Part shown: piece by piece, positions 1 through 64,000 of the stretch
Layout: the number at the start of each line of letters is the position of its first letter
Position numbering within the stretch: the first letter of the stretch is position 1
DNA from: Pareuzebyella sediminis
Lineage (GTDB): Bacteria; Bacteroidota; Bacteroidia; Flavobacteriales; Flavobacteriaceae
Direction: 5' to 3'
Assembly (NCBI RefSeq): GCF_008367235.1
Contig: NZ_VTZS01000001.1
Coordinates: 558,001 to 622,000, forward strand
Length of the DNA stretch: 64,000 nucleotides
Position numbers and translations under genes: made by a program
The notes under the pieces: generated by a model
The model's input: only the letters and a program-made list of their open reading frames with translations
Database searches by the model: none
What the model was told of the DNA's origin: nothing

Positions 1-404
1 GTTCCCCAAATATCGACAAAGGCGTCATAGACCCGTTTTGTTTGACGGTTGTTCCAAAGGTGTTGATGATTATAGACTTCGACCATTCCGGTACCTGCCA
101 GTTCCTTCATTTTCATTTCGGCACGGGCTGCAGTATACCAGGTTTCTTTGTCATGAGGGTCTTTTTCCTCGAATTCCCAAAGAAAGGCAGTAGTACGAGC
201 TGCTTGTTCTCGGGGTACCGCATTTGTAACGACCACATAGCCGTTCTCTTTCCAAAACTTCCATTGTTCCAGGGTCAAGACCTTGAGCGAATCCGCAGCG
301 GCTTCTCTTCGCAATTGAATTTTGCTGCTCTTTGCGGTAGAAGGATTACCGGGAATTTCTTTGTGTTCATGGCCCGGAACCATTTTTTGCGCTGTTTTTT
401 CCAT
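1..404 (-). CDS. Phytanoyl-CoA dioxygenase family protein (N-terminal part, runs off window)
   Basis: An open frame of 134 codons starts at the ATG whose complement is at 402-404 and leaves the window at position 1, so only the N-terminal part is visible. The protein begins MEKTAQKMVPGHEHKEIPG and continues with LTLEQWKFWKENGYVVVTNA, the usual opening of PhyH-type non-haem iron, 2-oxoglutarate-dependent oxygenases (a 'flow from the front, Gly-Tyr-Val-Val' strand). The metal ligands HxD...H would lie outside the window and cannot be checked. There is no signal peptide, so it should be cytosolic. It is divergent from an AraC regulator, which is a plausible controller. Substrate unknown; family-level call only. 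Confidence 0.72.
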   Translation of the reverse strand, partial: MEKTAQKMVPGHEHKEIPGNPSTAKSSKIQLRREAAADSLKVLTLEQWKFWKENGYVVVTNAVPREQAARTTAFLWEFEEKDPHDKETWYTAARAEMKMKELAGTGMVEVYNHQHLWNNRQTKRVYDAFVDIWG

Positions 405-880
405 GATTTTTAAATTGATTAGTATCGGTTATGTTCTCTGTTCTGAAAATGTTTCACTTCATTGATGTAAAAATCAATCCTCGTGTGCGATTATATACGT
501 TTTAGATTGACTTTCTTTAAATAGGCGTTTTTATGACAGAATTAAATGGCTTTGTCAGGGCCGTCACCACAGTTTCATTACGTTGGGGCCGTATCACTTT
601 CTTTGTTTCAAAATGATGCCTACGACAAGCATTGGCACAATTGCAGGTACAGCTTTTATATTTTAAAGTTATTGATTTTGAGCACATTATTACTTAGTAT
701 TTAGAATTTATATCTGCTGTTCGGTATTGCAGTGCGATTACCTTTAGCCAAATTCAGAACTACATCGTATTATCACTACAAAGAACAATAGAAAATTTGG
801 CGGAAAGTTTGATAGAGTTAGCCACAACTTGTACTATATTGATATTTTGTAGTATTTTAATACATATACATGCCATTTTC
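405..880. other. Intergenic region between divergent PhyH and AraC genes
   Basis: This 476-base AT-rich stretch must hold the promoters for both divergent genes. I see no RNA gene, no convincing full TTG-N19-TAnnTTTG promoter and no clear operator repeat. In-frame codons continue upstream of the AraC ATG back to a TTG at 797, but they encode a hydrophobic stretch unlike the family, so I treat them as non-coding. Confidence 0.5.
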
Positions 881-1723
881 ATGAAAGTCCAGCTCGAAAC
901 CATCACGAATAAAGTGAACCGTTCATTCAGCATGATGTTCAATCCAAGGTTGAGCGATCTTTTTTTTTGGCATTTCCATCCCGAGTATGAACTGGTGTAT
1001 ATAGAAGGAGCGAATGGTACCCGCCATGTGGGCGATCATATTTCGACCTATGAGGGTAGCGATCTTGTATTGATCGGATCGAACATTCCCCATTTGAATT
1101 TTGACTATGGGGTCGATACCGATTATAGGAAGGTAGTGGTGCACCTGAAGAAGGAATTGGTAGAGACCCACTTTTTCGGAACACCGGAATTATTGGTGAT
1201 CAACACCATGTTTCGAAAAGCAAGATATGGTTTGGCCTTTCCAGAAAAGTTCAAAAAGAAACTTGGGAAAAAACTGTTCGCCTTGGAAGGCTTGGCACCC
1301 ATCGAACAGTATATGCAACTGCTTGAAATATTACAAGTATTGTCGGATGCAGAGGAGTTCGAACTTTTACACGACCACCCTTATGACCATCAGGTAAGTG
1401 ATAAAGATCAGAAAAGAATAAGCTCGATCTTTGCCCTTATCGATAATGGCTATCAGCATAAAATAGAACTTCAAGAGGTGGCCGACCTCTGCCATATGAC
1501 CAAAGAAGCGTTTTGTCGCTATTTCAAGAAAATGACAAGGTACACCTTTACCGAATTTTTAAACCGGTACCGAATCAGCCAGTCGAAACGAGACCTGATG
1601 GCCGGCAAGAGTGTGAGCGATGCCTGTTATGGCTCGGGCTTTGAAAGTCTCTCGTATTTTAACCGTATTTTTAAGAAAGTTACCAATGAAAATCCTAGGG
1701 AGTTTCGAAAAAGATATGTGTAG
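881..1723 (+). CDS. AraC family transcriptional regulator
   Basis: A 280-residue regulator with an N-terminal cupin-like sensing domain (FHPEYELVYIEGANGTRHVG, roughly residues 25-100) and a C-terminal double helix-turn-helix domain of AraC/XylS type (LQEVADLCHMTKEAFCRYFK, then the conserved DACYGSGFESLSYFNRIFKK). The His-Pro-Glu pattern before the beta-barrel is typical of regulators controlling sugar or oxidoreductase genes in Bacteroidota. I chose the ATG at 881; a TTG 28 codons upstream would add a hydrophobic segment not expected in this family. It is divergent from the PhyH gene and probably regulates it. The ligand cannot be read from the sequence. Confidence 0.88.
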   Translation: MKVQLETITNKVNRSFSMMFNPRLSDLFFWHFHPEYELVYIEGANGTRHVGDHISTYEGSDLVLIGSNIPHLNFDYGVDTDYRKVVVHLKKELVETHFFGTPELLVINTMFRKARYGLAFPEKFKKKLGKKLFALEGLAPIEQYMQLLEILQVLSDAEEFELLHDHPYDHQVSDKDQKRISSIFALIDNGYQHKIELQEVADLCHMTKEAFCRYFKKMTRYTFTEFLNRYRISQSKRDLMAGKSVSDACYGSGFESLSYFNRIFKKVTNENPREFRKRYV

Positions 1724-1842
1724 CGCATAGAAAATAGGTGGTGTTCGCCATGAGTATTTGGTTGAATCGCCTCCACCGGCACTTCTATCTATACGAGATA
1801 TATTGTATATTTCCGGGTGTTTAAAAATTGCTCTGATATACC

Positions 1843-4080
1843 ATGAAAAGAATATTCTTGCTCGGCGTACTTGTTATTTTGTTTTTTACCCTACCGATTA
1901 CAGCTCAAAAGAAAGCTTCCTTATCCTTAGAGGACATCTATAAAGACCGTGTTTATCAACAGAAAAGTTTTGGGCCCGTCAGATGGATGACCGACAATAA
2001 CGGGTACTCTACTCTTGAGCCAAATGAGGAAGTTGGTGGTAAAGATATCGTAAGATATGATGCCAAGAACGGAAAGCGTACCGTAGTAGTCTCCGCTGCT
2101 CAGTTGATGCCCGATGGTAAAGAAGAACCTTTGGAGATTTCAAATTATAATTGGTCCAGTGATAATAACAAATTGCTGATTTTCACCAATACAAAAAAAG
2201 TATGGAGGTATAACACTAGGGGCGATTATTGGGTACTGGATCTAGACTCCGGCAAACTGAAACAATTGGGGAAAACGCTGCCCGAATCCTCTTTGATGTT
2301 TGCCAAGTTTTCGCCAGATGCCTCAAAGGTGGGCTACGTCAGTAATCTAAACATTTATGTGGAAGATGTAGAAGTGGATACGATTCAGCAGTTGACTTCA
2401 GATGGTGGCGGAAATATTATCAACGGAACATTTGATTGGGTCTATGAAGAGGAATTAAATTGTCGTGACGGTTTTAGATGGAGTCCCGATGGTCAAAATC
2501 TTGCTTATTGGCAATCAGATACCAAAGGGGTAGGCACCTTTTATATGATTAACAATATAGACTCCATATACTCCAAGCCGATACCCATGCCTTATCCAAA
2601 AGTCGGCACCCAACTTTCGGCGGTCAAGGTCGGGGTCATTCCTGTTCAGGGAGGCAACACCAAATGGTTCGATATCCCCGGTGACCCCAGGAACAATTAT
2701 TTGGCCCGTATGGATTTTATACCGGGCACTGACGAGGTCATGATTCAACAATTGAATCGTCGGCAGAATACCAATAAAGTCTGGATAGGCGATATCAGTT
2801 CGATGACCATAGAAAATATCATAACGGAAAAGGACGAGGCATTTCTCGATATCCATGACGATATCCGTTGGCTAGATAATAATCGGTTTTTTACTTGGTC
2901 TAGTGAACGTGACGGATGGTTACATTTATACAAAATTTCAAAAGACGGAAAGGAAATAGAGCCGATTACCAAGGGAAGTTTTGATGTCATCAATATCGAT
3001 TGTATCGATACCAAGGGGGGGTATGTGTATTACATAGCATCTCCCGATAATTTCACCCAACGCTATTTGTATAGAAGTCGTATCGACGGCAAAGGGAAAG
3101 CCGAGCGGATTACGCCTCTATCTGATTCAGGACAAAGCGCTTATCAAATTTCCGAAAATGCCAAATGGGGCATACAGGTTTTTCAAAATAGTACCACACC
3201 ACCGCGATATTCCTTAATAAGCCTCCCGAAGCATAAAGAAATAAGGCTTTTGGAAGACAATAGTGAACTACGTAAGAAATATGACGCCCTCGCTCTGAGA
3301 TCAAAGGAGTTCATAAAGGTTGATATCGGTGATGTAGTACTTGATGCTTGGATGCTAAAACCAATCGATTTCGATGCTACAAAAAAATATCCGCTTTTGT
3401 TCTACGTCTACGGCGAGCCTGCCGGATCTACCGTTCAGGATAACTGGAGCAGCCGTGCCCTATATCATCAATATATGGCACAGCAGGGATATGTAGTTGT
3501 CAGCGTCGACAATCGGGGCACCAAAACGCCTCGTGGCAACAAATGGCGGAAGTCCATTTACGGACAGATCGGTATTTTAGCATCCGAAGACCAGAGTAAA
3601 GCGGCAAAGAAAATTTTAAACACTTACGATTTTCTCGACCCTGAGAGAGTGGGTATCTGGGGCTGGAGTGGAGGCGGGCAGATGACATTGAATTGCATGT
3701 TCAGGTATCCCGATATCTACAAATCTGGATTGGCAGTTTCCTTTGTGTCCGATCAAAGGCTATACGATGCGACCTATCAAGAACGATATATGGGGCTTTT
3801 GGAAGACAATGCAAAGGGATATCATGACGGATCCCCAATTAATTTTGCTCAAAACCTGAAGGGCAACCTGATGATTATTCATGGCACGGCAGACGATAAT
3901 GTACATTATCAGAGTGTTGAAATGCTGATCGATAGATTGATAAAATACAACAAGTTATTTTCTATGATGTCCTATCCGATGCGATCGCATTCGATCAATG
4001 AACGGGAAAACACTTCATACCATTTAAGGGAGACCATGGAAAAATTTTGGAAAGAAAAGCTACAGGCCGGTGCACGATAA
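1843..4080 (+). CDS. Dipeptidyl peptidase IV (S9B family), secreted
   Basis: A 745-residue serine exopeptidase that removes X-Pro or X-Ala dipeptides from peptide N-termini, probably in the periplasm or on the outer membrane. A signal peptide (MKRIFLLGVLVILFFTLPITAQ) is followed by the eight-bladed propeller domain (about 40-490) and an alpha/beta hydrolase domain. The substrate-binding double glutamate motif DWVYEEE is at about 198-204. The catalytic triad is visible: Ser609 in GWSGGG, Asp near 684 in HGTADDNVH, and His716 in RSHSI. Usual family length is 720-760. The Ser motif has Gly where Tyr is most common (GWSYGG), a mild variation. It stands alone in its transcriptional context. Confidence 0.95.
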   Translation: MKRIFLLGVLVILFFTLPITAQKKASLSLEDIYKDRVYQQKSFGPVRWMTDNNGYSTLEPNEEVGGKDIVRYDAKNGKRTVVVSAAQLMPDGKEEPLEISNYNWSSDNNKLLIFTNTKKVWRYNTRGDYWVLDLDSGKLKQLGKTLPESSLMFAKFSPDASKVGYVSNLNIYVEDVEVDTIQQLTSDGGGNIINGTFDWVYEEELNCRDGFRWSPDGQNLAYWQSDTKGVGTFYMINNIDSIYSKPIPMPYPKVGTQLSAVKVGVIPVQGGNTKWFDIPGDPRNNYLARMDFIPGTDEVMIQQLNRRQNTNKVWIGDISSMTIENIITEKDEAFLDIHDDIRWLDNNRFFTWSSERDGWLHLYKISKDGKEIEPITKGSFDVINIDCIDTKGGYVYYIASPDNFTQRYLYRSRIDGKGKAERITPLSDSGQSAYQISENAKWGIQVFQNSTTPPRYSLISLPKHKEIRLLEDNSELRKKYDALALRSKEFIKVDIGDVVLDAWMLKPIDFDATKKYPLLFYVYGEPAGSTVQDNWSSRALYHQYMAQQGYVVVSVDNRGTKTPRGNKWRKSIYGQIGILASEDQSKAAKKILNTYDFLDPERVGIWGWSGGGQMTLNCMFRYPDIYKSGLAVSFVSDQRLYDATYQERYMGLLEDNAKGYHDGSPINFAQNLKGNLMIIHGTADDNVHYQSVEMLIDRLIKYNKLFSMMSYPMRSHSINERENTSYHLRETMEKFWKEKLQAGAR

Positions 4081-4456
4081 ATTAATGCTCAATATACCGG
4101 CCCCAAGTCTACAAAAAAGAAGTGGATTTTTTAGAAGAAGCAAATTAAACAAACGAATGGCCAAGGTTTGCTGCTCTTTTAGGTAATAAAGAAAGCAACC
4201 TAAATTTTAAAGACCATGGGTATCTCTTCTGTCAGAATAATACCTTTTTTTATTTTTTTTTTGAACAGACTTGGATGGGCAGCCCCGATGATGTTGTAGG
4301 TTTCCTAAGAGGCTCTGATTTAGAAAACTAAGAATGGAAATAGAACCATTTGGCATCTATTATTTTTTTTTGCAACGGTTGGATAGGGTCTAGCAAATAT
4401 TCTATAACGTCAATAAGAACAGTTTAGTTAACTATCTTTCTGTTTTTCAATTAAAT
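4081..4456. other. Intergenic region with a start-less open frame
   Basis: Between the peptidase and the CheB gene. From 4149 to 4331 on the plus strand there is an uninterrupted 60-codon frame with no start near its beginning. It begins TNEWPRFAALLGNKESN and ends MGSPDDVVGFLRGSDLEN before TAA. Its middle is dominated by T-runs at 4245-4262 (poly-Phe), so it may be chance or a decayed gene tail. No RNA or strong terminator is seen. Confidence 0.3.
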
Positions 4457-5440
4457 ATGAAAGAACCTTCTAGAATTTTTGTAATGGGCGCTTCCTCTGG
4501 AGGTCGGAAGGTTATTGTGAACGTTTTAAGAGACTTTCCCGAGAACTGTAATGCAGCTTTTTTGGTGGTGGTGCATGCCTCTTCCGACACACCGTCGATA
4601 TTTCATCAAATACTTTCCAAAAAAATAAAAATGAAGGTGTTCGAGGCAGAACATGGGATGACCATTCAAAAGGGAAGCGTTATCCTGGCCAAACCTAATC
4701 AGCATTTGTTTGTAAGTGAGGGTAAGGCCCTATTGTCAAACGGGCCGCGTGAAAATCTGTTTAGACCCGCCATAGATGTCTTGTTTCGTTCTGCTGCGGT
4801 GGCCTATGGAAATTCGTGTACCGGTATTCTCCTCTCGGGCCGATTGAACGACGGTGCCGCTGGTTTGGAAGCCATCAAGAAATGTGGTGGTCTCGTTATG
4901 ATCCAGAACCCTGCGACCGCCGAATTCAGCGATATGCCCTCCTTTGCGGCAGAAACGGTCGATGTCGATTACGTAGTGAATGAAGAAGACATGTGTCATG
5001 TGCTACTCAAAGTTTTGGAGGAAGAGAAACCCCGGCAAATTGAAATTCCCCAAACGATTATTAGGGAGAATACCATTGCTACAAGAATTGGTAGCCAAGT
5101 ATCGAAACAAAATAGTTTGGGTAATCAGGTTCCGATCAGTTGCTCTACCTGTGGCGGCCCTCTATGGAAAATAAAGGACTCAAAAATTAACCGCTATCGC
5201 TGCCATGTCGGCCATGCTTTTACCGAAGAGGCCTTATTAAAGAGTCAGAATGAAGCCTTAGAAGAGGCTTTATGGGTGGCATTGCGTACGCTTGAAGAGA
5301 AAAAGATGCTGCTTGAACGCGTATATGGGCAGGTTAAAGAAAGGCGGGGCAAGACATTGGTCGTTCCCCAAAACATAAAAATTGATGAAGTTCAACAACA
5401 AACTAATAAATTGCGGAATGTTCTACAAATACCCGATTGA
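4457..5440 (+). CDS. CheB-type protein-glutamate methylesterase without receiver domain
   Basis: This 327-residue protein is a CheB methylesterase domain with no N-terminal receiver. The catalytic residues are recognisable: Ser13 in MGASSGG, His in VVVHASS, and Asp in SGRLNDGAAG. After about residue 215 comes a zinc-ribbon-like segment (CSTCGG ... YRCHVGHAF) and a helical tail, as in stand-alone CheB proteins of other phyla. The next gene begins at the A of this gene's TGA stop (TGATG), so the two are translationally coupled. No chemoreceptor or flagellar gene is in view, so the substrate is probably not a classical MCP. The ATG at 4457 is the only reasonable start. Confidence 0.88.
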   Translation: MKEPSRIFVMGASSGGRKVIVNVLRDFPENCNAAFLVVVHASSDTPSIFHQILSKKIKMKVFEAEHGMTIQKGSVILAKPNQHLFVSEGKALLSNGPRENLFRPAIDVLFRSAAVAYGNSCTGILLSGRLNDGAAGLEAIKKCGGLVMIQNPATAEFSDMPSFAAETVDVDYVVNEEDMCHVLLKVLEEEKPRQIEIPQTIIRENTIATRIGSQVSKQNSLGNQVPISCSTCGGPLWKIKDSKINRYRCHVGHAFTEEALLKSQNEALEEALWVALRTLEEKKMLLERVYGQVKERRGKTLVVPQNIKIDEVQQQTNKLRNVLQIPD

Positions 5441-8400
5441 TGGCAGAAAGTAAAACCAGTTCCAAAAAAAACCGTGGGTTGTATGTAGTAGGAGTAGGGG
5501 CTTCGGCAGGGGGGCTTGATGCGATTACCAAGCTTTTATCAAATTTCAATGGGGTAACCGCCAATTTCTGCGTGGTGGTAGTGATGCACCTGAGCCCAAA
5601 GTACAAGAGTGAACTAACCTCGATTTTGAACAAGCGTTGCAAGTGGCCCGTCATTACGGTAGAAAGTAATTTAGAACTAAAGCCCAGACATATCTATGTT
5701 ACTCCTCAAAACAGTGATATCCATATAGAGGGTACCGATCTAATGTTAGCCCCCCTACCGCCGAATTATTCGACCGCACCCTCTATCGATAATTTTTTTA
5801 CCTCCTTGGCCCGTTCAAGGCAAAACAAGGCCGTAGGCATTATACTATCGGGCTACGGAAAGGATGGTTCGGAAGGCATTATAGAAATTAAGAAGAACAA
5901 CGGGTTTACGTTGGCCCAATACCCAGATACCGCCGAACATCCCGATATGCCAAAAGCGGCCATTCAAACTAAAATGGTCGATTTGGTAATACCTCCCGAA
6001 CAAATGTTCGAAGAAGTCTCCCATTTCATTTTAAATAGCACTGCCATAGCCGCAAGCCCTCCCAAAAAGAAAAGTATCGATGCCATTTTTGAATTGTTGG
6101 AAAAGCGATCGGGAACCGATTTTTCACAGTACAAGCCTACAACGATAATGAGGCGCATCAATCACCGTATGGCAGGGCTACAGATTGGATCATTGATCAA
6201 GTACTATGAACTCATAATGAAATCACCTCGCGAGCTGGACTTTTTATTTAAAACGGTATTGATCGGGGTGACCGAATTTTTTAGGGATAAAAAAGCGTTC
6301 GATAGTTTTCGGAAGCTTTTGGAAGATGTGCTCAAACAAAAATCGGCAGGAGACTCCATACGAATATGGTGCGTTGGTTGTGCCTCAGGGGAAGAGCCGT
6401 ATTCGGTAGCAATTATGCTGAATGAAATTCTACAGGAAAAAATCAATCACCATCAGATACAGATTTTCGCCTCCGATATCGATGAGAGAGGTCTGAACAT
6501 AGGGCGAAAGGGAATTTACAGCAAAGAAAGTCTTGAGAATTTAGATCCTAATTTCATATCAAAATATTTCGAAACCGATGATGGTATCCATTATGAAGTC
6601 AACAAGCAGATCAAGCAACATATACTTTTTACGCGGCACGATATCAGCAACGACCCGCCCTTTGTGAAACTTGATGCCCTGATCTGTAGAAATCTACTTA
6701 TTTATTTCAATAACGCCCTACAAAAGCAATCGTTTCAGATCTTTCATTATTCGTTACGGCCACACGGCTTATTGTTTTTAGGGAAATCGGAAAGTGTAAG
6801 CGTGGCAGCCGACCTTTTTGAAAAAATAGATACCCATAAGATTTTTCGAAAGGCTGAGGCGGCCTTGAGCTACCAACTTCGTTTTTCGCGTTTTCGAGGT
6901 AAAAATGATGAACAAGTGACTGAATCGAAGAAAGCGGTGGCCCGCAATATGTCGATTGTAGATGTAGCGAAGGAGACGCTATATCACAAGTATGATCATC
7001 CGTTCGTCATTATCAATGAACAGGCAGAGATAAAACAGGTACATGGTAGCGTACGCATGTACCTTGAGATCAAAGAGGGCACCATGAACGCCAATTTGTA
7101 CAAAATGGCCAACCCCGAATTGAACAAGGTGTTAAAGGCAGTGCATGCACAGGTAAAAAAGACCAAAGTGCCCCACACCAGTCACGTGGTCAAATTTATG
7201 CTTTATGAAAACCCCCATTATGTAAAAATAAAGATAACTCCCCTTCTCTATACGGTGGCCGACAGTCAGTACTACTTGGTCATTTTTGAAAAAATAATGC
7301 CGAGCGAGCAGGTGCTTGAACTGCAAAAGAAACTGCAGACCGCCGATTTCGTAGACCTGCGTATCAAGGAATTGGAAGACGAACTGGCCACCAAAAGCGA
7401 GCATCTTCAGATTTTTACCGAAGAATTGGAAGCAACGAATGAAGAATTGCAGACCATAAACGAAGAACGACAATCGGCCAATGAAGAACTCAAATCATCG
7501 AATGAAGAGCTGGAGACAAGTAACGAGGAGCTGCAATCGGCCAATGAAGAGCTCAATACTGCGAACAATGAATTACGTTTGACGAACGAATTGATGATCG
7601 AGAAGGAGGCCGAGCTCAAAAGGGAAAAGAGTAAAAGTGACCAAAACGAACTGATTTATCGGACCATTGCCGAAAACATCCCCAACGGCACGGTTGGTAT
7701 TCTTAACGAAAATTTCAAGATCGAGTATGTTGCCGGTACAGGTCTTGACGATTTGGGGGCTGAAGATATGATCGGGCAATCAATGCCCGAACTAAATCCC
7801 TCGCGGGCCGAAACCGAAAGACTCCGAAAATTGTGTCAACAAACCTTGGAAGGTAAGTCCGGACACGTAGAAGTACATTATAAAAATCGGTACTACGAAG
7901 TACAGACCGTACCTGTTCAGTTTCGATCGGAAGACAAGACGAAAATCTTGTATTTGGTACAGGAAATTACCGAGGAGAAAAAGAATCTTCTCAAATTGGA
8001 CGCCGCGCTACATGCGGCAAAGTTGGTCGTTGTCGAATATGACTTTGAGAAGGACCTCATTGCCGAAAGCAAATCGCTTTGCCAATTGTTGGACATTGGG
8101 GAAACCAGACCGCTAAAAGAAAAAGATTTTGTTGGGAAAATTCATCCTGAAGACTTGAAAAATCGGGAAAAGCAATTGAAGAAGGCCTTTAAGACCGGAC
8201 GTATAGCCTATGACGTGCGTCTTGTTCTAAAGGAAGGAATAAAGCACATGCGCGTATCCGGTAAGATACTTTTCGATGATGAGAAGAAACCTATCAGTGC
8301 CGTGTCGACATTATTGGATATCACACAGGATAAAGAGCTGCTGTTTCAGGTAAAGGAAAGTGAAGAACGCTTTAAACGCATAGCGGAAAGTGCCCCCGTT

Positions 8401-9504
8401 ACGATTTGGATTACCGATAAAGAGGACAACTGCACCTACATCAACAAGACCTGGCTTGAATATACCGGAAGTAGTTTAGAAGATTGCTTGAACGATGGTT
8501 GGTTGAAATACATACATCCGGAAGATCGGCGTAGGTCTATGAAAACGTTCTTAAAGGCCTCCGATAAAAGAATACCTTTCGAACTTGAATATATGGTAAA
8601 AAATAAGGACGGATCGTACGGATGGTTTTTAAATAGGGCCCATCCTATTTTTGACCAAAATGATCAGTTCAATGGTTTTATTGGCACGAACGTAGACATT
8701 ACGGCACAGAAAAAGTTTTCGGAAGCACTCGAAAAAGAGGTCGCTGAACGTACTTCGGAGCTAGAAATGTCGAATGCCCAGTTGATGAAAGTGAATTTGA
8801 GCTTAGAGGAATATGCCCATATCACCAGTCATGACCTGCAAGAACCAGTGCGTAAAATTCGTACGTTTAACTCGATGCTCCGACCAAAAATTGATGACAA
8901 TGAAGCGGCGGTAAAATTAGTGGATAGAATTGAAAGTTCTGCAGAGCGCATGACTTCCCTTATAAAAGATATATTGGAATATAGCAAGGTGTCAGAAGGA
9001 AATGTCGATTTTGATACGGTCGATCTTGACGATGTGGTTCAAAAAATAGAGCAAGATTTGGAATTGTTAATTTCCGAAAACGAGGTAACCATTAATTCCG
9101 ATAATCTAGGATCGATCGAGGCGGTTCCTACCCAAATATATCAACTGTTTTCAAACTTGATCAAGAACAGTATTAAGTTCAATGATAACAAACCGAAAAT
9201 CACGATAAAGTCTTCCGAAATCCAAGGTAAGGATTTGGATGAAGACATTGATGTTTTTCCTGACTTGATATATAAAAAATTGCTGTTCATAGATAATGGT
9301 ATCGGCATTGCGGAAGCCCAAAGGGATAAGATTTTTAAACCTTTCCAACGGCTTCATTCCAAAACAGCGTATTCGGGCACGGGAATCGGCCTATCCTTAT
9401 GTAGGCGTATAGCAGAAATACATAAGGGACATATCAGGGTGGGCCGGAACAGTGGTTCGGGTGCCATTTTCGAAGTATACCTACCCATACAACTTCAAGA
9501 ATAG
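5440..9504 (+). CDS. CheB-CheR-PAS hybrid sensor histidine kinase
   Basis: A 1354-residue signalling protein without signal peptide or transmembrane segments. In order: CheB methylesterase (about 15-195; Ser22 in GASAGG, VMHLSP, GYGKDGSEG); CheR N-terminal and SAM-dependent methyltransferase domains (about 210-470; IWCVGCASGEEPYS near 310, DALICRNLLIYF near 415); a first PAS-like region; a long coiled coil of NEEL heptads (about 656-719); three PAS-type domains (about 738-850, 857-965, 976-1090); HisKA with phosphoacceptor His1131 in TSHDLQEPV; and HATPase with N box (SNLIKNSIKFN), IDNGIGI and GTGIGLSLC. It couples methylesterase, methyltransferase and kinase in one chain. The ATG at 5440 overlaps the upstream stop by one base. 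A receiver protein follows convergently. Confidence 0.93.
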   Translation: MAESKTSSKKNRGLYVVGVGASAGGLDAITKLLSNFNGVTANFCVVVVMHLSPKYKSELTSILNKRCKWPVITVESNLELKPRHIYVTPQNSDIHIEGTDLMLAPLPPNYSTAPSIDNFFTSLARSRQNKAVGIILSGYGKDGSEGIIEIKKNNGFTLAQYPDTAEHPDMPKAAIQTKMVDLVIPPEQMFEEVSHFILNSTAIAASPPKKKSIDAIFELLEKRSGTDFSQYKPTTIMRRINHRMAGLQIGSLIKYYELIMKSPRELDFLFKTVLIGVTEFFRDKKAFDSFRKLLEDVLKQKSAGDSIRIWCVGCASGEEPYSVAIMLNEILQEKINHHQIQIFASDIDERGLNIGRKGIYSKESLENLDPNFISKYFETDDGIHYEVNKQIKQHILFTRHDISNDPPFVKLDALICRNLLIYFNNALQKQSFQIFHYSLRPHGLLFLGKSESVSVAADLFEKIDTHKIFRKAEAALSYQLRFSRFRGKNDEQVTESKKAVARNMSIVDVAKETLYHKYDHPFVIINEQAEIKQVHGSVRMYLEIKEGTMNANLYKMANPELNKVLKAVHAQVKKTKVPHTSHVVKFMLYENPHYVKIKITPLLYTVADSQYYLVIFEKIMPSEQVLELQKKLQTADFVDLRIKELEDELATKSEHLQIFTEELEATNEELQTINEERQSANEELKSSNEELETSNEELQSANEELNTANNELRLTNELMIEKEAELKREKSKSDQNELIYRTIAENIPNGTVGILNENFKIEYVAGTGLDDLGAEDMIGQSMPELNPSRAETERLRKLCQQTLEGKSGHVEVHYKNRYYEVQTVPVQFRSEDKTKILYLVQEITEEKKNLLKLDAALHAAKLVVVEYDFEKDLIAESKSLCQLLDIGETRPLKEKDFVGKIHPEDLKNREKQLKKAFKTGRIAYDVRLVLKEGIKHMRVSGKILFDDEKKPISAVSTLLDITQDKELLFQVKESEERFKRIAESAPVTIWITDKEDNCTYINKTWLEYTGSSLEDCLNDGWLKYIHPEDRRRSMKTFLKASDKRIPFELEYMVKNKDGSYGWFLNRAHPIFDQNDQFNGFIGTNVDITAQKKFSEALEKEVAERTSELEMSNAQLMKVNLSLEEYAHITSHDLQEPVRKIRTFNSMLRPKIDDNEAAVKLVDRIESSAERMTSLIKDILEYSKVSEGNVDFDTVDLDDVVQKIEQDLELLISENEVTINSDNLGSIEAVPTQIYQLFSNLIKNSIKFNDNKPKITIKSSEIQGKDLDEDIDVFPDLIYKKLLFIDNGIGIAEAQRDKIFKPFQRLHSKTAYSGTGIGLSLCRRIAEIHKGHIRVGRNSGSGAIFEVYLPIQLQE

Positions 9505-9526
9505 GGCAAGACCAAAAACCTAAGTA

Positions 9527-9976
9527 TTACGTTTTTATCAAGAAGTTCTTTTCTCCGAGTTGAGAACGGGGGTTCTGCCAATCGAGATTTAACATTCGTT
9601 GCATTATTTCGGTAAGTCGGCGGTAGTTAGAGGGTTTTTTCAAAAAGCAGTCCGCGCCCAGTCGCTTGGCTTCCATAATATCGGCATCACTCGTGGATGT
9701 AGAATACATTATAACGCACAAGTCGTCGAAAGTAGGCTTGCTTCTCAGTTCCTGTAATACTTCAAAGCCGTTCATCACTGGCATATTAATGTCCAAGAAC
9801 AACATCGCTGGAATATCGGAATCGGGCATAGTCAAATAGGAGAGTAGGGTTCGACCGTTTTCGAAGCACAAAATCATAAGGTCTAAATCCAAGTCATTAC
9901 AGACCCCCTTGAAAATTTCCCGATCTTCGGCGTCATCGTCCACCAAAGCGATCAGCTGAATATTATTTCCACGCAT
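9527..9976 (-). CDS. Single-domain response regulator
   Basis: A 149-residue receiver-only protein. The acidic pocket is in ALVDDDAED, the phosphoacceptor Asp in LFLDINMPVMNG, the Ser/Thr switch in MYSTS and the conserved Lys in FLKKPSN. This matches the CheY-like regulators that pair with PAS-rich hybrid kinases in Bacteroidota. The ATG at 9976 (complement) is preferred; a TTG eight codons upstream is the only alternative. It lies tail to tail with the CheB-CheR-kinase gene, 22 bases apart, and is probably its partner, although the opposite orientation means separate promoters. Output is likely protein-protein interaction, since there is no effector domain. Confidence 0.88.
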   Translation of the reverse strand: MRGNNIQLIALVDDDAEDREIFKGVCNDLDLDLMILCFENGRTLLSYLTMPDSDIPAMLFLDINMPVMNGFEVLQELRSKPTFDDLCVIMYSTSTSDADIMEAKRLGADCFLKKPSNYRRLTEIMQRMLNLDWQNPRSQLGEKNFLIKT

Positions 9977-10464
9977 AGTGCATAACAAAGTACTTAACAA
10001 ACCGAATGCCTCTGCTCAATAGAGATAAGGCAGTACAGTCTGCAATTGAAAAATAGAGTAAAAAGGAACTATTGGAGGGTTGTAATACAATCTGTTTTAA
10101 AATAAATAAAATAATTGAAAGACAAAAATATTTGAAAGGGACGAATTAAAAGTTATCATTTACTGAGAAAGGTCAACTAGGAGAATAGCCTTTGAAACCG
10201 TCCAAAACGTATTTCTTTTTGTTAAAGGAAAAACAGAACCATTTCTTATACTATAATACGTATAGGGTAGTAAGACAAACTAGACCCAAAAATGTCTTTT
10301 TACCGAACTTTTTAATCACTTAAACGTCAAAATAGGGGTGTAATAGGGCGATTTTAACATAAAAAGAGGCATTATTGAAAGAAACCTATGAATAATTACT
10401 AAGTGGGCGAGCGCAACCATTTCGCATCTTTGTATAAGATTTTTAACCCCCTAATCGTAACAGT
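9977..10464. other. Intergenic region upstream of PD40 gene
   Basis: This is 488 AT-rich bases between divergent genes. Upstream of the PD40 gene, CATCTTTG at 10425-10432 matches seven of eight bases of the Bacteroidota -7 element, but no TTG lies 19 bases before it (GTG instead). No RNA gene or repeat is seen. Confidence 0.35.
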
Positions 10465-11724
10465 ATGAAAAGTTCATTAACCTACAACGTAGTTCTTACA
10501 TGTATCATTATGTGTATGACGTTCGTCATTTCGGCCCAAGAGCCTTCAAGCGCTCAAGCTGACAGTGAGACGAACAAAAGAGTGGCCAATTATCTCAAGT
10601 TAAAGGAACTGGGATATGACGACCGAGAAATTTTCCAAGATTTGGGAAATGTCAATTTTTTACAAAAGAATTATGAGACCGCCTTGTTCTGGTATGATAA
10701 GCTCAAGGAAATAAGCAGACATGGTGTTTTGGGAGGCAATTATGATGAGCGCTATCTCTATGCCTTGCAAAAAACAGGAGCGACTACCGCTTCCACGTTT
10801 TCCTATAATACGGATTGGATGGACCAAATCAAGGCCGACTATGAAGTAAAGAAGAAACCGGAGGAAAGTATTTTAAATAAACCGCTCGCGGAAAGGTATC
10901 GAAAATTAGATTTTCAACGCAAAGATGGTAATTACATTGTTAATGATGAGGCCATTGCGGAAGCCGACTATGAAGATTTGACAGGGAATAAATTTGATGG
11001 CGACAAGCCCTATAAAACTCCCTTAGCCGTTTCACCCGACGGAAAAACCGCCTATTTCAGCAAAGCGGTTTCCGAAAAACCATTGTACGGTATTTTTTCG
11101 AAAAAGGAAACCCTACACAAGATTTATAAAGCTGATAAAGTGGACGGCCAATGGCGAAATATTAAAGAAGTTGCCATTACTAAAAAGCATTATTCGGCGA
11201 AGCACCCGGCAATTTCTGCCGATGGAAAGCGACTCTTTTTCGCTTCGAATATGCCAGGCACCTTTGGTGAGTTCGATATATATGTAGCTGAAATACAAAG
11301 GGATGGTAGTATTGGAGTTGCCAAAAACCTGGGTACTAAAGTAAATTCGAAGAAAAACGATATGTACCCAAATGTGGTGGGAACAAACACGCTCTTCTTT
11401 GCTTCGGAAGGTAGGGGCGGTGAAGGTGGCCTTGACGTTTTCATGACCCAAGTGGGCAAAAAATCGGTTGACCTGGCGGTAAATCTTGGTAGCCAGATCA
11501 ATAGTAACGAAGATGACTTTGCCGTGACTTTTACAGCCGAAAAGGGCAAAGGTTATGTAATGTCAAACCGTGGAAACCAAAATACTGGGGTACAACGTGT
11601 AGCGTTTACGTACGCCGATTCCAATGAAAAAATGACCGCGGATAAAAGCGAATACGATTTTCTGGAAGCTTTTAACCCCAATTCAAAAACACAGTATTCT
11701 TCTACAGTTTTTGAAGATGAATGA
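10465..11724 (+). CDS. Secreted TPR/PD40 (WD40-like) protein, PorE-like without OmpA domain
   Basis: A 419-residue exported protein. A signal peptide (cleavage near VISAQ, residue 24) is followed by a short TPR-like helical hairpin (about 55-90, LGNVNFLQKNYETALFWYDK) and PD40 beta-propeller blades (about 185-390; AVSPDGKTAYFSK, AISADGKRLFFASN, FFASEGRGGEGGLDVFM). Proteins with TPR-PD40-OmpA order are partners of PorP/SprF in type IX secretion and gliding loci of Flavobacteriia. This one stops after the propeller and lacks the C-terminal OmpA peptidoglycan-binding domain. A PorP/SprF gene follows after a terminator, so the two probably act together but may be transcribed separately. Confidence 0.8.
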   Translation: MKSSLTYNVVLTCIIMCMTFVISAQEPSSAQADSETNKRVANYLKLKELGYDDREIFQDLGNVNFLQKNYETALFWYDKLKEISRHGVLGGNYDERYLYALQKTGATTASTFSYNTDWMDQIKADYEVKKKPEESILNKPLAERYRKLDFQRKDGNYIVNDEAIAEADYEDLTGNKFDGDKPYKTPLAVSPDGKTAYFSKAVSEKPLYGIFSKKETLHKIYKADKVDGQWRNIKEVAITKKHYSAKHPAISADGKRLFFASNMPGTFGEFDIYVAEIQRDGSIGVAKNLGTKVNSKKNDMYPNVVGTNTLFFASEGRGGEGGLDVFMTQVGKKSVDLAVNLGSQINSNEDDFAVTFTAEKGKGYVMSNRGNQNTGVQRVAFTYADSNEKMTADKSEYDFLEAFNPNSKTQYSSTVFEDE

Positions 11725-11732
11725 GAATGAGT

Positions 11733-11765
11733 CCGTAACAGGGTAGTACCTGGACCCTGTTACGG
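11733..11765 (+). terminator. Intrinsic terminator after PD40 gene
   Basis: Perfect 12-bp stem (CCGTAACAGGGT / ACCCTGTTACGG) with a 9-base loop, followed by a pyrimidine-rich tract ending in a T-run at about 11776-11781. It sits 9 bases after the stop codon. Confidence 0.85.
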
Positions 11766-11862
11766 CTTTCCTCCCTTTTTTATCGAATGTATGGGTATAC
11801 CCAAATGATGATAAAATGGGTGGTAATGATTCGCGATTTGAACAACAATAAATTTCACTACC

Positions 11863-13752
11863 ATGAGCCATATTAATACTATCAAACGAATACTTGTGCC
11901 GCTAGTACTTCTCTTATTCGCCATTACCTTTGGCACTAAGGTATACGGTCAAGAGGCTAGTACCGAGATAAGTTCAAAAAGCACTTATCACAACCAATTG
12001 TTTTTTAATAGGTTTTTAATAAATCCGACCTTTTCCTTGGTCAGGGAAAGAAAGTCATATATTAATATTCTCCATAGAAACCAGTATGCCACTTTTGAAG
12101 ATAATGACCAGAATTATTTTTTAGGATTCAGTAATCTTCTTAATGATCATACCGCTTTAGGAATTAGCGTATATAGTCAATGGTCAGGTGTCGTTCAAGA
12201 GTTTGGTTTCAATGCCAACTACGCGAGCTCGGTCAAATTAGGAGCCAATAGTAAACTTACTTTTGGTACGAATATTACCTATTTCAACGAAGGCTTGGAT
12301 AAAAATCGAGTTGTCGCCACCGAGGATGACAACAAAATACAAGAATCCAGGAAAGAAAGTAAGGTCGCCGTACAACCGGGTATTACTCTCTCCTTAGGTC
12401 AGTTCGATTTTAGCTTGTATGCTAAAGACTTATTGAAGTATAACCAGACGACCAATGAATTTTTAACGAATCTAGGAACAAAAAGTGTGAAAGCCTCCGT
12501 TCAATATACCCATGAATTCATGGCAAACCGAGGATTGTTCGCCAATGCCAGATTGATGCCGTTGTTCCAGATAGGTCAAAACCAAGAGGGAGGTATTTCT
12601 TATGTAGGGTCTTTATTGTTAGATATGCCAGAATACGGTTGGTTTCAGACCAATTTCGATGCCGATTACGGATTGTCAATGGGACTAGGTTTTAACTTGA
12701 GTAAAAAAATGTCAATCGGGTATCTTTTAGAAAAAGACCTTTTACAAGACGATATGGATTTGGGTTGGAACCATGAGGTGTCTTTGGCCTACACATTCGA
12801 CGACCGCGGAACGGCCATGGGAGGTAGAAGTTTTGCCGAAAATTCAGAAGATTCTAAAATCGACCGTATTGTCCGAAACTATGAAGAACAGATTTTGAGA
12901 TTAACGGCTGAAAATAAAAAGAGCAATAAGAAAAGTAAATTAGAGAACACTAAGGAAACTACGGAAGATAGGAACTCATTGGCCTATGAAAATCGCTTGA
13001 TTCTCGATGAGTTGATTTTGCGCCAAGACTCTATAGAGGCAGCAAGGGATCTTGCCTTTGAAAAGAGATTTGAATCCTTGGTGGATGTGCTCCGGCAAGA
13101 AATTAAGCAAAACATGAAGACACAGCCAGAGGAGGATGATAGCTCTTCTCCAACCGCTTTGGCTAGTAACGACAAAGGTATTGAAGATTCCGGTTCGGTT
13201 GAAGATCGTACCAATCAGATCGGTTTGGCCTCGGCAAACGCAACGCATGGCTCTAGTTCGGCAGCCCCTGCAGCCAAAGACATTGAGGCCGTACCGCAGG
13301 GTGTTCATACCATGATTGCCTCTGCCAGGGATAAATTTTCAAACTATGGAAGGGACAAGGAAGTGGCTGCAGAAGTTGAAAGTGCTGGGATTGCATCCGT
13401 TGATAATGAGGAGGAACGTGCAAAGCGTTTGGAGAAGCTTCCGATCAAAGTGTTGAATCAAAGCGATATTGTGGGTGTAAAGTCTGGCTATTATGTGATC
13501 GCCAATGTTTTTAAGACAAAAAAATACTTGGATGCCTTTATGACTTCTTTAGAGAAGCAGGGTTTGAAGGCAAAACAGTTTTTCAACAAAGAGAATGGCC
13601 TACATTATGTATATCTGGCGGACTTCAATTACAAAGAAGATGCAAAAACCGCCTACGTTTCAAATTTGAATGGAAGGTATCGTGACGAAAAATGGATTAT
13701 GCAGGTTGATGATACCTCGGCAATCGTAAGTAATATGTACGAAGACCAATAG
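11863..13752 (+). CDS. PorP/SprF family type IX secretion membrane protein with C-terminal SPOR-like domain
   Basis: A 629-residue outer-membrane protein. The signal peptide ends near VYGQ (residue 29). Residues about 35-315 are the PorP/SprF beta-barrel (HNQLFFNRFLINPTFS, ALGISVYSQWSGVVQEFG, repeated amphipathic strands), a family required with gliding/T9SS components in Flavobacteriia. Residues about 330-525 are a charged, partly coiled and low-complexity linker. The last ~95 residues (KVLNQSDIVGVKSGYYVIAN ... GLHYVYLADF) resemble a SPOR peptidoglycan-binding domain. The SPOR-like tail could supply the cell-wall anchoring missing from the upstream PD40 protein, which lacks OmpA; this is inference. 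A terminator at 13821-13848 ends the transcript. Confidence 0.82.
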   Translation: MSHINTIKRILVPLVLLLFAITFGTKVYGQEASTEISSKSTYHNQLFFNRFLINPTFSLVRERKSYINILHRNQYATFEDNDQNYFLGFSNLLNDHTALGISVYSQWSGVVQEFGFNANYASSVKLGANSKLTFGTNITYFNEGLDKNRVVATEDDNKIQESRKESKVAVQPGITLSLGQFDFSLYAKDLLKYNQTTNEFLTNLGTKSVKASVQYTHEFMANRGLFANARLMPLFQIGQNQEGGISYVGSLLLDMPEYGWFQTNFDADYGLSMGLGFNLSKKMSIGYLLEKDLLQDDMDLGWNHEVSLAYTFDDRGTAMGGRSFAENSEDSKIDRIVRNYEEQILRLTAENKKSNKKSKLENTKETTEDRNSLAYENRLILDELILRQDSIEAARDLAFEKRFESLVDVLRQEIKQNMKTQPEEDDSSSPTALASNDKGIEDSGSVEDRTNQIGLASANATHGSSSAAPAAKDIEAVPQGVHTMIASARDKFSNYGRDKEVAAEVESAGIASVDNEEERAKRLEKLPIKVLNQSDIVGVKSGYYVIANVFKTKKYLDAFMTSLEKQGLKAKQFFNKENGLHYVYLADFNYKEDAKTAYVSNLNGRYRDEKWIMQVDDTSAIVSNMYEDQ

Positions 13753-14498
13753 AAGAAAGAACAAAAAATTAAAAATATGGTTAGTGGGACCTTGTTTTTC
13801 AAATTGAAGAATCAGGTAAGAAACAGCGGGGGAGGCTCCGCTGTTTTTCTTTTTTCAACTATTTATAGTTCTATTTAATCAGAAGATATTCGCCCGCGGT
13901 ATTAATTTAGGGCTATCGACGTATGGTAAAAATATCGATGAAAGACCTTAAAGTTGGTTCATTCACTGCATTTGAACGAAAATACGTACATTGCGAACCA
14001 TGCTACTCATAATATTTTCTATGTTTGAAATGTAAAACCTAATTACATTGTATTGAACCCCCAAATTCCCACAACCATGTACAATTACCTACATCACCTA
14101 AATTCACGCACCGGTTCGAGATTTAAATCGAGTGCAAGCCCCAGACTTTTTAGGGGCCAAATTTTGACGAACTATAATCCATCCGGATTTCCATCCTCCG
14201 TCACGAATTAAAATAAACGTCTGATTCTTCCAGCGTAGACAAGTTAGTTTCCCTTTATACTATTGCCGAAGGCGGATAAAGAGCAATCTCTTTTTTCAGT
14301 CAGGTCTTTTACAGCGTAGTTCTATGGGGTATAGCCAAAGGTATGCCTCCTTTGAAAAAAGGAGTTATACCGGTCTACGTCTTGTTTCAAGCAAAATTGC
14401 CCACCTAGCAATTGAAAGCAAAGCTTATTTCCCAAAATCTAACCCAGGTATGTTCCGAACTTTTGATGGGCGGGACATATCACTAAAACCCCACTACC
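13753..14498. other. 746-base intergenic region
   Basis: It contains the terminator at 13821-13848. A possible 44-codon frame at 14076-14210 (MYNYLHHLNSRTGSRF...) has an unconvincing composition and I do not call it. No tRNA cloverleaf fits and no repeats were seen. Confidence 0.4.
13821..13848 (+). terminator. Intrinsic terminator after PorP/SprF-SPOR gene
   Basis: 9-bp stem AAACAGCGG / CCGCTGTTT, 8-base loop, with the T-run (13844-13848) overlapping the stem end; about 70 bases after the stop. Confidence 0.85.
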
Positions 14499-15140
14499 AT
14501 GCAAATTAATGTATTAAACAGTATCGTTGTCGACAGTGATTTTTCGTTACATCAGTCTTATCGCGATTATTACGATATGTATTTGGAGTATTCCTTGAAG
14601 GGTGTTTATCCGTCGATCCAAGAAGCCCTATCCAATTATGAAAGGGAATTGCCCGACATTGTATTTTCTGAAATTTCATTACCCAACGAATGTGGTATTG
14701 AAAGCATTCAACTTTTTAGAAAGTTGAATCCTAAGGTCAAGATTATCATGCTCAGCCCTGAAAATGATTATGAACTAGTCAAAAAGGCCTTTAAGAATGG
14801 TGCTAACGGTTTTCTTTCCAAACCCGTGAGCGAGCGGACGCTCTACAATGCACTAGACTCCATCAAATGGTCAGGAGCTACAATGAGTAATGATATCGTA
14901 AGTACGATTGTTTCGAGCTTTCAGAGAAAATCAGTAGATATTTTCTCAGAAAGGGAGAATCAAGTTATAGATTATCTCTGTCAGGGGGATACCTATAAAA
15001 CCATTGCCAAAAAATTGTTCGTAACAGTCAGCGCTATCAATTTTCACGTGCAGAACATTTATCTAAAACTGAATGTGAACTCAAAGTCAGAAGCCCTTCA
15101 AAAACTTCGAGAGTTGGAGTTTTCACGTTCAGTAGCCTAA
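14499..15140 (+). CDS. NarL/LuxR-type response regulator with Glu at the phosphorylation site
   Basis: A 213-residue protein with a receiver-like domain (1-130) and a LuxR-type helix-turn-helix (about 148-210; FSERENQVIDYLCQGDTYKT, KKLFVTVSAINFHVQNIYLK). In the receiver, the acidic residues (VVDSD, 11-14), switch Ser (MLSPE) and Lys (LSKPVS) are present, but the segment normally reading PDxVxxD reads PDIVFSEISLP, with Glu58 replacing the phosphoacceptor Asp. The domain may therefore be constitutively active or respond to something other than phosphorylation. It stands alone and ends in a strong terminator. No kinase is adjacent. Confidence 0.88.
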   Translation: MQINVLNSIVVDSDFSLHQSYRDYYDMYLEYSLKGVYPSIQEALSNYERELPDIVFSEISLPNECGIESIQLFRKLNPKVKIIMLSPENDYELVKKAFKNGANGFLSKPVSERTLYNALDSIKWSGATMSNDIVSTIVSSFQRKSVDIFSERENQVIDYLCQGDTYKTIAKKLFVTVSAINFHVQNIYLKLNVNSKSEALQKLRELEFSRSVA

Positions 15141-15194
15141 TAATCGCTCTAGATTTTAGTGGGACATTTTTTATAATCTCCCATTCCTCCGCCG

Positions 15195-15223
15195 AAAAAG
15201 CTCTACACATTGTAGAGCTTTTT
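15195..15223 (+). terminator. Intrinsic terminator after LuxR-type regulator
   Basis: 13-bp perfect stem AAAAAGCTCTACA / TGTAGAGCTTTTT with a 3-base loop (CAT); 55 bases after the stop. The A and T flanks would allow function in either direction. Confidence 0.9.
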
Positions 15224-15255
15224 CATTTTTATAGGTGTAATCCCTTTAATGGACT

Positions 15256-15263
15256 TATTTTTG
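15256..15263 (+). promoter_or_regulatory. Candidate -7 element directly before the TauE-like gene
   Basis: TATTTTTG matches the Bacteroidota -7 consensus TAnnTTTG exactly, but no TTG lies 19 bases upstream. Transcription from it would start at or about the GTG codon at 15268, implying a leaderless message. Confidence 0.3.
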
Positions 15264-15267
15264 CACT

Positions 15268-16023
15268 GTGGAACATTGGTACCATTACATACTTCTTATC
15301 GGTGTAGGCTTTGTCGTTGGTTTTGTAAACACCGTAGCGGGTGGAGGGTCATTGCTCACCTTGCCCGTACTTATTTTTCTGGGCCTCCCTTCCAGTGTGG
15401 CCAATGGCACTAATCGTGTAGCCATTGTTATTCAGACCGCTTTGGCCACCGCTGGTTTCAAAAGTAAAGGAGTTTCAACATTTCCCTTTAATGTCTATCT
15501 AGGTATTTCTGCATTAATAGGTGCAATAATAGGGGCCTATATCGCCGTCGATATAAGGGGAGCTACCTTCAATCGTATTTTGGCCATCATTATGGTCATC
15601 GTAGTGTTGGTTATTTTGTTCAAACCGAAAATAAATCTTGTGGAATTTCAAGAACGAATCACAGGAAAATATCTGTGGTTGGGTATTTTAGCCTTTTTCT
15701 TTTTTGGAATTTATGGAGGATTTATAAATGCGGGTATTGGCTTTATAATTATTTTATTTTTACATTATGTAAACCGGTTGAGTCTTGTTCAGGCCAATGC
15801 CACTAAAGTAGTCGTGGTATTCATATATACACTATCGGCTTTGTCCGTTTTTGTATTGAACGACAAAGTCAATTGGAAAGTGGGCCTGATTTTGGCCATT
15901 GGAAATGGTCTGGGAGCTTGGTTGGCCAGCAGGGTCTCTGTAAAAAGAGGGGATGGATTCATTAAATATTTCATGATCATAATGGTGATAGCCATGTCGG
16001 TCAAACTTTGGTTTTTTTCATAA
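15268..16023 (+). CDS. TauE/SafE family sulfite/anion permease
   Basis: A 251-residue integral membrane protein with about seven or eight hydrophobic helices. The family hallmark follows the first helix: GFVNTVAGGGSLLTLPVLIF, and the second half-repeat has FGIYGGFINAGIGFIIILF. TauE/SafE proteins export sulfite, sulfoacetate or related anions, but the substrate is not readable here. The GTG at 15268 gives the normal family N-terminus (MEHWYHYILLIGVG); no in-frame ATG is better placed. A nitroreductase and an aminotransferase follow in the same direction with 32- and 57-base gaps, so a short operon is possible. Confidence 0.85.
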   Translation: MEHWYHYILLIGVGFVVGFVNTVAGGGSLLTLPVLIFLGLPSSVANGTNRVAIVIQTALATAGFKSKGVSTFPFNVYLGISALIGAIIGAYIAVDIRGATFNRILAIIMVIVVLVILFKPKINLVEFQERITGKYLWLGILAFFFFGIYGGFINAGIGFIIILFLHYVNRLSLVQANATKVVVVFIYTLSALSVFVLNDKVNWKVGLILAIGNGLGAWLASRVSVKRGDGFIKYFMIIMVIAMSVKLWFFS

Positions 16024-16055
16024 AGAAGCCCTTAATAAATAGAAATTAAAGATGT

Positions 16056-16706
16056 ATGAATAATGGGGATGACAGTATAAAAAAATTGGAATGGCGGTAT
16101 GCTGTGAAAAAATTTGATGACGAGAAGTATCTTTCCCCCGAGAAGGTGACACGCCTAAAAAAGGCCTTTAATTTAACAGCAACTTCCTACGGGTTGCAGC
16201 CGATTAAACTACTCGTTATAAAGGACAAAAAGCTACAAGAAAAACTCGTGGCACATTCTTTTGGACAGCAGCAAGTACTACAGGCCTCGCATGTTCTCGT
16301 TATTTGTATACAAACGGCTATCGATAAGTCGTATATCACAAAATATTTTAATCAAATTAAGCGCGTACGTGGAACCGGCGATGACATATTGAATCCTTTT
16401 AAAGATGCCTTGGTGTCTGAATTTTCGAAGAAAAAAGAGAAAGAAATAAAAGAATGGTCTACCAATCAGGCCTATTTAGCCCTTGGTAACTTGTTAACGG
16501 TTTGTGCCATGGAAAAAATTGACTCCTGTCCGATGGAAGGCTTCGTTCCAAAAGCTTACGATGATTTGCTCGGCTTATCGGATAGAGGATTGTCTTCGGT
16601 ATTGGTACTTCCTGTAGGATACCGCGCCAAAGATGATATGTTCTCCAATTTTAAAAAGGTGCGAAAGAATTTGGAAGATAGTATTATAGAGTTTTTCGAT
16701 GAATGA
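16056..16706 (+). CDS. NAD(P)H-dependent nitroreductase-family oxidoreductase
   Basis: A 216-residue flavoprotein-type protein. The N-terminus (LEWRYAVKKFDDEKYLSPEK) is the FMN-binding opening of NfsB-like nitroreductases; later segments TSYGLQPIKLLVIKD, QAYLALGNLLTVCAMEKIDS and GLSSVLVLPVGYRAKDD fit FMN/NAD(P)H-binding parts of that family. These enzymes reduce nitro groups, quinones or other electrophiles in the cytosol. The ATG at 16056 follows the upstream stop by 32 bases. The physiological substrate is unknown. Confidence 0.88.
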   Translation: MNNGDDSIKKLEWRYAVKKFDDEKYLSPEKVTRLKKAFNLTATSYGLQPIKLLVIKDKKLQEKLVAHSFGQQQVLQASHVLVICIQTAIDKSYITKYFNQIKRVRGTGDDILNPFKDALVSEFSKKKEKEIKEWSTNQAYLALGNLLTVCAMEKIDSCPMEGFVPKAYDDLLGLSDRGLSSVLVLPVGYRAKDDMFSNFKKVRKNLEDSIIEFFDE

Positions 16707-16763
16707 TACTCACCTATATTTTTATGTGTACCGACTTAATATCAACGGTTATAAAAAGAAAAC

Positions 16764-17957
16764 ATGCCAGGATTTGAATTGTTTGGAGAAAAAGAAAAAG
16801 CACAGGTAAACGATGTACTCGACTCCGGTGTTTTGATGCGCTATGGTTTCGACAGTTTGCGACAAGGACATTGGAAAGCCTTGGAACTCGAAAGTTTATT
16901 GGCCAAAAGAATGCAGGTAAAATATGCGCAGTTGACCAGCAGCGGTACGGCGGCCCTGACTGTGGCCATGGCCAGTGCAGGTGTTGGGGCCGGCGATGAA
17001 GTCATACTGCCCACATTTACCTTTGTTGCCAGCTTCGAAGCTGTTTTGGCCCTTGGAGCCATCCCTATTCTGGTCGATGTAGACGATACGTTGACCCTCG
17101 ACCCATCGGCCGTAGCAGCTGCTATTACAGAAAGGACTAAAGTGATAATGCCTGTGCATATGTGTGGATCGATGGCTGATTTAAGGGCCTTGAAATTACT
17201 GTGCCATACACATAACCTGTTGTTGATCGAAGATGCGTGCCAAGCTATTGGTGGCACATATGAAGGTAAGCCCTTAGGAAGTTATGGTGATTTGGGTTGT
17301 TTTTCCTTTGATTATGTAAAAACGGTTACCTGCGGGGAAGGTGGTGCTATCATAACCAATAATGAAAGATACAAAATCAATGCCGATCAATATTCAGATC
17401 ACGGTCATGACCATAAGGGTAGCGATAGAGGGGCGGAAACACATCCATTTCTAGGTTATAATTTTCGTATTTCCGAACTTCACGCTGCCGTAGGTGTAGC
17501 TCAGCTTAAACGTCTGGATGATTTTTTGTCCCTTCAAAAAAAACACTATTCAATATTGCGACAAACGTTGGAGCATGTGCCAGAGGTTACTTTTCGAAGG
17601 GTGCCCAAAGGAGGGGTAGAGAGTTATGCCTTCCTGAGTTTTTTCTTATCCAGTCAAGAGTTAGCTAAGAAAGTTCATGCCACATTGGTCTCTGAGGGTG
17701 TGGATGCCTGCTTCTATTGGTTTGACAATAATTGGCACTATTACAGAAAATGGCAACATCTATTGGAGCAGTCTAGCTTGGGCCCATTGCCCAATGAAGT
17801 AAAAAAGGGTCTGCCACAGTATACTTCAACACAATTTTATAAATCCGATCAATGGGTCGGTCGCACGATTTCATGCCTCATAAAATTAGGTTGGTCCGAA
17901 GACGAAGTTTCCCAAAGAGCTCGTAAAATGGCAGATATTGTTCGTAGCTGTCTATGA
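16764..17957 (+). CDS. DegT/DnrJ/EryC1/StrS family PLP-dependent aminotransferase
   Basis: A 397-residue aminotransferase of the family that makes amino-sugars on nucleotide or antibiotic sugars. Visible features are the PLP-phosphate segment SSGTAALTVAMASAGVGAGD, the Asp of LLIEDACQAIGG, the lysine-bearing loop CFSFDYVKTVTCGEGGAI, and the C-terminal NFRISELHAAVGVAQLKRLD. Family length is 370-410. No sugar-nucleotide biosynthesis genes are adjacent, so the substrate is not predictable. The ATG at 16764 gives the family-typical N-terminus (MPGFELFGEKEKAQVNDVL). Confidence 0.92.
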   Translation: MPGFELFGEKEKAQVNDVLDSGVLMRYGFDSLRQGHWKALELESLLAKRMQVKYAQLTSSGTAALTVAMASAGVGAGDEVILPTFTFVASFEAVLALGAIPILVDVDDTLTLDPSAVAAAITERTKVIMPVHMCGSMADLRALKLLCHTHNLLLIEDACQAIGGTYEGKPLGSYGDLGCFSFDYVKTVTCGEGGAIITNNERYKINADQYSDHGHDHKGSDRGAETHPFLGYNFRISELHAAVGVAQLKRLDDFLSLQKKHYSILRQTLEHVPEVTFRRVPKGGVESYAFLSFFLSSQELAKKVHATLVSEGVDACFYWFDNNWHYYRKWQHLLEQSSLGPLPNEVKKGLPQYTSTQFYKSDQWVGRTISCLIKLGWSEDEVSQRARKMADIVRSCL

Positions 17958-18132
17958 TTCGATGGATAGTATTGTATTGAGCGATGTACAAATGTCTTGA
18001 AGGAGATTCTTATGCCCGATTCCTTAAAATTTAGGCAAATCGTCAAAAACTAAACTAAAATTTACCATTCATTCGGACTACTCTTTGTAATTTTTATAAA
18101 TTGTGTCGAATTAATCAATTATACTCTCAATT

Positions 18133-18915
18133 ATGAAGCGTCTTACCCTCACCATCTGCCTGGTCATGTTATGTTGTACTATTCCTATAACGGCCCAGCA
18201 TAGTTCCAATGTACCTGAAGTTTCTCCGATGCCGATGAAACCTGAAATGACCGAAATTTGGGAGCCCGAAGTTGAAGTGGTCACCCCTGGAAAGGTTTTG
18301 GGAGATGCTCCTTCAGACGCAATTATACTTTTTGATGGAAATGATTTAGCCCAATGGGTCAGTAAAAAGGATAGTACCAAGGCCGCGCCATGGAAAATTG
18401 TAGGCGATGGTTCAATGGAGGTGGTGCCTGGTTCTGGTGGGATTCAGACAAAAATGAAATTTGGAGATTGTCAGTTGCATGTAGAGTTCAGTGCTCCTGA
18501 CATTGTTGAAGGACAAAGTCAGGGTAGGGGCAATAGCGGTGTCTTTTTGCAAGACAGGTATGAACTACAAATATTGGACTCATATAATAACCGCACCTAT
18601 CGTAATGGCCAGGCTGGGAGTATTTACAAAGACCACGCCCCTTTGGTAAACGCCATGCGCAGTCCCACGGAATGGAACACTTATGATATTATTTACACTG
18701 CACCGCGATTTAAAGCGGATGGAAGACTTGATAGCAAAGCCAGAATTACAGTATTGCACAATGGGGTGTTGGTTCAGAACAATAGTGTAATTAATGGAAA
18801 CACCTATTATGTTGGCTTACACAATTATCCTTCTGCACATGGTGACGATGTGATCTCACTTCAAGACCATGGCAACAAGACGCAGTTTCGAAATCTATGG
18901 ATCAGAAAACTGTAA
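18133..18915 (+). CDS. DUF1080 (3-keto-disaccharide hydrolase-type) secreted protein
   Basis: A 260-residue exported protein with a signal peptide (MKRLTLTICLVMLCCTIPITAQ). The DUF1080 concanavalin-like fold follows: IILFDGNDLAQWVSK, EVVPGSGGIQTKMKFGDCQL, the motif QGRGNSGVFLQDRYELQILD, and AGSIYKDHAP. Members bind or hydrolyse sugars, including 3-keto-glucosides, and are common in polysaccharide-degrading Bacteroidota. The protein has a single DUF1080 domain with no fusion. It is convergent with ribBA, and its stop is about 44 bases from the ribBA stop. Confidence 0.9.
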   Translation: MKRLTLTICLVMLCCTIPITAQHSSNVPEVSPMPMKPEMTEIWEPEVEVVTPGKVLGDAPSDAIILFDGNDLAQWVSKKDSTKAAPWKIVGDGSMEVVPGSGGIQTKMKFGDCQLHVEFSAPDIVEGQSQGRGNSGVFLQDRYELQILDSYNNRTYRNGQAGSIYKDHAPLVNAMRSPTEWNTYDIIYTAPRFKADGRLDSKARITVLHNGVLVQNNSVINGNTYYVGLHNYPSAHGDDVISLQDHGNKTQFRNLWIRKL

Positions 18916-18958
18916 GACGAAATTTAGTTGGTCATAATCGTTTTAGTTATTCAAAAAT

Positions 18959-20101
18959 TCAATAGGTCACGTATTCCACAATTTCCAATCCATAACCTAC
19001 GATGCCTACGCGCTTTGTCTTTGGTGAATTGGAAAGCAATCTCATTTTTACAATATCAAGGTCGTGCAAGATTTGTGCTCCGATTCCGAAATCACGGGCA
19101 TCCATCTCGACCTTTGGGGCTTTATAAAATCCTTTTTTCTGTAGTTCTTTCAGTTCCGTAAGCCGCGATAGGAGATTCAAAGATTCGAAATCTTGATTGA
19201 TAAAAACAATTGCGCCCTTACCCTCTTTTTCAATGGCTTGGAACATGTTCTCGAGTTTTCGATCCGGTTCATTGGTCAATGTTCCTAAGACATCGTTATT
19301 GATTAAGGTTGAATTGATCCGGGTCAAGACTTGGTCACTCTTGCTCCACTTCCCTTTAGTCAAGGCGATGTGAACGTGGTTGTTCGTCGTCTGTTTATAA
19401 GCGCGCAACCGGTACTTTCCAAAACGTGTGGTAATGTCAAAATCCTCCTTTTTTTCAATAAGGCTATCGTGCTCCATCCTGTAGGCCACAAGATCTTCTA
19501 TCGAAACAATTTTCAGATCGAACTTTTGGGCCACTTCATAGAGCTGGGGCAGGCGTGCCATAGTTCCGTCCTCGTTCATAATCTCCACAATAATTCCGGC
19601 AGGTTTTAAACCTGCTAAACGGGCAAAATCAATGGCGGCCTCAGTATGTCCGGTTCGTCTTAAGACCCCGCCTTCTTTCGCTACTAGGGGAAAGATATGT
19701 CCAGGTCGGGCCAAATCATGGGGTTTGATGTCCGAATCGGTCAATGCACAGACGGTCTTGGCCCTGTCGGATGCCGAAATACCCGTTGTGACCCCGTTCC
19801 CTCTAAGATCAACAGAAACGGTAAAGGCCGTTTCAAAATGATCGGTATTATTGCTGACCATCATATTGAGACCCAATTCACGACAACGCCCTTCGGTCAA
19901 AGGTGCGCAGATAAGGCCTCGGCCATGGGTCGCCATGAAATTGACCGTTTCAGGTGTAGCCAATTCAGCAGCGGCCAAAAAATCACCCTCATTTTCACGA
20001 TTCTGATCATCTACAACAATGATGACTTTGCCTTTTCTGATATCTTCAATGGCATCTTCTACAGAATTCAATTTGATATTCTTTTTCATATCGGCGATCA
20101 T
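18959..20101 (-). CDS. ribB: 3,4-dihydroxy-2-butanone-4-phosphate synthase with degenerate GTP cyclohydrolase II domain
   Basis: A 380-residue RibBA-type protein of riboflavin synthesis. The N-terminal RibB domain (about 5-205) looks intact: [30 protein letters not shown], and [20 protein letters not shown]. The C-terminal RibA-type domain (about 212-380) has lost all three zinc cysteines. The segment normally HSECLTGD...GSLRCDCG reads NSTLINND...GTLTNEPD, and the catalytic arginine loop is gone. It probably supplies only the DHBP step, so a separate ribA should exist elsewhere. The ATG at 20101 overlaps the lptF/G stop by four bases (ATGA), supporting this start. It is last in the ftsK-lolA-lptF/G-ribBA run. 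Confidence 0.93.
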
Positions 20102-21615
20102 AAGGAAGTATTTTTTTTGTTCCTTCTCATAAAAAAACGTTTTAACCTGTCGAATCCGCTACCGAAACTCATCATACCCCTGTCTGCCGTAGCTCTTTGG
20201 GTCAAATAGATACCCAAAGGTAACATTATCATTGAAGATAGCCATGCTCCTATAATCGGATGAATATTGCCTTTGTATGAGTAATTCTCTGCAAATACAC
20301 CGAGAAAATAATAAACCAAAAACAATAGAATAGCCACTACCATGGGAAGGCCAATACCTCCCTTTCGAATAATTGCCCCCAAAGGAGCTCCGACAAAGAA
20401 CAGAATTATACAGGAAAGGGCTAGTGCATATTTGTCATGAAGGGAAAATATGTGTCTTCTATGAATTTCATAGCGCTTATCCATTTCAATTTTTTTGCCC
20501 TCTATAGAAGTCAACAAATTGGTCACTGAATTTTTGGCGTTGTCCAATAATTGAATTTTGCGCCAGTCTTCGAAAAGGTCGACCACATTTCCAAATTCTA
20601 TGTGCTTATCTTCAATCGAATCAGGTTTCGATGCGTTAGTGTTGGTCAAAATAGAAGTAGTATCCCGGGTACGCTCCTTTATTTTTTGGGCCAATGCTGA
20701 GTCTACTTTTTGAATGGGCGCAAAAGCCCCCATACGGATCACGATATTTTTTGAAAAGGCCGTGACGATTCTTTTGTTGTCCTCTTCGATAGAATCCATA
20801 TCCTTGAGCAATCGGGATACATTTTTCATCTTTTCCCTGTTCGAGACACTTTCTTCCTCCAAATCTTGTTCCATTTCCGGAACCTCGATATTCATGCGAT
20901 AGATTTCAAAATTCGATTTTGCGAAGGGATACTTACGTTTTTCCTCGTTGTCTTTAGTCTCGACATCACGGTAATAATGGCCATCTTTCAGTACCAATTG
21001 AATAATTTCCGAATCTTCACTACTAATGAGTTCTCCATCTTTCGCTTTGATTACCGTGCTGTTAACATTGGTTTCCGTTTTTTGATGGATGATTACATTT
21101 TTTAAAAAACGGTCTTTTTCACCGTATTTATCATCGACCTTGATGCTCATTCCCTCAAAATCACTGAAAACACCCTTCTCTATGGCCGCAGCCGGTTTTA
21201 CCTTTGCAATATTCCGTCTCATATTATAGATTTTCTGTTCTGAGGCGGGAATAACGTTATTGGCGAAATAAAAGGTAACTCCACCCAATAATACCATAAA
21301 TATGATGAGGCTGAGCATAGAGCGTTGTAATGAGATGCCCGAGGCCTTCATGGCCGCGAACTCGTAGTTCTCTGCGAAAGTACCAAAGGTAAGAATCGAA
21401 GCCAGTAATACCGTCAAGGGCAGAACCTTCTCGGTGAGACTGGGCATCATGTAAAAGAAGAACTTGCCGATTATAACAATATCCAGACCTTTTCCTGCAA
21501 AATCGTCAATAAAAAGCCAAATCGTTTGGAAGATGAAAATAAACATCAAAATCACAAACGAACTAATGAAATTATAAAGAAATCGCGATAAAATATATCG
21601 GTCTAGAATTCGCAA
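20098..21615 (-). CDS. LptF/LptG family lipopolysaccharide export permease
   Basis: A 505-residue inner-membrane permease of the LPS transport ABC complex (LptB2FG). Three N-terminal membrane helices begin MRILDRYILSRFLYNFISSF; the motif around KVLPLTVLLASILTFGTFAE is typical. Next come a large periplasmic domain (about 110-395, longer than in proteobacteria, with a charged insert) and three C-terminal helices (ALALSCIILFFVGAPLGAII and following). The order lolA-lptF/G suggests a shared role in outer-membrane lipid and lipoprotein transport. I cannot tell LptF from LptG by eye. Confidence 0.9.
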   Translation of the reverse strand: MRILDRYILSRFLYNFISSFVILMFIFIFQTIWLFIDDFAGKGLDIVIIGKFFFYMMPSLTEKVLPLTVLLASILTFGTFAENYEFAAMKASGISLQRSMLSLIIFMVLLGGVTFYFANNVIPASEQKIYNMRRNIAKVKPAAAIEKGVFSDFEGMSIKVDDKYGEKDRFLKNVIIHQKTETNVNSTVIKAKDGELISSEDSEIIQLVLKDGHYYRDVETKDNEEKRKYPFAKSNFEIYRMNIEVPEMEQDLEEESVSNREKMKNVSRLLKDMDSIEEDNKRIVTAFSKNIVIRMGAFAPIQKVDSALAQKIKERTRDTTSILTNTNASKPDSIEDKHIEFGNVVDLFEDWRKIQLLDNAKNSVTNLLTSIEGKKIEMDKRYEIHRRHIFSLHDKYALALSCIILFFVGAPLGAIIRKGGIGLPMVVAILLFLVYYFLGVFAENYSYKGNIHPIIGAWLSSMIMLPLGIYLTQRATADRGMMSFGSGFDRLKRFFMRRNKKNTSL

Positions 21616-21625
21616 TATAAGAATG

Positions 21626-22273
21626 TTAGTTTCTTAAAAAGTAGTACCCTTCATCTTTGTACTTCGACTCATCAAAAGTAAACAAGGTTTTCGATAAAGG
21701 CTGATTTGTTTTGAAAGAATTAACGGTAATCGTAGTTGTTGTTCCGTTTAGGCCCGTCTCGATAAGTTTATAAATATGTTTGGTTTCGATGTCTATACCC
21801 AACAATATGGACTTGATTTCAGCATCGGTATCTATCGGCGTCAACTTGATAAACTGTATTTTTCTACCGTTAACATTCTGTAGGATATCCATGTCGTAAT
21901 TATGTCCCTCACGATAAAAGGTTAACATTTTGGCAGGTGTCAACACGTTCTTGTCGTTCGATTTGTCTTCAATCGTCACCTCTTCATTCTCAGGGATTAT
22001 GGTGTACACCTTTGAACCATCATAAAGTTGGGTGGTGCCAAAGAAATTCCCAATATATTTTTCACCTTCGAGAGTGACATTGCCCCGGGTTTCTTGGTTG
22101 ATTCCCGCATCGCTATTATTTAACACATATTTGAAATCTACAAAAATGTTATCGTAACTTTTGACCTTATTGTAAACTTGCTCCAACAGTGCCTTGGCCT
22201 CTTCCGAATTTTGTGCCGAGGCGAAGTTGATTCCCAAGGAGAATATAAATACGATTGAAAATAATTTTTTCAT
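21626..22273 (-). CDS. lolA: LolA-like outer-membrane lipoprotein carrier
   Basis: A 215-residue periplasmic protein with a signal peptide (MKKLFSIVFIFSLGINFASAQ). It has the LolA half-barrel pattern: ALLEQVYNKVKSYDNIFVDF, GNVTLEGEKYIGNF, YDGSKVYTIIPENEEVTI, then PLSKTLFTFDESKYKDEGYY. It would carry lipoproteins from the inner to the outer membrane. It lies between ftsK (24-base gap) and lptF/G (10-base gap) and is almost certainly co-transcribed with both. Family-level assignment is good; the exact cargo is not known for Bacteroidota homologues. Confidence 0.88.
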   Translation of the reverse strand: MKKLFSIVFIFSLGINFASAQNSEEAKALLEQVYNKVKSYDNIFVDFKYVLNNSDAGINQETRGNVTLEGEKYIGNFFGTTQLYDGSKVYTIIPENEEVTIEDKSNDKNVLTPAKMLTFYREGHNYDMDILQNVNGRKIQFIKLTPIDTDAEIKSILLGIDIETKHIYKLIETGLNGTTTTITVNSFKTNQPLSKTLFTFDESKYKDEGYYFLRN

Positions 22274-22297
22274 TTTAATTTAGTAATTAAGATGCCC

Positions 22298-24691
22298 TTA
22301 CGAGCCTTCATTGTTTAAAAGTTGATCAAGGGCCATTAAGTCGGGAACGAGTACCTGCCTCGCCTTGCTGCCCTCGAAAGGGCCTACAATTCCAGCGGCT
22401 TCCAGTTGGTCAACGATGCGACCTGCCCGATTGTAGCCCAGTTTTAATTTTCTTTGAATAAGGGAAGCCGAACCTTGCTGCGCCGTAACGATTACCTCCG
22501 CGGCCTCACGAAACATGGCATCCCTATCCGCTATATCATAATCAATACTTGTGCCAGAATCGTCTCCTGAGTATTCCGGAAGTTCATGGGCTTGTGGATA
22601 GGCCCTTTGAGCACCAATATATTCGGTTATTTTGGCTACTTCAGGAGTGTCGACAAAGGCACACTGAATACGTGTCACGTCATTACCTTGTGTATAGAGC
22701 ATGTCGCCCCGACCGATCAATTGATCAGCCCCTTGGGTATCTAGAATGGTGCGTGAATCAATTTTTGAAGTAACCCGAAATGCAATTCGCGCCGGAAAGT
22801 TAGCCTTTATAATTCCTGTGATGACATTGACCGAAGGACGTTGAGTGGCAATGATTAAATGAATTCCTATAGCTCTTGCTAATTGTGCTAGCCTAGCGAT
22901 AGGGGTTTCGACTTCTTTTCCCGCAGTCATGATCAAATCAGCAAACTCATCGATGACCAATACGATGTAGGGCAAAAATTTATGCCCGTCGTTCGGATTG
23001 AGTTTTCGCGCCTTGAATTTAGTATTGTACTCCTTAATATTTCGAACCATGGCCAGTTTCAGAAGCTCATACCGACTGTCCATTTCAATACAAAGTGAAT
23101 TGAGCGTATTTATAACCTTGGTATTGTCAGTAATTATCGCCTCTTCAGAATCGGGCAATTTGGCCAGAAAATGTCTTTCGATCTTATTGTATAGTGTGAG
23201 TTCGACCTTTTTGGGGTCTACCAATATGAATTTTACCTCGGCAGGATGTTTTTTGTAAAGTAGGGAGGTCAGCACCGCATTCAAACCGACCGACTTTCCT
23301 TGGCCTGTAGCTCCGGCCATGAGTAAATGTGGCATTTTGGCCAAATCGACTACAAAAGTTTCATTGCTAATGGTCTTTCCGAAGGCAATTGGTAACTGCA
23401 TTTCAGCCTTTTGAAACTTACTGGAAGCAATAACGGAACGCATAGATACGATGGTCGCGTTTTTGTTGGGTACTTCAATACCTATAGTCCCTTTTCCAGG
23501 AATAGGAGCTATAATACGAATGCCCAAAGCGGCTAAAGAAAGTGCAATATCGTCTTCTAGATTTTTGATCTTGGAAATACGGACACCCGCCTCTGGTACG
23601 ATTTCGTAGAGCGTAACCGTTGGCCCGATGGTCGCTTTGATTTGGGCTATTCCTATTTTGTAGTTTTTAAGGGTCTCAACAATTTTATTCTTGTTGTCCT
23701 CGAGTTCTTCCTGGTTGATGGTAATTCCTCCGGTTACACCGTGGGGGTCTAAAAGTTCCATCGTGGGAAATTTATAATTGCCTAATTCCAATCTAGGATC
23801 GAACTCCCCAAAATCTTGGACCAGCTTGTCGGCAATATTGTCTTTTTCCTCTTTTTCAACGACTACTTCCTCGACCTTCATGGCCAACTCGTCATTGACT
23901 TCCTCTTCCGGTACCGTAAATTCGAAGTTGTCGTCGTTATTCGAGGATTCTTTTTTTAATGGGGGAATATCTTTTTTATGCGTGTAGGTGTCAATAACGA
24001 TGGAGGTGTCCTCTTCGGAAGTGCTCGAAAGCTCTCCAGAATCTATATTCTCTTTTTGATTTTCCGGGTTGAAATCAGATGCGAGGGAGGCCTTCTTTTT
24101 TTTGAAAAAAACACCGACTTCATCGGGAGTAACTTTAAAAAATCGAACTAGAATCAAGACCAGCCCAAAGATCAAAATGAGGAAAACCCCGATTTTACCG
24201 GTATAATCCTGCAAAAAATCATTCATTTCATAGCCTACCAGACCACCCAATAAAGGTTTTGTCGATGCGAAAAAGCCAAGGCTTATGGAAACCCAAATCA
24301 TAAAAATGAGGCCCCATATCCATTTCTTTAAAAGCCCTCTCTTTTCTAGGCTTAAGAAAAAATATAGACCTGTAATGCACAATAGTAAGGTGAATATTAT
24401 AGAGGCTATACCAAAACCCTTATAGATAAAAAGATGTCCAACGCTGGCACCGAATTTATTTAATAAATTTTTAGCCTGCTGATTTCTATCTGAAAATTCT
24501 GTCAATAAGCTTTGGTCGTCTTGCCACGTAAAATAAAAGGAAACAAAAGAAAAGAACAATGCCATGCTGAGTAAAATCAGAAGGCTGCCGAAAATAATCT
24601 TGTTCTGTTTCGATGGCCTAAGACTCATCTTTTTAGAACGAGTTTTTTTCTTCGCAGTCGATTTTTTCGTGGTTGTTTTCTTTTTAGCCAT
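22298..24691 (-). CDS. ftsK: DNA translocase FtsK/SpoIIIE
   Basis: A 797-residue chromosome-segregation motor at the division septum. A Lys/Thr-rich N-terminus is followed by four membrane helices (about 30-190) and an acidic linker (about 200-300). The alpha/beta ATPase core contains the Walker A motif GATGQGKSVGLN near residue 460 and the Walker B region YIVLVIDEFADLI. The C-terminal gamma winged helix, which reads KOPS-type sequences, is present (SLIQRKLKLGYNRAGRIVDQ). Length fits the short-linker FtsK of Bacteroidota. A matching -7 element lies at 24711-24718, 20 bases before the ATG. Confidence 0.96.
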   Translation of the reverse strand: MAKKKTTTKKSTAKKKTRSKKMSLRPSKQNKIIFGSLLILLSMALFFSFVSFYFTWQDDQSLLTEFSDRNQQAKNLLNKFGASVGHLFIYKGFGIASIIFTLLLCITGLYFFLSLEKRGLLKKWIWGLIFMIWVSISLGFFASTKPLLGGLVGYEMNDFLQDYTGKIGVFLILIFGLVLILVRFFKVTPDEVGVFFKKKKASLASDFNPENQKENIDSGELSSTSEEDTSIVIDTYTHKKDIPPLKKESSNNDDNFEFTVPEEEVNDELAMKVEEVVVEKEEKDNIADKLVQDFGEFDPRLELGNYKFPTMELLDPHGVTGGITINQEELEDNKNKIVETLKNYKIGIAQIKATIGPTVTLYEIVPEAGVRISKIKNLEDDIALSLAALGIRIIAPIPGKGTIGIEVPNKNATIVSMRSVIASSKFQKAEMQLPIAFGKTISNETFVVDLAKMPHLLMAGATGQGKSVGLNAVLTSLLYKKHPAEVKFILVDPKKVELTLYNKIERHFLAKLPDSEEAIITDNTKVINTLNSLCIEMDSRYELLKLAMVRNIKEYNTKFKARKLNPNDGHKFLPYIVLVIDEFADLIMTAGKEVETPIARLAQLARAIGIHLIIATQRPSVNVITGIIKANFPARIAFRVTSKIDSRTILDTQGADQLIGRGDMLYTQGNDVTRIQCAFVDTPEVAKITEYIGAQRAYPQAHELPEYSGDDSGTSIDYDIADRDAMFREAAEVIVTAQQGSASLIQRKLKLGYNRAGRIVDQLEAAGIVGPFEGSKARQVLVPDLMALDQLLNNEGS

Positions 24692-24710
24692 TTCATTTTA
24701 GCAAGGAGTG

Positions 24711-24718
24711 CAAAAATA
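24711..24718 (-). promoter_or_regulatory. Candidate promoter of the ftsK-lolA-lptF/G-ribBA operon
   Basis: On the minus strand TATTTTTG matches the -7 consensus TAnnTTTG exactly. The -33 position, 19 bases before, reads ATG instead of TTG. The start of ftsK is 20 bases downstream. Confidence 0.45.
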
Positions 24719-24923
24719 CGTATTACGATGTTTTTGTCATGATGATTGGGAAAAGTCTTTTTACTTTTAAAGTTATTAACTAGCCCTCAGCGGGACAAAT
24801 CTTTGTTTAACAACAAGTTACCTCTAATCACAATCTAATGTTCAAAGCTAGTCCCATTGGTTAGAATATGAGAATAAACACTACTTTTTTTTTGGTAGCT
24901 TTATATGAAAACGTGGTATTTCC

Positions 24924-25289
24924 TTAAAATATTTTGGGTAGATAGATAATAAGCCCAACAATGACCGCACCAATAGAAACAAGCATAACAGCACCGGCCG
25001 AAACATCTTTTATAAAACCGATTCGTTTCTCAAAACCCGGATGTACAAAATCACAAAGTTTTTCTATAGCCGTGTTTGCGCCTTCAATACCGAGAACCAA
25101 AGAAATGGCCAATACTTGAAGTATCCACTCGATGCTGCTGATTTCATAATAAAACCCCGCCCCGGTCATCAAAATCGTTATGAACACCTGAATCTTGATA
25201 CTCGGCTCGGTACGAACCAACAATAGGGCACCCCGAAGCGCAAAACCCACACTTTTCACCCTATTTTGAAGGAACGTTTCCTTAGGCAT
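24924..25289 (-). CDS. dgkA: Diacylglycerol/undecaprenol kinase family protein
   Basis: A 121-residue integral membrane kinase with three hydrophobic helices. The family signatures FALRGALLLVRTEPSIKIQ and LGIEGANTAIEKLCDFVHPG are present; in the latter, the Glu and Asn of EGANTAIE belong to the active site. Members phosphorylate diacylglycerol or undecaprenol. I chose the ATG at 25289 (MPKETFLQNRVKSVGFA) because it gives the usual family length and overlaps the end of tpx by only eight bases; a start 14 codons upstream would run deep into tpx. Co-transcription with tpx is likely. Confidence 0.9.
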   Translation of the reverse strand: MPKETFLQNRVKSVGFALRGALLLVRTEPSIKIQVFITILMTGAGFYYEISSIEWILQVLAISLVLGIEGANTAIEKLCDFVHPGFEKRIGFIKDVSAGAVMLVSIGAVIVGLIIYLPKIF

Positions 25290-25788
25290 CGAATAAAGCT
25301 TCAAGTGCTGCCTTATAGTTGGGCTCATCAACGGTTTCCGAGACTTGTTCCGTATACACCACTTTGCCGTCGGAATCCAGCACGATTACAGACCTTGAAA
25401 GTAAGGAGTTCAATGGACCGTCAGTAAATTCTACACTGTAGTCTTTGCCAAAACTACCGTCCCTAAAATCAGAAAGCATATCAACGTTCGATATCCCTTC
25501 GGCCCCACAAAACCGGGCTTGTGCAAAAGGCAGATCCTTAGAGATACACAGCACAACGGTATTGTCAAGTTCGGCAGCCTCTTCATTGAATTGCCTTACC
25601 GATTGAGCACAGGTACCCGTATCGACACTTGGAAAGACGTTCAAGACTACCTTTTTTCCAGAGTAATCGGATAAGGAGGCCGTCGATAGGTCTGTTTTTG
25701 TTAATTTGAAATCGGGTGCCTTACTTCCGACCTCAGGAAGGCTTCCCAATGTATGAATTTCATTTCCTTTTAAGGTTACTGTAGCCAT
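25282..25788 (-). CDS. tpx: Thiol peroxidase (atypical 2-Cys peroxiredoxin)
   Basis: A 168-residue peroxiredoxin that reduces hydroperoxides with thioredoxin. The N-terminus MATVTLKGNEIHTLGSLPEVG is characteristic. The peroxidatic Cys sits in SVDTGTCAQSVRQFN and the resolving Cys in QARFCGAEGI, the Tpx-specific pair. It is cytosolic or periplasmic depending on lineage, and no signal peptide is seen here. Full length. It overlaps dgkA at its 3' end. Confidence 0.96.
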   Translation of the reverse strand: MATVTLKGNEIHTLGSLPEVGSKAPDFKLTKTDLSTASLSDYSGKKVVLNVFPSVDTGTCAQSVRQFNEEAAELDNTVVLCISKDLPFAQARFCGAEGISNVDMLSDFRDGSFGKDYSVEFTDGPLNSLLSRSVIVLDSDGKVVYTEQVSETVDEPNYKAALEALFDA

Positions 25789-25869
25789 GGTGCATTTGTT
25801 TTTAATAGATAGTGAAAATATAAAAATTAAACGGGTTTAATAGTCAGAAAAACCAAAAGAACGCTATCA

Positions 25870-27348
25870 TTACTGCTGTATATCTGACTTGACTTGTTTT
25901 ATGGTTCTGATCTTAATTTTAAAAGCAGCAAAAATCAAGGTCGTCAGCGGGCTTAGATAGTTAAATATGGCATAGATGAAGTATTCGCTGACCCCTACGC
26001 CCAAAACACTTGACTGATAGGCCCCACAAGTATTCCATGGAATGAGTACTGAGGTAACCGTCCCGGAGTCCTCCAGAGTTCTACTTAGGTTCTCAGGAGC
26101 CAGATTCTTATCTTGGTACGCCTTTTTGAACATTTTCCCCGGAATGACGATGGCTAAGTACTGATCGCTCGCAATGATATTGAGTCCCAAGCAGCTGACC
26201 ACAGTGCTCGCAAAAAGACCGAATACACTCGATGCAATGGACAACAACGCCTTTGTGATTTTCGATAAAGCTCCAATTCCGTCCATAATTCCCCCAAAGA
26301 CCATGGCACAACAAATGAGATATATAGTCCATAGCATACCGGCCATTCCTCCTGAACTGAAAAGTTCGTTCAATTTATCATTGTCCGTAGTTATTTGGGT
26401 ATCCGTAAAAATAGCATTAATTACTGCCGAAACAGGTCTTTCCGATAGGGCTTCGAGCACTTCCACTTGAAATATAAGTGCAAAAATGGCTGCTAGGCCT
26501 ACCCCTGTGCCCAGAGCGACCAAAGGTTTGGTTTTTAGCAATATAAGAGCGATGACAACGATCGGCACGATAAACAAGTAGGGGGTTATGGCAAAGGTAT
26601 CTTCGATAGTACCCAATAGACCACTAACATCGGCACTACCAGTGGTTTCAATATTTAGGCTGATGATGGTGAATATGACCAGCGTAATCAATATTGTGGG
26701 TCCAGTAGTAAAAGACATATACTTTATATGTGTAAAAAGATCGGTGCCGGCCATAGCCGGTGCCAGATTAGTAGTGTCGCTAAGTGGTGACATTTTATCT
26801 CCGAAATACGCTCCTGATATAACGGCTCCAGCAATCATTCCGGAGTGAATACCCAGTGCGGTTCCTATTCCTATCAAGGCGATACCAACGGTGGCAGAGG
26901 TCGTCCAAGAGCTCCCGGTAGCTATTGATATCACAGCAGCAATGACGATAGTAGCCGGAAGAAAAACTATTGGGTTTAAGACCTGAAGGCCATAGTATAC
27001 CATGGCCGGAATGACGCCACTTACCAACCAGGTACCTGCCAATGCGCCAACGAGTAACAAAATCATAATAGGTAAGAGTACACTATTAAGATTTTCACGG
27101 ACTTCTTCGAACATCCTTCTAATTGAGGTTTTGTTGAAAAACCCAACGATAGCGGCAACCAATCCACCAAGTAATAGTATAATCTGATTCGAATATTCGC
27201 CGAACCATGCCCCATCGGCGTAAAAAATATTGTAAGCCAGCATCCCCATGAGGATGATAACGGGAATAAGGGCCTCCCAGATATTTAGCTCCTTATTTTC
27301 AACAATATGTTCGTTCTCTCTATGGTCATTAGAGTTTGTGCCTTTCAT
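25870..27348 (-). CDS. nhaC: NhaC family Na+/H+ antiporter
   Basis: A 492-residue membrane antiporter with about twelve helices. Family-typical segments are AISIATGSSWTTSATVGIAL, SGAYFGDKMSPLSDTTNLAP and the C-terminal SGTVTSVLIPWNTCGAYQSS. It would exchange Na+ (or malate/lactate in NhaC subtypes) for protons and so help with pH and salt balance, in keeping with a marine lifestyle. It is transcribed alone, 80 bases upstream of tpx in the same direction. The ATG at 27348 gives a short cytosolic N-terminus. Confidence 0.92.
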   Translation of the reverse strand: MKGTNSNDHRENEHIVENKELNIWEALIPVIILMGMLAYNIFYADGAWFGEYSNQIILLLGGLVAAIVGFFNKTSIRRMFEEVRENLNSVLLPIMILLLVGALAGTWLVSGVIPAMVYYGLQVLNPIVFLPATIVIAAVISIATGSSWTTSATVGIALIGIGTALGIHSGMIAGAVISGAYFGDKMSPLSDTTNLAPAMAGTDLFTHIKYMSFTTGPTILITLVIFTIISLNIETTGSADVSGLLGTIEDTFAITPYLFIVPIVVIALILLKTKPLVALGTGVGLAAIFALIFQVEVLEALSERPVSAVINAIFTDTQITTDNDKLNELFSSGGMAGMLWTIYLICCAMVFGGIMDGIGALSKITKALLSIASSVFGLFASTVVSCLGLNIIASDQYLAIVIPGKMFKKAYQDKNLAPENLSRTLEDSGTVTSVLIPWNTCGAYQSSVLGVGVSEYFIYAIFNYLSPLTTLIFAAFKIKIRTIKQVKSDIQQ

Positions 27349-27549
27349 ACGGTATAGTTATGATGTAATAATACAATTTTGGATACTGTTGTGCAACCCA
27401 TGCGGAATGCGATACAATTAAAAATGATAGGGTGAAATCGCGAAAATGATACTAGAGCGCCAAAAATTCTTTACAGAACCATGATTCAACAGGAGTATTC
27501 TATGAATAAATGGAACGACTAAAAGAGTATAGTGCACAAATTGAGGGCA

Positions 27550-27579
27550 TTGCCCAAACCCAAAACATTCGTACTTTTG
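27550..27579 (+). promoter_or_regulatory. Bacteroidota-type promoter of lpdA
   Basis: TTG at 27550-27552, exactly 19 bases, then TACTTTTG at 27572-27579. This is a full match to the TTG-N19-TAnnTTTG promoter known for Bacteroidota. The -7 element is embedded in a small palindrome (CGTACTTTTGTACG). The lpdA ATG is 55 bases downstream. Confidence 0.75.
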
Positions 27580-27634
27580 TACGTGATTCTTTCTGAATCG
27601 AAATAAATAGTTAATTAGACACGAAAATCATATT

Positions 27635-29041
27635 ATGAGTCAATACGATGTGGCCATTATCGGCTCCGGCCCAGGGGGATATGTTGCTGCCATACGCTGT
27701 GCGCAATTGGGCATGAAAACTGCGATTATAGAGAAATATGCTACCCTTGGGGGTACCTGCTTGAATGTGGGCTGTATTCCGTCGAAGGCCCTTTTAGATT
27801 CTTCACACCATTACGAAGATGCCGTAAAACATTTTGAAGCCCATGGTATCGAAGTGTCTGGAGAAATCAAGGTAAACCTTGAAAAGATGATTTCCCGAAA
27901 ACAATCCGTAGTCGATCAAACTTGTGATGGTGTCAAGTTTTTGATGGACAAGAACAAAATCGATGTGTACGAAGGCTTGGGGCGTTTTGAGGATAACACC
28001 CACATCGAAATAACGAATGATGAGGGGAAGACGGAGACCATCGAAGCAAAGCATATCATTATAGCTACCGGAAGCAAGCCTTCGACCTTGCCTTTCATCG
28101 AGATTGACAAGGAGCGTATTATTACTTCTACAGAAGCCTTGAAACTAAAGGAAGTACCGGAACATCTAATTGTAATAGGCGGAGGGGTCATCGGTTTGGA
28201 ACTAGGCCAGGTCTATAAAAGGCTCGGGGCAGAGGTAACCGTAGTGGAGTTCATGGACCGCATCATTCCCACGATGGATGCTGCGCTTTCAAAGGAACTG
28301 ATGAAGGTGATGAAAAAGCAAAAGGTGAAATTCAATCTTTCGCATAAAGTCAAATCAGTGGAACGAAAGGGAGATCAGGTCATTGTAAAAGCGGACGACA
28401 AAAAAGGTCAGGAAGTCGAGTTCAAAGGCGACTATTGTCTTGTATCCGTGGGAAGGAGGCCTTATACCGAAGGATTGAATGCCGAAGCAGTTGGAATCAA
28501 AATAGATGATAGGGGAAGGGTAGTGGTGAACGAGCATTTACAGACCTCTGTAGATAATATCTATGCCATCGGTGATGTAATCAGAGGAGCCATGTTGGCT
28601 CACAAGGCCGAGGAAGAAGGAACCCTTGTTGCCGAACTATTAGCAGGACAAAAGCCGCATATCGACTATAATTTGATTCCCGGTGTGGTATATACCTGGC
28701 CTGAAGTGGCTGCGGTCGGAAAAACCGAGGAGGAATTAAAGGAAGCCGGAGTTGCCTATAAAGTAGGACAATTTCCCATGAGGGCCCTCGGGCGTTCAAG
28801 AGCCAGTATGGATCTCGATGGATTCGTAAAAATATTGGCCGACGAAAAAACGGATGAAGTTCTAGGGGTGCATATGATCGGTGCACGATGCGCAGACTTG
28901 ATCGCTGAAGCGGTTACTGCCATGGAATTCCGTGCATCTGCAGAAGATATTTCCAGAATGAGCCATTCTCACCCAACTTATGCCGAGGCTGTTAAGGAAG
29001 CGGCATTGGCCGCCACCGACGATAGAGCCTTGCATGTGTAA
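27635..29041 (+). CDS. lpdA: Dihydrolipoyl dehydrogenase
   Basis: A 468-residue flavoprotein (E3) that reoxidises dihydrolipoamide in 2-oxoacid dehydrogenase and glycine cleavage complexes. FAD-binding GSGPGGYVAAIRCAQLG is at the N-terminus, and the redox disulfide is in GGTCLNVGCIPSKALL. The NAD-binding site GGGVIGLELGQVYKRLG lies near residue 185, the second FAD motif IYAIGDVI near 310, and the interface His-Glu pair is in SHSHPTYAEAVKEA. Full length and intact. It has its own consensus promoter and a terminator just after the stop, so it is probably monocistronic. Confidence 0.97.
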   Translation: MSQYDVAIIGSGPGGYVAAIRCAQLGMKTAIIEKYATLGGTCLNVGCIPSKALLDSSHHYEDAVKHFEAHGIEVSGEIKVNLEKMISRKQSVVDQTCDGVKFLMDKNKIDVYEGLGRFEDNTHIEITNDEGKTETIEAKHIIIATGSKPSTLPFIEIDKERIITSTEALKLKEVPEHLIVIGGGVIGLELGQVYKRLGAEVTVVEFMDRIIPTMDAALSKELMKVMKKQKVKFNLSHKVKSVERKGDQVIVKADDKKGQEVEFKGDYCLVSVGRRPYTEGLNAEAVGIKIDDRGRVVVNEHLQTSVDNIYAIGDVIRGAMLAHKAEEEGTLVAELLAGQKPHIDYNLIPGVVYTWPEVAAVGKTEEELKEAGVAYKVGQFPMRALGRSRASMDLDGFVKILADEKTDEVLGVHMIGARCADLIAEAVTAMEFRASAEDISRMSHSHPTYAEAVKEAALAATDDRALHV

Positions 29042-29067
29042 ACCCTGTGTCAATTAAAATAACATCG

Positions 29068-29096
29068 ACCCGGTCAATTGTATGGCTGGGTTTTTT
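29068..29096 (+). terminator. Intrinsic terminator of lpdA
   Basis: 9-bp stem ACCCGGTCA / TGGCTGGGT with two G-U pairs and a 6-base loop, followed immediately by a six-T run; 27 bases after the stop. Confidence 0.8.
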
Positions 29097-29328
29097 ATAG
29101 GGAGTTGTGGGTACCGTCACAATAAGGCGGTGTACTGGTTTGTTTACACGTGCACAACCAGCCTTCCCGATTTTCCTTAACCTCAAAGACAAGCGGTGGT
29201 GTGGCCTTGTTGGCCCTGTGTGAACCGTCGCAAAAAGGTTGCTCACTACTGAAACTACAAGAGCACCATGAGTAACGCTTTCCTGTTTCTAAATCTACCT
29301 TAATGGGGGAGTAGTTTTTTGTGTTCAT
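29095..29328 (-). CDS. CDGSH iron-sulfur domain protein (two CDGSH motifs)
   Basis: A 77-residue protein with two CDGSH-type [2Fe-2S] ligand sets: CSCSFSSEQPFCDGSH and CTCKQTSTPPYCDGTH. Each gives three Cys and one His in the order CxC...C...H. Prokaryotic double-CDGSH proteins bind labile clusters and are linked to redox or iron sensing; the role here is unknown. It is cytosolic with no extra domain, and its end overlaps the lpdA terminator region. The ATG at 29328 is the natural start. Confidence 0.93.
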   Translation of the reverse strand: MNTKNYSPIKVDLETGKRYSWCSCSFSSEQPFCDGSHRANKATPPLVFEVKENREGWLCTCKQTSTPPYCDGTHNSL

Positions 29329-29361
29329 ATCAATCGTGGTTTCGCACGAAGATACAAAAGC

Positions 29362-30546
29362 CTAGTTTTTGGCGATACCAAATTTTCGTAAAAGTCGGTA
29401 GAAAAAGGTTTTTAAAGAGTTTAGAACCCATAGTCCACCTATTTCAAGTTTTGAAATTGCGTAAAGGACAAACGATCTCAGGGCATCCTTTATTTTCACC
29501 TCATATTTTTCATAGCCCAAGGCCAAATAAGTACAGCAAACAACAAACAACAATGCACCAATAATTACTGTTATCGGGGATAAGGAATGATGAAGAAAAC
29601 GATATAGCCCAAAGCCCGTAAAACTTCCATAAAGAATAATGAAATGAATCACGTAAATGGTCAAGGTACTTTGTCCGATTTTAATGAGGGTCGTATGATT
29701 CAAAAGATTTCTCATGAACATGAATAGGGCAAAGACCAACAATACATCACCTAAACGAATAAAAAGGTAATTGTTATAATATATATCCGAGAATAAAGGG
29801 ATACCCGTCCAATTCGCAAGGGACATAAAGAAGTCCGAAGAAAAGGAAATCAACAAGAACCCTAAGGATAAAGAAATACCAATGGCCACTGGATAGAGCC
29901 ATTTGTCGGTTCTGTATCTTGAGAAAAGTACAGCAACGGCACCTCCAAATGCGGCATACCCAAACCAGGGTACAAAGGTAAACACAGAACCGTTAGCTTT
30001 CGATACGTAATTGGCCAATGCAACGGGCAGAAAGGAATAATCCCACTGTTTGTATATCGGTTCAAAAAGAAAAAGAAGTAAAGTTATTGCCACAAGTACA
30101 ACTGGGAATACTAATTTCTTACGATCTTGGGTAAGTAAGTATAAGGCGATAATCCCCAAAATAGAAAGCCCGATACAATGCAATACATCGACCAGATAGA
30201 ACGAGGCGTATATCTCACCGTTAATCAGGCCTAGAAGGTTGGTGCGCAGGAGATACCCAATGAACAAGAGCTCCAGTCCGCGTTTTACCCCTTTTTTTAT
30301 CCTAGGGTTTTTCAACCCTGTTTCTTGGTTTCTAATCAACAAAAAGGTGAAAATAAATCCGGAAACGGTGAAGAATACTGGAGCTGTAATGCCTCGAAAG
30401 TATTTCCAAATAGTATATGCTGTATTTGACGTATCCCGAAAAGCATTATCGAGAAGACCATCGATAAAGTGCCCCTGGAGCATCATGAGAATTGCCCAGG
30501 CTCTAATGGCATCAATGAAATACAATCTTTTGGAAGCTGAATCCAT
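29362..30546 (-). CDS. Acyltransferase-like integral membrane protein (heparan-alpha-glucosaminide N-acetyltransferase/DUF1624 type)
   Basis: A 394-residue protein with about ten hydrophobic helices. The N-terminal motif RLYFIDAIRAWAILMMLQGH places Asp and His as in the DUF1624/acyltransferase-3 superfamily, and GITAPVFFTVSGFIFTFLL follows. Such proteins move acyl groups across the membrane onto sugars or other acceptors. It is encoded next to the CDGSH gene on the same strand (33-base gap), but no functional link is evident. The acceptor is unknown. Confidence 0.78.
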   Translation of the reverse strand: MDSASKRLYFIDAIRAWAILMMLQGHFIDGLLDNAFRDTSNTAYTIWKYFRGITAPVFFTVSGFIFTFLLIRNQETGLKNPRIKKGVKRGLELLFIGYLLRTNLLGLINGEIYASFYLVDVLHCIGLSILGIIALYLLTQDRKKLVFPVVLVAITLLLFLFEPIYKQWDYSFLPVALANYVSKANGSVFTFVPWFGYAAFGGAVAVLFSRYRTDKWLYPVAIGISLSLGFLLISFSSDFFMSLANWTGIPLFSDIYYNNYLFIRLGDVLLVFALFMFMRNLLNHTTLIKIGQSTLTIYVIHFIILYGSFTGFGLYRFLHHSLSPITVIIGALLFVVCCTYLALGYEKYEVKIKDALRSFVLYAISKLEIGGLWVLNSLKTFFYRLLRKFGIAKN

Positions 30547-30747
30547 TTGATTAAAAATTGCTTATTCTTTCTATTTTCCGTACCGCTATTATTCTAGCAG
30601 TAAATACAAGTTCGTTTCGCTATAAATAACGTCCTATATACTTGTATAACAGTAGTTTTAGATCTTTGGCGTTGCGAAATTACTTAAAATACTCGCAAAT
30701 CAATGGTATTTCATATATTTTAGCATGAGAATAGTCTAAACAGATTT

Positions 30748-31281
30748 ATGGGTAAAATATTGGCATTTGCTGGAAGTAATTCTTCCACTTCAATTAATTT
30801 CAAGTTGGTGAAACATACGGTGAATGGCATAGAGGGGCACCGTGTTCAATTGTTAAACATGGCTAATTTTCCCTTTCCCATGTATAGCGCTGACTATGAA
30901 AAAGAGCAGGGGTATTCCAACTCTTTAATAGAATTTAAGAATGATTTAGGTAAAGCTCACGGTATTATTCTTTCGGTGAACGAACATAATGGCCACCCTT
31001 CTGCATATTTTAAGAATTTGCTTGACTGGCTTTCTCGTCTAGAACGCAACTTCTTGAAAGATAAACCGGTATTGCTCATGTCTACCTCCGGGGGAAAACG
31101 GGGGGGGCTAGCATCGCTGGAGGTTTCCAAAAACCTATTGCCCAGATTTGGAGCGAAAGTTGTAGCAACTTTCTCCCTTCCCTCGTTTGATGAAAATTTT
31201 AGCGAAAACGAAGGTATTGTAGATACAGAATTGGCCAGTGCGCACCAGCATGCCCTAACGGTTTTCTTGGGAGAATTATAA
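30748..31281 (+). CDS. NADPH-dependent FMN reductase
   Basis: A 177-residue flavodoxin-fold reductase. The phosphate loop AFAGSNSSTSINFKLVKH binds FMN; SVNEHNGHPSAYFKNLLDWL and PVLLMSTSGGKRGGLASLEV are the other family segments. It is cytosolic and reduces flavins or quinones with NADPH. It is the first of four same-direction genes (pabB, tilS and dsbD follow), 11 bases before pabB, so co-transcription is likely, although the four functions are unrelated. Confidence 0.9.
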   Translation: MGKILAFAGSNSSTSINFKLVKHTVNGIEGHRVQLLNMANFPFPMYSADYEKEQGYSNSLIEFKNDLGKAHGIILSVNEHNGHPSAYFKNLLDWLSRLERNFLKDKPVLLMSTSGGKRGGLASLEVSKNLLPRFGAKVVATFSLPSFDENFSENEGIVDTELASAHQHALTVFLGEL

Positions 31282-31292
31282 AATACTGCCTT

Positions 31293-32594
31293 TTGCGAAT
31301 TACGGCTTCTTATAAGGTTTCCGATACAACAGCATTCAAAAGGAAACTCTTGGAATGGGCTCAAAGCTTTGACGAAGTGGTCTGGTTCGACAGCAATGGT
31401 CACCGCGATCGTTATTACTCGTTTGACACCTTATTGGCAGTGGATGCCCTAACATCGTTCCAAACAGACTTCATCAACGGCTTCGACAACTTGAAAGAAT
31501 ACCAATCCGCGACCAAAGATTGGATTTTTGGCTACTTAACCTATGACTTAAAAAACGACATTGAGCGACTTAGCTCAGGGCATACGGATCGCCTAAAATT
31601 TCCAGAAATACATTTTTTTCAACCTAAAAAGGTTATACGGGTCAAGGACAAGGAGGTGCTGTTCGATTATTTGAATATCGTTGCTGACGAGATACAAACT
31701 GACTATGAAATGTTTTTAAGTAAGCATTCCTATAAAACGGATATACATCTTAATAATCAGTCAGTTAAAATAAAAATGGGTATTTTCAAAGACGAATATT
31801 TTCGCCAAGTGAAAAAGATGTTGGTGCATATTCATCGCGGAGATATCTATGAAGCTAACTTCTGCCAAGAGTTTTACGCTGAGAACACGCGTATAGATGC
31901 ATTAAAGACCTACCAAAGGTTAAATAGTGTTTCAAAGGCGCCTTTTGCTACCTTTTTGAAACTACATGATAAGTATTTGATTTCTGCCTCCCCGGAACGC
32001 TATCTTAAAAAAAGGGGAACCAAGATTATCTCGCAGCCTATCAAAGGCACGGCTAGGCGTTCAGATGATATAAAGACAGATCGCAAGCTTAAACTTGACT
32101 TACAGGAGAGTAGCAAAGAAAGGGCCGAGAATATAATGATTGTGGATTTGGTACGGAATGATCTGTCTAAAAGCGCACGGCGAGGTACCGTTGAAGTTGA
32201 AGAATTGTGTGGTGTGTATTCCTTTGCACAAGTGCATCAGATGATTTCTACGGTAGTGGCCCGGGTTGAACCTGAAAAGAATATTATTGAAATCTTAAAA
32301 GAGACTTTTCCAATGGGAAGCATGACCGGGGCACCAAAAGTGTCGGCCATGAAAATCATCGAAAGACTAGAGGCTTTTAAAAGGGGTTTATATAGTGGTT
32401 CGGTCGGCTATATCGATCCAAAGGGAGATTTTGATTTTAATGTAGTTATTCGGAGTATTCTTTACAACGATACCGAGAAATACGTTTCTTTCCCCGTGGG
32501 AAGTGCTATTACTGCGCTGTCTAATCCTGAAAGCGAATATGAGGAATGCTTATTGAAGGCGAGGGCTATGCGAGATGTTCTTGAAAATGGTTGA
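31293..32594 (+). CDS. pabB: Chorismate-binding protein, aminodeoxychorismate synthase component I-like
   Basis: A 433-residue enzyme of the anthranilate/aminodeoxychorismate synthase component I family. It converts chorismate with ammonia or glutamine to 4-amino-4-deoxychorismate for folate. Diagnostic segments are IHRGDIYEANFCQEFYAE, ISQPIKGTARR, MIVDLVRNDLSKSARRGTVE and GSMTGAPKVSAMKIIERLEA. The N-terminal domain is short. The only family-consistent start is TTG at 31293 (MRITASYKVSD), a rarer initiation codon. I prefer PabB over TrpE because of length and the absence of other trp genes. Confidence 0.85.
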   Translation: MRITASYKVSDTTAFKRKLLEWAQSFDEVVWFDSNGHRDRYYSFDTLLAVDALTSFQTDFINGFDNLKEYQSATKDWIFGYLTYDLKNDIERLSSGHTDRLKFPEIHFFQPKKVIRVKDKEVLFDYLNIVADEIQTDYEMFLSKHSYKTDIHLNNQSVKIKMGIFKDEYFRQVKKMLVHIHRGDIYEANFCQEFYAENTRIDALKTYQRLNSVSKAPFATFLKLHDKYLISASPERYLKKRGTKIISQPIKGTARRSDDIKTDRKLKLDLQESSKERAENIMIVDLVRNDLSKSARRGTVEVEELCGVYSFAQVHQMISTVVARVEPEKNIIEILKETFPMGSMTGAPKVSAMKIIERLEAFKRGLYSGSVGYIDPKGDFDFNVVIRSILYNDTEKYVSFPVGSAITALSNPESEYEECLLKARAMRDVLENG

Positions 32595-32696
32595 CCTTTT
32601 GTACCTTAGCCTTACGATTCTAATGTACTCTTCTTGGTAATGTCTGGCACGGCTTTGAGCAAAAGTGCTAACGGGTCTAAATCAAAAATTTTCATT

Positions 32697-34001
32697 ATGC
32701 TTAAAGCGTTCAAAAGCCATCTAAAAAAACACTTTCCCCGATTGCTGGACCAACATTTTTTATTGGCCTGTAGTGGTGGAATAGATAGTATGGTTTTGGT
32801 CGACCTCTGTAAGAGGTCTAAATTGGATTTTGCCGTGGCCCATTGCAACTTTAGGTTGCGAGGGGAATCAAGTGAGGGAGATGAAGCATTTGTTCGTGAA
32901 ACTGCTATTAATTTAAACATACCATATTATATAACTCATTTTGATACTGTGGGTTATATGAATAATAATAAAGTATCACTTTTAATGGCAGCTCGAGAAC
33001 TTCGCTATGCGTGGTTTGCAGAAATAATGGCAGCCAATGGTATCGAGAGATTGGTTACGGCCCATCATGCGGATGATGATTTGGAAACATTTCTGATCAA
33101 TTTATCTCGGGGTACGGGTATCGATGGGCTGGTGGGCATACCGGAAAGAACGGCTAACATATCGCGCCCACTTTTAAAGTTTTCTAGAATTGAAATTTCA
33201 ACCTATGCCGAAGAGCAAGGGGTTCAATGGCGTGAAGATCAAACCAATGCCGAGACAAAATATTTAAGGAACAACATCAGACATCGCATCTTGCCGTTGC
33301 TTAAAGAATTGAATCCCAGTTTCTTAAAGCATTTCAAGAATACACAGTACTATTTGGGGCAGACAGCTGAAATAGCCAGAAACCAAATCGAACAGGTGCG
33401 TGAAGCACTTTTTCTAAAAGAGGATAACTTAATCAAAATCCCTGTCACAAGTCTGATGACCCTCAATCCCTTGGAAGGGTATCTATATGCCCTGTTTAAG
33501 AATTTCGGATTTACAGAATGGGGCGACATTAAAAATTTGCTCTCTGCGATGAGCGGTAAAGAAGTTAGATCTGCTACGCATCGACTTGTAAAAGATCGTG
33601 ATTTCTTACTATTGAAAACGCTCGAACCAGAAGACCATTCTAAATATCTCATCTACGAGCACGAGAAGGCTATTGTTGAACCCGTTGCGCTCACTATAAG
33701 AATGGTGGAGCGAATGACCGATTTTGGTAAAAACATACTTTATGTTGATAAAAATGCGTTAAAGTACCCGTTAACGGTAAGAAAGTGGAAAAAAGGCGAC
33801 TATTTTTATCCTTTGGGACTAAACGGTAAAAAAAAGCTTTCGAAGTTTTTTAAGGACGAAAAAATAGATATGATTTCCAAAGAAAATCAATGGCTTCTAT
33901 GTTCCGAGGGTAGCATTGTTTGGGTGGTGGGACGACGTGCCGACGACCGTTTTAAAGTCACCGAAAAAACCTCTCAAATTTTAAAATTCGAATTAAATTA
34001 A
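32697..34001 (+). CDS. tilS: tRNA(Ile)-lysidine synthetase
   Basis: A 434-residue enzyme that converts C34 of the CAU-anticodon tRNA(Ile) to lysidine, letting it read AUA. The PP-loop is LLACSGGIDSMVL; HCNFRLRGESSEGDEAFV, TAHHADDDLETFLINLSRGT and RNNIRHRILPLLKELNP are family signatures, and the C-terminal TilS domain ends with RKWKKGDYFYPLGL. I chose the ATG at 32697 (MLKAFKSHLKKHFPRLL); an ATG-like extension 21 codons upstream has no family similarity. Its stop overlaps the dsbD start (TAATG). Confidence 0.95.
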   Translation: MLKAFKSHLKKHFPRLLDQHFLLACSGGIDSMVLVDLCKRSKLDFAVAHCNFRLRGESSEGDEAFVRETAINLNIPYYITHFDTVGYMNNNKVSLLMAARELRYAWFAEIMAANGIERLVTAHHADDDLETFLINLSRGTGIDGLVGIPERTANISRPLLKFSRIEISTYAEEQGVQWREDQTNAETKYLRNNIRHRILPLLKELNPSFLKHFKNTQYYLGQTAEIARNQIEQVREALFLKEDNLIKIPVTSLMTLNPLEGYLYALFKNFGFTEWGDIKNLLSAMSGKEVRSATHRLVKDRDFLLLKTLEPEDHSKYLIYEHEKAIVEPVALTIRMVERMTDFGKNILYVDKNALKYPLTVRKWKKGDYFYPLGLNGKKKLSKFFKDEKIDMISKENQWLLCSEGSIVWVVGRRADDRFKVTEKTSQILKFELN

Positions 34002-35992
34002 TGAGACAGATTACCATATTTATTGTATTGTTTGTTAGTGTTTTATATTCCTTTTCTCAAAGTGATGAAAATCCCGTTGAATGGTCTAGCGAATGGAAGA
34101 AAATCTCGGAGACTGAATACGAATTGATTTTCAAGGCCTCCATTTATAAAGGCTGGCATATATACTCGCAATATACAGACGAGGGCGGGTCTTTGCCCAG
34201 TGAATTCACCTTCAAAAGTGCAGGGGAAGATTACGAATTGATAGGACCTACTAACGAAAGTGAGACCATTGTAGAGTATAGCGATATTTTTGAAGTCGAC
34301 GAGACCTTTTTCAAAGATGAAGCTATATTCACTCAAAAGATAAAATTGCTTGATTCAGATGTCAGGCAAGTCGATGTCGGCCTCTTCTATCAAGTTTGTA
34401 AAGAGGTTTGTATAGGTGTGGACGAGGATTTTAGCTTTGTATTCGACGGAGGTGCCGTCGCAAAAGATCGGCAAAAAGTGGATCAGCGTAGTCTAGCCAT
34501 GGGAGAGGAGCTCAAACTGAATTTAAAGAACAAGCAGCTGTTGAGCCAATCGGTATCAGAAGTTGGTACCGCGACCAGTTTATGGTCTATTTTCGGATTG
34601 GGATTTTTAGGAGGGTTGATTGCATTGTTGACGCCGTGTGTCTTTCCGATGATCCCTCTTACCGTTTCATTTTTCACAAAACATACGGAACAAAGGTCAA
34701 AAGGGATAATGAATGCGCTTTTGTACGGATTTTTTATCATTCTTATTTATTTCCTTTTAAGTCTTCCCTTTCATTTGTTCGATTCGGTAGATTCCCAAAT
34801 ATTGAACACAATTGCTACCAATATTTGGCTGAACGTACTTTTCTTCTTGATATTTGTGTTTTTCGCTTTTTCTTTTTTTGGGTATTATGAACTGACTTTG
34901 CCGAGTTCATGGGCCAATAAAATGGATGCTGCCTCCTCCAAAGTGGGCGGTGCTTTCGGCATTTTTTTTATGGCCGTTACCTTGGCCATAGTCTCTTTTT
35001 CATGCACGGGACCTATTTTAGGAGGACTTTTAGGTAGCACGGTACTCGAAGAGGGAAATGTGGCCACCAATCTCTCTATGGGCATGACCGGCTTCGGACT
35101 AGCCCTAGCTCTGCCTTTTGCGCTTTTTGCGCTGTTTCCGGCCTGGTTGAATTCATTACCTAAGTCTGGAGGATGGATGAATACCGTAAAAGTGGTTCTG
35201 GGTTTTCTTGAATTGGCACTGGCCCTTAAATTTTTATCGAATGCCGATTTGGTGGGTAATTGGGGCTTTCTTAAACGAGAAATATTTGTGGGTATATGGG
35301 TATTGCTCTTTCTCTTACTTACCTTATACTTATTTGGTATACTTCGCTTTCCGCACCATGGTTCGAATCCAAGAATGTCCATCCTTAGAAAAACCGCCGG
35401 ACTAGTAAGTGCAGGCTTTTTTGTGTACTTGTCATTGGGGCTTCTTAACGTTACTGACTTAAAACTACTCAGTGGGTTCCCACCTCCTGCATTTTATAGC
35501 ATTTTTGAGACTGAGAGCGATTGCCCACTAGGTATTGATTGTTTTAAAGATTTTGATCAGGGTGTTGCCTATGCACAAAAGATCGACAAACCTATTTTAC
35601 TTGATTTCACCGGATGGGCCTGTGTAAATTGCCGCAAAATGGAGGAGAACGTTTGGAGCGAGACCGATATCTACCCCTTGTTGAAAGATGAATTCGTGTT
35701 AATATCCCTGTATATTGATGATCGAAAGGAGCTTCCGATAGAAGAACAGTTTAGTTTCAAATTTCAATCGGGTCGTGTTAAGCAAATAAAGACGGTGGGG
35801 CAGAAGTGGGGTACATTTCAGAGCTTAAACTTTAACGCGGCGTCCCAGCCCTACTATGTGCTTTTATCCCCGAATTTAGAGGTACTGAATAAAGCGGTTC
35901 AGTACACCGATGCCAAAGCCTACCGCGAATGGTTGATGGAAGGACTTCGGAATTTTAATGAGATTGCCGATAGCTCCGTGACCACGAAATAA
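34001..35992 (+). CDS. dsbD: Thiol:disulfide interchange protein DsbD (with N-terminal DsbD-alpha and C-terminal thioredoxin domains)
   Basis: A 663-residue protein that passes electrons from cytosolic thioredoxin across the inner membrane. The signal peptide (MRQITIFIVLFVSVLYSFSQ) precedes the periplasmic alpha domain with a Cys pair (VCKEVCIGVD). The eight-helix core carries one Cys in LTPCVFPMIPLTVSFF and another in VSFSCTGPILGGLLG, and the C-terminal thioredoxin domain has CVNC in FTGWACVNCRKME. All redox cysteines are present. It starts on the last base of tilS. Likely partners are periplasmic thioredoxin-like and cytochrome c maturation proteins. Confidence 0.94.
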   Translation: MRQITIFIVLFVSVLYSFSQSDENPVEWSSEWKKISETEYELIFKASIYKGWHIYSQYTDEGGSLPSEFTFKSAGEDYELIGPTNESETIVEYSDIFEVDETFFKDEAIFTQKIKLLDSDVRQVDVGLFYQVCKEVCIGVDEDFSFVFDGGAVAKDRQKVDQRSLAMGEELKLNLKNKQLLSQSVSEVGTATSLWSIFGLGFLGGLIALLTPCVFPMIPLTVSFFTKHTEQRSKGIMNALLYGFFIILIYFLLSLPFHLFDSVDSQILNTIATNIWLNVLFFLIFVFFAFSFFGYYELTLPSSWANKMDAASSKVGGAFGIFFMAVTLAIVSFSCTGPILGGLLGSTVLEEGNVATNLSMGMTGFGLALALPFALFALFPAWLNSLPKSGGWMNTVKVVLGFLELALALKFLSNADLVGNWGFLKREIFVGIWVLLFLLLTLYLFGILRFPHHGSNPRMSILRKTAGLVSAGFFVYLSLGLLNVTDLKLLSGFPPPAFYSIFETESDCPLGIDCFKDFDQGVAYAQKIDKPILLDFTGWACVNCRKMEENVWSETDIYPLLKDEFVLISLYIDDRKELPIEEQFSFKFQSGRVKQIKTVGQKWGTFQSLNFNAASQPYYVLLSPNLEVLNKAVQYTDAKAYREWLMEGLRNFNEIADSSVTTK

Positions 35993-35994
35993 AA

Positions 35995-36015
35995 AGGCCG
36001 CCAATGGCGACCTTT
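35995..36015 (-). terminator. Terminator between convergent dsbD and metallopeptidase genes
   Basis: 10-bp stem AAAGGTCGCC / GGCGGCCTTT (read on the minus strand, one G-U pair) with a 1-2 base tip and a T-run beyond it. The plus-strand version has a C-A mismatch, so it fits better as the end of the minus-strand gene, though it may serve both. Confidence 0.7.
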
Positions 36016-36037
36016 GTAATAAGTTCAAATAAAATCT

Positions 36038-37216
36038 TTATCTCGCTACGGTCTCGGCCATTGAAGCGTTTAGAATATTGGTGAATTCGGCGATAAAAGC
36101 ATCGTGTACTTCTTGTTGGCTAAGAATTTGTCCCTTTTTCTGGCCACTCTGTGCCAGTTCATACCCTTTGCGAGCTGCTTTTAAGCGCTGTAAAGGAGTG
36201 CCATGATGGCCCGGACTATCGAATCCGCAGTCACCAATGTTATAGAAAGCGGTCAGAAAATCCTCGACTCTTTTCCAATTATAGGTAGCACCACGTTTGT
36301 GCGTAAGATAATATCCCGTAATAAAATCGGCTTCCAATTCCGTCATTCGTGTAGACGCGGCATCGTTTTCTTCTGGGAAAGCTGGAAGCGGATATTCCCA
36401 AACACCATAATTCAAGAACTGTATCTGATGGCCCCATTCGTGGGCTAAAATACTAGACCAAACCACCTTTGGGTCAAGACCTGTATCCTCAAGTAAAGTA
36501 ACGATACCATCGCCAATGACAATAATTTGGCCGAAGGTAGCGAAGCCATCTGAAGCATAAAATGGATTTTCGGGTATTTGGTCACTGGCCGTATTAAAAT
36601 GTTGTGCAATGGCCAAAATACCATCGATTTCTTCATCGGTTAGAGGAGGTAAGGAATAATTCTTGTAGACATACCTCATAAACTCCAAATTAAGTAGGGT
36701 CTTGGTATGCTGCCCCCTAACCGAAATTTGGTCTGGCATATTCCAGAATTTTTCAAGGCTACGCGTGCTTTTCCTCATATAATTGGTGTACTCGCCGTTC
36801 TCTCCGAAATAATCGGTGTTGACACCTTCGAAAGCAGCAATTTGGTTGATGACGAAATAATCGCCCAAAATAATCTGTATAGCTTCAGGGTTGCCGTCCC
36901 AAGCCGAAATGAAGCCATTGATAAGCGCGTCGTTGTAGTAATTTGCTACGGCGTCAAAAGGGGTTTCACCACACTCACTGGGTGCAACAGCTTCCGTATT
37001 GATTTCCGTTTCGAAATCTTTTACGGTAATACCCAGAGCATCGAGGTCAAACCTACTCGTAGTCAATAGGTCTATTGATTGAGCCTTGGCCTCGGTAGCC
37101 TCCGGCACTCCATCAGAATTTATTTTGGGAGCAAAATCTTCTTCCTCACTACACGATAGCAGTAAAAGTCCGCCAAAAACTGTCGGAAGGATAAACTTTT
37201 TAATACATGTTTTCAT
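36038..37216 (-). CDS. Zinc metallopeptidase lipoprotein (YpfJ-like motif)
   Basis: A 392-residue probable lipoprotein. The N-terminus MKTCIKKFILPTVFGGLLLLSC ends in a lipobox with the lipidation Cys followed by SEEE, the acidic motif linked to surface export in Bacteroidota. The peptidase core has the zinc motif HEWGHQIQFL and a downstream third-ligand segment TELEADFITGYYLTHKRG, like the neutral zinc metallopeptidase (YpfJ) group. Substrate unknown. Transcribed alone; the terminator is at 35995-36015. Confidence 0.78.
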   Translation of the reverse strand: MKTCIKKFILPTVFGGLLLLSCSEEEDFAPKINSDGVPEATEAKAQSIDLLTTSRFDLDALGITVKDFETEINTEAVAPSECGETPFDAVANYYNDALINGFISAWDGNPEAIQIILGDYFVINQIAAFEGVNTDYFGENGEYTNYMRKSTRSLEKFWNMPDQISVRGQHTKTLLNLEFMRYVYKNYSLPPLTDEEIDGILAIAQHFNTASDQIPENPFYASDGFATFGQIIVIGDGIVTLLEDTGLDPKVVWSSILAHEWGHQIQFLNYGVWEYPLPAFPEENDAASTRMTELEADFITGYYLTHKRGATYNWKRVEDFLTAFYNIGDCGFDSPGHHGTPLQRLKAARKGYELAQSGQKKGQILSQQEVHDAFIAEFTNILNASMAETVAR

Positions 37217-37382
37217 ATAGGTTTATATTTTTGAATTTGGCCGAATTTATTAATTTTTTTTTAACAAGTATTGTTAAAATTAAAACATTTTTGGTACGAA
37301 AAGAGTTTTTTTATAAAAATAGAATAAAGTAGTTTGCATTTTTCTAAATTCACAAGATTTAACTTTCCTAAAACCGATCAAG

Positions 37383-39779
37383 GTGCGCATACTCAAGAAA
37401 ATACTGTTTTCTTTCTTAGTGGTAGTTGCCTTTTTTTCTATCGTAGTACTACTTCTAATATTCAATCTTAAACCAGATTATCACGGTACGAAAGAATTAC
37501 CGAATCTTGGTGCTGAGGTCAAAGTCTATTACGATTCTTATGGTATACCGCACATTTATTCTGAAAATGAGAGAGATGCTTTTCGAGCGTTGGGCTACGT
37601 GCATGCACAAGATCGGTTGTGGCAAATGGAACTATTGCGAAGAATTGCCACAGGGCGCCTATCCGAAGTATTTGGAAAGGATTTGTTGGCAACGGACAAG
37701 CTTTTTCTATCCTTGGGCATCGATGAACATACGAAGGTGACCGTTGCAAACTTGGATAGGGATAGTAAAATGGTGCAACTAACAGAAGCTTATCTCGACG
37801 GGGTGAACGCTTTCGTGGAAAAGGGACCGAAACCTGTAGAATTCTATCTGACGGGTATCGAAAGCGAACCTTTTACGTTAGAAGATGTATATAATACCAT
37901 TGGATATATGGCTTTTAGCTTCGCCATGGCCCACAAAACTGACCCTCTTTTGACCCGAATGCGTCAACAGCTGGGGGAAGAGTATCTAAAAGACCTGCCC
38001 ATCGACTCGGACACATCCACGGTCTTCATCAAAAATTATAAGCGCAACATCGCCGATTCTATTTCAGCAAATATGATGTCTGCCGTGGAAAAAGCTTTAA
38101 AGATTTTACCGATACCGCAGTTCGAGGGGAGCAATAGCTGGGTAATCGCCCCCGAAAAAACAAAAGAGGGTAAGGTAATATTTGCCAACGACCCTCATAT
38201 CGGTTTTTCCCAACCGGCGGTGTGGTATGAAGCCCATATAGTTACTCCCACCTTTGAGAAATACGGCTATCATTTGGGAGGTGTTCCTTTTCCTTTGTTA
38301 GGTCATGATAGAAATTTGGCCTACGGACTTACCATGTTCGAAAATGACGATATCGATTTTTATTTTGAGGAAACGAACCCTTCTAACAAAACGGAATACA
38401 AAACCGAATACGGTTGGGAAGCCTATGAGACCATTACCAAGACAATAAAAATAAAAGATGATGAAGATGTGTCGTTTTCATTTAAGAAGTCAAGGCACGG
38501 CCCCTTACTCAACGGTATTGCGGACCAAATCTTAGAAGACCGGCCGGTTGCCATGTCGTGGCTGTATACAAAATTAGAAAACGAGGTGATGCACGGTCTT
38601 TATGGCATGGTACAGGCTACAAATATTAAAGATTTTCGTGAGGCATTGCCCAACATCCATGCACCTGGGCTTAATGTTATGTATGGAGATGCACGAGGAA
38701 ATGTAGCTTGGTGGGCAACTGCAAAGTTGTACAAAATGCCAGACAGCGTTTCTACGAAGTTTGTTTTAGACGGTACCACCGGAAAAGAAGAACCCTTACA
38801 TTTTCTTGATTTTTCCGAGAACCCCCAAGCTATTAACCCTCCATGGAACTATGTCTATTCAGCGAATAATCAGCCCGATAGTATCGCAGGGATGTTATAC
38901 CCTGGATATTATCTTCCAGAGAATAGGGCGAAGCGTATCGAACAGTTACTAGCACCTAAAAATGATTGGGATCAGCAAGCTGTTTCAAAAATGATACTTG
39001 ACGTCACTTCCCCAGTTAATACGGAGGTCATCACAGGGGTTATTAAATCTATTGACGCAGCGCAGTTTACCGAGCAGCAGATAGAAATGATCGATCTGGT
39101 GAATTCATGGAAAGGGGATTATCCTTTAAATTCGGTCGCAGCTACCTTTTATCATCGTTGTGCATTTTATGTGCTAAAGAATGTGTTCGAAGACGAATTA
39201 GGGCCGGAACAGTTTCGACAGTTCATGGACACCCATCTTTTAAAAAGAGAAATTGCTTTTGGGGTAAAATTGCATGATTCGAAATGGTGGGATGATGTAA
39301 CCACTGATGATTTGGTCGAAACACAAAGGGAAATTCTAGGTAAATCGGTCAAGGAAGCATGGCAATCCCTCGTAGAAGATTTTGGAGCCGATTATAAAAA
39401 ATGGACATGGGACAAAGTACATACCCTAGAACACGGTCACCCCATTGGCCAGATTGATGCGCTACGATCGTTTTTCAATGTAGGACCGTTCCCAGTTATA
39501 GGTAGCCGCGAGGTTATTAACAATATGAGTTTTCCGTATGACAGTACCGGCTTTTATCACGTCGGTTCAGGACCATCGACGCGACGGGTCATTGATTTTT
39601 CCGATGTAGAAAACAGTATTAGTATTCTGCCCACAGGCCAATCGGGGAATCCTTTTAGTAGTCATTACAGGGACCAAGCAGAAATGTATATTAACGGTGA
39701 GTTTAGAAAAATGATGATGAACAAAGAAGAAATCATAAATTCTTCCGAATCGCTTCTCGTGCTCAAGCCTAAAAATTAG
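37383..39779 (+). CDS. Penicillin acylase family protein
   Basis: A 798-residue N-terminal nucleophile hydrolase, probably made as a precursor that self-cleaves into two chains. An N-terminal membrane or signal segment (LFSFLVVVAFFSIVVLLLIF) places it in the periplasm. The alpha chain has SYGIPHIYSENERDAFRALG and YVHAQDRLWQMELLRRIATG. The predicted cleavage site and nucleophile is Ser250 in FEGSNSWVIAP. Members hydrolyse amide bonds in beta-lactams or acyl-homoserine lactones, so quorum quenching is possible but not shown. The start is GTG at 37383 (MRILKKILFSFL); no ATG fits. Confidence 0.92.
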   Translation: MRILKKILFSFLVVVAFFSIVVLLLIFNLKPDYHGTKELPNLGAEVKVYYDSYGIPHIYSENERDAFRALGYVHAQDRLWQMELLRRIATGRLSEVFGKDLLATDKLFLSLGIDEHTKVTVANLDRDSKMVQLTEAYLDGVNAFVEKGPKPVEFYLTGIESEPFTLEDVYNTIGYMAFSFAMAHKTDPLLTRMRQQLGEEYLKDLPIDSDTSTVFIKNYKRNIADSISANMMSAVEKALKILPIPQFEGSNSWVIAPEKTKEGKVIFANDPHIGFSQPAVWYEAHIVTPTFEKYGYHLGGVPFPLLGHDRNLAYGLTMFENDDIDFYFEETNPSNKTEYKTEYGWEAYETITKTIKIKDDEDVSFSFKKSRHGPLLNGIADQILEDRPVAMSWLYTKLENEVMHGLYGMVQATNIKDFREALPNIHAPGLNVMYGDARGNVAWWATAKLYKMPDSVSTKFVLDGTTGKEEPLHFLDFSENPQAINPPWNYVYSANNQPDSIAGMLYPGYYLPENRAKRIEQLLAPKNDWDQQAVSKMILDVTSPVNTEVITGVIKSIDAAQFTEQQIEMIDLVNSWKGDYPLNSVAATFYHRCAFYVLKNVFEDELGPEQFRQFMDTHLLKREIAFGVKLHDSKWWDDVTTDDLVETQREILGKSVKEAWQSLVEDFGADYKKWTWDKVHTLEHGHPIGQIDALRSFFNVGPFPVIGSREVINNMSFPYDSTGFYHVGSGPSTRRVIDFSDVENSISILPTGQSGNPFSSHYRDQAEMYINGEFRKMMMNKEEIINSSESLLVLKPKN

Positions 39780-39923
39780 GTATAAGCAATGATATTATTT
39801 CTTGGAAACTTGTATTCTTCTCTCTATATATAATTTAATTAAGTATTATCTTAAATATTTTGAAGGATAATACCTACTAAAAAATGTTTCCTTACATTTA
39901 TAGACTCACTAACAAGCCCAAAC

Positions 39924-41459
39924 ATGCTCACAAAGGTTTTTGGAAGTGCCGTCTTCGGCGTGGAGGCCACCACGATTACTGTCGAAGTCAATGTCGATAC
40001 CGGAGTGGGGTATCATTTAGTGGGGTTGCCCGATAATGCCATAAAGGAGAGTAATTACCGCATTGCAGCCGCTCTAAAGAACAATGGTTATCGCATTCCT
40101 GGAAAAAAAATCACCCTTAACCTAGCTCCGGCTGATTTGCGCAAAGAAGGTTCCGCTTATGATTTGACTTTGGCCATTGGTATTTTGACCGCATCCCAGC
40201 AAATCAAATCAGAAAATCTTGAAAAATATATCATCATGGGAGAACTTTCCCTTGATGGATCGGTGCAACCCATCAAAGGGGCACTTCCCATTGCCATAAA
40301 AGCTCAAGAAGAGGGCTTCGACGGCTTTATTTTACCCTTGGAAAATGCCAAGGAAGCAGCCATTGTTTCAGATTTAAAGGTTTATGGTGTCGAAAATATC
40401 AGTGAGGTCATCGATTTCTTCGATAAGGATAGAAATCTTGAACGGACTGTTATCGATACCCGTGCAGAGTTCTATAAAAGCCTAGACTTTCCGGAATATG
40501 ATTTCTCCGATGTGAAAGGGCAAGAGAGTATTAAGCGTTGTATGGAAATCGCCGCGGCAGGTGGTCATAATATTATATTGATCGGTCCTCCTGGAGCAGG
40601 TAAAACCATGTTGGCTAAACGATTGCCTTCGATTTTACCCCCCATGACCTTGCATGAGGCGTTAGAGACTACCAAAATCCATAGCGTTGTCGGCAAAATA
40701 AAGAACATGGGGTTAATGAGCCAAAGGCCGTTTCGAAGTCCCCATCACACGATTTCCGACGTCGCCTTGGTCGGTGGGGGAGCTTATCCGCAGCCGGGAG
40801 AAATATCGTTGTCGCACAACGGAGTATTGTTTTTAGATGAACTCCCAGAATTCAAGCGTGGCGTACTCGAGGTGATGCGCCAGCCGTTGGAAGACCGTGA
40901 AGTTACTATTTCAAGGGCCCGTTTTACGGTAACCTACCCCAGTAGTTTTATGCTGGTGGCGAGTATGAACCCGAGTCCAGGAGGGTATTTTAACGACCCC
41001 GATGCGCCGGTGACCTCTTCTCCCGCGGAAATGCAAAGGTATTTAGGCAAGATTTCAGGACCGTTACTAGATCGTATCGATATACATATTGAAGTAACGC
41101 CCGTTCCTTTTGAAAAACTCTCCGACGACCGAAAAGGAGAGGGCAGTGTGGCCATTCGTAAGCGCGTGACCGCAGCTCGAGAACTTCAGACCCATCGCTT
41201 TGAAGCATTGGACAAGGTGCATTATAATGCCCAGATGAATACCAAGCAGATCCGCGAGTTCTGTAGGTTGGACGATGCGTCGAAGGAACTTCTCAAAAAT
41301 GCCATGGAACGACTGAACCTTTCCGCGCGGGCCTACGACCGTATCTTAAAGGTAGCGCGAACCATTGCCGATTTAGATAATAGCCAGGAAGTAAACGGTA
41401 ATCATATTAGTGAAGCAATCCAATACCGTAGTTTGGACAGGGAAGGGTGGTTGGGTTGA
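39924..41459 (+). CDS. comM: YifB/ComM family Mg chelatase-like AAA+ ATPase
   Basis: A 511-residue protein of the ComM/YifB family, a hexameric helicase that promotes branch migration of incoming DNA during natural transformation. The N-terminal lon-like domain (GVEATTITVEVNVDTGVGYH, VGLPDNAIKESNYRIAAALK) is followed by Walker A GPPGAGKTMLAKRLPSILPP, Walker [21 protein letters not shown] and the C-terminal Mg_chelatase lid. It is full length and intact. From about 40760 to its stop, its sequence recurs at 43796-44501 as a damaged copy (see repeats). Confidence 0.95.
   Translation: MLTKVFGSAVFGVEATTITVEVNVDTGVGYHLVGLPDNAIKESNYRIAAALKNNGYRIPGKKITLNLAPADLRKEGSAYDLTLAIGILTASQQIKSENLEKYIIMGELSLDGSVQPIKGALPIAIKAQEEGFDGFILPLENAKEAAIVSDLKVYGVENISEVIDFFDKDRNLERTVIDTRAEFYKSLDFPEYDFSDVKGQESIKRCMEIAAAGGHNIILIGPPGAGKTMLAKRLPSILPPMTLHEALETTKIHSVVGKIKNMGLMSQRPFRSPHHTISDVALVGGGAYPQPGEISLSHNGVLFLDELPEFKRGVLEVMRQPLEDREVTISRARFTVTYPSSFMLVASMNPSPGGYFNDPDAPVTSSPAEMQRYLGKISGPLLDRIDIHIEVTPVPFEKLSDDRKGEGSVAIRKRVTAARELQTHRFEALDKVHYNAQMNTKQIREFCRLDDASKELLKNAMERLNLSARAYDRILKVARTIADLDNSQEVNGNHISEAIQYRSLDREGWLG
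40757..41459 (+). repeat. Direct repeat, copy 1: 3' end of intact comM
   Basis: This stretch matches 43796-44501. From about 40795 onward I count 11 differences, including two one-base deletions in copy 2, over roughly 670 bases. The first ~40 bases are much more divergent but still encode TIxDVALVGxGAYPQ in both. The similarity ends exactly at the comM stop codon. Confidence 0.92.
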
Positions 41460-41613
41460 AAAACTATTTTAGACAAAGCATATTCTATTTCGAAGTATAT
41501 TCCCGTCAGAAATATTTAAAGTAAGACTTGGGAAAGACAGAAAACATGGAATGTCCTTAACAATCTGGATAGAAAATCCTAATTTAAGCTTGACGTTTTA
41601 ATCACAGTTTAAA

Positions 41614-42540
41614 ATGAGAATAATGGAGGATTTCTGGACAAATTATTGGCATTTAATTGTTGCTGGACTATTTGCTTTCGCTTCGCTCTGGGTTTTGCAT
41701 GTAAGAAAAGAAGAAAAGGCAAAACTATCGCAAAAAGAACTCGAAAAAAAAATTGACACGGCGATAACCCTATCAGTTGAAAAGACCATAAAAGAATTGA
41801 AAGGAGGGTTCGATAATCTTTTGAAAGAAACGGATAAAAAATTGGTGAAGAGTACTCAAGCGAGTGTTGGAGCCGTGGAGAAAGCTTCCGAAAAAATAAT
41901 TGGTGATGTTCAATCTGCGACTGAAGATTTAAAAAAAGAAACTTTAAAACTTACGGACAATATTAAATATGGCAATCTCACTTTTACTATTGTTTTTGAT
42001 GCACCAGTAATGAATTCCGAGTATACTGAGTTTTTGTCAAAGCTACCTCAAAGAGTTAAAAGAGAAATACTACCTAATTATCTTATTGAAAATTACGTTC
42101 CTGAATTAAGTTTTTATAACAATACAGAGAAAAAGAAAGTAAATTACTTTTTGGAAACACAGGACTTTGAGTTAACTGGTGGTAGAGCGCAGAACCCAAA
42201 TAAGAATGTTGTTTACTCAAGACATGATGGTAGCGGGGATGAATTTTCTATAACTCTAAAATTCAAACTTTTCACTCCTCTTGATTTTGACATGGAAAAA
42301 TTTTTGAATTGTGCCACTGCACATTTTCGTTTGAGACTCAAATACGATAAATATGTATGGGATGACTATTATATTAGAGACTTTATATCTAACTACCTTA
42401 GACCACAGCCTAATAAGTGTTATATAAATTTTACAAATGTCAGTGAAAACATCAAACTTGATTTCGTTAAACATAGGGCCACTGAAGACAGAGACCTTAG
42501 TGTTTATGGAGACGTTTATTTTTTTGAAATTAATAGATAA
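41614..42540 (+). CDS. Hypothetical membrane-anchored coiled-coil protein (comM insert cargo)
   Basis: I do not recognise this 308-residue protein. An N-terminal membrane helix (WHLIVAGLFAFASLWVL, residues about 12-28) is followed by a Lys/Glu-rich coiled coil (about 32-125, EEKAKLSQKELEKKIDTAIT...) and a soluble domain (about 130-308) rich in aromatic and Asn residues. There is no catalytic motif. Base composition is visibly richer in A+T than the flanking genes. It is the first gene of the segment enclosed by the comM 3' repeats. A second ATG nine bases downstream (MEDFWTNYW) is an alternative start. Confidence 0.75.
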   Translation: MRIMEDFWTNYWHLIVAGLFAFASLWVLHVRKEEKAKLSQKELEKKIDTAITLSVEKTIKELKGGFDNLLKETDKKLVKSTQASVGAVEKASEKIIGDVQSATEDLKKETLKLTDNIKYGNLTFTIVFDAPVMNSEYTEFLSKLPQRVKREILPNYLIENYVPELSFYNNTEKKKVNYFLETQDFELTGGRAQNPNKNVVYSRHDGSGDEFSITLKFKLFTPLDFDMEKFLNCATAHFRLRLKYDKYVWDDYYIRDFISNYLRPQPNKCYINFTNVSENIKLDFVKHRATEDRDLSVYGDVYFFEINR

Positions 42541-42801
42541 AATGCCCCCTCCCTTGAGTCCTCTATTTGATTAGGCTCTCTAAAGCGGAAAGTTTTCATT
42601 TAGATTTCCAAAAAAATTAATCATTACTGGTTGATAGATGCGCGACGTGTTCACTTTTTTTCTTGGTCAATGATTTAGTCCTGTGTTTTGGAATTGACTT
42701 TATATTTAATAAATTACGAATATAACAGCCATTGAAATGGATTATCATAGTCACACTATCTTTATCGTGAGCTTTCTATTTTCAATTTTTTATAACCATA
42801 A

Positions 42802-43509
42802 GTGAAAACACTAGTTTTGGAAACAAGAGTATATATTATTACGGCCTTAATTATTATTACTGCTTTGGTCGCAGGGTGTCTTTCTGCTTGGCAATATTAT
42901 GAAAGCCAGAAGACCGAAGCTAAAAATGAAGTTCTTCAAGAAGAAAATATAGAAAGAGCCAAACAGCTAATTGATGCTCAAAAGCAAATTAATACTTTAC
43001 AAACCGAAACATTGAAACAAGTAATGGGAGAAGGATATTTAAAGATTCATGTTATCTGGAAGGGATTTAATGAATTTGAAATCTATGCAGAAAGTATGTC
43101 AAGCTACCCAATTTTTGATACCACGATTATGATTTATGATCAAGAGTGTCTTGATAAATGTGAAAAGACACAACCCAATGGAAAAATAAAAGTCATGAAG
43201 GCATGTTACGATAAATGTGCGAAAACCTCTAACGAAGTACGAACAATACATCCATCATCACTAACACCAATGGGGAAATATAAAATACCTCAAGGGAATG
43301 ATGAAATGAGATTATATTTTACAATCTTCAGTAGGCATAGTACAATCGCACAATACTCAATAATAACTAGAAAAAATAAGAATCACTATTATAGAGTTTA
43401 TGAAGTAAAGGCAGGCAATTTCATTAAATTGGAAAATGAAATGAATGACAACGATGATAAATTTCGTGAAGCATTTAAACATTTTGAACAAACAATACCT
43501 CTTTACTAA
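42802..43509 (+). CDS. Hypothetical membrane-anchored protein (comM insert cargo)
   Basis: I do not recognise this 235-residue protein. It starts at GTG 42802 with one N-terminal membrane helix (VYIITALIIITALVAGCLSAW, about 7-27) and a short coiled coil (about 30-75), then a soluble domain with a four-Cys cluster (YDQECLDKCEKTQPNGK ... KACYDKCAKTS, about 115-140). The paired CxxxC motifs may form disulfides outside the cell or bind metal. Its architecture (helix, coiled coil, unknown domain) parallels the preceding gene. Like it, it is AT-rich and lies inside the comM repeats. Confidence 0.72.
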   Translation: MKTLVLETRVYIITALIIITALVAGCLSAWQYYESQKTEAKNEVLQEENIERAKQLIDAQKQINTLQTETLKQVMGEGYLKIHVIWKGFNEFEIYAESMSSYPIFDTTIMIYDQECLDKCEKTQPNGKIKVMKACYDKCAKTSNEVRTIHPSSLTPMGKYKIPQGNDEMRLYFTIFSRHSTIAQYSIITRKNKNHYYRVYEVKAGNFIKLENEMNDNDDKFREAFKHFEQTIPLY

Positions 43510-43786
43510 ATACTATTTAAATTTTTCTTAAACGGTAAGAAGTCTTCCCTAAAAATTTAATTGTACTTGTTTATTTATAATTCTAAGTCGACAGGCTGGT
43601 ATCTTCGCCTTATCTGGCATACAGCTACGCTTTGCCATACTAAAATGGCGTATCAGACAGTTTCTTTTGCTAGGGCTTATAAAAATATAATCATAAAAAA
43701 GAAATTCGAATGTTCTTTGTAAGTTAACGAATTTAAATAAGCAATTTAAAATTAGCTTTATAATATTTTAAGAAAAGACCACCCCC

Positions 43787-44501
43787 TTGTATACTATTAC
43801 AGATGTGGCCCTTGTGGGTGAGGGAGCCTATCCACAGCCGGGAGAAATATCGTTGTCGCACAACGGAGTATTGTTTTTAGATGAACTCCCCGAATTCAAG
43901 CGTGGCGTACTCGAGGTGATGCGCCAGCCTTGGACGACCGTGAAGTCACTATTTCAAGGGCCCGTTTTACGGTACCTACCCCAGTAGTTTTATGCTGGTG
44001 GCGAGTATGAACCCGAGTCCAGGAGGGTATTTCAACGACCCCGATGCGCCGGTGACCTCTTCTCCCGCGGAAATGCAAAGGTATTTAGGCAAGATTTCAG
44101 GACCGCTACTAGATTGTATCGATATTCATATTGAAGTAACGCCCGTTCCTTTTGAAAAACTCTCCGACGACCGAAAAGGAGAGGGCAGTGTGGCCATTCG
44201 TAAGCGCGTGACCGCAGCTCGAGAACTTCAGACCCATCGCTTTGAAGCATTGGACAAGGTGCATTATAATGCCCAGATGAATACCAAGCAGATCCGCGAG
44301 TTCTGTAGGTTGGACGATGCGTCTAAGGAACTTCTCAAAAATGCCATGGAACGACTGAACCTTTCCGCGCGGGCCTACAACCGTATCTTAAAGGTAGCGC
44401 GAACCATTGCCGATTTAGATAATAGCCAGGAAGTAAACGGTAATCATATTAGTGAAGCAATCCAATACCGTAGTTTGGACAGGGAAGGGTGGTTGGGTTG
44501 A
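43787..44501 (+). pseudogene. Frameshifted comM 3' fragment
   Basis: A remnant corresponding to about residues 273-511 of ComM, lacking the N-terminal domain and Walker A. Two one-base deletions break the frame: one in the MRQPLEDRE codons near 43930 (a lost G) and one near 43976 (a lost A in GGTAACC). After the second the original comM frame is restored from MLVASMNPSPGGYFNDP onward and remains open to the normal stop. It cannot make a working ATPase. The intact comM upstream makes it redundant. Confidence 0.93.
43796..44501 (+). repeat. Direct repeat, copy 2: displaced 3' end of comM
   Basis: Partner of 40757-41459, about 3.04 kb away stop to stop. The sequences 5' of the homology and after the stop codon are unrelated to copy 1. 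Recombination between the two copies would delete or circularise 41460-44501. Confidence 0.92.
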
Positions 44502-44844
44502 CGCTTGTTCTTGACAAAAACCTCGTCTTCCGAGTTGTACCGATGGTAAAAATGTGTTCGTTACTTTTAAAGACTTGATATTTTCGTTTTAATAGGCACA
44601 ACGTACTGGTCAATGGGCGAAAGTGTTTACAGCACAATGGTGTAATCCACCTCAAAGGTCAGGATGATGGGTAAGAAATCAAAAAATTTTAGGGACTAAG
44701 TAAATCAGTCCCTATTGGTCTCCCCAAACCTGTTTTTCTCACTTTATTTCAATAAATTTAACTCTAGGGAGATAACTTGCTCAGCAAATCTAGGGTGTGT
44801 GCCAACAAGTTCCCCCCATAATTTAAAAAAACAACAATTAGCCT
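44502..44844. other. Intergenic region after comM remnant
   Basis: 343 bases. One hairpin is visible at 44690-44714 (TAGGGACT / AGTCCCTA, 9-base loop); its T-rich side faces the minus strand, yet no minus-strand gene ends there. No other feature seen. Confidence 0.4.
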
Positions 44845-45816
44845 ATGACCATATTCAAATTATTCGTACCTGCTATCTTGATTGCCTTCTTGGCTCTCAG
44901 TATGGCTTTTTTTGCAAACAATTCATCTTTGGGTAACACCGAAAAAAAGTATGATGCCAAAGAGTATACCGTTCATCCGTCGGATTCAAAAGAATATAGT
45001 CCTTGTGATCAATTTGAAATTCCCGATTATCGTGCCTATAGAACATCGCACAAACCAAAAATAGACGGCAAACTTGATGAAGAGGAGTGGCAACTTGCCC
45101 CACAATCATCTAATTTTCGAGATTTGATTTCGGGGGGTGAAACGATTCACGATACCCGGGCCGCAGTGCTGTGGGACGATGACTATCTCTATGTGGGGTA
45201 TTGGATAGAAGAACCGAATCTCCAGGCCAGTATCACCGAACGCGACGGATTGATTTACCAGAATAACGATGTGGAACTATTCATCGCCGGAAAAGATGCC
45301 TACTACGAATTTGAAATCAATGCCTACGGAACTATTTATGAGGTGTTCTTTATTTGGGAGGAAGCCTACAAAAAGGGCGGTTACGATGCCCTGAAAGGGT
45401 TTGGGCCTGAAGAGCCCGGGAGAAGGGAATTTAACGGGGTAGGATATAAAACCCATCCGAGAGGGTTGAGAATCGGTTTCTGGAAATGGGACCTCGAAGG
45501 CTTGCAGAGCGCCGTTTTCACCGATGGCACCATTAACGATGACACCGATCGAGATCGAGGATGGACCGTTGAACTTGCCCTACCTTGGTCAAGTCTTGCG
45601 ATTTTGGCCAAAGGAGATGGGAGAAGTATTCCACCGCAACATAAAGATACTTGGAGAATGGACTTTTCAAGGTTCAACCAGTACAAGGAGGCCGAACCTG
45701 CCAAGGATTCAGGCGGGTGGGCATGGAGTCCACATGGGATATGGGACTCCCATGTGCCGGAATGCTTTACTTTTATCAACTTCTTCAACGAAGATGTACA
45801 AAATCTTAATAAGTAG
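44845..45816 (+). CDS. CBM9-like carbohydrate-binding family protein, exported
   Basis: A 323-residue protein. An N-terminal hydrophobic segment (LFVPAILIAFLALSMAFFAN) acts as signal or anchor. The CBM9/DUF1083-like beta-sandwich covers about 55-315: KPKIDGKLDEEEWQLAPQSS, AAVLWDDDYLYVGYWIEEPN, IYQNNDVELFIAGKDAYYEF, GWTVELALPWSSLA, and DTWRMDFSRFNQ. CBM9-like domains in Bacteroidota bind sugars or occur in proteins of polysaccharide use, often without catalytic domain. The ligand is unknown. It starts the chromosomal side beyond the comM remnant. Confidence 0.88.
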   Translation: MTIFKLFVPAILIAFLALSMAFFANNSSLGNTEKKYDAKEYTVHPSDSKEYSPCDQFEIPDYRAYRTSHKPKIDGKLDEEEWQLAPQSSNFRDLISGGETIHDTRAAVLWDDDYLYVGYWIEEPNLQASITERDGLIYQNNDVELFIAGKDAYYEFEINAYGTIYEVFFIWEEAYKKGGYDALKGFGPEEPGRREFNGVGYKTHPRGLRIGFWKWDLEGLQSAVFTDGTINDDTDRDRGWTVELALPWSSLAILAKGDGRSIPPQHKDTWRMDFSRFNQYKEAEPAKDSGGWAWSPHGIWDSHVPECFTFINFFNEDVQNLNK

Positions 45817-46080
45817 TACTCCGCATTAATTTATATAGGTCTGGCCTATTTGTGCGAAAAATCTTCTCGATAACGATTTTAGTGCCCCTTCTTTTAAGGA
45901 TGGATCGACCCTCCGGAGAAACCTGATGGCAGCTCTGTGCTAAAACCTAAAATAATTGGTGTTTACGGTTGAATTAGACGGTATAATTATCTATTTTTAA
46001 ATGATTTAAAGCCAGAACCTTTAAATTGATTTTAGGTAGAAAATATCCTAAAATTTTGTGAGAATTACTATGTTAAGAAA

Positions 46081-48447
46081 ATGAGTTTTACGAAGAGGAC
46101 TATTTATGCTATTTACGCGAGTCAAGATATCGATGTGTTGCGGCGGCTTTTGCTCCGTTTACACCCCTTGAAGAAAGACTTCAACCTAACTATCTGGAGC
46201 GACGATGCGATTAATCCGGGTCAGCGATGGCGACCGGAACATGAATCACGGCTAAATCATTGTGATATATTCCTGCTTTTATTGAGTAATAGCTTTATGT
46301 ATTCCGATCTTATCAGACAAGAGGAATTTCAGGTGATCGTTGATCGTTATAAAAACGATGGAACCACCATTATACCCATTATAATAGATAATTGTCCTTG
46401 GGATCTTGAATTTAGCTTTGGCGACTACAATTTCAACTTTAAGGAACTACAAGTGTTTCCAAAAAATCAAAAGCCATTAGGTGACCGTAATACAGAAGAT
46501 GTAGTATTTGGAGAAATTACCAATTTTTTGAGGGGCTTGATTTCACCACCAGATAAAACTAATGCTGTTGAAGAAAACCGGAGTAGAAGCACAGCTGGGC
46601 AAATAGCGATAGATTTCTTTGAAGAAGAAAGGAGAAACGATGAGGCCGAAAAAGGGGAAAAAAGCAAACGGGAAGTTAAAGCAAAAGTAAAAGATATTAG
46701 GGATTATGCTTCTATGCCTCCTCTGAAAGAAATCGAAGCGAAAGAGACGGTCATAATTGAGAGTCGGCCGAGACATAAAGTGGAGGTCCAACAACGGATA
46801 AAAAAGGAAAAAGAGCTCAAAGGAAAAGCTAAAAGAAATACAAAAATCGAAGTAGAGGCCAAACTCCATAGAAGGCCTATAGTTCCAAATCGGGAAAACG
46901 AAAGTGCAATAACCAGAAAATTAGAAAATATACGTTCCGGTATACGTCTTACCCAAAAAGGATCTATTCAAGATAAAGAGGTGGGAAAAGGTCAATTCAC
47001 GCAAGAAAAAGGTATTAGAAAAAATCGCCTCGAAAGATATAACTATCAATTTAAGACTACGCCACCGGTCAAGGTCAAAAGTGTAGGCAAAAAAGAAAGC
47101 CCAGACAACGGCAATGCAAGTACAACATCGGTGGTATATGCAAAAGAAAGGGGCGGAATGCAAAAGTCCGGTAGCGCAAACGACCTAGAAAAGCGATTGG
47201 GAGAAGTAATTACGGTGCAGGAAGTAAGCCTTAGAAAAAAACGACTTTCAGGACATAATTATCAATTTAAGACTACGCAACCGGTCAAGACCAAAAGAGT
47301 AGCGCCCCAAGAAGAAATGGGGGTCGACGAGAGACAAGTAAAGCCCCAGCCCTTTGTAGAGGTAAAGAAGCAGATCAAAATATCGAAATCTGAAAGCGAC
47401 GCTACACTGAAGGAGAAGTTGGCAGGGTTTTTCGAGAGGTTCAGAAAAACTTTGAAAGATCACATCACCGTGGCTTACGACCGTACCTCAAAATCTTGGA
47501 GTGGGTTCGTTCAACGCCTCAAAGAGGCAAAAGAGAAAAAAGCTTTACGTGATAAAAAAAGTTTTTTTTCCGGACTCGTAGTTAAAATCAAAGGAACCTC
47601 GGCGGATTCAATTGCGATGCTGAAAAAGAGTTTCGCCACAGCATACCATCGGACCTCCAAACCGGTGAGCATAATCGGTCGACGCATTAAAGAAGCAAAA
47701 GAGAAAAGAAATATAAATAAAGAAAGTGGTTTTTTCTCCGGATTCATGGTTGAATGGAGAAAAACTTTAGAAAATTCCCTCACCACTCTGAAAGAAGGTT
47801 CTGCCCTAGCTTATGATAAAACGGTTGAATCCTTAAGTAGTTTTCTTAAGCGCATTAGGGAAGCTAAAGGGGAAGGCACCATACATACGAAAGGAATTTA
47901 TGCCGGGTTCGCCATCGCAAGTCTAGTTATTTGCGGACTATTGATTTACGTTTTTACCGGAAATGCTGAAAAGCAATCCACTATTGTCCCGGAAGTAGAG
48001 ACTACGGGAGTACCTCCGGCCAGTGAGCCCACGATTGATGATATTTCTGAACGTCAGCCGCCAGCCATCTCTGAATTAGGTATCGGAGATACTTATTTGG
48101 GAGGTATGGTTTTCGCGATAGATTCATCCAAGGAATCGGGTAAAATTGCCTACACCGAAGATATGGGCCCCATGCCGTGGAAAGATGCGATTAAAATTCA
48201 CGAGCAATTGGGCGAGGGATGGAGATTGCCCACACTAATGGAACTGGAGATCATGTACCATACCATTGGGCAAGGCGCAACCAACGATGGTCGATTCGCC
48301 GATAAATTGTATTGGAGCGCAACGCCCTACGACAAGCATCAGGCTAGACTACTGCGTTTCACGGATGGAAACACCTCATATCATTACAACAATGCACTTG
48401 AAAAACGAAAATTTCTGGTACGCGCCATTCGGGATTTTGGCCGATAA
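46081..48447 (+). CDS. TIR domain receptor-like protein: TIR, basic linker, 56-residue repeats, TM helix, Lcl/DUF1566 domain
   Basis: A 788-residue protein with unusual domain order. Residues 7-150 are a TIR domain (RTIYAIYASQDIDVLRRLL; TIWSDDAINPGQRW; FLLLLSNSFMYSDLIRQEEF, with Glu81/82 at the position of the NADase glutamate of enzymatic TIRs). Residues 160-445 are a long charged linker with a duplicated NYQFKTT-PVK segment (about 320 and 392). Residues 465-613 hold three helical repeats at 56-residue spacing. One membrane helix (about 605-626) follows, then a Pro-rich spacer and an Lcl/DUF1566 C-type-lectin-like domain (about 667-785; GWRLPTLMELEIMY, YWSATPYD). The likely topology puts TIR in the cytosol and Lcl outside. 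The ATG at 46081 is the only early start. Function unknown; immunity or envelope sensing is inference. Confidence 0.85.
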   Translation: MSFTKRTIYAIYASQDIDVLRRLLLRLHPLKKDFNLTIWSDDAINPGQRWRPEHESRLNHCDIFLLLLSNSFMYSDLIRQEEFQVIVDRYKNDGTTIIPIIIDNCPWDLEFSFGDYNFNFKELQVFPKNQKPLGDRNTEDVVFGEITNFLRGLISPPDKTNAVEENRSRSTAGQIAIDFFEEERRNDEAEKGEKSKREVKAKVKDIRDYASMPPLKEIEAKETVIIESRPRHKVEVQQRIKKEKELKGKAKRNTKIEVEAKLHRRPIVPNRENESAITRKLENIRSGIRLTQKGSIQDKEVGKGQFTQEKGIRKNRLERYNYQFKTTPPVKVKSVGKKESPDNGNASTTSVVYAKERGGMQKSGSANDLEKRLGEVITVQEVSLRKKRLSGHNYQFKTTQPVKTKRVAPQEEMGVDERQVKPQPFVEVKKQIKISKSESDATLKEKLAGFFERFRKTLKDHITVAYDRTSKSWSGFVQRLKEAKEKKALRDKKSFFSGLVVKIKGTSADSIAMLKKSFATAYHRTSKPVSIIGRRIKEAKEKRNINKESGFFSGFMVEWRKTLENSLTTLKEGSALAYDKTVESLSSFLKRIREAKGEGTIHTKGIYAGFAIASLVICGLLIYVFTGNAEKQSTIVPEVETTGVPPASEPTIDDISERQPPAISELGIGDTYLGGMVFAIDSSKESGKIAYTEDMGPMPWKDAIKIHEQLGEGWRLPTLMELEIMYHTIGQGATNDGRFADKLYWSATPYDKHQARLLRFTDGNTSYHYNNALEKRKFLVRAIRDFGR
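47473..47919 (+). repeat. Three 56-residue protein repeats in the TIR protein
   Basis: The units begin at residues 465, 521 and 577: AYDRTSKSWSGFVQRLKEAK, AYHRTSKPVSIIGRRIKEAK and AYDKTVESLSSFLKRIREAK. The first two end in FFSGL/FFSGF, while the third runs into the membrane helix (IYAGFAIASLVICG). Spacing is exactly 168 bases, but the DNA copies have diverged. Confidence 0.88.
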
Positions 48448-49094
48448 TGAACAAAATCTCCAAGGCTACCTATCCGAATGATTTTTACAAAGTGGCATTA
48501 ACCAAAAATTCAGCATTAATTATTATGTATTGATGAGTTGTAGTTTCTTCATCCGAAACTGAGATATTTCGATTTAATGAAGAGGGCTGGTACCCTGTGT
48601 ATTTAAGTAGGTAGTATTGTTATAGGCAGGGACAGGTAGAAGTTATCGATCCTAATTTTTGGACTGGAAATTCCAGAGCTATTTCTTAAAAAACCCTACG
48701 TGCAGATATACTTTCCAGTTTAGCGTTCAACTTTCATTTAAAGTCTTGAGAAGACTTATTAAAGTAGGAAGTCACACTATAGAAAAGATTCTTGTTCTGT
48801 TTTCTATAAGTTCGTAACAATGACCATGTAATAAAGGCGCCAATTTTTTTCCACGATACCGTTGAAAGGTGTACTTGTTCAAAAGTTAGTACACATTTAA
48901 AAGATGCGAACTGAAAAATACAACAACCAAAAAAATGATTAAAAAGACTTTATTGTTTTTGACTTTGTCCTCCCTAGTGACCTTGAATGTTAGATCACAA
49001 CAATTCAAATGACGTTTATTGCATTCACAGCAGTGAAACCGCTAATACTTTCGTAACGATTAGGCTGATATTCGTGTACTCAATGGATTTTGGT
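48448..49094. other. 647-base intergenic region
   Basis: It holds the signal-peptide-only remnant at 48935-49012. Apart from that I see AT-rich sequence with no RNA gene and no clear terminator for either convergent neighbour. Confidence 0.4.
48935..49012 (+). pseudogene. Signal-peptide-only gene remnant
   Basis: A 25-codon frame encodes a textbook Bacteroidota signal peptide with basic start, hydrophobic core and cleavage near RSQ (MIKKTLLFLTLSSLVTLNVR, then SQQFK), and stops at once. None of the three downstream frames continues a recognisable protein before the mltF region. It looks like the 5' stump of a deleted secreted-protein gene; a real micro-peptide is possible but less likely. Confidence 0.45.
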
Positions 49095-50558
49095 CTACTC
49101 TTTAATAAAGTTCTTGTAATGTTCGTAGCGTTCAAAGATTTGATTCACGTAATTGTAGGGTTCTATACCATTGACGTAACCATAATTGACAGATGGATGG
49201 TTGAAATTCTGTGGATAGCTTAGAGCCAACATCATTTCATTGACATTGTCGTCCCATATGTCGGGATCTAGATCTTTTAGCTCTGCGAGTTTGCGGGCGT
49301 CCATGATATGATAATAACCGCTGTTATATGCACCCATGGTGAATTTGATGCGCTGTACGCTATCGGTTACTTCCTCAAAGTTCTTGTAGATACTTTTTAA
49401 GTATTTTGAACCTGCGTTGATATTATCAATAGGTTCGGAGACATTCGCAACCCCTAGCTCTTCAGCGGTTTGGGGCATCAATTGCATTAAGCCCGAAGCC
49501 CCCGTCCATGCATTCGCTTCGCTGTTAAAACTTGACTCTTGAAATATCAGGGAGGCTAATAAACGCCAATCCCAACCCAGCGTTTTCGCATTTCGTTTGA
49601 TGATGGAATCGTATTGACTGATCTGATTGTTGGTTAGACTGTAAAACTCGCTTTTAACCCGACGATTAAAATATCTTTTATTCTGAAAGTACTTGTTGTA
49701 GATGACGTAATAGTCGGTTTTCTTTTTTTGATTTTCGATCCATTCGTTAATCTTTTCCAACAGTACCTGCGAGTCTTTATGAACGGCCCAAGCAATACGT
49801 TGGGAAAAGCTAACAGGTACTGAGGCATCCAGAATCGGATAAAAGGAAGCATTGATGTTGGCCAAGTTTTTATCCGCTATTGTGTATTCGATTTTTTTTT
49901 CGGCTACCATTTTGATTATTTCTGCCGTGGATACCTTCCCCAAAATGGTATCTATATGAATGGTGCCACCTATTTCCTTAGAGAGGTTCTCCAATCTCTC
50001 AAAATAGGAAGAATTAAACCGTACAGAGACGGTATCTCCAATAAGTTGAATAGGATCTTGAATGATACTTTCCCTTATTTTATCTAAGGTCAACTGGCGC
50101 CAATTCTCCGGTTTTCGTTGTACCAAAACCTGATTGGTCAGATACAAATAATCGGTAAAGGCCACATTCTTTTTTCGCTCAGAGGTGATAGCCAAGCCAT
50201 AGGCTACCAAATCGATATCACCTTCGGTGAGTTGTTTCAATAAAGAATTCAGGTCTTCGGCGACGATGAGTTCAAGTTCAAGATTGAAACTGTCTGCAAG
50301 TCGCTGTAAAAGCTCATATTCGTAGCCCATAGGCCTCCCTTTATAAAGAAAATAACTGGTACTACTATAGGCAATGAGTGCTCTCAATTTACCATCTTCA
50401 AGTATATCTTCATAATCCCTTATCCTTATGTTGGCGCCATCGTCACTGTCATTATTGATGGTGGAATTGGAATTACAACCCGTAACTAATAAGATAAAGC
50501 AAAAACTGAAGACAAAAAATCGTATATGCATATAAGTATGGTATAATAAGTTTTTCAT
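49095..50558 (-). CDS. mltF: Membrane-bound lytic murein transglycosylase F-like lipoprotein
   Basis: A 487-residue envelope protein. The N-terminus has a lipobox (FILLVTGCNSN, Cys near residue 28). An amino-acid-binding SBP_bac_3 domain (about 50-290; LRALIAYSSTSYFLYKGRPM, DIDLVAYGLAITSERKK) precedes a lysozyme-like SLT domain (about 320-450). The catalytic Glu is in SLIFQESSFNSEANAWTGAS and the fold motif is GLMQLMPQTAEELG. It cleaves peptidoglycan to 1,6-anhydromuropeptides. Either the ATG at 50558 or one nine codons in (MHIRFFVFS, 50531) may be used; the second gives the more usual lipoprotein signal. Confidence 0.92.
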   Translation of the reverse strand: MKNLLYHTYMHIRFFVFSFCFILLVTGCNSNSTINNDSDDGANIRIRDYEDILEDGKLRALIAYSSTSYFLYKGRPMGYEYELLQRLADSFNLELELIVAEDLNSLLKQLTEGDIDLVAYGLAITSERKKNVAFTDYLYLTNQVLVQRKPENWRQLTLDKIRESIIQDPIQLIGDTVSVRFNSSYFERLENLSKEIGGTIHIDTILGKVSTAEIIKMVAEKKIEYTIADKNLANINASFYPILDASVPVSFSQRIAWAVHKDSQVLLEKINEWIENQKKKTDYYVIYNKYFQNKRYFNRRVKSEFYSLTNNQISQYDSIIKRNAKTLGWDWRLLASLIFQESSFNSEANAWTGASGLMQLMPQTAEELGVANVSEPIDNINAGSKYLKSIYKNFEEVTDSVQRIKFTMGAYNSGYYHIMDARKLAELKDLDPDIWDDNVNEMMLALSYPQNFNHPSVNYGYVNGIEPYNYVNQIFERYEHYKNFIKE

Positions 50559-51015
50559 TGCTATCGGCCCTTAAAAATAATTAATTGGGTGCAGGGTGTT
50601 CCTTTGTCCTTCTATACTTATAAAAACAAATGGAATGCTATCTTAATCTACGTTAACCGACTTATAACATAAAATGGTTTGGCAACATCCATAACCTACA
50701 CTAGGGTCTAAATCACATTAAGAATATAGTAAAAAAAAAGGAGTCTCCTTTTACGAGTCCTTCCCTTAGTGACTTTGAGACCCAAAACACTTTATTTTTT
50801 GGAAATTTGATTGTGCTTTTAGGGTAGGATGTTTTGAAAGGTTAGTGGTCTAGGGAAATAAAATCATTCAATTTCACATGCTTTTAATCGATCATTTCGG
50901 TTAAAAATTCGATAAAAGCATCTAATTATTGAATAAAATGTGCATTTCATCGTTAATAAGAGGTATAAATCTTATTTTTATCGTTCAACAACAACTTTAA
51001 AAGACCATTTTTTTT
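50559..51015. other. Intergenic region between divergent mltF and beta-lactamase-like genes
   Basis: 457 bases. A small A/T-flanked hairpin lies at 50736-50752 (AAAAGGA / TCCTTTT, 3-base loop). TATTTTTA at 50973-50980 resembles a -7 element of the plus-strand gene but lacks its final G and a -33 TTG. Nothing else recognised. Confidence 0.35.
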
Positions 51016-52326
51016 ATGCCGCGTTTCAAAATCTTCGTCGGTTCTGCGCTTTTATTAGTGATTATCATTCTTTTGGCAACTCGTTTGATGGAACCTGATC
51101 CTGATATGCCAAACGATTCTAAAGACGTTGCTCTGAAAATTGCACTACCAAAGAACGCGTTCAACAAAAAGGATTTCCTACGCTATCGATTAAAACAAAG
51201 TGAGCTAAAGTCAGCTTTAAGTGCATACTTTAAAAAAGCGATAGTATCGGGTGATATTGTAGGTGCTGGAGTCAGCATTGTTCATGGAGACTCCATACTC
51301 ATCTCGGAAGGATTCGGTAAAAGAAGTGTCAATAGCCCAGAAATGGTGAACGACGAAACCTTGTTTCGATTGGGCTCGCTATCAAAAGGTTTTGCTGGGG
51401 TTTTGGCCGCGCAAATCAAGCATGAGGGAAAACTAGACTGGAATGATAAAGTGCGTGATTACCTCCCTGATTTTCGATTAGGAGATGAAAAAAACACCGA
51501 GCATATCACTTTGGCCAATATTTTGTCCCATACTTCTGGTACTCCCTATCATAGTTTTACCAATTTAGTGGAAGCTGGCCTTCCACTATCTGACATTGCG
51601 AGTCGGTTCAGGGATATAGTTCCTATAAGCGAGCCTGGAATGCTGTATAGTTATCAGAATGCCATGTTTGCACTTTGTGGAGAAATGATGACAAGGGCGA
51701 CCGGGCAAAAAATCAATACCTTGTTGGGTGACCGTCTCTTCAAGCCTTTGGGAATGTGTACGACAACCATGGATCATGAGAGTTTGGTCGGTGCAGCCAA
51801 TATTGCCATGCCCCATGTTAGGGCCCGTAATGGATGGCGTGCCACACGTCTTCGAAACAATTATTATAATGCTATTGCGGCAGGTGGTATAAGTTCTACA
51901 GCCCTTGATATGGCCCGATGGATGCGATTTTTATTGGGAAACAATCCTGAAATAATGGATGCTTCAGCTATCGGAGAGGCCTTTAATCCGTTCGTCAAAA
52001 TAGGTGGATACAAATACTATAAAAAATGGCCGGGGCACGTCGCGTCGTACTATGGTTTTGGATGGAGGATACATAAATATAAAGATCAGGATTCACAAAG
52101 CATAAAAACCATTTGGCATCATGGCGGAAGTGTCAATAATTATAGAAATGAAATTGGCATGTATCCCGAAGATGATTTGGGTATTTGTGTACTGTTGAAT
52201 GGGCATTCGAGAATTGCCCAGCGTGTAATTCCTGATTTGAATAAGATTGTAAGATCGGTATATTCAAATAATTTCAATGAGTTGGTCTTCAACGATGGCC
52301 TAGACCACAAGGTGTCAATGCAGTGA
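51016..52326 (+). CDS. Serine hydrolase, beta-lactamase family (class C/esterase type)
   Basis: A 436-residue protein with an N-terminal membrane segment or signal (FKIFVGSALLLVIIILLATRL). The penicillin-binding-protein fold shows SxxK in RLGSLSKGFAGV, the YxN-type motif in YSYQNAMFALCGEMM, and the third motif HxG in TIWHHGGSVNNYRNE. The HHGGS form is typical of class C-like esterases/D-peptidases rather than true beta-lactamases (KTG). It acts in the periplasm. The substrate is unknown; resistance should not be inferred from this family alone. Confidence 0.9.
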   Translation: MPRFKIFVGSALLLVIIILLATRLMEPDPDMPNDSKDVALKIALPKNAFNKKDFLRYRLKQSELKSALSAYFKKAIVSGDIVGAGVSIVHGDSILISEGFGKRSVNSPEMVNDETLFRLGSLSKGFAGVLAAQIKHEGKLDWNDKVRDYLPDFRLGDEKNTEHITLANILSHTSGTPYHSFTNLVEAGLPLSDIASRFRDIVPISEPGMLYSYQNAMFALCGEMMTRATGQKINTLLGDRLFKPLGMCTTTMDHESLVGAANIAMPHVRARNGWRATRLRNNYYNAIAAGGISSTALDMARWMRFLLGNNPEIMDASAIGEAFNPFVKIGGYKYYKKWPGHVASYYGFGWRIHKYKDQDSQSIKTIWHHGGSVNNYRNEIGMYPEDDLGICVLLNGHSRIAQRVIPDLNKIVRSVYSNNFNELVFNDGLDHKVSMQ

Positions 52327-52423
52327 TATTGAAATGATTCCCGTCTATTTAAAATAGGGGTGTGGGGGACATCCCAGGAGCTATTTCAGCATATCTTCCT
52401 ATGTATGAGCAAGCGCGAGAGGA

Positions 52424-53068
52424 TTATCTTTCGTAGTCTTTTAAGAGAAAATTCCAGTGCCATTTTTTGAAAAGTCCGATATGAAGATATAGTTTGAGCT
52501 TCTTGGCATTTATTTTCTCGTTCACCCGAATTGATGACCTATTAAAATAGGAGGTGATACTGTAAATGGTGGTTATGTTTAGGTGTTTAAGTACATCATA
52601 ACAGTTATAGCGTAAGTAAGCTGCCAAATTGTTCCCTCGATAATCTTCGAAAGTATATAAATTGAGAAGGTAGCCGCTTCCGTCTTCTATGTGAAAATTA
52701 CGATGTTTAAAGGTAAAATCATTAGGGTCGATAAATAAAAGGGTTGCAATACGGTCAGCCACCCGAAGGCCTATGCAAACTTGACCACGTTCCATATTCT
52801 TGATCAAGAATGAAGTGCTAAGCCCCATAACACCGTCCATAACCGAAACTTCCGAAGGAGGAATAAGAGCGATCGTATAATTTTCGAGGCCTTCTTTTAT
52901 TTTAGGAGGCTCACCATTATTTTTTTCTTCCTTAAACCAATAATAAGGGGCAATATCCAACCCGAAACGGGTTAAGAAATTTCTCAAACTAAATAGGAAT
53001 AGCCCGTTGCGAAACCTCTTCCAAACCTTAATAAACCCATAAAAACGATTACCCTCCTTAAGTTTCAT
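52424..53068 (-). CDS. GNAT-like acetyltransferase family protein
   Basis: A 214-residue cytosolic protein. The C-terminal half looks like a GNAT fold: a strand-turn before the acetyl-CoA loop (GYLLNLYTFEDYRGNNLAAY) followed by a helix (LRYNCYDVLKHLNITTIYSI) and the NRSSIRVNEK segment found where GNATs have N-xx-S-xx-ll-eK. The N-terminus (about 1-70) is basic and unlike standard GNATs. Such proteins occur near glycan-modifying genes in Bacteroidota, but no glycan cluster is here. Acceptor unknown. Confidence 0.65.
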   Translation of the reverse strand: MKLKEGNRFYGFIKVWKRFRNGLFLFSLRNFLTRFGLDIAPYYWFKEEKNNGEPPKIKEGLENYTIALIPPSEVSVMDGVMGLSTSFLIKNMERGQVCIGLRVADRIATLLFIDPNDFTFKHRNFHIEDGSGYLLNLYTFEDYRGNNLAAYLRYNCYDVLKHLNITTIYSITSYFNRSSIRVNEKINAKKLKLYLHIGLFKKWHWNFLLKDYER

Positions 53069-53195
53069 AAAATAGCTGTGAAATTACAAAATTAGGTCAG
53101 CTCCCGACTTCTTTAGCCTTTTTAAGTAAAAAGTTTGATTATTTGAAATACCACTGTATAAAAAGGGCCAATAAAAACTCGGTCTTTACGAAAAA

Positions 53196-53227
53196 AAAAG
53201 CTACTACCTCCTATGGTAGTAGCTTTT
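53196..53227. terminator. Bidirectional terminator hairpin
   Basis: 13-bp perfect stem AAAAGCTACTACC / GGTAGTAGCTTTT with a 6-base loop; A-run on one side and T-run on the other. It lies between the GNAT-like gene and a possible small minus-strand gene at 53313-53411, whose transcript it could end. Confidence 0.8.
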
Positions 53228-53312
53228 CCTTCACATAAAATATGAAAGTTTATGGGACTGTTTTCCAATTTCTTCGAGTCAATCAAGCATCGACTATGGT
53301 TATGCGAATTTT

Positions 53313-53411
53313 TTAAAAAGGATGGTTTTTGAAAAGGAAAATGGCCATAACCACAATAAAAACAATGTTGAATGCCACGTAAACATATAAAAGTTTGTCC
53401 TTCATTTTCAT
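53313..53411 (-). CDS. Possible small membrane protein (32 aa)
   Basis: A short frame encodes MKMKDKLLYVYVAFNIVFIV and VMAIFLFKNHPF: a basic start, one clean hydrophobic helix (about residues 7-27) and a basic tail. It has ATG and TAA and is followed 86 bases later by the strong hairpin at 53196-53227. A single-pass micro-protein of this form is plausible, but I have no homology or ribosome-binding evidence. A second ATG two codons in is an alternative start. Confidence 0.42.
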   Translation of the reverse strand: MKMKDKLLYVYVAFNIVFIVVMAIFLFKNHPF

Positions 53412-53558
53412 AATAATGGTGTGTTTTATAGATTTCTGTATCAAAGATATACACCAAGAAGGAAACGAGCCTCTAGAAAAACCCCATACTTTTTAGGGTA
53501 ATCTACAATCGAATTGGGGTTTTAGTAGTTGCGGGTTATGGTTTTTTTGAAAACGGCA

Positions 53559-54650
53559 TTAGAGTTTGACCAAGCAATCTTTTGCCGCAGATTTATATAC
53601 AGCCTCGACGACACGAATATCACGAAGTCCTTCCTCACCAGGAACAAGCATATTGGTTCCGTTAATTATGGAAGCTGCGTCTTCGTCCATTTGTTTGGCT
53701 TGTTGGCTTTCAATCGGAAAATTGATCTCTACGCCATCCGATCGCACTCCCTTGTTCCCATTATAGGATGAATGTGGTTCCATGTAGACCCATCCTTTTT
53801 CGTAATTTATTTTCAAATAATTCATATTAATACCAAAACTGGTATGACAGGCCGCCCGGGCCCCACTGGGAAATTCAAGTTGAAACATGGCGGTTTCTTC
53901 AACTTCATGATATATATCAGGGCGTACGGTATAGGTTTGGGCCAGTACAGAAATAGGTTCTTCACCGGTAGCAAGTCGGGCTCCTTGGATGGCATATACC
54001 CCCATATCGCCCATAACCCCTCCGCCAAGGGCTTTCTTTTGTTTCCAATGGTCGGTTCTTCCGTCAAAGTAACCAGCAGCAGAGGTTACCATCATCACTT
54101 TACCAAAAGTTCTTTCCTTGGCTACCTGCATATAGGCTTGAATATTCGGATCATGTTGGCAACGGTAACCAATGGCAAGTTTCACCTTGTTGTCCTTACA
54201 AGCTTTGATCATTTTTTCACATTCCTCGACCGAAGGTGCCATGGGTTTTTCGCACCAGACATGTTTTCCTGTATTGGCCGCTCGAATAGTATACTCCGCG
54301 TGCATCGATGGGGGGAGCACAATATAAATCACATCGATATCGGGGTTATTGGCGATATCGTCAAAGTTTCCATAGTTGTATATGTTCTTATCGGCAATAC
54401 CATATTTTTTCTTCCATACAGGAATTTTTTCTGGACTACCGGTAACAATTCCTTTGAGTTCGCAATTTTTTGTTAGCTGTAGGGCAGGAGCTAGTAAATC
54501 GGTACTGTAATACCCAAGACCCACTAAGGCTACCCCTAATTTATCTTTTTGTTGTCGGGTGGCGGACCATAGCGAGTTAGGTAAAAAAGCCGTCGTAGCT
54601 GCCATTGCTCCAGCCTGTTTTAGGAATAGCCGTCGTTGTTTTTTTTCCAT
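53559..54650 (-). CDS. Gfo/Idh/MocA family oxidoreductase with Tat-type signal
   Basis: A 363-residue NAD(P)-dependent oxidoreductase. The N-terminus MEKKQRRLFLKQAGAMAATT is a twin-arginine-type export signal. The Rossmann domain begins LGVALVGLGYYSTDLLAPAL, and the conserved EKP motif is in HVWCEKPMAPSVEECEKM. The C-terminal substrate domain has GYRCQHDPNIQAYMQVAKE and GGGVMGDMGVYAIQGARLAT. Exported members act on sugars or sugar-derived ketones outside the cytosol. I prefer the ATG at 54650 over a longer form because it starts the Tat signal. A palindrome (GTTCAAGAGATTTTGAAC, 54651-54668) abuts the start. Confidence 0.92.
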   Translation of the reverse strand: MEKKQRRLFLKQAGAMAATTAFLPNSLWSATRQQKDKLGVALVGLGYYSTDLLAPALQLTKNCELKGIVTGSPEKIPVWKKKYGIADKNIYNYGNFDDIANNPDIDVIYIVLPPSMHAEYTIRAANTGKHVWCEKPMAPSVEECEKMIKACKDNKVKLAIGYRCQHDPNIQAYMQVAKERTFGKVMMVTSAAGYFDGRTDHWKQKKALGGGVMGDMGVYAIQGARLATGEEPISVLAQTYTVRPDIYHEVEETAMFQLEFPSGARAACHTSFGINMNYLKINYEKGWVYMEPHSSYNGNKGVRSDGVEINFPIESQQAKQMDEDAASIINGTNMLVPGEEGLRDIRVVEAVYKSAAKDCLVKL

Positions 54651-54735
54651 GTTCAAGAGATTTTGAACAGGAAAATACGACAACAATCTGAATAAATCAA
54701 TGGCAGCCCTTCAAACTGGGCGACTTTCTCTTGTT

Positions 54736-54837
54736 TTACATCAGGTCGGCAAAGAATAGTACATATAACGACCATAGAAAGCAGAAGGCACAAAAGGTAT
54801 AGACCATATATTCACTGAGTGTAGTTTTTTCTCTCAT
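54736..54837 (-). CDS. Possible small membrane protein (33 aa)
   Basis: A short frame encodes MREKTTLSEYMVYTFCAFCF then LWSLYVLFFADLM: charged N-terminus, one aromatic-rich hydrophobic helix (about residues 11-31) and stop. The composition is typical of real single-pass micro-proteins and the frame lies just upstream of the Tat oxidoreductase gene on the same strand (gap 85 bases), so co-transcription is possible. No homology evidence. Confidence 0.42.
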   Translation of the reverse strand: MREKTTLSEYMVYTFCAFCFLWSLYVLFFADLM

Positions 54838-54956
54838 AAGCTACGTTTGTATATAGAACGGGGTGATTGTTTTTTTGGACCCTCGTTTATCGTGCAATGG
54901 GGAAGAAACTCGATTTAAGACCAACCTTACGACCAAAGGTTGTTTTTTCTCTTTAA

Positions 54957-55169
54957 ATGAAACGTTTCGATATTCCTATAATCTTAAAAAACAACCACTT
55001 AGACGTATATTTTATAATTAAAAGTGAATGGCCTTTTAATAGTGAATGGGAAAAATGGGTAACTCTTTTAACGGAAAATTTTGTAGTTCGCACATCGGTT
55101 GTAACCAACTATACAAAATTGTATCATGCCAATAGGGGATGCTTTATCTTTAATAGGGCTACTGTTTAA
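54957..55169 (+). CDS. Doubtful small ORF (70 aa)
   Basis: Starts ATG and encodes MKRFDIPIILKNNHLDVYFI ... HANRGCFIFNRATV. The composition is not absurd (several aromatics, WEKWVTLLTENF), but no motif, membrane segment or conserved neighbour supports it. It lies in the 599-base space between the oxidoreductase and the astacin-like gene, which otherwise shows nothing. Confidence 0.25.
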   Translation: MKRFDIPIILKNNHLDVYFIIKSEWPFNSEWEKWVTLLTENFVVRTSVVTNYTKLYHANRGCFIFNRATV

Positions 55170-55249
55170 ATGAATTGGCCGGTATCAGGCCACTTTGCGA
55201 CTTAAGCTAGAGTCGGCAAATCAAGTATACTAGACTAAACAACAAGACG

Positions 55250-56338
55250 ATGAAAAAGCAAAACGAGATATACTACTGTAACTTACCTCAAATGCCACTT
55301 AGAACGTTCGATATACCTATGGGGCCTTTAAGGATGGGTGCTATTCTTATGATGGCAAAAAAATGGGTGAACGGTACCAAGTTGAAATATGCCTTTTTTG
55401 AAGGAGACTCATTTTATACCCAGGTCACCAAAGAGAATGGTCAACAGTCCAAAATTTTTTGGAAAGGCACTACTGCGGAAAAAAATGCGGTTAGAAAAGC
55501 TTTTAAAAAATGGAAGAATCAAGATATCGGTCTGGAATTCGAAGAGACCGAAGACAGACTTGAAGCCATTATCCGGATCGGTTTCGCAAAAGGAGAGGGG
55601 TCGTGGTCCTATGTGGGGCGGGATGCTTGGGACATTCCGAAAGGTCAACGTACCATGAATTTTGGATGGGACATCATAGAAGATCAAGATACTATTTTGC
55701 ATGAAATAGGCCATGCCATGGGTTTTCCTCATGAACACCAGAACCCCAAGGCGGGTATCGTTTGGGACGAAGAAGCGGTGTACAATGCCTTAGCCGGTCC
55801 TCCCAATTATTGGTCTCGAGATAAGACATTCCATAATATTATCAGAAAGATTTCCCCAGATGAAGTTCAGGGTTCCAGCTGGGATCCCAATTCTATAATG
55901 CATTATCCTTTTGGGGCCAACATGATTATTTCTCCACCGGAGTACAAAAATGGTCTCAGTCCTGAAGACGGGCTTTCGCAGCGCGATGTCACGTGGGTAA
56001 AGCAGTTTTATCCCAAACTCGATAAAAGACGATTTATCGAGTTAAAGCCTTTTCGATCTGAGGTCATATCTTTGAATGCCGGTGATCAAATCAACCTTGA
56101 ATTCGAACCGGAAGAGTCTCGTACCTATACCATACGTACTTTTGGGGATATGGATACCGTTATGGTACTTTCAGAAATAATCGACGGGGAGAATGAGTAT
56201 TTGTCCGGTGATGATGATAGTGGGGAGGAGCGCAATTCCGTAATCAAAGAAAAGTTGCTGAACGGCAAGAAATATATTGTCAATATTCGCCTATACTATA
56301 AAACCAGCTCTGGCGATACATGTGTAATGGTTTATTAA
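55250..56338 (+). CDS. Astacin-like (M12A) zinc metalloprotease with C-terminal PPC-like domain, no signal peptide
   Basis: A 362-residue protease. The astacin zinc site is complete: HEIGHAMGFPHEHQN (three His plus catalytic Glu). The Met-turn is SIMHYPFGANM. Upstream, AVRKAFKKWKNQDIGLEFEE and TMNFGWD fit the M12A fold. The last ~95 residues (SEVISLNAGDQINLEFEPEE ... GKKYIVNIRLYY) resemble a pre-peptidase C-terminal beta-sandwich. The N-terminus MKKQNEIYYCNLPQMPLRTF is polar, with no Sec, Tat or lipobox signal, so either the protein stays inside or export is unconventional. Transcribed alone. A C-terminal T9SS signal is not evident. Confidence 0.88.
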   Translation: MKKQNEIYYCNLPQMPLRTFDIPMGPLRMGAILMMAKKWVNGTKLKYAFFEGDSFYTQVTKENGQQSKIFWKGTTAEKNAVRKAFKKWKNQDIGLEFEETEDRLEAIIRIGFAKGEGSWSYVGRDAWDIPKGQRTMNFGWDIIEDQDTILHEIGHAMGFPHEHQNPKAGIVWDEEAVYNALAGPPNYWSRDKTFHNIIRKISPDEVQGSSWDPNSIMHYPFGANMIISPPEYKNGLSPEDGLSQRDVTWVKQFYPKLDKRRFIELKPFRSEVISLNAGDQINLEFEPEESRTYTIRTFGDMDTVMVLSEIIDGENEYLSGDDDSGEERNSVIKEKLLNGKKYIVNIRLYYKTSSGDTCVMVY

Positions 56339-56392
56339 GCCCAATGATCAAATCTTTGCAAAGGCGGCAAAACGTACTGAAGGCAAATGCAG

Positions 56393-56956
56393 TTAAAGTT
56401 GAAATTCTTCGTTATTATGGTCCTCGACCTTTGAGTTGTTTACTGGCAAAATATCTTTAAGAATATACGCCACTACAATGACGATTCCTAAACATAACAA
56501 TGGTATGGAGAATTGCCAATCTAAAATATTGAGAATGCTTCCGGCTATGATCGCTAGGGTGCCGATAACCATAATGGAGTTCCACACGACTCGGGCGAAG
56601 TTATTCTTTCTTTTACGGTTCTCATCCAAGAAATATGCGGTTCCTTCCATTACAAACCAAATAATAAAAGTGATTGCCGTAATAACTTGTAGCAGAAATG
56701 CGTGCGGTAGGTCTGATACTTGAAATATACCGTTAAGGGCCCAAGATAAAATCAGTATTAGCTTGTTGTAGTCTAAAAAGGTTTTCGATGTCTTTTTCCA
56801 AAAACGAACGGTATATATGATAGCCGTACTAGAAAATGCCAATAATAGAATTTCTTCAGAATACGACCATTGTAAGATGCTGGATAACATGCCAAACAGA
56901 ACCATTGCAATTGAAATTCTAAATGGGGCCTTTAAAATTTTTTTTGATGTTGACAT
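56393..56956 (-). CDS. Hypothetical integral membrane protein
   Basis: A 187-residue protein that I do not recognise. It has five or six hydrophobic helices (for example ISIAMVLFGMLSSILQW and SIPLLCLGIVIVVAYIL) and an acidic C-terminus. The N-terminal KILKAPFRISIAMVLFGML recalls small GldL-like or DUF membrane proteins of Flavobacteriia, but without confirmation I assign no function. It follows the Cys-His protein gene by 15 bases on the same strand, so the two are probably one transcript. Confidence 0.7.
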   Translation of the reverse strand: MSTSKKILKAPFRISIAMVLFGMLSSILQWSYSEEILLLAFSSTAIIYTVRFWKKTSKTFLDYNKLILILSWALNGIFQVSDLPHAFLLQVITAITFIIWFVMEGTAYFLDENRKRKNNFARVVWNSIMVIGTLAIIAGSILNILDWQFSIPLLCLGIVIVVAYILKDILPVNNSKVEDHNNEEFQL

Positions 56957-56971
56957 GATCTTTTTTTTTAG

Positions 56972-57415
56972 TTAAATCGCCTTTAAATGCACGCGTAAAC
57001 CATCTATTATTCCCAGAATATTAGTGACGGTCTCTTTGAGATAGTGCTTTATTAAAACGTGGGGTATGCGAATGGTCGTGAACCCGTTTTTAAACGAATG
57101 CATAGTTTTCTCAAGATCATTTATCGCCTGTTCGTGGGTCAACATATTATATTCAGAATCAATAATAATATTGAGTTTCACTCGGGATATGGCGATATCG
57201 ATCGACTTTGTACCATCCCACCATTCAAGCATGGCGGTTACGCCGGCATCCTTTAGGCCATAGTACAATTGTATCGCTTCTTTAGGGGTGTTGCGCTTCT
57301 CGATTAGTACCATCATACGGTTAACATGTTCCGAACAAAGTTCTACACCAAGATTATCCATTGAGACCTTGTGGTCTTGATAATCGAGTTTTTTATTACA
57401 TTCTATGCAGGTCAT
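56972..57415 (-). CDS. Hypothetical protein with N-terminal Cys-His cluster, possible PD-(D/E)XK-like fold
   Basis: A 147-residue protein. The start MTCIECNKKLDYQDHKVSMD and ELCSEHVNRM give a probable zinc site (CxxC ... C..H). The rest (KSIDIAISRVKLNIIIDSEY ... HSFKNGFTTIRIPHVLIKHY) has the strand-helix pattern of DUF559/Vsr-like endonucleases, in which 'KLxIxID' precedes a strand ending in a surface-exposed strand-loop. The expected catalytic Glu-x-Lys is not clear, so activity is doubtful. It lies upstream of the membrane protein gene and is probably co-transcribed with it. Confidence 0.6.
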   Translation of the reverse strand: MTCIECNKKLDYQDHKVSMDNLGVELCSEHVNRMMVLIEKRNTPKEAIQLYYGLKDAGVTAMLEWWDGTKSIDIAISRVKLNIIIDSEYNMLTHEQAINDLEKTMHSFKNGFTTIRIPHVLIKHYLKETVTNILGIIDGLRVHLKAI

Positions 57416-57690
57416 TAAGTAGGTTCATTTTATCCTGATTTACATCGGGAACGTTAGATTTGGGATAATAATAACCGTAGTTTTTTACGAATAGTATAAA
57501 GTTTCGATATATGGCACCCCAGTTTTAGACGAACGGCATTTTTTTAGATAAACGACATTTAAAAGTGTTAAAAGTGTTGTGAAAATCAAGATAGGCCACT
57601 GACGAAAAGGCAAGCGAATAAGCTAGGGGAATACGAGCCATAGTAGCTTAATTTATCTACATTTAGTATCATAATAAATGATTGGGCAAT

Positions 57691-58875
57691 ATGTTTAAAA
57701 ATATAGGGCCGGGAGTATTGGTGGCCGCTGCTTTTATAGGACCTGGTACAGTAACTTCTTGCACATTGGCTGGTGTCGAGTATGGTTATGGGCTTTTATG
57801 GGCCATGCTGCTTTCGGTTCTAGCTACCCTTTTTATGCAAGAAATGTCGGCTCGATTGGGCATAATCACCCAAAGTGGATTAGCAGATGCAGTCAATAGT
57901 GAAGTACAATTTCCATTTCTTAAATACTTCATTTTCGGTGCTATTTTCAGTGCTATAGTGATTGGAAATGCGGCATATGAAGGAGGTAATATTGGAGGAG
58001 GCACTTTGGGGCTAGAAGCTATTTTCGGCATAACGTACGCACCTTACTACCCATTTGTCGTAGCAACTTTCGTTTTCACACTATTGATTATAGGCAATTA
58101 TAAAATACTTGAAAAAGTCTTTATACTACTGGTACTTCTTATGAGTATTTCCTTTATTGTAGCCGCCATTATTACCCAACCGAATATCGAACAGGTATTA
58201 GAAGGTCTTTTTATACCTAAGGTACCCGAAAAAAGTATGCTGATGATTGCGGCTTTAGTAGGCACTACCATTGTACCCTACAATCTGTTCCTTCATGCTT
58301 CGCTGGCCCATGAAAAATGGAAGTCTCCCAATGATTTGAAAATGGCGAGGAGGGACAGTCTATGGTCAATTGGACTTGGAGGTCTTGTTTCAATGGCGGT
58401 AATCATTTCAGCCGCCGCTTTAAAGGATACCCAAATAACGAATGCCATAGATATGGCTAAGGGTCTAGAACCCCTTTATGGTAATTTGGCCAAATACTTT
58501 ATGGGAATCGGACTTTTTGCAGCGGGTATTACTTCCGCCATTACCGCTCCTTTGGCTGCTGCATATGTGGCAAATAGCTGTTTCAATTGGAAATCCGGTT
58601 TAGCCGGATTTAAATTTAGGGCGGTATGGTTACTTATTTTGATATTGGGTTTAGCATTCACCTCCTTGGGTTTTAGGCCTGTAACCGTTATAAAATTTGC
58701 ACAGGTGGCAAATGGAATTTTGCTTCCGGTGATAGCCATTTTCCTGTTATGGGCTGTAAGTAGAGGTTCTATTATGGGAAGATATACGAATAGTTCTTTG
58801 CAAAATATAGTAGGTCTAATTATAATTGTTTTGGTAATGATTCTAGGAGTAAAGATTGTATGGACTGTTTTCTAA
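57691..58875 (+). CDS. Nramp-family transporter lacking canonical metal ligands, linked to pxpABC
   Basis: A 394-residue membrane protein with about eleven helices. It is clearly Nramp-like: FKNIGPGVLVAAAFIGPGTV opens TM1 and ALVGTTIVPYNLFLHASLAH is TM6. In metal-transporting Nramps TM1 carries DPGN and TM6 A-x-x-M-P-H, the metal ligands. Here TM1 reads GPGT and TM6 reads T-T-I-V-P-Y, so Asp, Asn and Met are all missing. It is followed at about 110 bases by pxpA, pxpB and pxpC, as in the ycsG-ycsF-kip arrangement of Bacillus. It may import 5-oxoproline or a related substrate rather than Mn2+; this is inference. The ATG at 57691 is chosen over a TTG three codons earlier. Confidence 0.85.
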   Translation: MFKNIGPGVLVAAAFIGPGTVTSCTLAGVEYGYGLLWAMLLSVLATLFMQEMSARLGIITQSGLADAVNSEVQFPFLKYFIFGAIFSAIVIGNAAYEGGNIGGGTLGLEAIFGITYAPYYPFVVATFVFTLLIIGNYKILEKVFILLVLLMSISFIVAAIITQPNIEQVLEGLFIPKVPEKSMLMIAALVGTTIVPYNLFLHASLAHEKWKSPNDLKMARRDSLWSIGLGGLVSMAVIISAAALKDTQITNAIDMAKGLEPLYGNLAKYFMGIGLFAAGITSAITAPLAAAYVANSCFNWKSGLAGFKFRAVWLLILILGLAFTSLGFRPVTVIKFAQVANGILLPVIAIFLLWAVSRGSIMGRYTNSSLQNIVGLIIIVLVMILGVKIVWTVF

Positions 58876-58985
58876 TGCTCAGGTTTTTTTGATAAAGGAA
58901 GATGTGTTAAGAATAGAAAGGATAATTTGGTTATTTGAAACTTACCCTAAAGGTTGAAAAATCGGTTTAATTAACTAGAACTATT

Positions 58986-59735
58986 ATGGTAACAGATTTC
59001 ACAGAGATAGATATTAATTGCGATGTTGGTGAGGGTTTGGATAATGAGGGGCAGTTGATGCCTCTAATTTCATCCTGCAATATTGCCTGCGGAGGTCATG
59101 CGGGCGATAGAGCGTCAATGACTAAGGTAATTGGTTTGGCTAAACAAAATCATGTGAGAATAGGGGCTCACCCTTCATACCCGGATAAAGAAAACTTTGG
59201 AAGGGTCTCTATCCCTATTTCAGACACCAAACTGATTGAAAGTATTGAACGGCAAATAAACGATTTGAAGCATATAGCTGAGGAGGAAAAGGTACAGATT
59301 CACCATATAAAGGCTCATGGTGCGCTTTATAATGATATGGCCAAAAGTGAATCGCTTTCAAAAGTCTTTTTAGAAGCTGTAAAAGCGTTTAGAAGTGAAA
59401 CGTTTCTTTATGTTCCCTATGCATCGGCTATAGCCAAGATAGCTTTGCAGAAAAATTTTAAGTTGCGGTATGAGGCTTTTGCAGATCGCAATTATAATGA
59501 AGACCTCAGTTTGGTCCCGAGAAATAAGAATGAAGCGCTCATACACTCTCCTGAACAAGTTCTTGAACATATTCTTGGTATGCTTGCACATAATAGGGTT
59601 CGGACCATAGAGGGTCGGTTTGTAAAAATTTTGGCAGATACTTTTTGTATTCATGGTGACAACATTTTGGCATTTGAAATAGTATCGTATCTTACCAAAG
59701 CTTTACCGGACCATAATATACATATCAAAAAGTGA
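58986..59735 (+). CDS. pxpA: 5-oxoprolinase subunit A (LamB/YcsF family)
   Basis: A 249-residue subunit of the ATP-dependent bacterial 5-oxoprolinase PxpABC, which opens 5-oxoproline to glutamate. The signature opening is IDINCDVGEGLDNEGQLMPL, then SSCNIACGGHAGDRASM, IGAHPSYPDKENFGR, HIKAHGALYNDMA and ADRNYNEDLSLVPR. It is full length (family 245-255). Its stop overlaps the start of pxpB (GTGA), so translation is coupled. Confidence 0.95.
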   Translation: MVTDFTEIDINCDVGEGLDNEGQLMPLISSCNIACGGHAGDRASMTKVIGLAKQNHVRIGAHPSYPDKENFGRVSIPISDTKLIESIERQINDLKHIAEEEKVQIHHIKAHGALYNDMAKSESLSKVFLEAVKAFRSETFLYVPYASAIAKIALQKNFKLRYEAFADRNYNEDLSLVPRNKNEALIHSPEQVLEHILGMLAHNRVRTIEGRFVKILADTFCIHGDNILAFEIVSYLTKALPDHNIHIKK

Positions 59736-60469
59736 ATACTTATTCCATATCCATACGACCTTTTGGAGTACATGCCATTTTAATCGAATGGCCCAATGAA
59801 GTAGCGGAAGACATATTGAACGACATTCTTAAATTCACCCAATTTATTCTTGAGCAAAAGCTTAAGAACGAAAATTGGGAGATTGTTCCCGCATATAACT
59901 CGGTGACCTTAATTCATCGGGATAAGCCCATCGCTTTCGATAGTTTTAAACAACAACTGCTCGATTGGTACGGGGAGGAAAAAACCATAGTCGCTAAAGA
60001 GCGTTTTCTTTGGAGGCTGCCGGTGTGCTACGATCTTGAATTCGGGATTGACCTTGAGGAAGTATCCGGCAGATTGGGCCTAGGTATTGAAGAAATTATA
60101 AAATTGCATACCGCCCATGCGTATACGGTATTCGGTATTGGATTTTTACCCGGCTTTATGTATCTCGGAGGTCTTCCAAAGGCTTTGGAAATACCCAGAA
60201 AGTCACATCCCAGACCAAAGGTAATCAAAGGTTCAGTAGGCCTTGCGGCCAAACAAACGGGTGTTTATCCTCAAGAATCGCCCGGTGGTTGGAATATTAT
60301 TGGTAACTGTTCGGTACCGATGTTCGATCCCCAAAAAAAAGAACCCTGTTTTATTAGCGTGGGTGACAAGGTGCAATTTTATCCCATTGAAAGGGCAGAA
60401 TATGATCTTCATAAAATTGAAGGGGAAGTAGGTATCTATAAGATTGAAAAAACGAAAATCGATGCTTAA
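59732..60469 (+). CDS. pxpB: 5-oxoprolinase subunit B (KipI/allophanate hydrolase subunit 1 family)
   Basis: A 245-residue subunit. Family segments are ISIRPFGVHAILIEWPNEVA, RLPVCYDLEFGIDLEEVSGR, HTAHAYTVFGIGFLPGFMYL, and the ATP-related GSVGLAAKQTGVYPQESPGG. It starts at GTG 59732, inside the pxpA stop, with no better ATG. The 3' end overlaps pxpC by eight bases (ATGCTTAA). Confidence 0.94.
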   Translation: MNTYSISIRPFGVHAILIEWPNEVAEDILNDILKFTQFILEQKLKNENWEIVPAYNSVTLIHRDKPIAFDSFKQQLLDWYGEEKTIVAKERFLWRLPVCYDLEFGIDLEEVSGRLGLGIEEIIKLHTAHAYTVFGIGFLPGFMYLGGLPKALEIPRKSHPRPKVIKGSVGLAAKQTGVYPQESPGGWNIIGNCSVPMFDPQKKEPCFISVGDKVQFYPIERAEYDLHKIEGEVGIYKIEKTKIDA

Positions 60470-61301
60470 GCTATTGAAATCCGGTCTTTTTACCACGATT
60501 CAAGATGGTGGGCGATATGGCTATCTAAACAAGGGTGTTCCGGTAGCTGGTTACATGGATACCTTTTCTGCTAAAAAAGTCAATATGCTTTTAGAGAACA
60601 AAGAAGATGCTGCTGTGCTGGAAATAACGATGACTGGACCGACGCTATTGTTCGAAGAAGAAACATTTATTAGTCTTGGTGGTGCCCAATTCTCTGCAAC
60701 TCTAAACAATAAACCAGTACCGTATTATAAGGTTGTAAAAATAGAAAAAGGTGATATTCTCTCCTATGGAAAATTGGAAAAAGGGTTTCGAAGCTATTTA
60801 GGTATTAAAAATGGTTTTCAATCGCCCGAAGTGTTAGGAAGTCGCTCTTTTTTCTTGTCGATTACCCAAAAAAACCATTGTAAGGATGGCGACACCCTAG
60901 CCTATAAACCTTATACATCTTTTGCACCAAAAATTTCGGAACTAAAGGTAGATTCCTTTTTGGACGAAACAGTATTGAAAGTTACCCCTGGGCCAGAATA
61001 TGGCCTGCTTACCGATAAGCAACTAGAATCGCTTTTCGTGCACGAATTTAGTATTTCGAATGAGAATAATCGAATGGCCTATCAATTAGAGGAAAAAATT
61101 TTGGGTCATGAAATTTCAATGCTGACGTCTGCCACTTTACCGGGAACTGTACAATTGACACCTATAGGTAAGTTGATCATTTTAATGAAGGATGGACAGA
61201 CCACTGGGGGCTATCCAAGAATTTTACAACTATCGGACAAGGCTATATCTATATTGGCACAGAAGAAATTCGGTGACTTAATTTCTTTCAAGCTGACTTA
61301 G
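60462..61301 (+). CDS. pxpC: 5-oxoprolinase subunit C (KipA/allophanate hydrolase subunit 2 family)
   Basis: A 279-residue subunit. Typical segments are LKSGLFTTIQDGGRYGYLNK and GVPVAGYMDTFSAKKVNMLL at the N-terminus, AVLEITMTGPTLLFE in the middle and LPGTVQLTPIGKLIILMKDG near the end. I chose ATG 60462 (MLKLLKSGLF), which overlaps the pxpB stop by eight bases; an upstream TTG adds only six residues. It ends the pxpABC operon. Confidence 0.94.
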   Translation: MLKLLKSGLFTTIQDGGRYGYLNKGVPVAGYMDTFSAKKVNMLLENKEDAAVLEITMTGPTLLFEEETFISLGGAQFSATLNNKPVPYYKVVKIEKGDILSYGKLEKGFRSYLGIKNGFQSPEVLGSRSFFLSITQKNHCKDGDTLAYKPYTSFAPKISELKVDSFLDETVLKVTPGPEYGLLTDKQLESLFVHEFSISNENNRMAYQLEEKILGHEISMLTSATLPGTVQLTPIGKLIILMKDGQTTGGYPRILQLSDKAISILAQKKFGDLISFKLT

Positions 61302-61361
61302 AGTATTTTCTCTATCGTTCTGACCTGTTTTTGGCACATTTGCGATTTATGCCAGTACGAA

Positions 61362-61603
61362 CTATGTATCGGAGACCAAACTTTCAAAAACAAGATTTTT
61401 GATGTCTTTGAACAGGTAAACCCGAAGCGTATCTTCAAAAGCATCAATTTCATTTCTAGACGTTTCAGCGCATTTGTTCATAAAAACGATTTCTCTTGTC
61501 TTATGGCTTTCAAAAATTGAAATCTTCCTAAATCGATTTGTCGGCGTGAAAAGCCCACGCGAACTTCCGGTAAACTTGTGGTCATTCCACCAATTCCTCG
61601 ATT
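61362..61603 (-). pseudogene. Start-less coding remnant
   Basis: About 80 codons read open on the minus strand from just after a TAG, with no start near the beginning, to a TAG at 61362. The product has strongly protein-like composition (NWWNDHKFTGSSRGLFTPTN, RFRKISIFESHKTREIVFMN, FEDTLRVYLFKDIKNLVFES). I do not recognise the family. It looks like the 3' end of a gene whose 5' part has been lost or frameshifted. Confidence 0.35.
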
Positions 61604-61871
61604 GCTAGGCGAATCATACTATTGATATAAGTTTATAGCAATATATTGGTTCTTAGCATTCCGCTTAAAACCTAGTGGGCAATGGTACTTTGTTTCGAGT
61701 CATTGCTTGAATCCGATTGGTATTATCTAAGATGAAACATAGCAACAATAGAGTTGGCAAGATTACGGAGAGCGCATAAAGTATGAGGGTAGGCTTGCTT
61801 ATAATTTTTTTCGGATTAGTACATCCAAACCAAGAAAATGGAAATCAAAGGTTGAAACCTCTAAAAAAGAG

Positions 61872-61902
61872 TTTGTCGAGCAGAATATTTTATTTAATAT
61901 TG
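61872..61902 (+). promoter_or_regulatory. Candidate promoter of the ilv leader
   Basis: TTTG at 61872-61875, exactly 19 bases, then TAATATTG at 61895-61902: one mismatch from the Bacteroidota consensus TTTG-N19-TAnnTTTG. Transcription would begin at or about the leader-peptide ATG (61907). Confidence 0.5.
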
Positions 61903-61906
61903 TTTT

Positions 61907-61963
61907 ATGAAAAGTAAGTTTTTTTCGGTCAATGTGATTTGTGTCGTTCCCAATAGGGTGTGA
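61907..61963 (+). CDS. Putative branched-chain amino-acid leader peptide
   Basis: An 18-residue frame, MKSKFFSVNVICVVPNRV, with ATG and TGA. Six of 18 residues are branched-chain (five Val, one Ile), including a Val-Val pair. It ends 19 bases before the left arm of the terminator hairpin and about 240 bases upstream of ilvD. This is the arrangement of a ribosome-mediated attenuator for ilv genes. There is no independent evidence of translation. Confidence 0.45.
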   Translation: MKSKFFSVNVICVVPNRV

Positions 61964-61982
61964 TACGGATTTCTATCGACTT

Positions 61983-62030
61983 TAGAGGCCTGTATCTAAG
62001 TTTTTCTTGATACAGGCCTCTACTTTTATA
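61983..62030 (+). terminator. Candidate attenuator hairpin upstream of ilvD
   Basis: 14-bp perfect stem TAGAGGCCTGTATC / GATACAGGCCTCTA with a 12-base loop, followed by a short U-rich run (CTTTTATA). The left arm's GTATC (61992-61996) could instead pair with GATAC at 61962-61966, which overlaps the leader stop codon, giving a weak alternative structure. Confidence 0.7.
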
Positions 62031-62200
62031 TAGATTTGAATGTGATAAAATATAATACTTATATTATTGATAATCAATATTTTATGTAAATAATATAGGT
62101 ATTGGCTTTAGATAGGTTAGAACTGTTAAAATAAATCGGAGCTATAAATCTATATTTTTGATATGATATAATAAAAGTATACCAAACACATCTACATTTC

Positions 62201-63877
62201 ATGGAATTGAATAAGTATAGTAAAAATGTGACCCAAGACCCAACCCAACCGGCTTCACAGGCCATGTTGTATGCTCTCGGGCTTACTGAGGAAGATTTGA
62301 AAAAACCTTTTATAGGTATTGGAAGTACGGGCTACGAAGGCAATCCCTGCAATATGCACTTGAACGATTTGGCGCAAGAAGTAAAGAAGGGAACCCACGA
62401 AGAAAATTTAGTCGGTTTAGTTTTCAATACAATCGGGGTAAGTGACGGTATATCGATGGGTACGTATGGCATGCGTTATTCCCTACCTTCCCGAGATCTT
62501 ATTGCTGATTCAATGGAAACTGTTGTTCAGGCAATGAATTATGATGGACTGGTAACTGTGGTAGGTTGTGATAAAAATATGCCCGGTGCCCTTATGGCCA
62601 TGATTCGCTTGAATAGACCTTCCGTGTTGGTTTATGGGGGTACCATTGCCTCAGGTTGCTATAAAGACAAGAAGTTGGATGTGGTCTCAGCTTTCGAGGC
62701 ATGGGGCGAGAAGGTGGCAGGAACTATGAGCGAAACCGATTTTAAGGGAGTGATTCAAAACGCTTGTCCAGGAGCGGGAGCTTGCGGGGGTATGTATACC
62801 GCAAACACTATGGCCTCGGCCATTGAGGCCTTGGGTATGGCAATGCCCTATAATTCGTCCAATCCGGCTACGGGAAAGGAAAAACAACAAGACGCCATTA
62901 ATTCCGGTAAAGCTTTACGTTATTTACTGGAAAACGACATAAAACCAAGTGATATTATCACGAAAAAATCTTTCGAGAATGCGATACGTTTGCTCACACT
63001 TTTAGGGGGGTCGACCAACGCGGTACTGCATTTTTTGGCTATCGCTAAAGCTGCGAATGTCACCTTTGGCTTAGATGATTTTCAAAAAATAAGTGATAGT
63101 ACTCCTTTTTTAGCTGATTTAAAACCGAGCGGAAAATATTTAATGGAAGATCTTCACCGTGTGGGCGGTACCCCCGCAGTCATGAAGTTCATGCTAGATA
63201 ACGGAATGCTACATGGCGATTGTTTGACCATTACAGGAAAAACGGTAGCGGAGAATTTGGCTGAATTGCCCGGTTTACAGGAAGGACAGGAAGTGGTGAA
63301 GCCCTTAAGCGCCCCTATCAAGAAAACGGGACATTTAAGAATCCTTTATGGCAATTTGGCCGAAAAAGGAGCGGTTGCAAAAATAACCGGTAAGGAGGGA
63401 CTTTATTTTTCAGGTCCGGCCAAAGTGTATGACGATGAGTTCAAGGCCAATGCCGGTATAGGTAAAGGCGAAGTAAAAAAGGGTGATGTAGTCGTAATTC
63501 GCTATGAAGGCCCCAAAGGAGGCCCGGGCATGCCGGAAATGTTAAAACCTACTTCTGCCATAATGGGTGCTGGTTTGGGAAAGGATGTGGCGCTGATTAC
63601 CGATGGAAGATTCTCTGGAGGCACCCATGGGTTTGTGGTAGGTCACGTCTGCCCAGAGGCACAGGAGGGAGGTACGATAGGTCTTTTAAAAGATGGTGAT
63701 ATGATCACTATCGATGCTGAGCTAAACAAAATCTCAGTGGATTTGACGGATGAGGAACTGACGGAAAGGCGAAAAAATTGGAAGCAACCTGATTTAAAGG
63801 TCAAAAGAGGAAGTCTCTATAAATATGCAAAAACGGTATCATCAGCTTCTGAAGGCTGTGTTACCGACGAAATCTGA
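62201..63877 (+). CDS. ilvD: Dihydroxy-acid dehydratase
   Basis: A 558-residue Fe-S dehydratase, the penultimate step of valine and isoleucine synthesis (and of leucine via 2-ketoisovalerate). Cluster and substrate signatures are [66 protein letters not shown], and [18 protein letters not shown]. It is full length and intact. It is followed 56 bases later by ilvB in the same direction, so it heads an ilv operon. Control by attenuation is suggested by the upstream leader. Confidence 0.97.
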
Positions 63878-63933
63878 TAATACGAACGAGAAAGTGGACG
63901 GTAATACCCCACACTCGCATTTGAAATTTGCTT

Positions 63934-64000
63934 ATGGAAACATTGAAAATTAAAACAGAGGAAACCCCAAAGAAAACAAAAATGAAGATAACTGGTGCGG
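63934..64000 (+). CDS. ilvB: Acetolactate synthase large subunit, N-terminal fragment (runs off window)
   Basis: Only 22 codons are visible: METLKIKTEETPKKTKMKIT then GA. A short Lys/Thr-rich lead followed by 'I-x-G-A' is the known opening of Bacteroidota IlvB before the thiamine-diphosphate domain, and position directly after ilvD fits. It would condense pyruvate to acetolactate. The call rests largely on context. Confidence 0.7.
   Translation, partial: METLKIKTEETPKKTKMKITGA

What the first reader, a model, noticed from the sequence alone, without database searches (positions are those of the whole stretch)
46081..48447. Receptor-like protein joining an intracellular TIR domain to an external Lcl/DUF1566 domain
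Seen: N-terminal TIR (7-150, with Glu81/82 at the NADase position), one membrane helix (605-626), and a C-terminal Lcl/DUF1566 C-type-lectin-like domain (667-785) in a single chain. Known: many bacterial TIR proteins are soluble NADases of antiphage systems (Thoeris, CBASS-TIR, TIR-SAVED); a one-pass layout with an outside sensor domain is like an inverted eukaryotic TLR and is not a layout I can name in bacteria. Inference: it could sense envelope damage, phage adsorption or a surface ligand and trigger NAD-linked signalling or self-assembly of TIR domains.
Basis: partly seen in the sequence, partly recalled or inferred. Interest (0 to 1): 0.75.

Follow-up and report, generated by a model that had tools for sequence, protein, structure and literature searches.

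The report
Membrane TIR receptor with lectin-like sensor
A bacterium and some of its relatives carry a single-gene membrane protein that joins an immune-type TIR domain inside the cell to a lectin-like domain predicted to lie outside the inner membrane, looking like a sensor wired straight to a possible NAD-cutting switch.

Summary
The gene is real. Window 46081-48447 encodes TIR, a long charged linker, one membrane helix, then an Lcl/DUF1566 domain. The layout is conserved: 15 of 397 sampled genomes of the same family (taken as Flavobacteriaceae) carry it in one frame, and two named relatives share it. The candidate catalytic Glu is E82 (invariant in 18 of 18 TIR-bearing members), not E81. 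Positive-inside charge gives N-in/C-out in 18 of 18, so the Lcl domain should be periplasmic, not outside the cell. The Lcl half is the most conserved part (65% mean identity; TIR 49%, linker 31%). The gene stands alone, often near comM, with little sign of a defence neighbourhood. The most novel by-product lies elsewhere: in green sulfur bacteria a separate TIR-Lcl fusion, with and without a membrane helix, is diversified by a diversity-generating retroelement (15-24 of 17-26 mismatches at template adenines in four targets). The window's protein is a non-diversified counterpart. Best reading: a membrane receptor whose periplasmic Lcl domain controls a cytosolic TIR NADase or signal synthase. 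Anatomy well supported; ligand, NADase activity and defence role inferred; structure models weak.

The parts
46081..48447 (+). TIR-linker-TM-Lcl gene, 788 aa
   Evidence: ORF; Pfam; homologues
46099..46545 (+). TIR domain (residues 7-155)
   Evidence: TIR_2 E 1.5e-8; PADLOC ThsB E 6.9e-14; TIR-like fold matches of a pLDDT 59 model
46324..46326 (+). codon of E82, candidate catalytic Glu
   Evidence: invariant in 18 of 18 TIR-bearing members; E81 is not
46600..46626 (+). short conserved motif after the TIR (residues 174-182, Q-hydrophobic-x-I-x-F-x-E-E), role unknown
   Evidence: alignments A1 (3 rows) and A4 (19 rows; Q174 invariant there)
46558..47892 (+). long charged, partly repetitive linker (residues 160-604)
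   Evidence: K+R+D+E 37% here, 37-53% over the 18 rows with a helix
47893..47961 (+). membrane helix (residues 605-627), N-in/C-out
   Evidence: hydropathy and flanking K/R 5 against 1
48064..48438 (+). Lcl_C/DUF1566 domain, C-type-lectin-like by profile, predicted periplasmic (residues 662-786)
   Evidence: Pfam E 5.9e-7, below cut-off; profile match to 8q4e E 0.0039; 65% mean pairwise identity in 17 full members
48304..48408 (+). stretch (residues 742-776) aligned with the retroelement-variable positions of green sulfur TIR-Lcl proteins; not diversified in this family
   Evidence: 16 equivalent columns, mean entropy 0.88 bits against 0.96 in the other 111; 4 of the 16 invariant
39924..41459 (+). 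comM (Mg-chelatase-like ATPase), upstream landmark shared with 8 of 18 other loci
43793..44501 (+). partial copy of the 3' end of comM (711 aligned columns, 97% identity)
49095..50558 (-). MltF-like lytic transglycosylase, convergent neighbour, also next to the relative L009

Best explanation
A one-gene, single-pass inner-membrane receptor. Shown by sequence: an N-terminal TIR with an invariant Glu82; a long charged linker of very variable length; one membrane helix with N-in/C-out charge; a strongly conserved C-terminal Lcl/DUF1566 domain. Inferred: the periplasmic Lcl domain (trimeric, if it behaves like its solved relative) recognises a conserved ligand such as an envelope glycan or protein, or its loss; a change in its oligomer brings the TIRs together; the TIRs then cleave NAD+ to shut the cell down or make a signal, most likely as protection against phage or envelope attack.
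For: Domains; layout in one frame in 15 of 397 genomes of the family; topology 18 of 18; E82, S69 and W107 invariant in 18 of 18; the only PADLOC match is ThsB, a Thoeris TIR. Solved-structure profile matches of the TIR include Cat1, a CRISPR-associated TIR, E 0.0013. Lcl matches the trimeric C-type-lectin-like 8q4e, E 0.0039 (passages of PMC11162425). That the Lcl half is a recognition module is supported by analogy: in green sulfur bacteria the same kind of domain joined to a TIR is hypermutated by a retroelement near its C-terminus. One member, L067, lacks almost exactly the TIR, in frame, but keeps linker, helix and Lcl, so the two halves are separable.
Against: No activity data. The AlphaFold models are weak (TIR pLDDT 59; Lcl pLDDT 44, unusable); of the 10 PDB matches of the TIR model at E <= 0.001, 7 are TIR-containing and 3 are NagZ-type enzymes. 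No defence-island context was seen. The Lcl domain is conserved rather than variable, and the frequent comM neighbourhood (9 of 19 loci) looks inherited, not mobile. In green sulfur bacteria 6 of 14 TIR-Lcl ORFs have no membrane helix, so an Lcl domain can work in the cytosol. The L067 loss can also mean that the TIR is dispensable.
Confidence: 0.5

Rival explanations
1. The same membrane receptor layout, but with an ordinary physiological role (envelope or glycan status signalling) rather than defence.
For: Lcl is the most conserved part; 9 of 19 loci lie near comM, spread over the TIR tree, as expected of vertical inheritance; no convincing defence neighbours in the window; a lytic transglycosylase is adjacent in the window and in L009, though not in the other loci compared.
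Against: Patchy presence (15 of 397); TIR domains in bacteria are often immune effectors (recalled; also passages of PMC10907252 and PMC8195603); one TIR-less allele.
Confidence: 0.3
2. The TIR acts only as an assembly or adaptor module, without NAD chemistry.
For: Some TIRs work as scaffolds (recalled); the TIR is diverged, 49% mean identity within the family, and its Pfam scores are modest.
Against: The Glu at the catalytic position is invariant in 18 of 18; profile matches are to immune TIRs.
Confidence: 0.15
3. The hydrophobic segment does not place Lcl in the periplasm; the Lcl domain senses a cytosolic ligand.
For: 6 of 14 green sulfur TIR-Lcl ORFs have no helix, and the 8 with one show no clear positive-inside bias.
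Against: One helix and K/R asymmetry in all 18 family rows that reach it; a different TIR clade.
Confidence: 0.07
4. The window protein is itself a target of a diversity-generating retroelement.
For: DUF1566 is a common target domain (passages of PMC4159848, PMC6642488); TIR-Lcl proteins are targets in green sulfur bacteria.
Against: No second copy of the Lcl DNA in the genome; the one RT matched in the genome by PF00078 is retron-like; the equivalent positions are as conserved as the rest of Lcl; the green sulfur RT finds only 1 weak match (25% identity) in 16 genomes of or near the family.
Confidence: 0.01

Closest known systems
DGR variable proteins with C-type-lectin sensor and TIR effector (PMC10907252, PMC7517822; passages seen)
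   Same: A TIR (or another effector) joined to a C-terminal C-type-lectin-fold recognition domain; proposed antigen sensors.
   Different: Here no retroelement was found, the lectin-like domain is conserved, it is anchored by one helix after a long linker, and no NTPase, vWA or CHAT partner domain is in the chain.
Lcl of Legionella, DUF1566/PF07603 (PMC11162425, passages seen; PDB 8q4e)
   Same: C-terminal Lcl domain: C-type-lectin-like, trimeric in the solved protein, glycan binding there.
   Different: Lcl is a collagen-like surface adhesin; here the domain is the predicted periplasmic end of a TIR protein.
Thoeris ThsB
   Same: The only PADLOC match is to its TIR (E 6.9e-14).
   Different: No ThsA found (two searches whose controls were silent); membrane helix and Lcl domain; single gene.
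Eukaryotic Toll-like receptors (recalled)
   Same: Ectodomain, one helix and cytosolic TIR in one chain.
   Different: Order reversed (TIR N-terminal), lectin-like rather than LRR ectodomain, no shared descent shown.
Green sulfur TIR-Lcl proteins found here (L111, L116, L120, L113)
   Same: TIR N-terminal, Lcl C-terminal, some with one helix and a charged linker.
   Different: A different TIR clade, helix before rather than after the linker, hypermutated Lcl, some without a helix.

Membership tests
Bacterial TIR domain | Significant TIR profile match | tested here: met
   TIR_2 and TIR above Pfam cut-offs; 17 of 19 members match TIR_2 at E <= 0.01
TIR NADase | Conserved catalytic Glu | tested here: met
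   E82 in 18 of 18; that this is the catalytic position rests on recalled motifs of known TIRs
TIR NADase | NAD+ cleavage | not testable with these tools
   needs an enzyme assay
Lcl_C/DUF1566 | Profile match over the curated cut-off | tested here: inconclusive
   30.2 bits against 34.9 for this protein; E <= 0.01 in 18 of 19 members, bit scores of the others not shown; 8q4e E 0.0039
Thoeris | ThsA partner gene | tested here: inconclusive
   no PADLOC ThsA match among 10 window neighbours; PF18185 and PF20016 not found in the genome, but the controls were silent too
DGR variable protein | Template repeat and DGR reverse transcriptase | tested here: not met
   no second copy of the Lcl DNA; the only RT matched is retron-like
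Green sulfur TIR-Lcl as DGR targets | Adenine-specific TR-VR mismatches and RT with the SQ motif | tested here: met
   4 TIR-Lcl targets with 15-24 of 17-26 mismatches at TR adenines, none at VR adenines; IGNLTSQ in 4 of 4 RTs, three of which lie in a locus with a TIR-Lcl gene (motif meaning recalled)
Toll-like receptor | Extracellular LRR domain N-terminal to the TIR | tested here: not met
   TIR is N-terminal and the far domain is Lcl

The most novel reading that the evidence does not exclude
Bacteroidota in the broad sense (green sulfur bacteria included) evolved, at least twice, Toll-like receptors with a lectin-type sensor joined to a TIR: a fixed-ligand, membrane-spanning form in Flavobacteriaceae and an evolvable form in green sulfur bacteria whose sensor is rewritten by a retroelement, in effect bacterial receptors with germline and somatic-like repertoires.
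Probability: 0.3. Interest if true: 0.85.

Novelty: new variant of a known kind. Interest (0 to 1): 0.58.

Why it matters
Most bacterial TIR defences that I can name are triggered inside the cell (recalled). A conserved TIR protein with a predicted periplasmic lectin-like domain would mean that bacteria can couple an extracytoplasmic cue directly to NAD chemistry in one chain. The paired comparison (conserved Lcl in Flavobacteriaceae, retroelement-mutated Lcl in green sulfur bacteria) makes the role of the Lcl half directly testable.

Tried and rejected
Defence-island hypothesis: 10 window neighbours (the comM fragment was not among them) and 101 of 103 listed neighbours of 18 relatives (two long ones, of L060 and L009, left out to shorten the job). 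Gene calls were mechanical ORFs. PADLOC matched 13 families, each in 1-3 proteins. Csa3/CasR (4 of the 13 families) is one small regulator of L062. LeoA/LeoBC and DndA/SspA are probably housekeeping GTPases and cysteine desulfurases (inference, not checked). The matches to Pycsar TIR, TIR effector and PycC models were not traced: 20 of the 101 were rescanned singly without finding them, and my own TIR profile found no TIR in those loci other than the family itself. So one defence neighbour may exist.

DGR for the window gene: rejected. Structure of Lcl: model unusable, so no fold search was run on it; 'C-type-lectin-like' rests on profile matches alone. Homologues outside the family: a class-wide search of 395 genomes gave, besides the own one, two Lcl hits in short or broken frames (L125, L126) that I did not examine for a TIR. 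Flavobacterial promoter motif (recalled) upstream: none found by pattern.

Script faults: twelve minus-strand loci were read on the wrong strand; nine were redone, L022-L024 were not used. In one search the frame picker gave usable frames for 17 of 29 loci (6 wrong short frames, 6 none); 20 stretches around such hits were then fetched and called anew. One search ended with an error after the topology counts; the green sulfur part was redone.

Limits of the green sulfur part: the phylum search used the Lcl domain of L009 at E <= 1e-8 and found 28 of 395 genomes; I fetched 20 stretches. The local TIR and Lcl profiles were built partly from these same proteins. For TR-VR pairs I examined 15 of the 20 stretches; of the 14 TIR-Lcl ORFs (Pfam-checked for 4) a template was found for 4; genomes were not searched for distant templates. 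One of the 14 (L107_7) has only a partial TIR match and was not in the tree.

Full report
OBSERVATION. The ORF at 46081-48447 codes for 788 aa. Pfam finds TIR_2 (E 1.5e-8), TIR (1.2e-5) and Lcl_C (5.9e-7, under its own cut-off) in this one protein. NCBIfam adds only sub-threshold matches, among them FxsC TIR-like and Lcl adhesin.

A REAL FAMILY. Of 397 genomes of the same family sampled, 15 (own included) have the TIR half and the Lcl half in one open frame. One more (G142) is cut by a contig end after the TIR; another of the same genus (G341) lacks the TIR, in frame, and keeps start, linker, helix and Lcl. Pfam on 19 members: Lcl_C in 18, TIR_2 in 17. A sample of 99 relatives held no second full copy, and a class-wide sample of 395 showed none besides the own one at E <= 1e-15 apart from two short or broken Lcl frames. 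The family is thus patchy and seems narrow. All 18 TIRs form one clade (100/99) in a 49-row tree.

ANATOMY. Among 17 full members the mean pairwise identity is 0.49 for TIR, 0.31 for the linker, 0.31 for the helix, 0.23 just after it, and 0.65 for Lcl. In complete members the distance from residue 160 to the helix runs from 125 to 707 residues; charged residues make up 37-53% of it over the 18 rows with a helix. Eleven TIR positions are invariant in 18 rows, among them S69, E82, F83 and W107; position 81 is not conserved. Forty Lcl positions are invariant in 18 rows. A helix follows the linker in all 18 rows that reach it, with more K/R on its N side in 18 of 18 and no strongly hydrophobic N-terminus. 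By the positive-inside rule the TIR is cytosolic and Lcl periplasmic.

STRUCTURE. Of the TIR model's 10 PDB matches at E <= 0.001, 7 are TIR-containing (RPS4/RRS1, SPARTA, MAL, TIR-STING, Roq1) and 3 are NagZ-type enzymes. By sequence profile the TIR finds Cat1 (E 0.0013) and a plant TIR (0.011), and Lcl finds 8q4e, the Legionella Lcl C-terminal domain (0.0039; the next matches, mostly T-cell receptor chains at E 0.2 and above, are taken as chance). I saw passages of that structure paper: the domain is a trimer and resembles C-type-lectin-like domains, and its conserved DUF1566 residues lie largely in the core (PMC11162425). Conservation of Lcl is therefore not by itself proof of a conserved ligand.

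CONTEXT. The gene stands alone: the next likely gene ends 264 bases upstream, and an MltF-like lytic transglycosylase converges downstream. In 9 of 19 loci comM lies upstream on the same strand, at gaps from 107 to 4622 bases. These loci are spread over the tree while a crown clade lacks comM, which suggests an old position beside comM that was later lost (inference). Of 10 window neighbours only ComM gave PADLOC matches. On 101 neighbours of relatives PADLOC gave 13 families, each in 1-3 proteins (details and the untraced Pycsar-like matches under Tried and rejected). This is not a defence island by these data, but no background rate was measured.

THE GREEN SULFUR COUNTERPART. A phylum-wide search with the Lcl domain of L009 hit 28 of 395 genomes. 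Twenty-six of them belong to one family (f32), and 13 of 13 f32 genomes tested have a match to the Fenna-Matthews-Olson protein (two of them partial), so I take them as green sulfur bacteria. In 20 fetched stretches a local profile found 14 ORFs with TIR and Lcl, 8 with a helix between and 6 without. Pfam confirmed both domains in 4 of 4 checked. Four of the stretches hold a 419-aa reverse transcriptase with the IGNLTSQ motif (that SQ marks DGR enzymes is recalled; RVT_1 E 4.7e-21 for the one scanned); three of these four also hold a TIR-Lcl gene. For four TIR-Lcl genes a template repeat was found: L111_9 23 mismatches, 21 at template A; L120_13 22 and 20; L116_10 26 and 24; L113_3 17 and 15 (no RT seen on that short contig); none at variable-region A. 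In the three ungapped pairs nearly all changed residues fall on AAN codons of the template. Binomial P against an assumed 40% A is 6e-5 to 3e-8. Other Lcl proteins carry pentapeptide repeats (L111_5 and L120_17, same template) or, in another stretch without a template seen, a PP2C domain. Thirteen of the 14 TIRs were put in the tree; they group together (89/97, with one ORF inside whose Lcl part my profile did not find) apart from the window family, with long branches, so the fusion probably arose at least twice.

WINDOW VERSUS COUNTERPART. The Lcl DNA of the window has no second copy in its genome. The one reverse transcriptase matched resembles retron enzymes. The green sulfur enzyme has one weak match (25% identity) in 16 genomes of or near the family. 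At the 16 columns aligned with the hypermutated positions of three green sulfur targets, the Flavobacteriaceae family has mean entropy 0.88 bits against 0.96 in the other 111 columns; 4 of the 16 are invariant and a few vary. The alignment across the two groups is approximate. So the same kind of domain is conserved in one lineage and deliberately varied in the other.

MECHANISM. Shown: the parts, order, predicted orientation and conservation. Inferred: Lcl binds a conserved periplasmic ligand; its trimer (if formed) arranges three TIRs; the TIRs become active on assembly, as known TIR enzymes do (recalled); the output is NAD+ loss or a nucleotide signal. A defence purpose is plausible from the TIR and from the hypermutated counterpart, but conservation of Lcl and the chromosomal setting fit an envelope-status sensor nearly as well.

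OTHER TIRS HERE. The own genome has 9 TIR_2 matches, 8 above the cut-off. Four of the 8 have predicted membrane helices: this gene; L002 (three helices then TIR); L004 (CHASE2-like, below cut-off, then TIR); L006 (TIR, one helix, small C-terminal part). Membrane TIR proteins are thus not rare in this organism.

LITERATURE. No held paper has both 'TIR domain' and 'DUF1566'. A search for diversity-generating retroelement, TIR domain and Chlorobi gave one paper, PMC10907252, whose passages report a DGR target with CHAT and TIR domains and TIR effectors near lectin-fold targets, and Chlorobi among bacteria with several RTs. PMC7517822 passages name TIR-like domains in cyanobacterial variable proteins. 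PMC7159879 and PMC8195603 passages describe FGS (C-type-lectin-fold) and TIR domains in conflict systems. DUF1566 is a common DGR target domain (passages of PMC4159848 and PMC6642488). In PMC8144416 the word TIR does not occur in the held text. 'CHASE2' and 'TIR domain' co-occur in one held paper, PMC8195603, where CHASE2 is named with a caspase-type protein. Other searches were read as listings. Subscription papers are mostly not held, so absence from print is not shown.

Noticed in passing
L111 6691-6842 and 8890-9771; L116 9146-10576 and 12483-12616; L120 8649-10034 and 11942-12092; L113 531-681 and 2013-3398: Green sulfur bacteria carry TIR-Lcl proteins, with or without a membrane helix, whose Lcl C-terminus is a target of a diversity-generating retroelement.
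   Followed up: partly
window 43793-44501 and 39924-41459; L059: The 3' 711 bp of comM is duplicated (97% identity) after two unknown coil-helix genes; a relative has a 709-bp copy (85%) with nearly the same breakpoint and a different gene between, suggesting that the comM end is an insertion or recombination hotspot.
   Followed up: partly
L067 7998-9137 (minus): A family member that lacks almost exactly the TIR domain, in frame, but keeps the start, linker, helix and Lcl.
   Followed up: no
L004, L006, L002 (own genome): Further membrane TIR proteins: CHASE2-like then TIR, TIR-helix-small C-terminal part, three helices then TIR.
   Followed up: partly
L121 13751-15304; L120 12664-14094; L111 4650-6173: The Lcl domain is also joined to PP2C phosphatase and pentapeptide-repeat proteins in green sulfur bacteria, so it behaves as a general C-terminal module.
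   Followed up: partly
own genome C14:121435-121974 (L055): A single reverse transcriptase resembling retron St85 and TIR-retron enzymes, a possible retron defence system.
   Followed up: no
window 46600-46626: A short conserved motif right after the TIR (Q174 to E182) in the family, role unknown.
   Followed up: no
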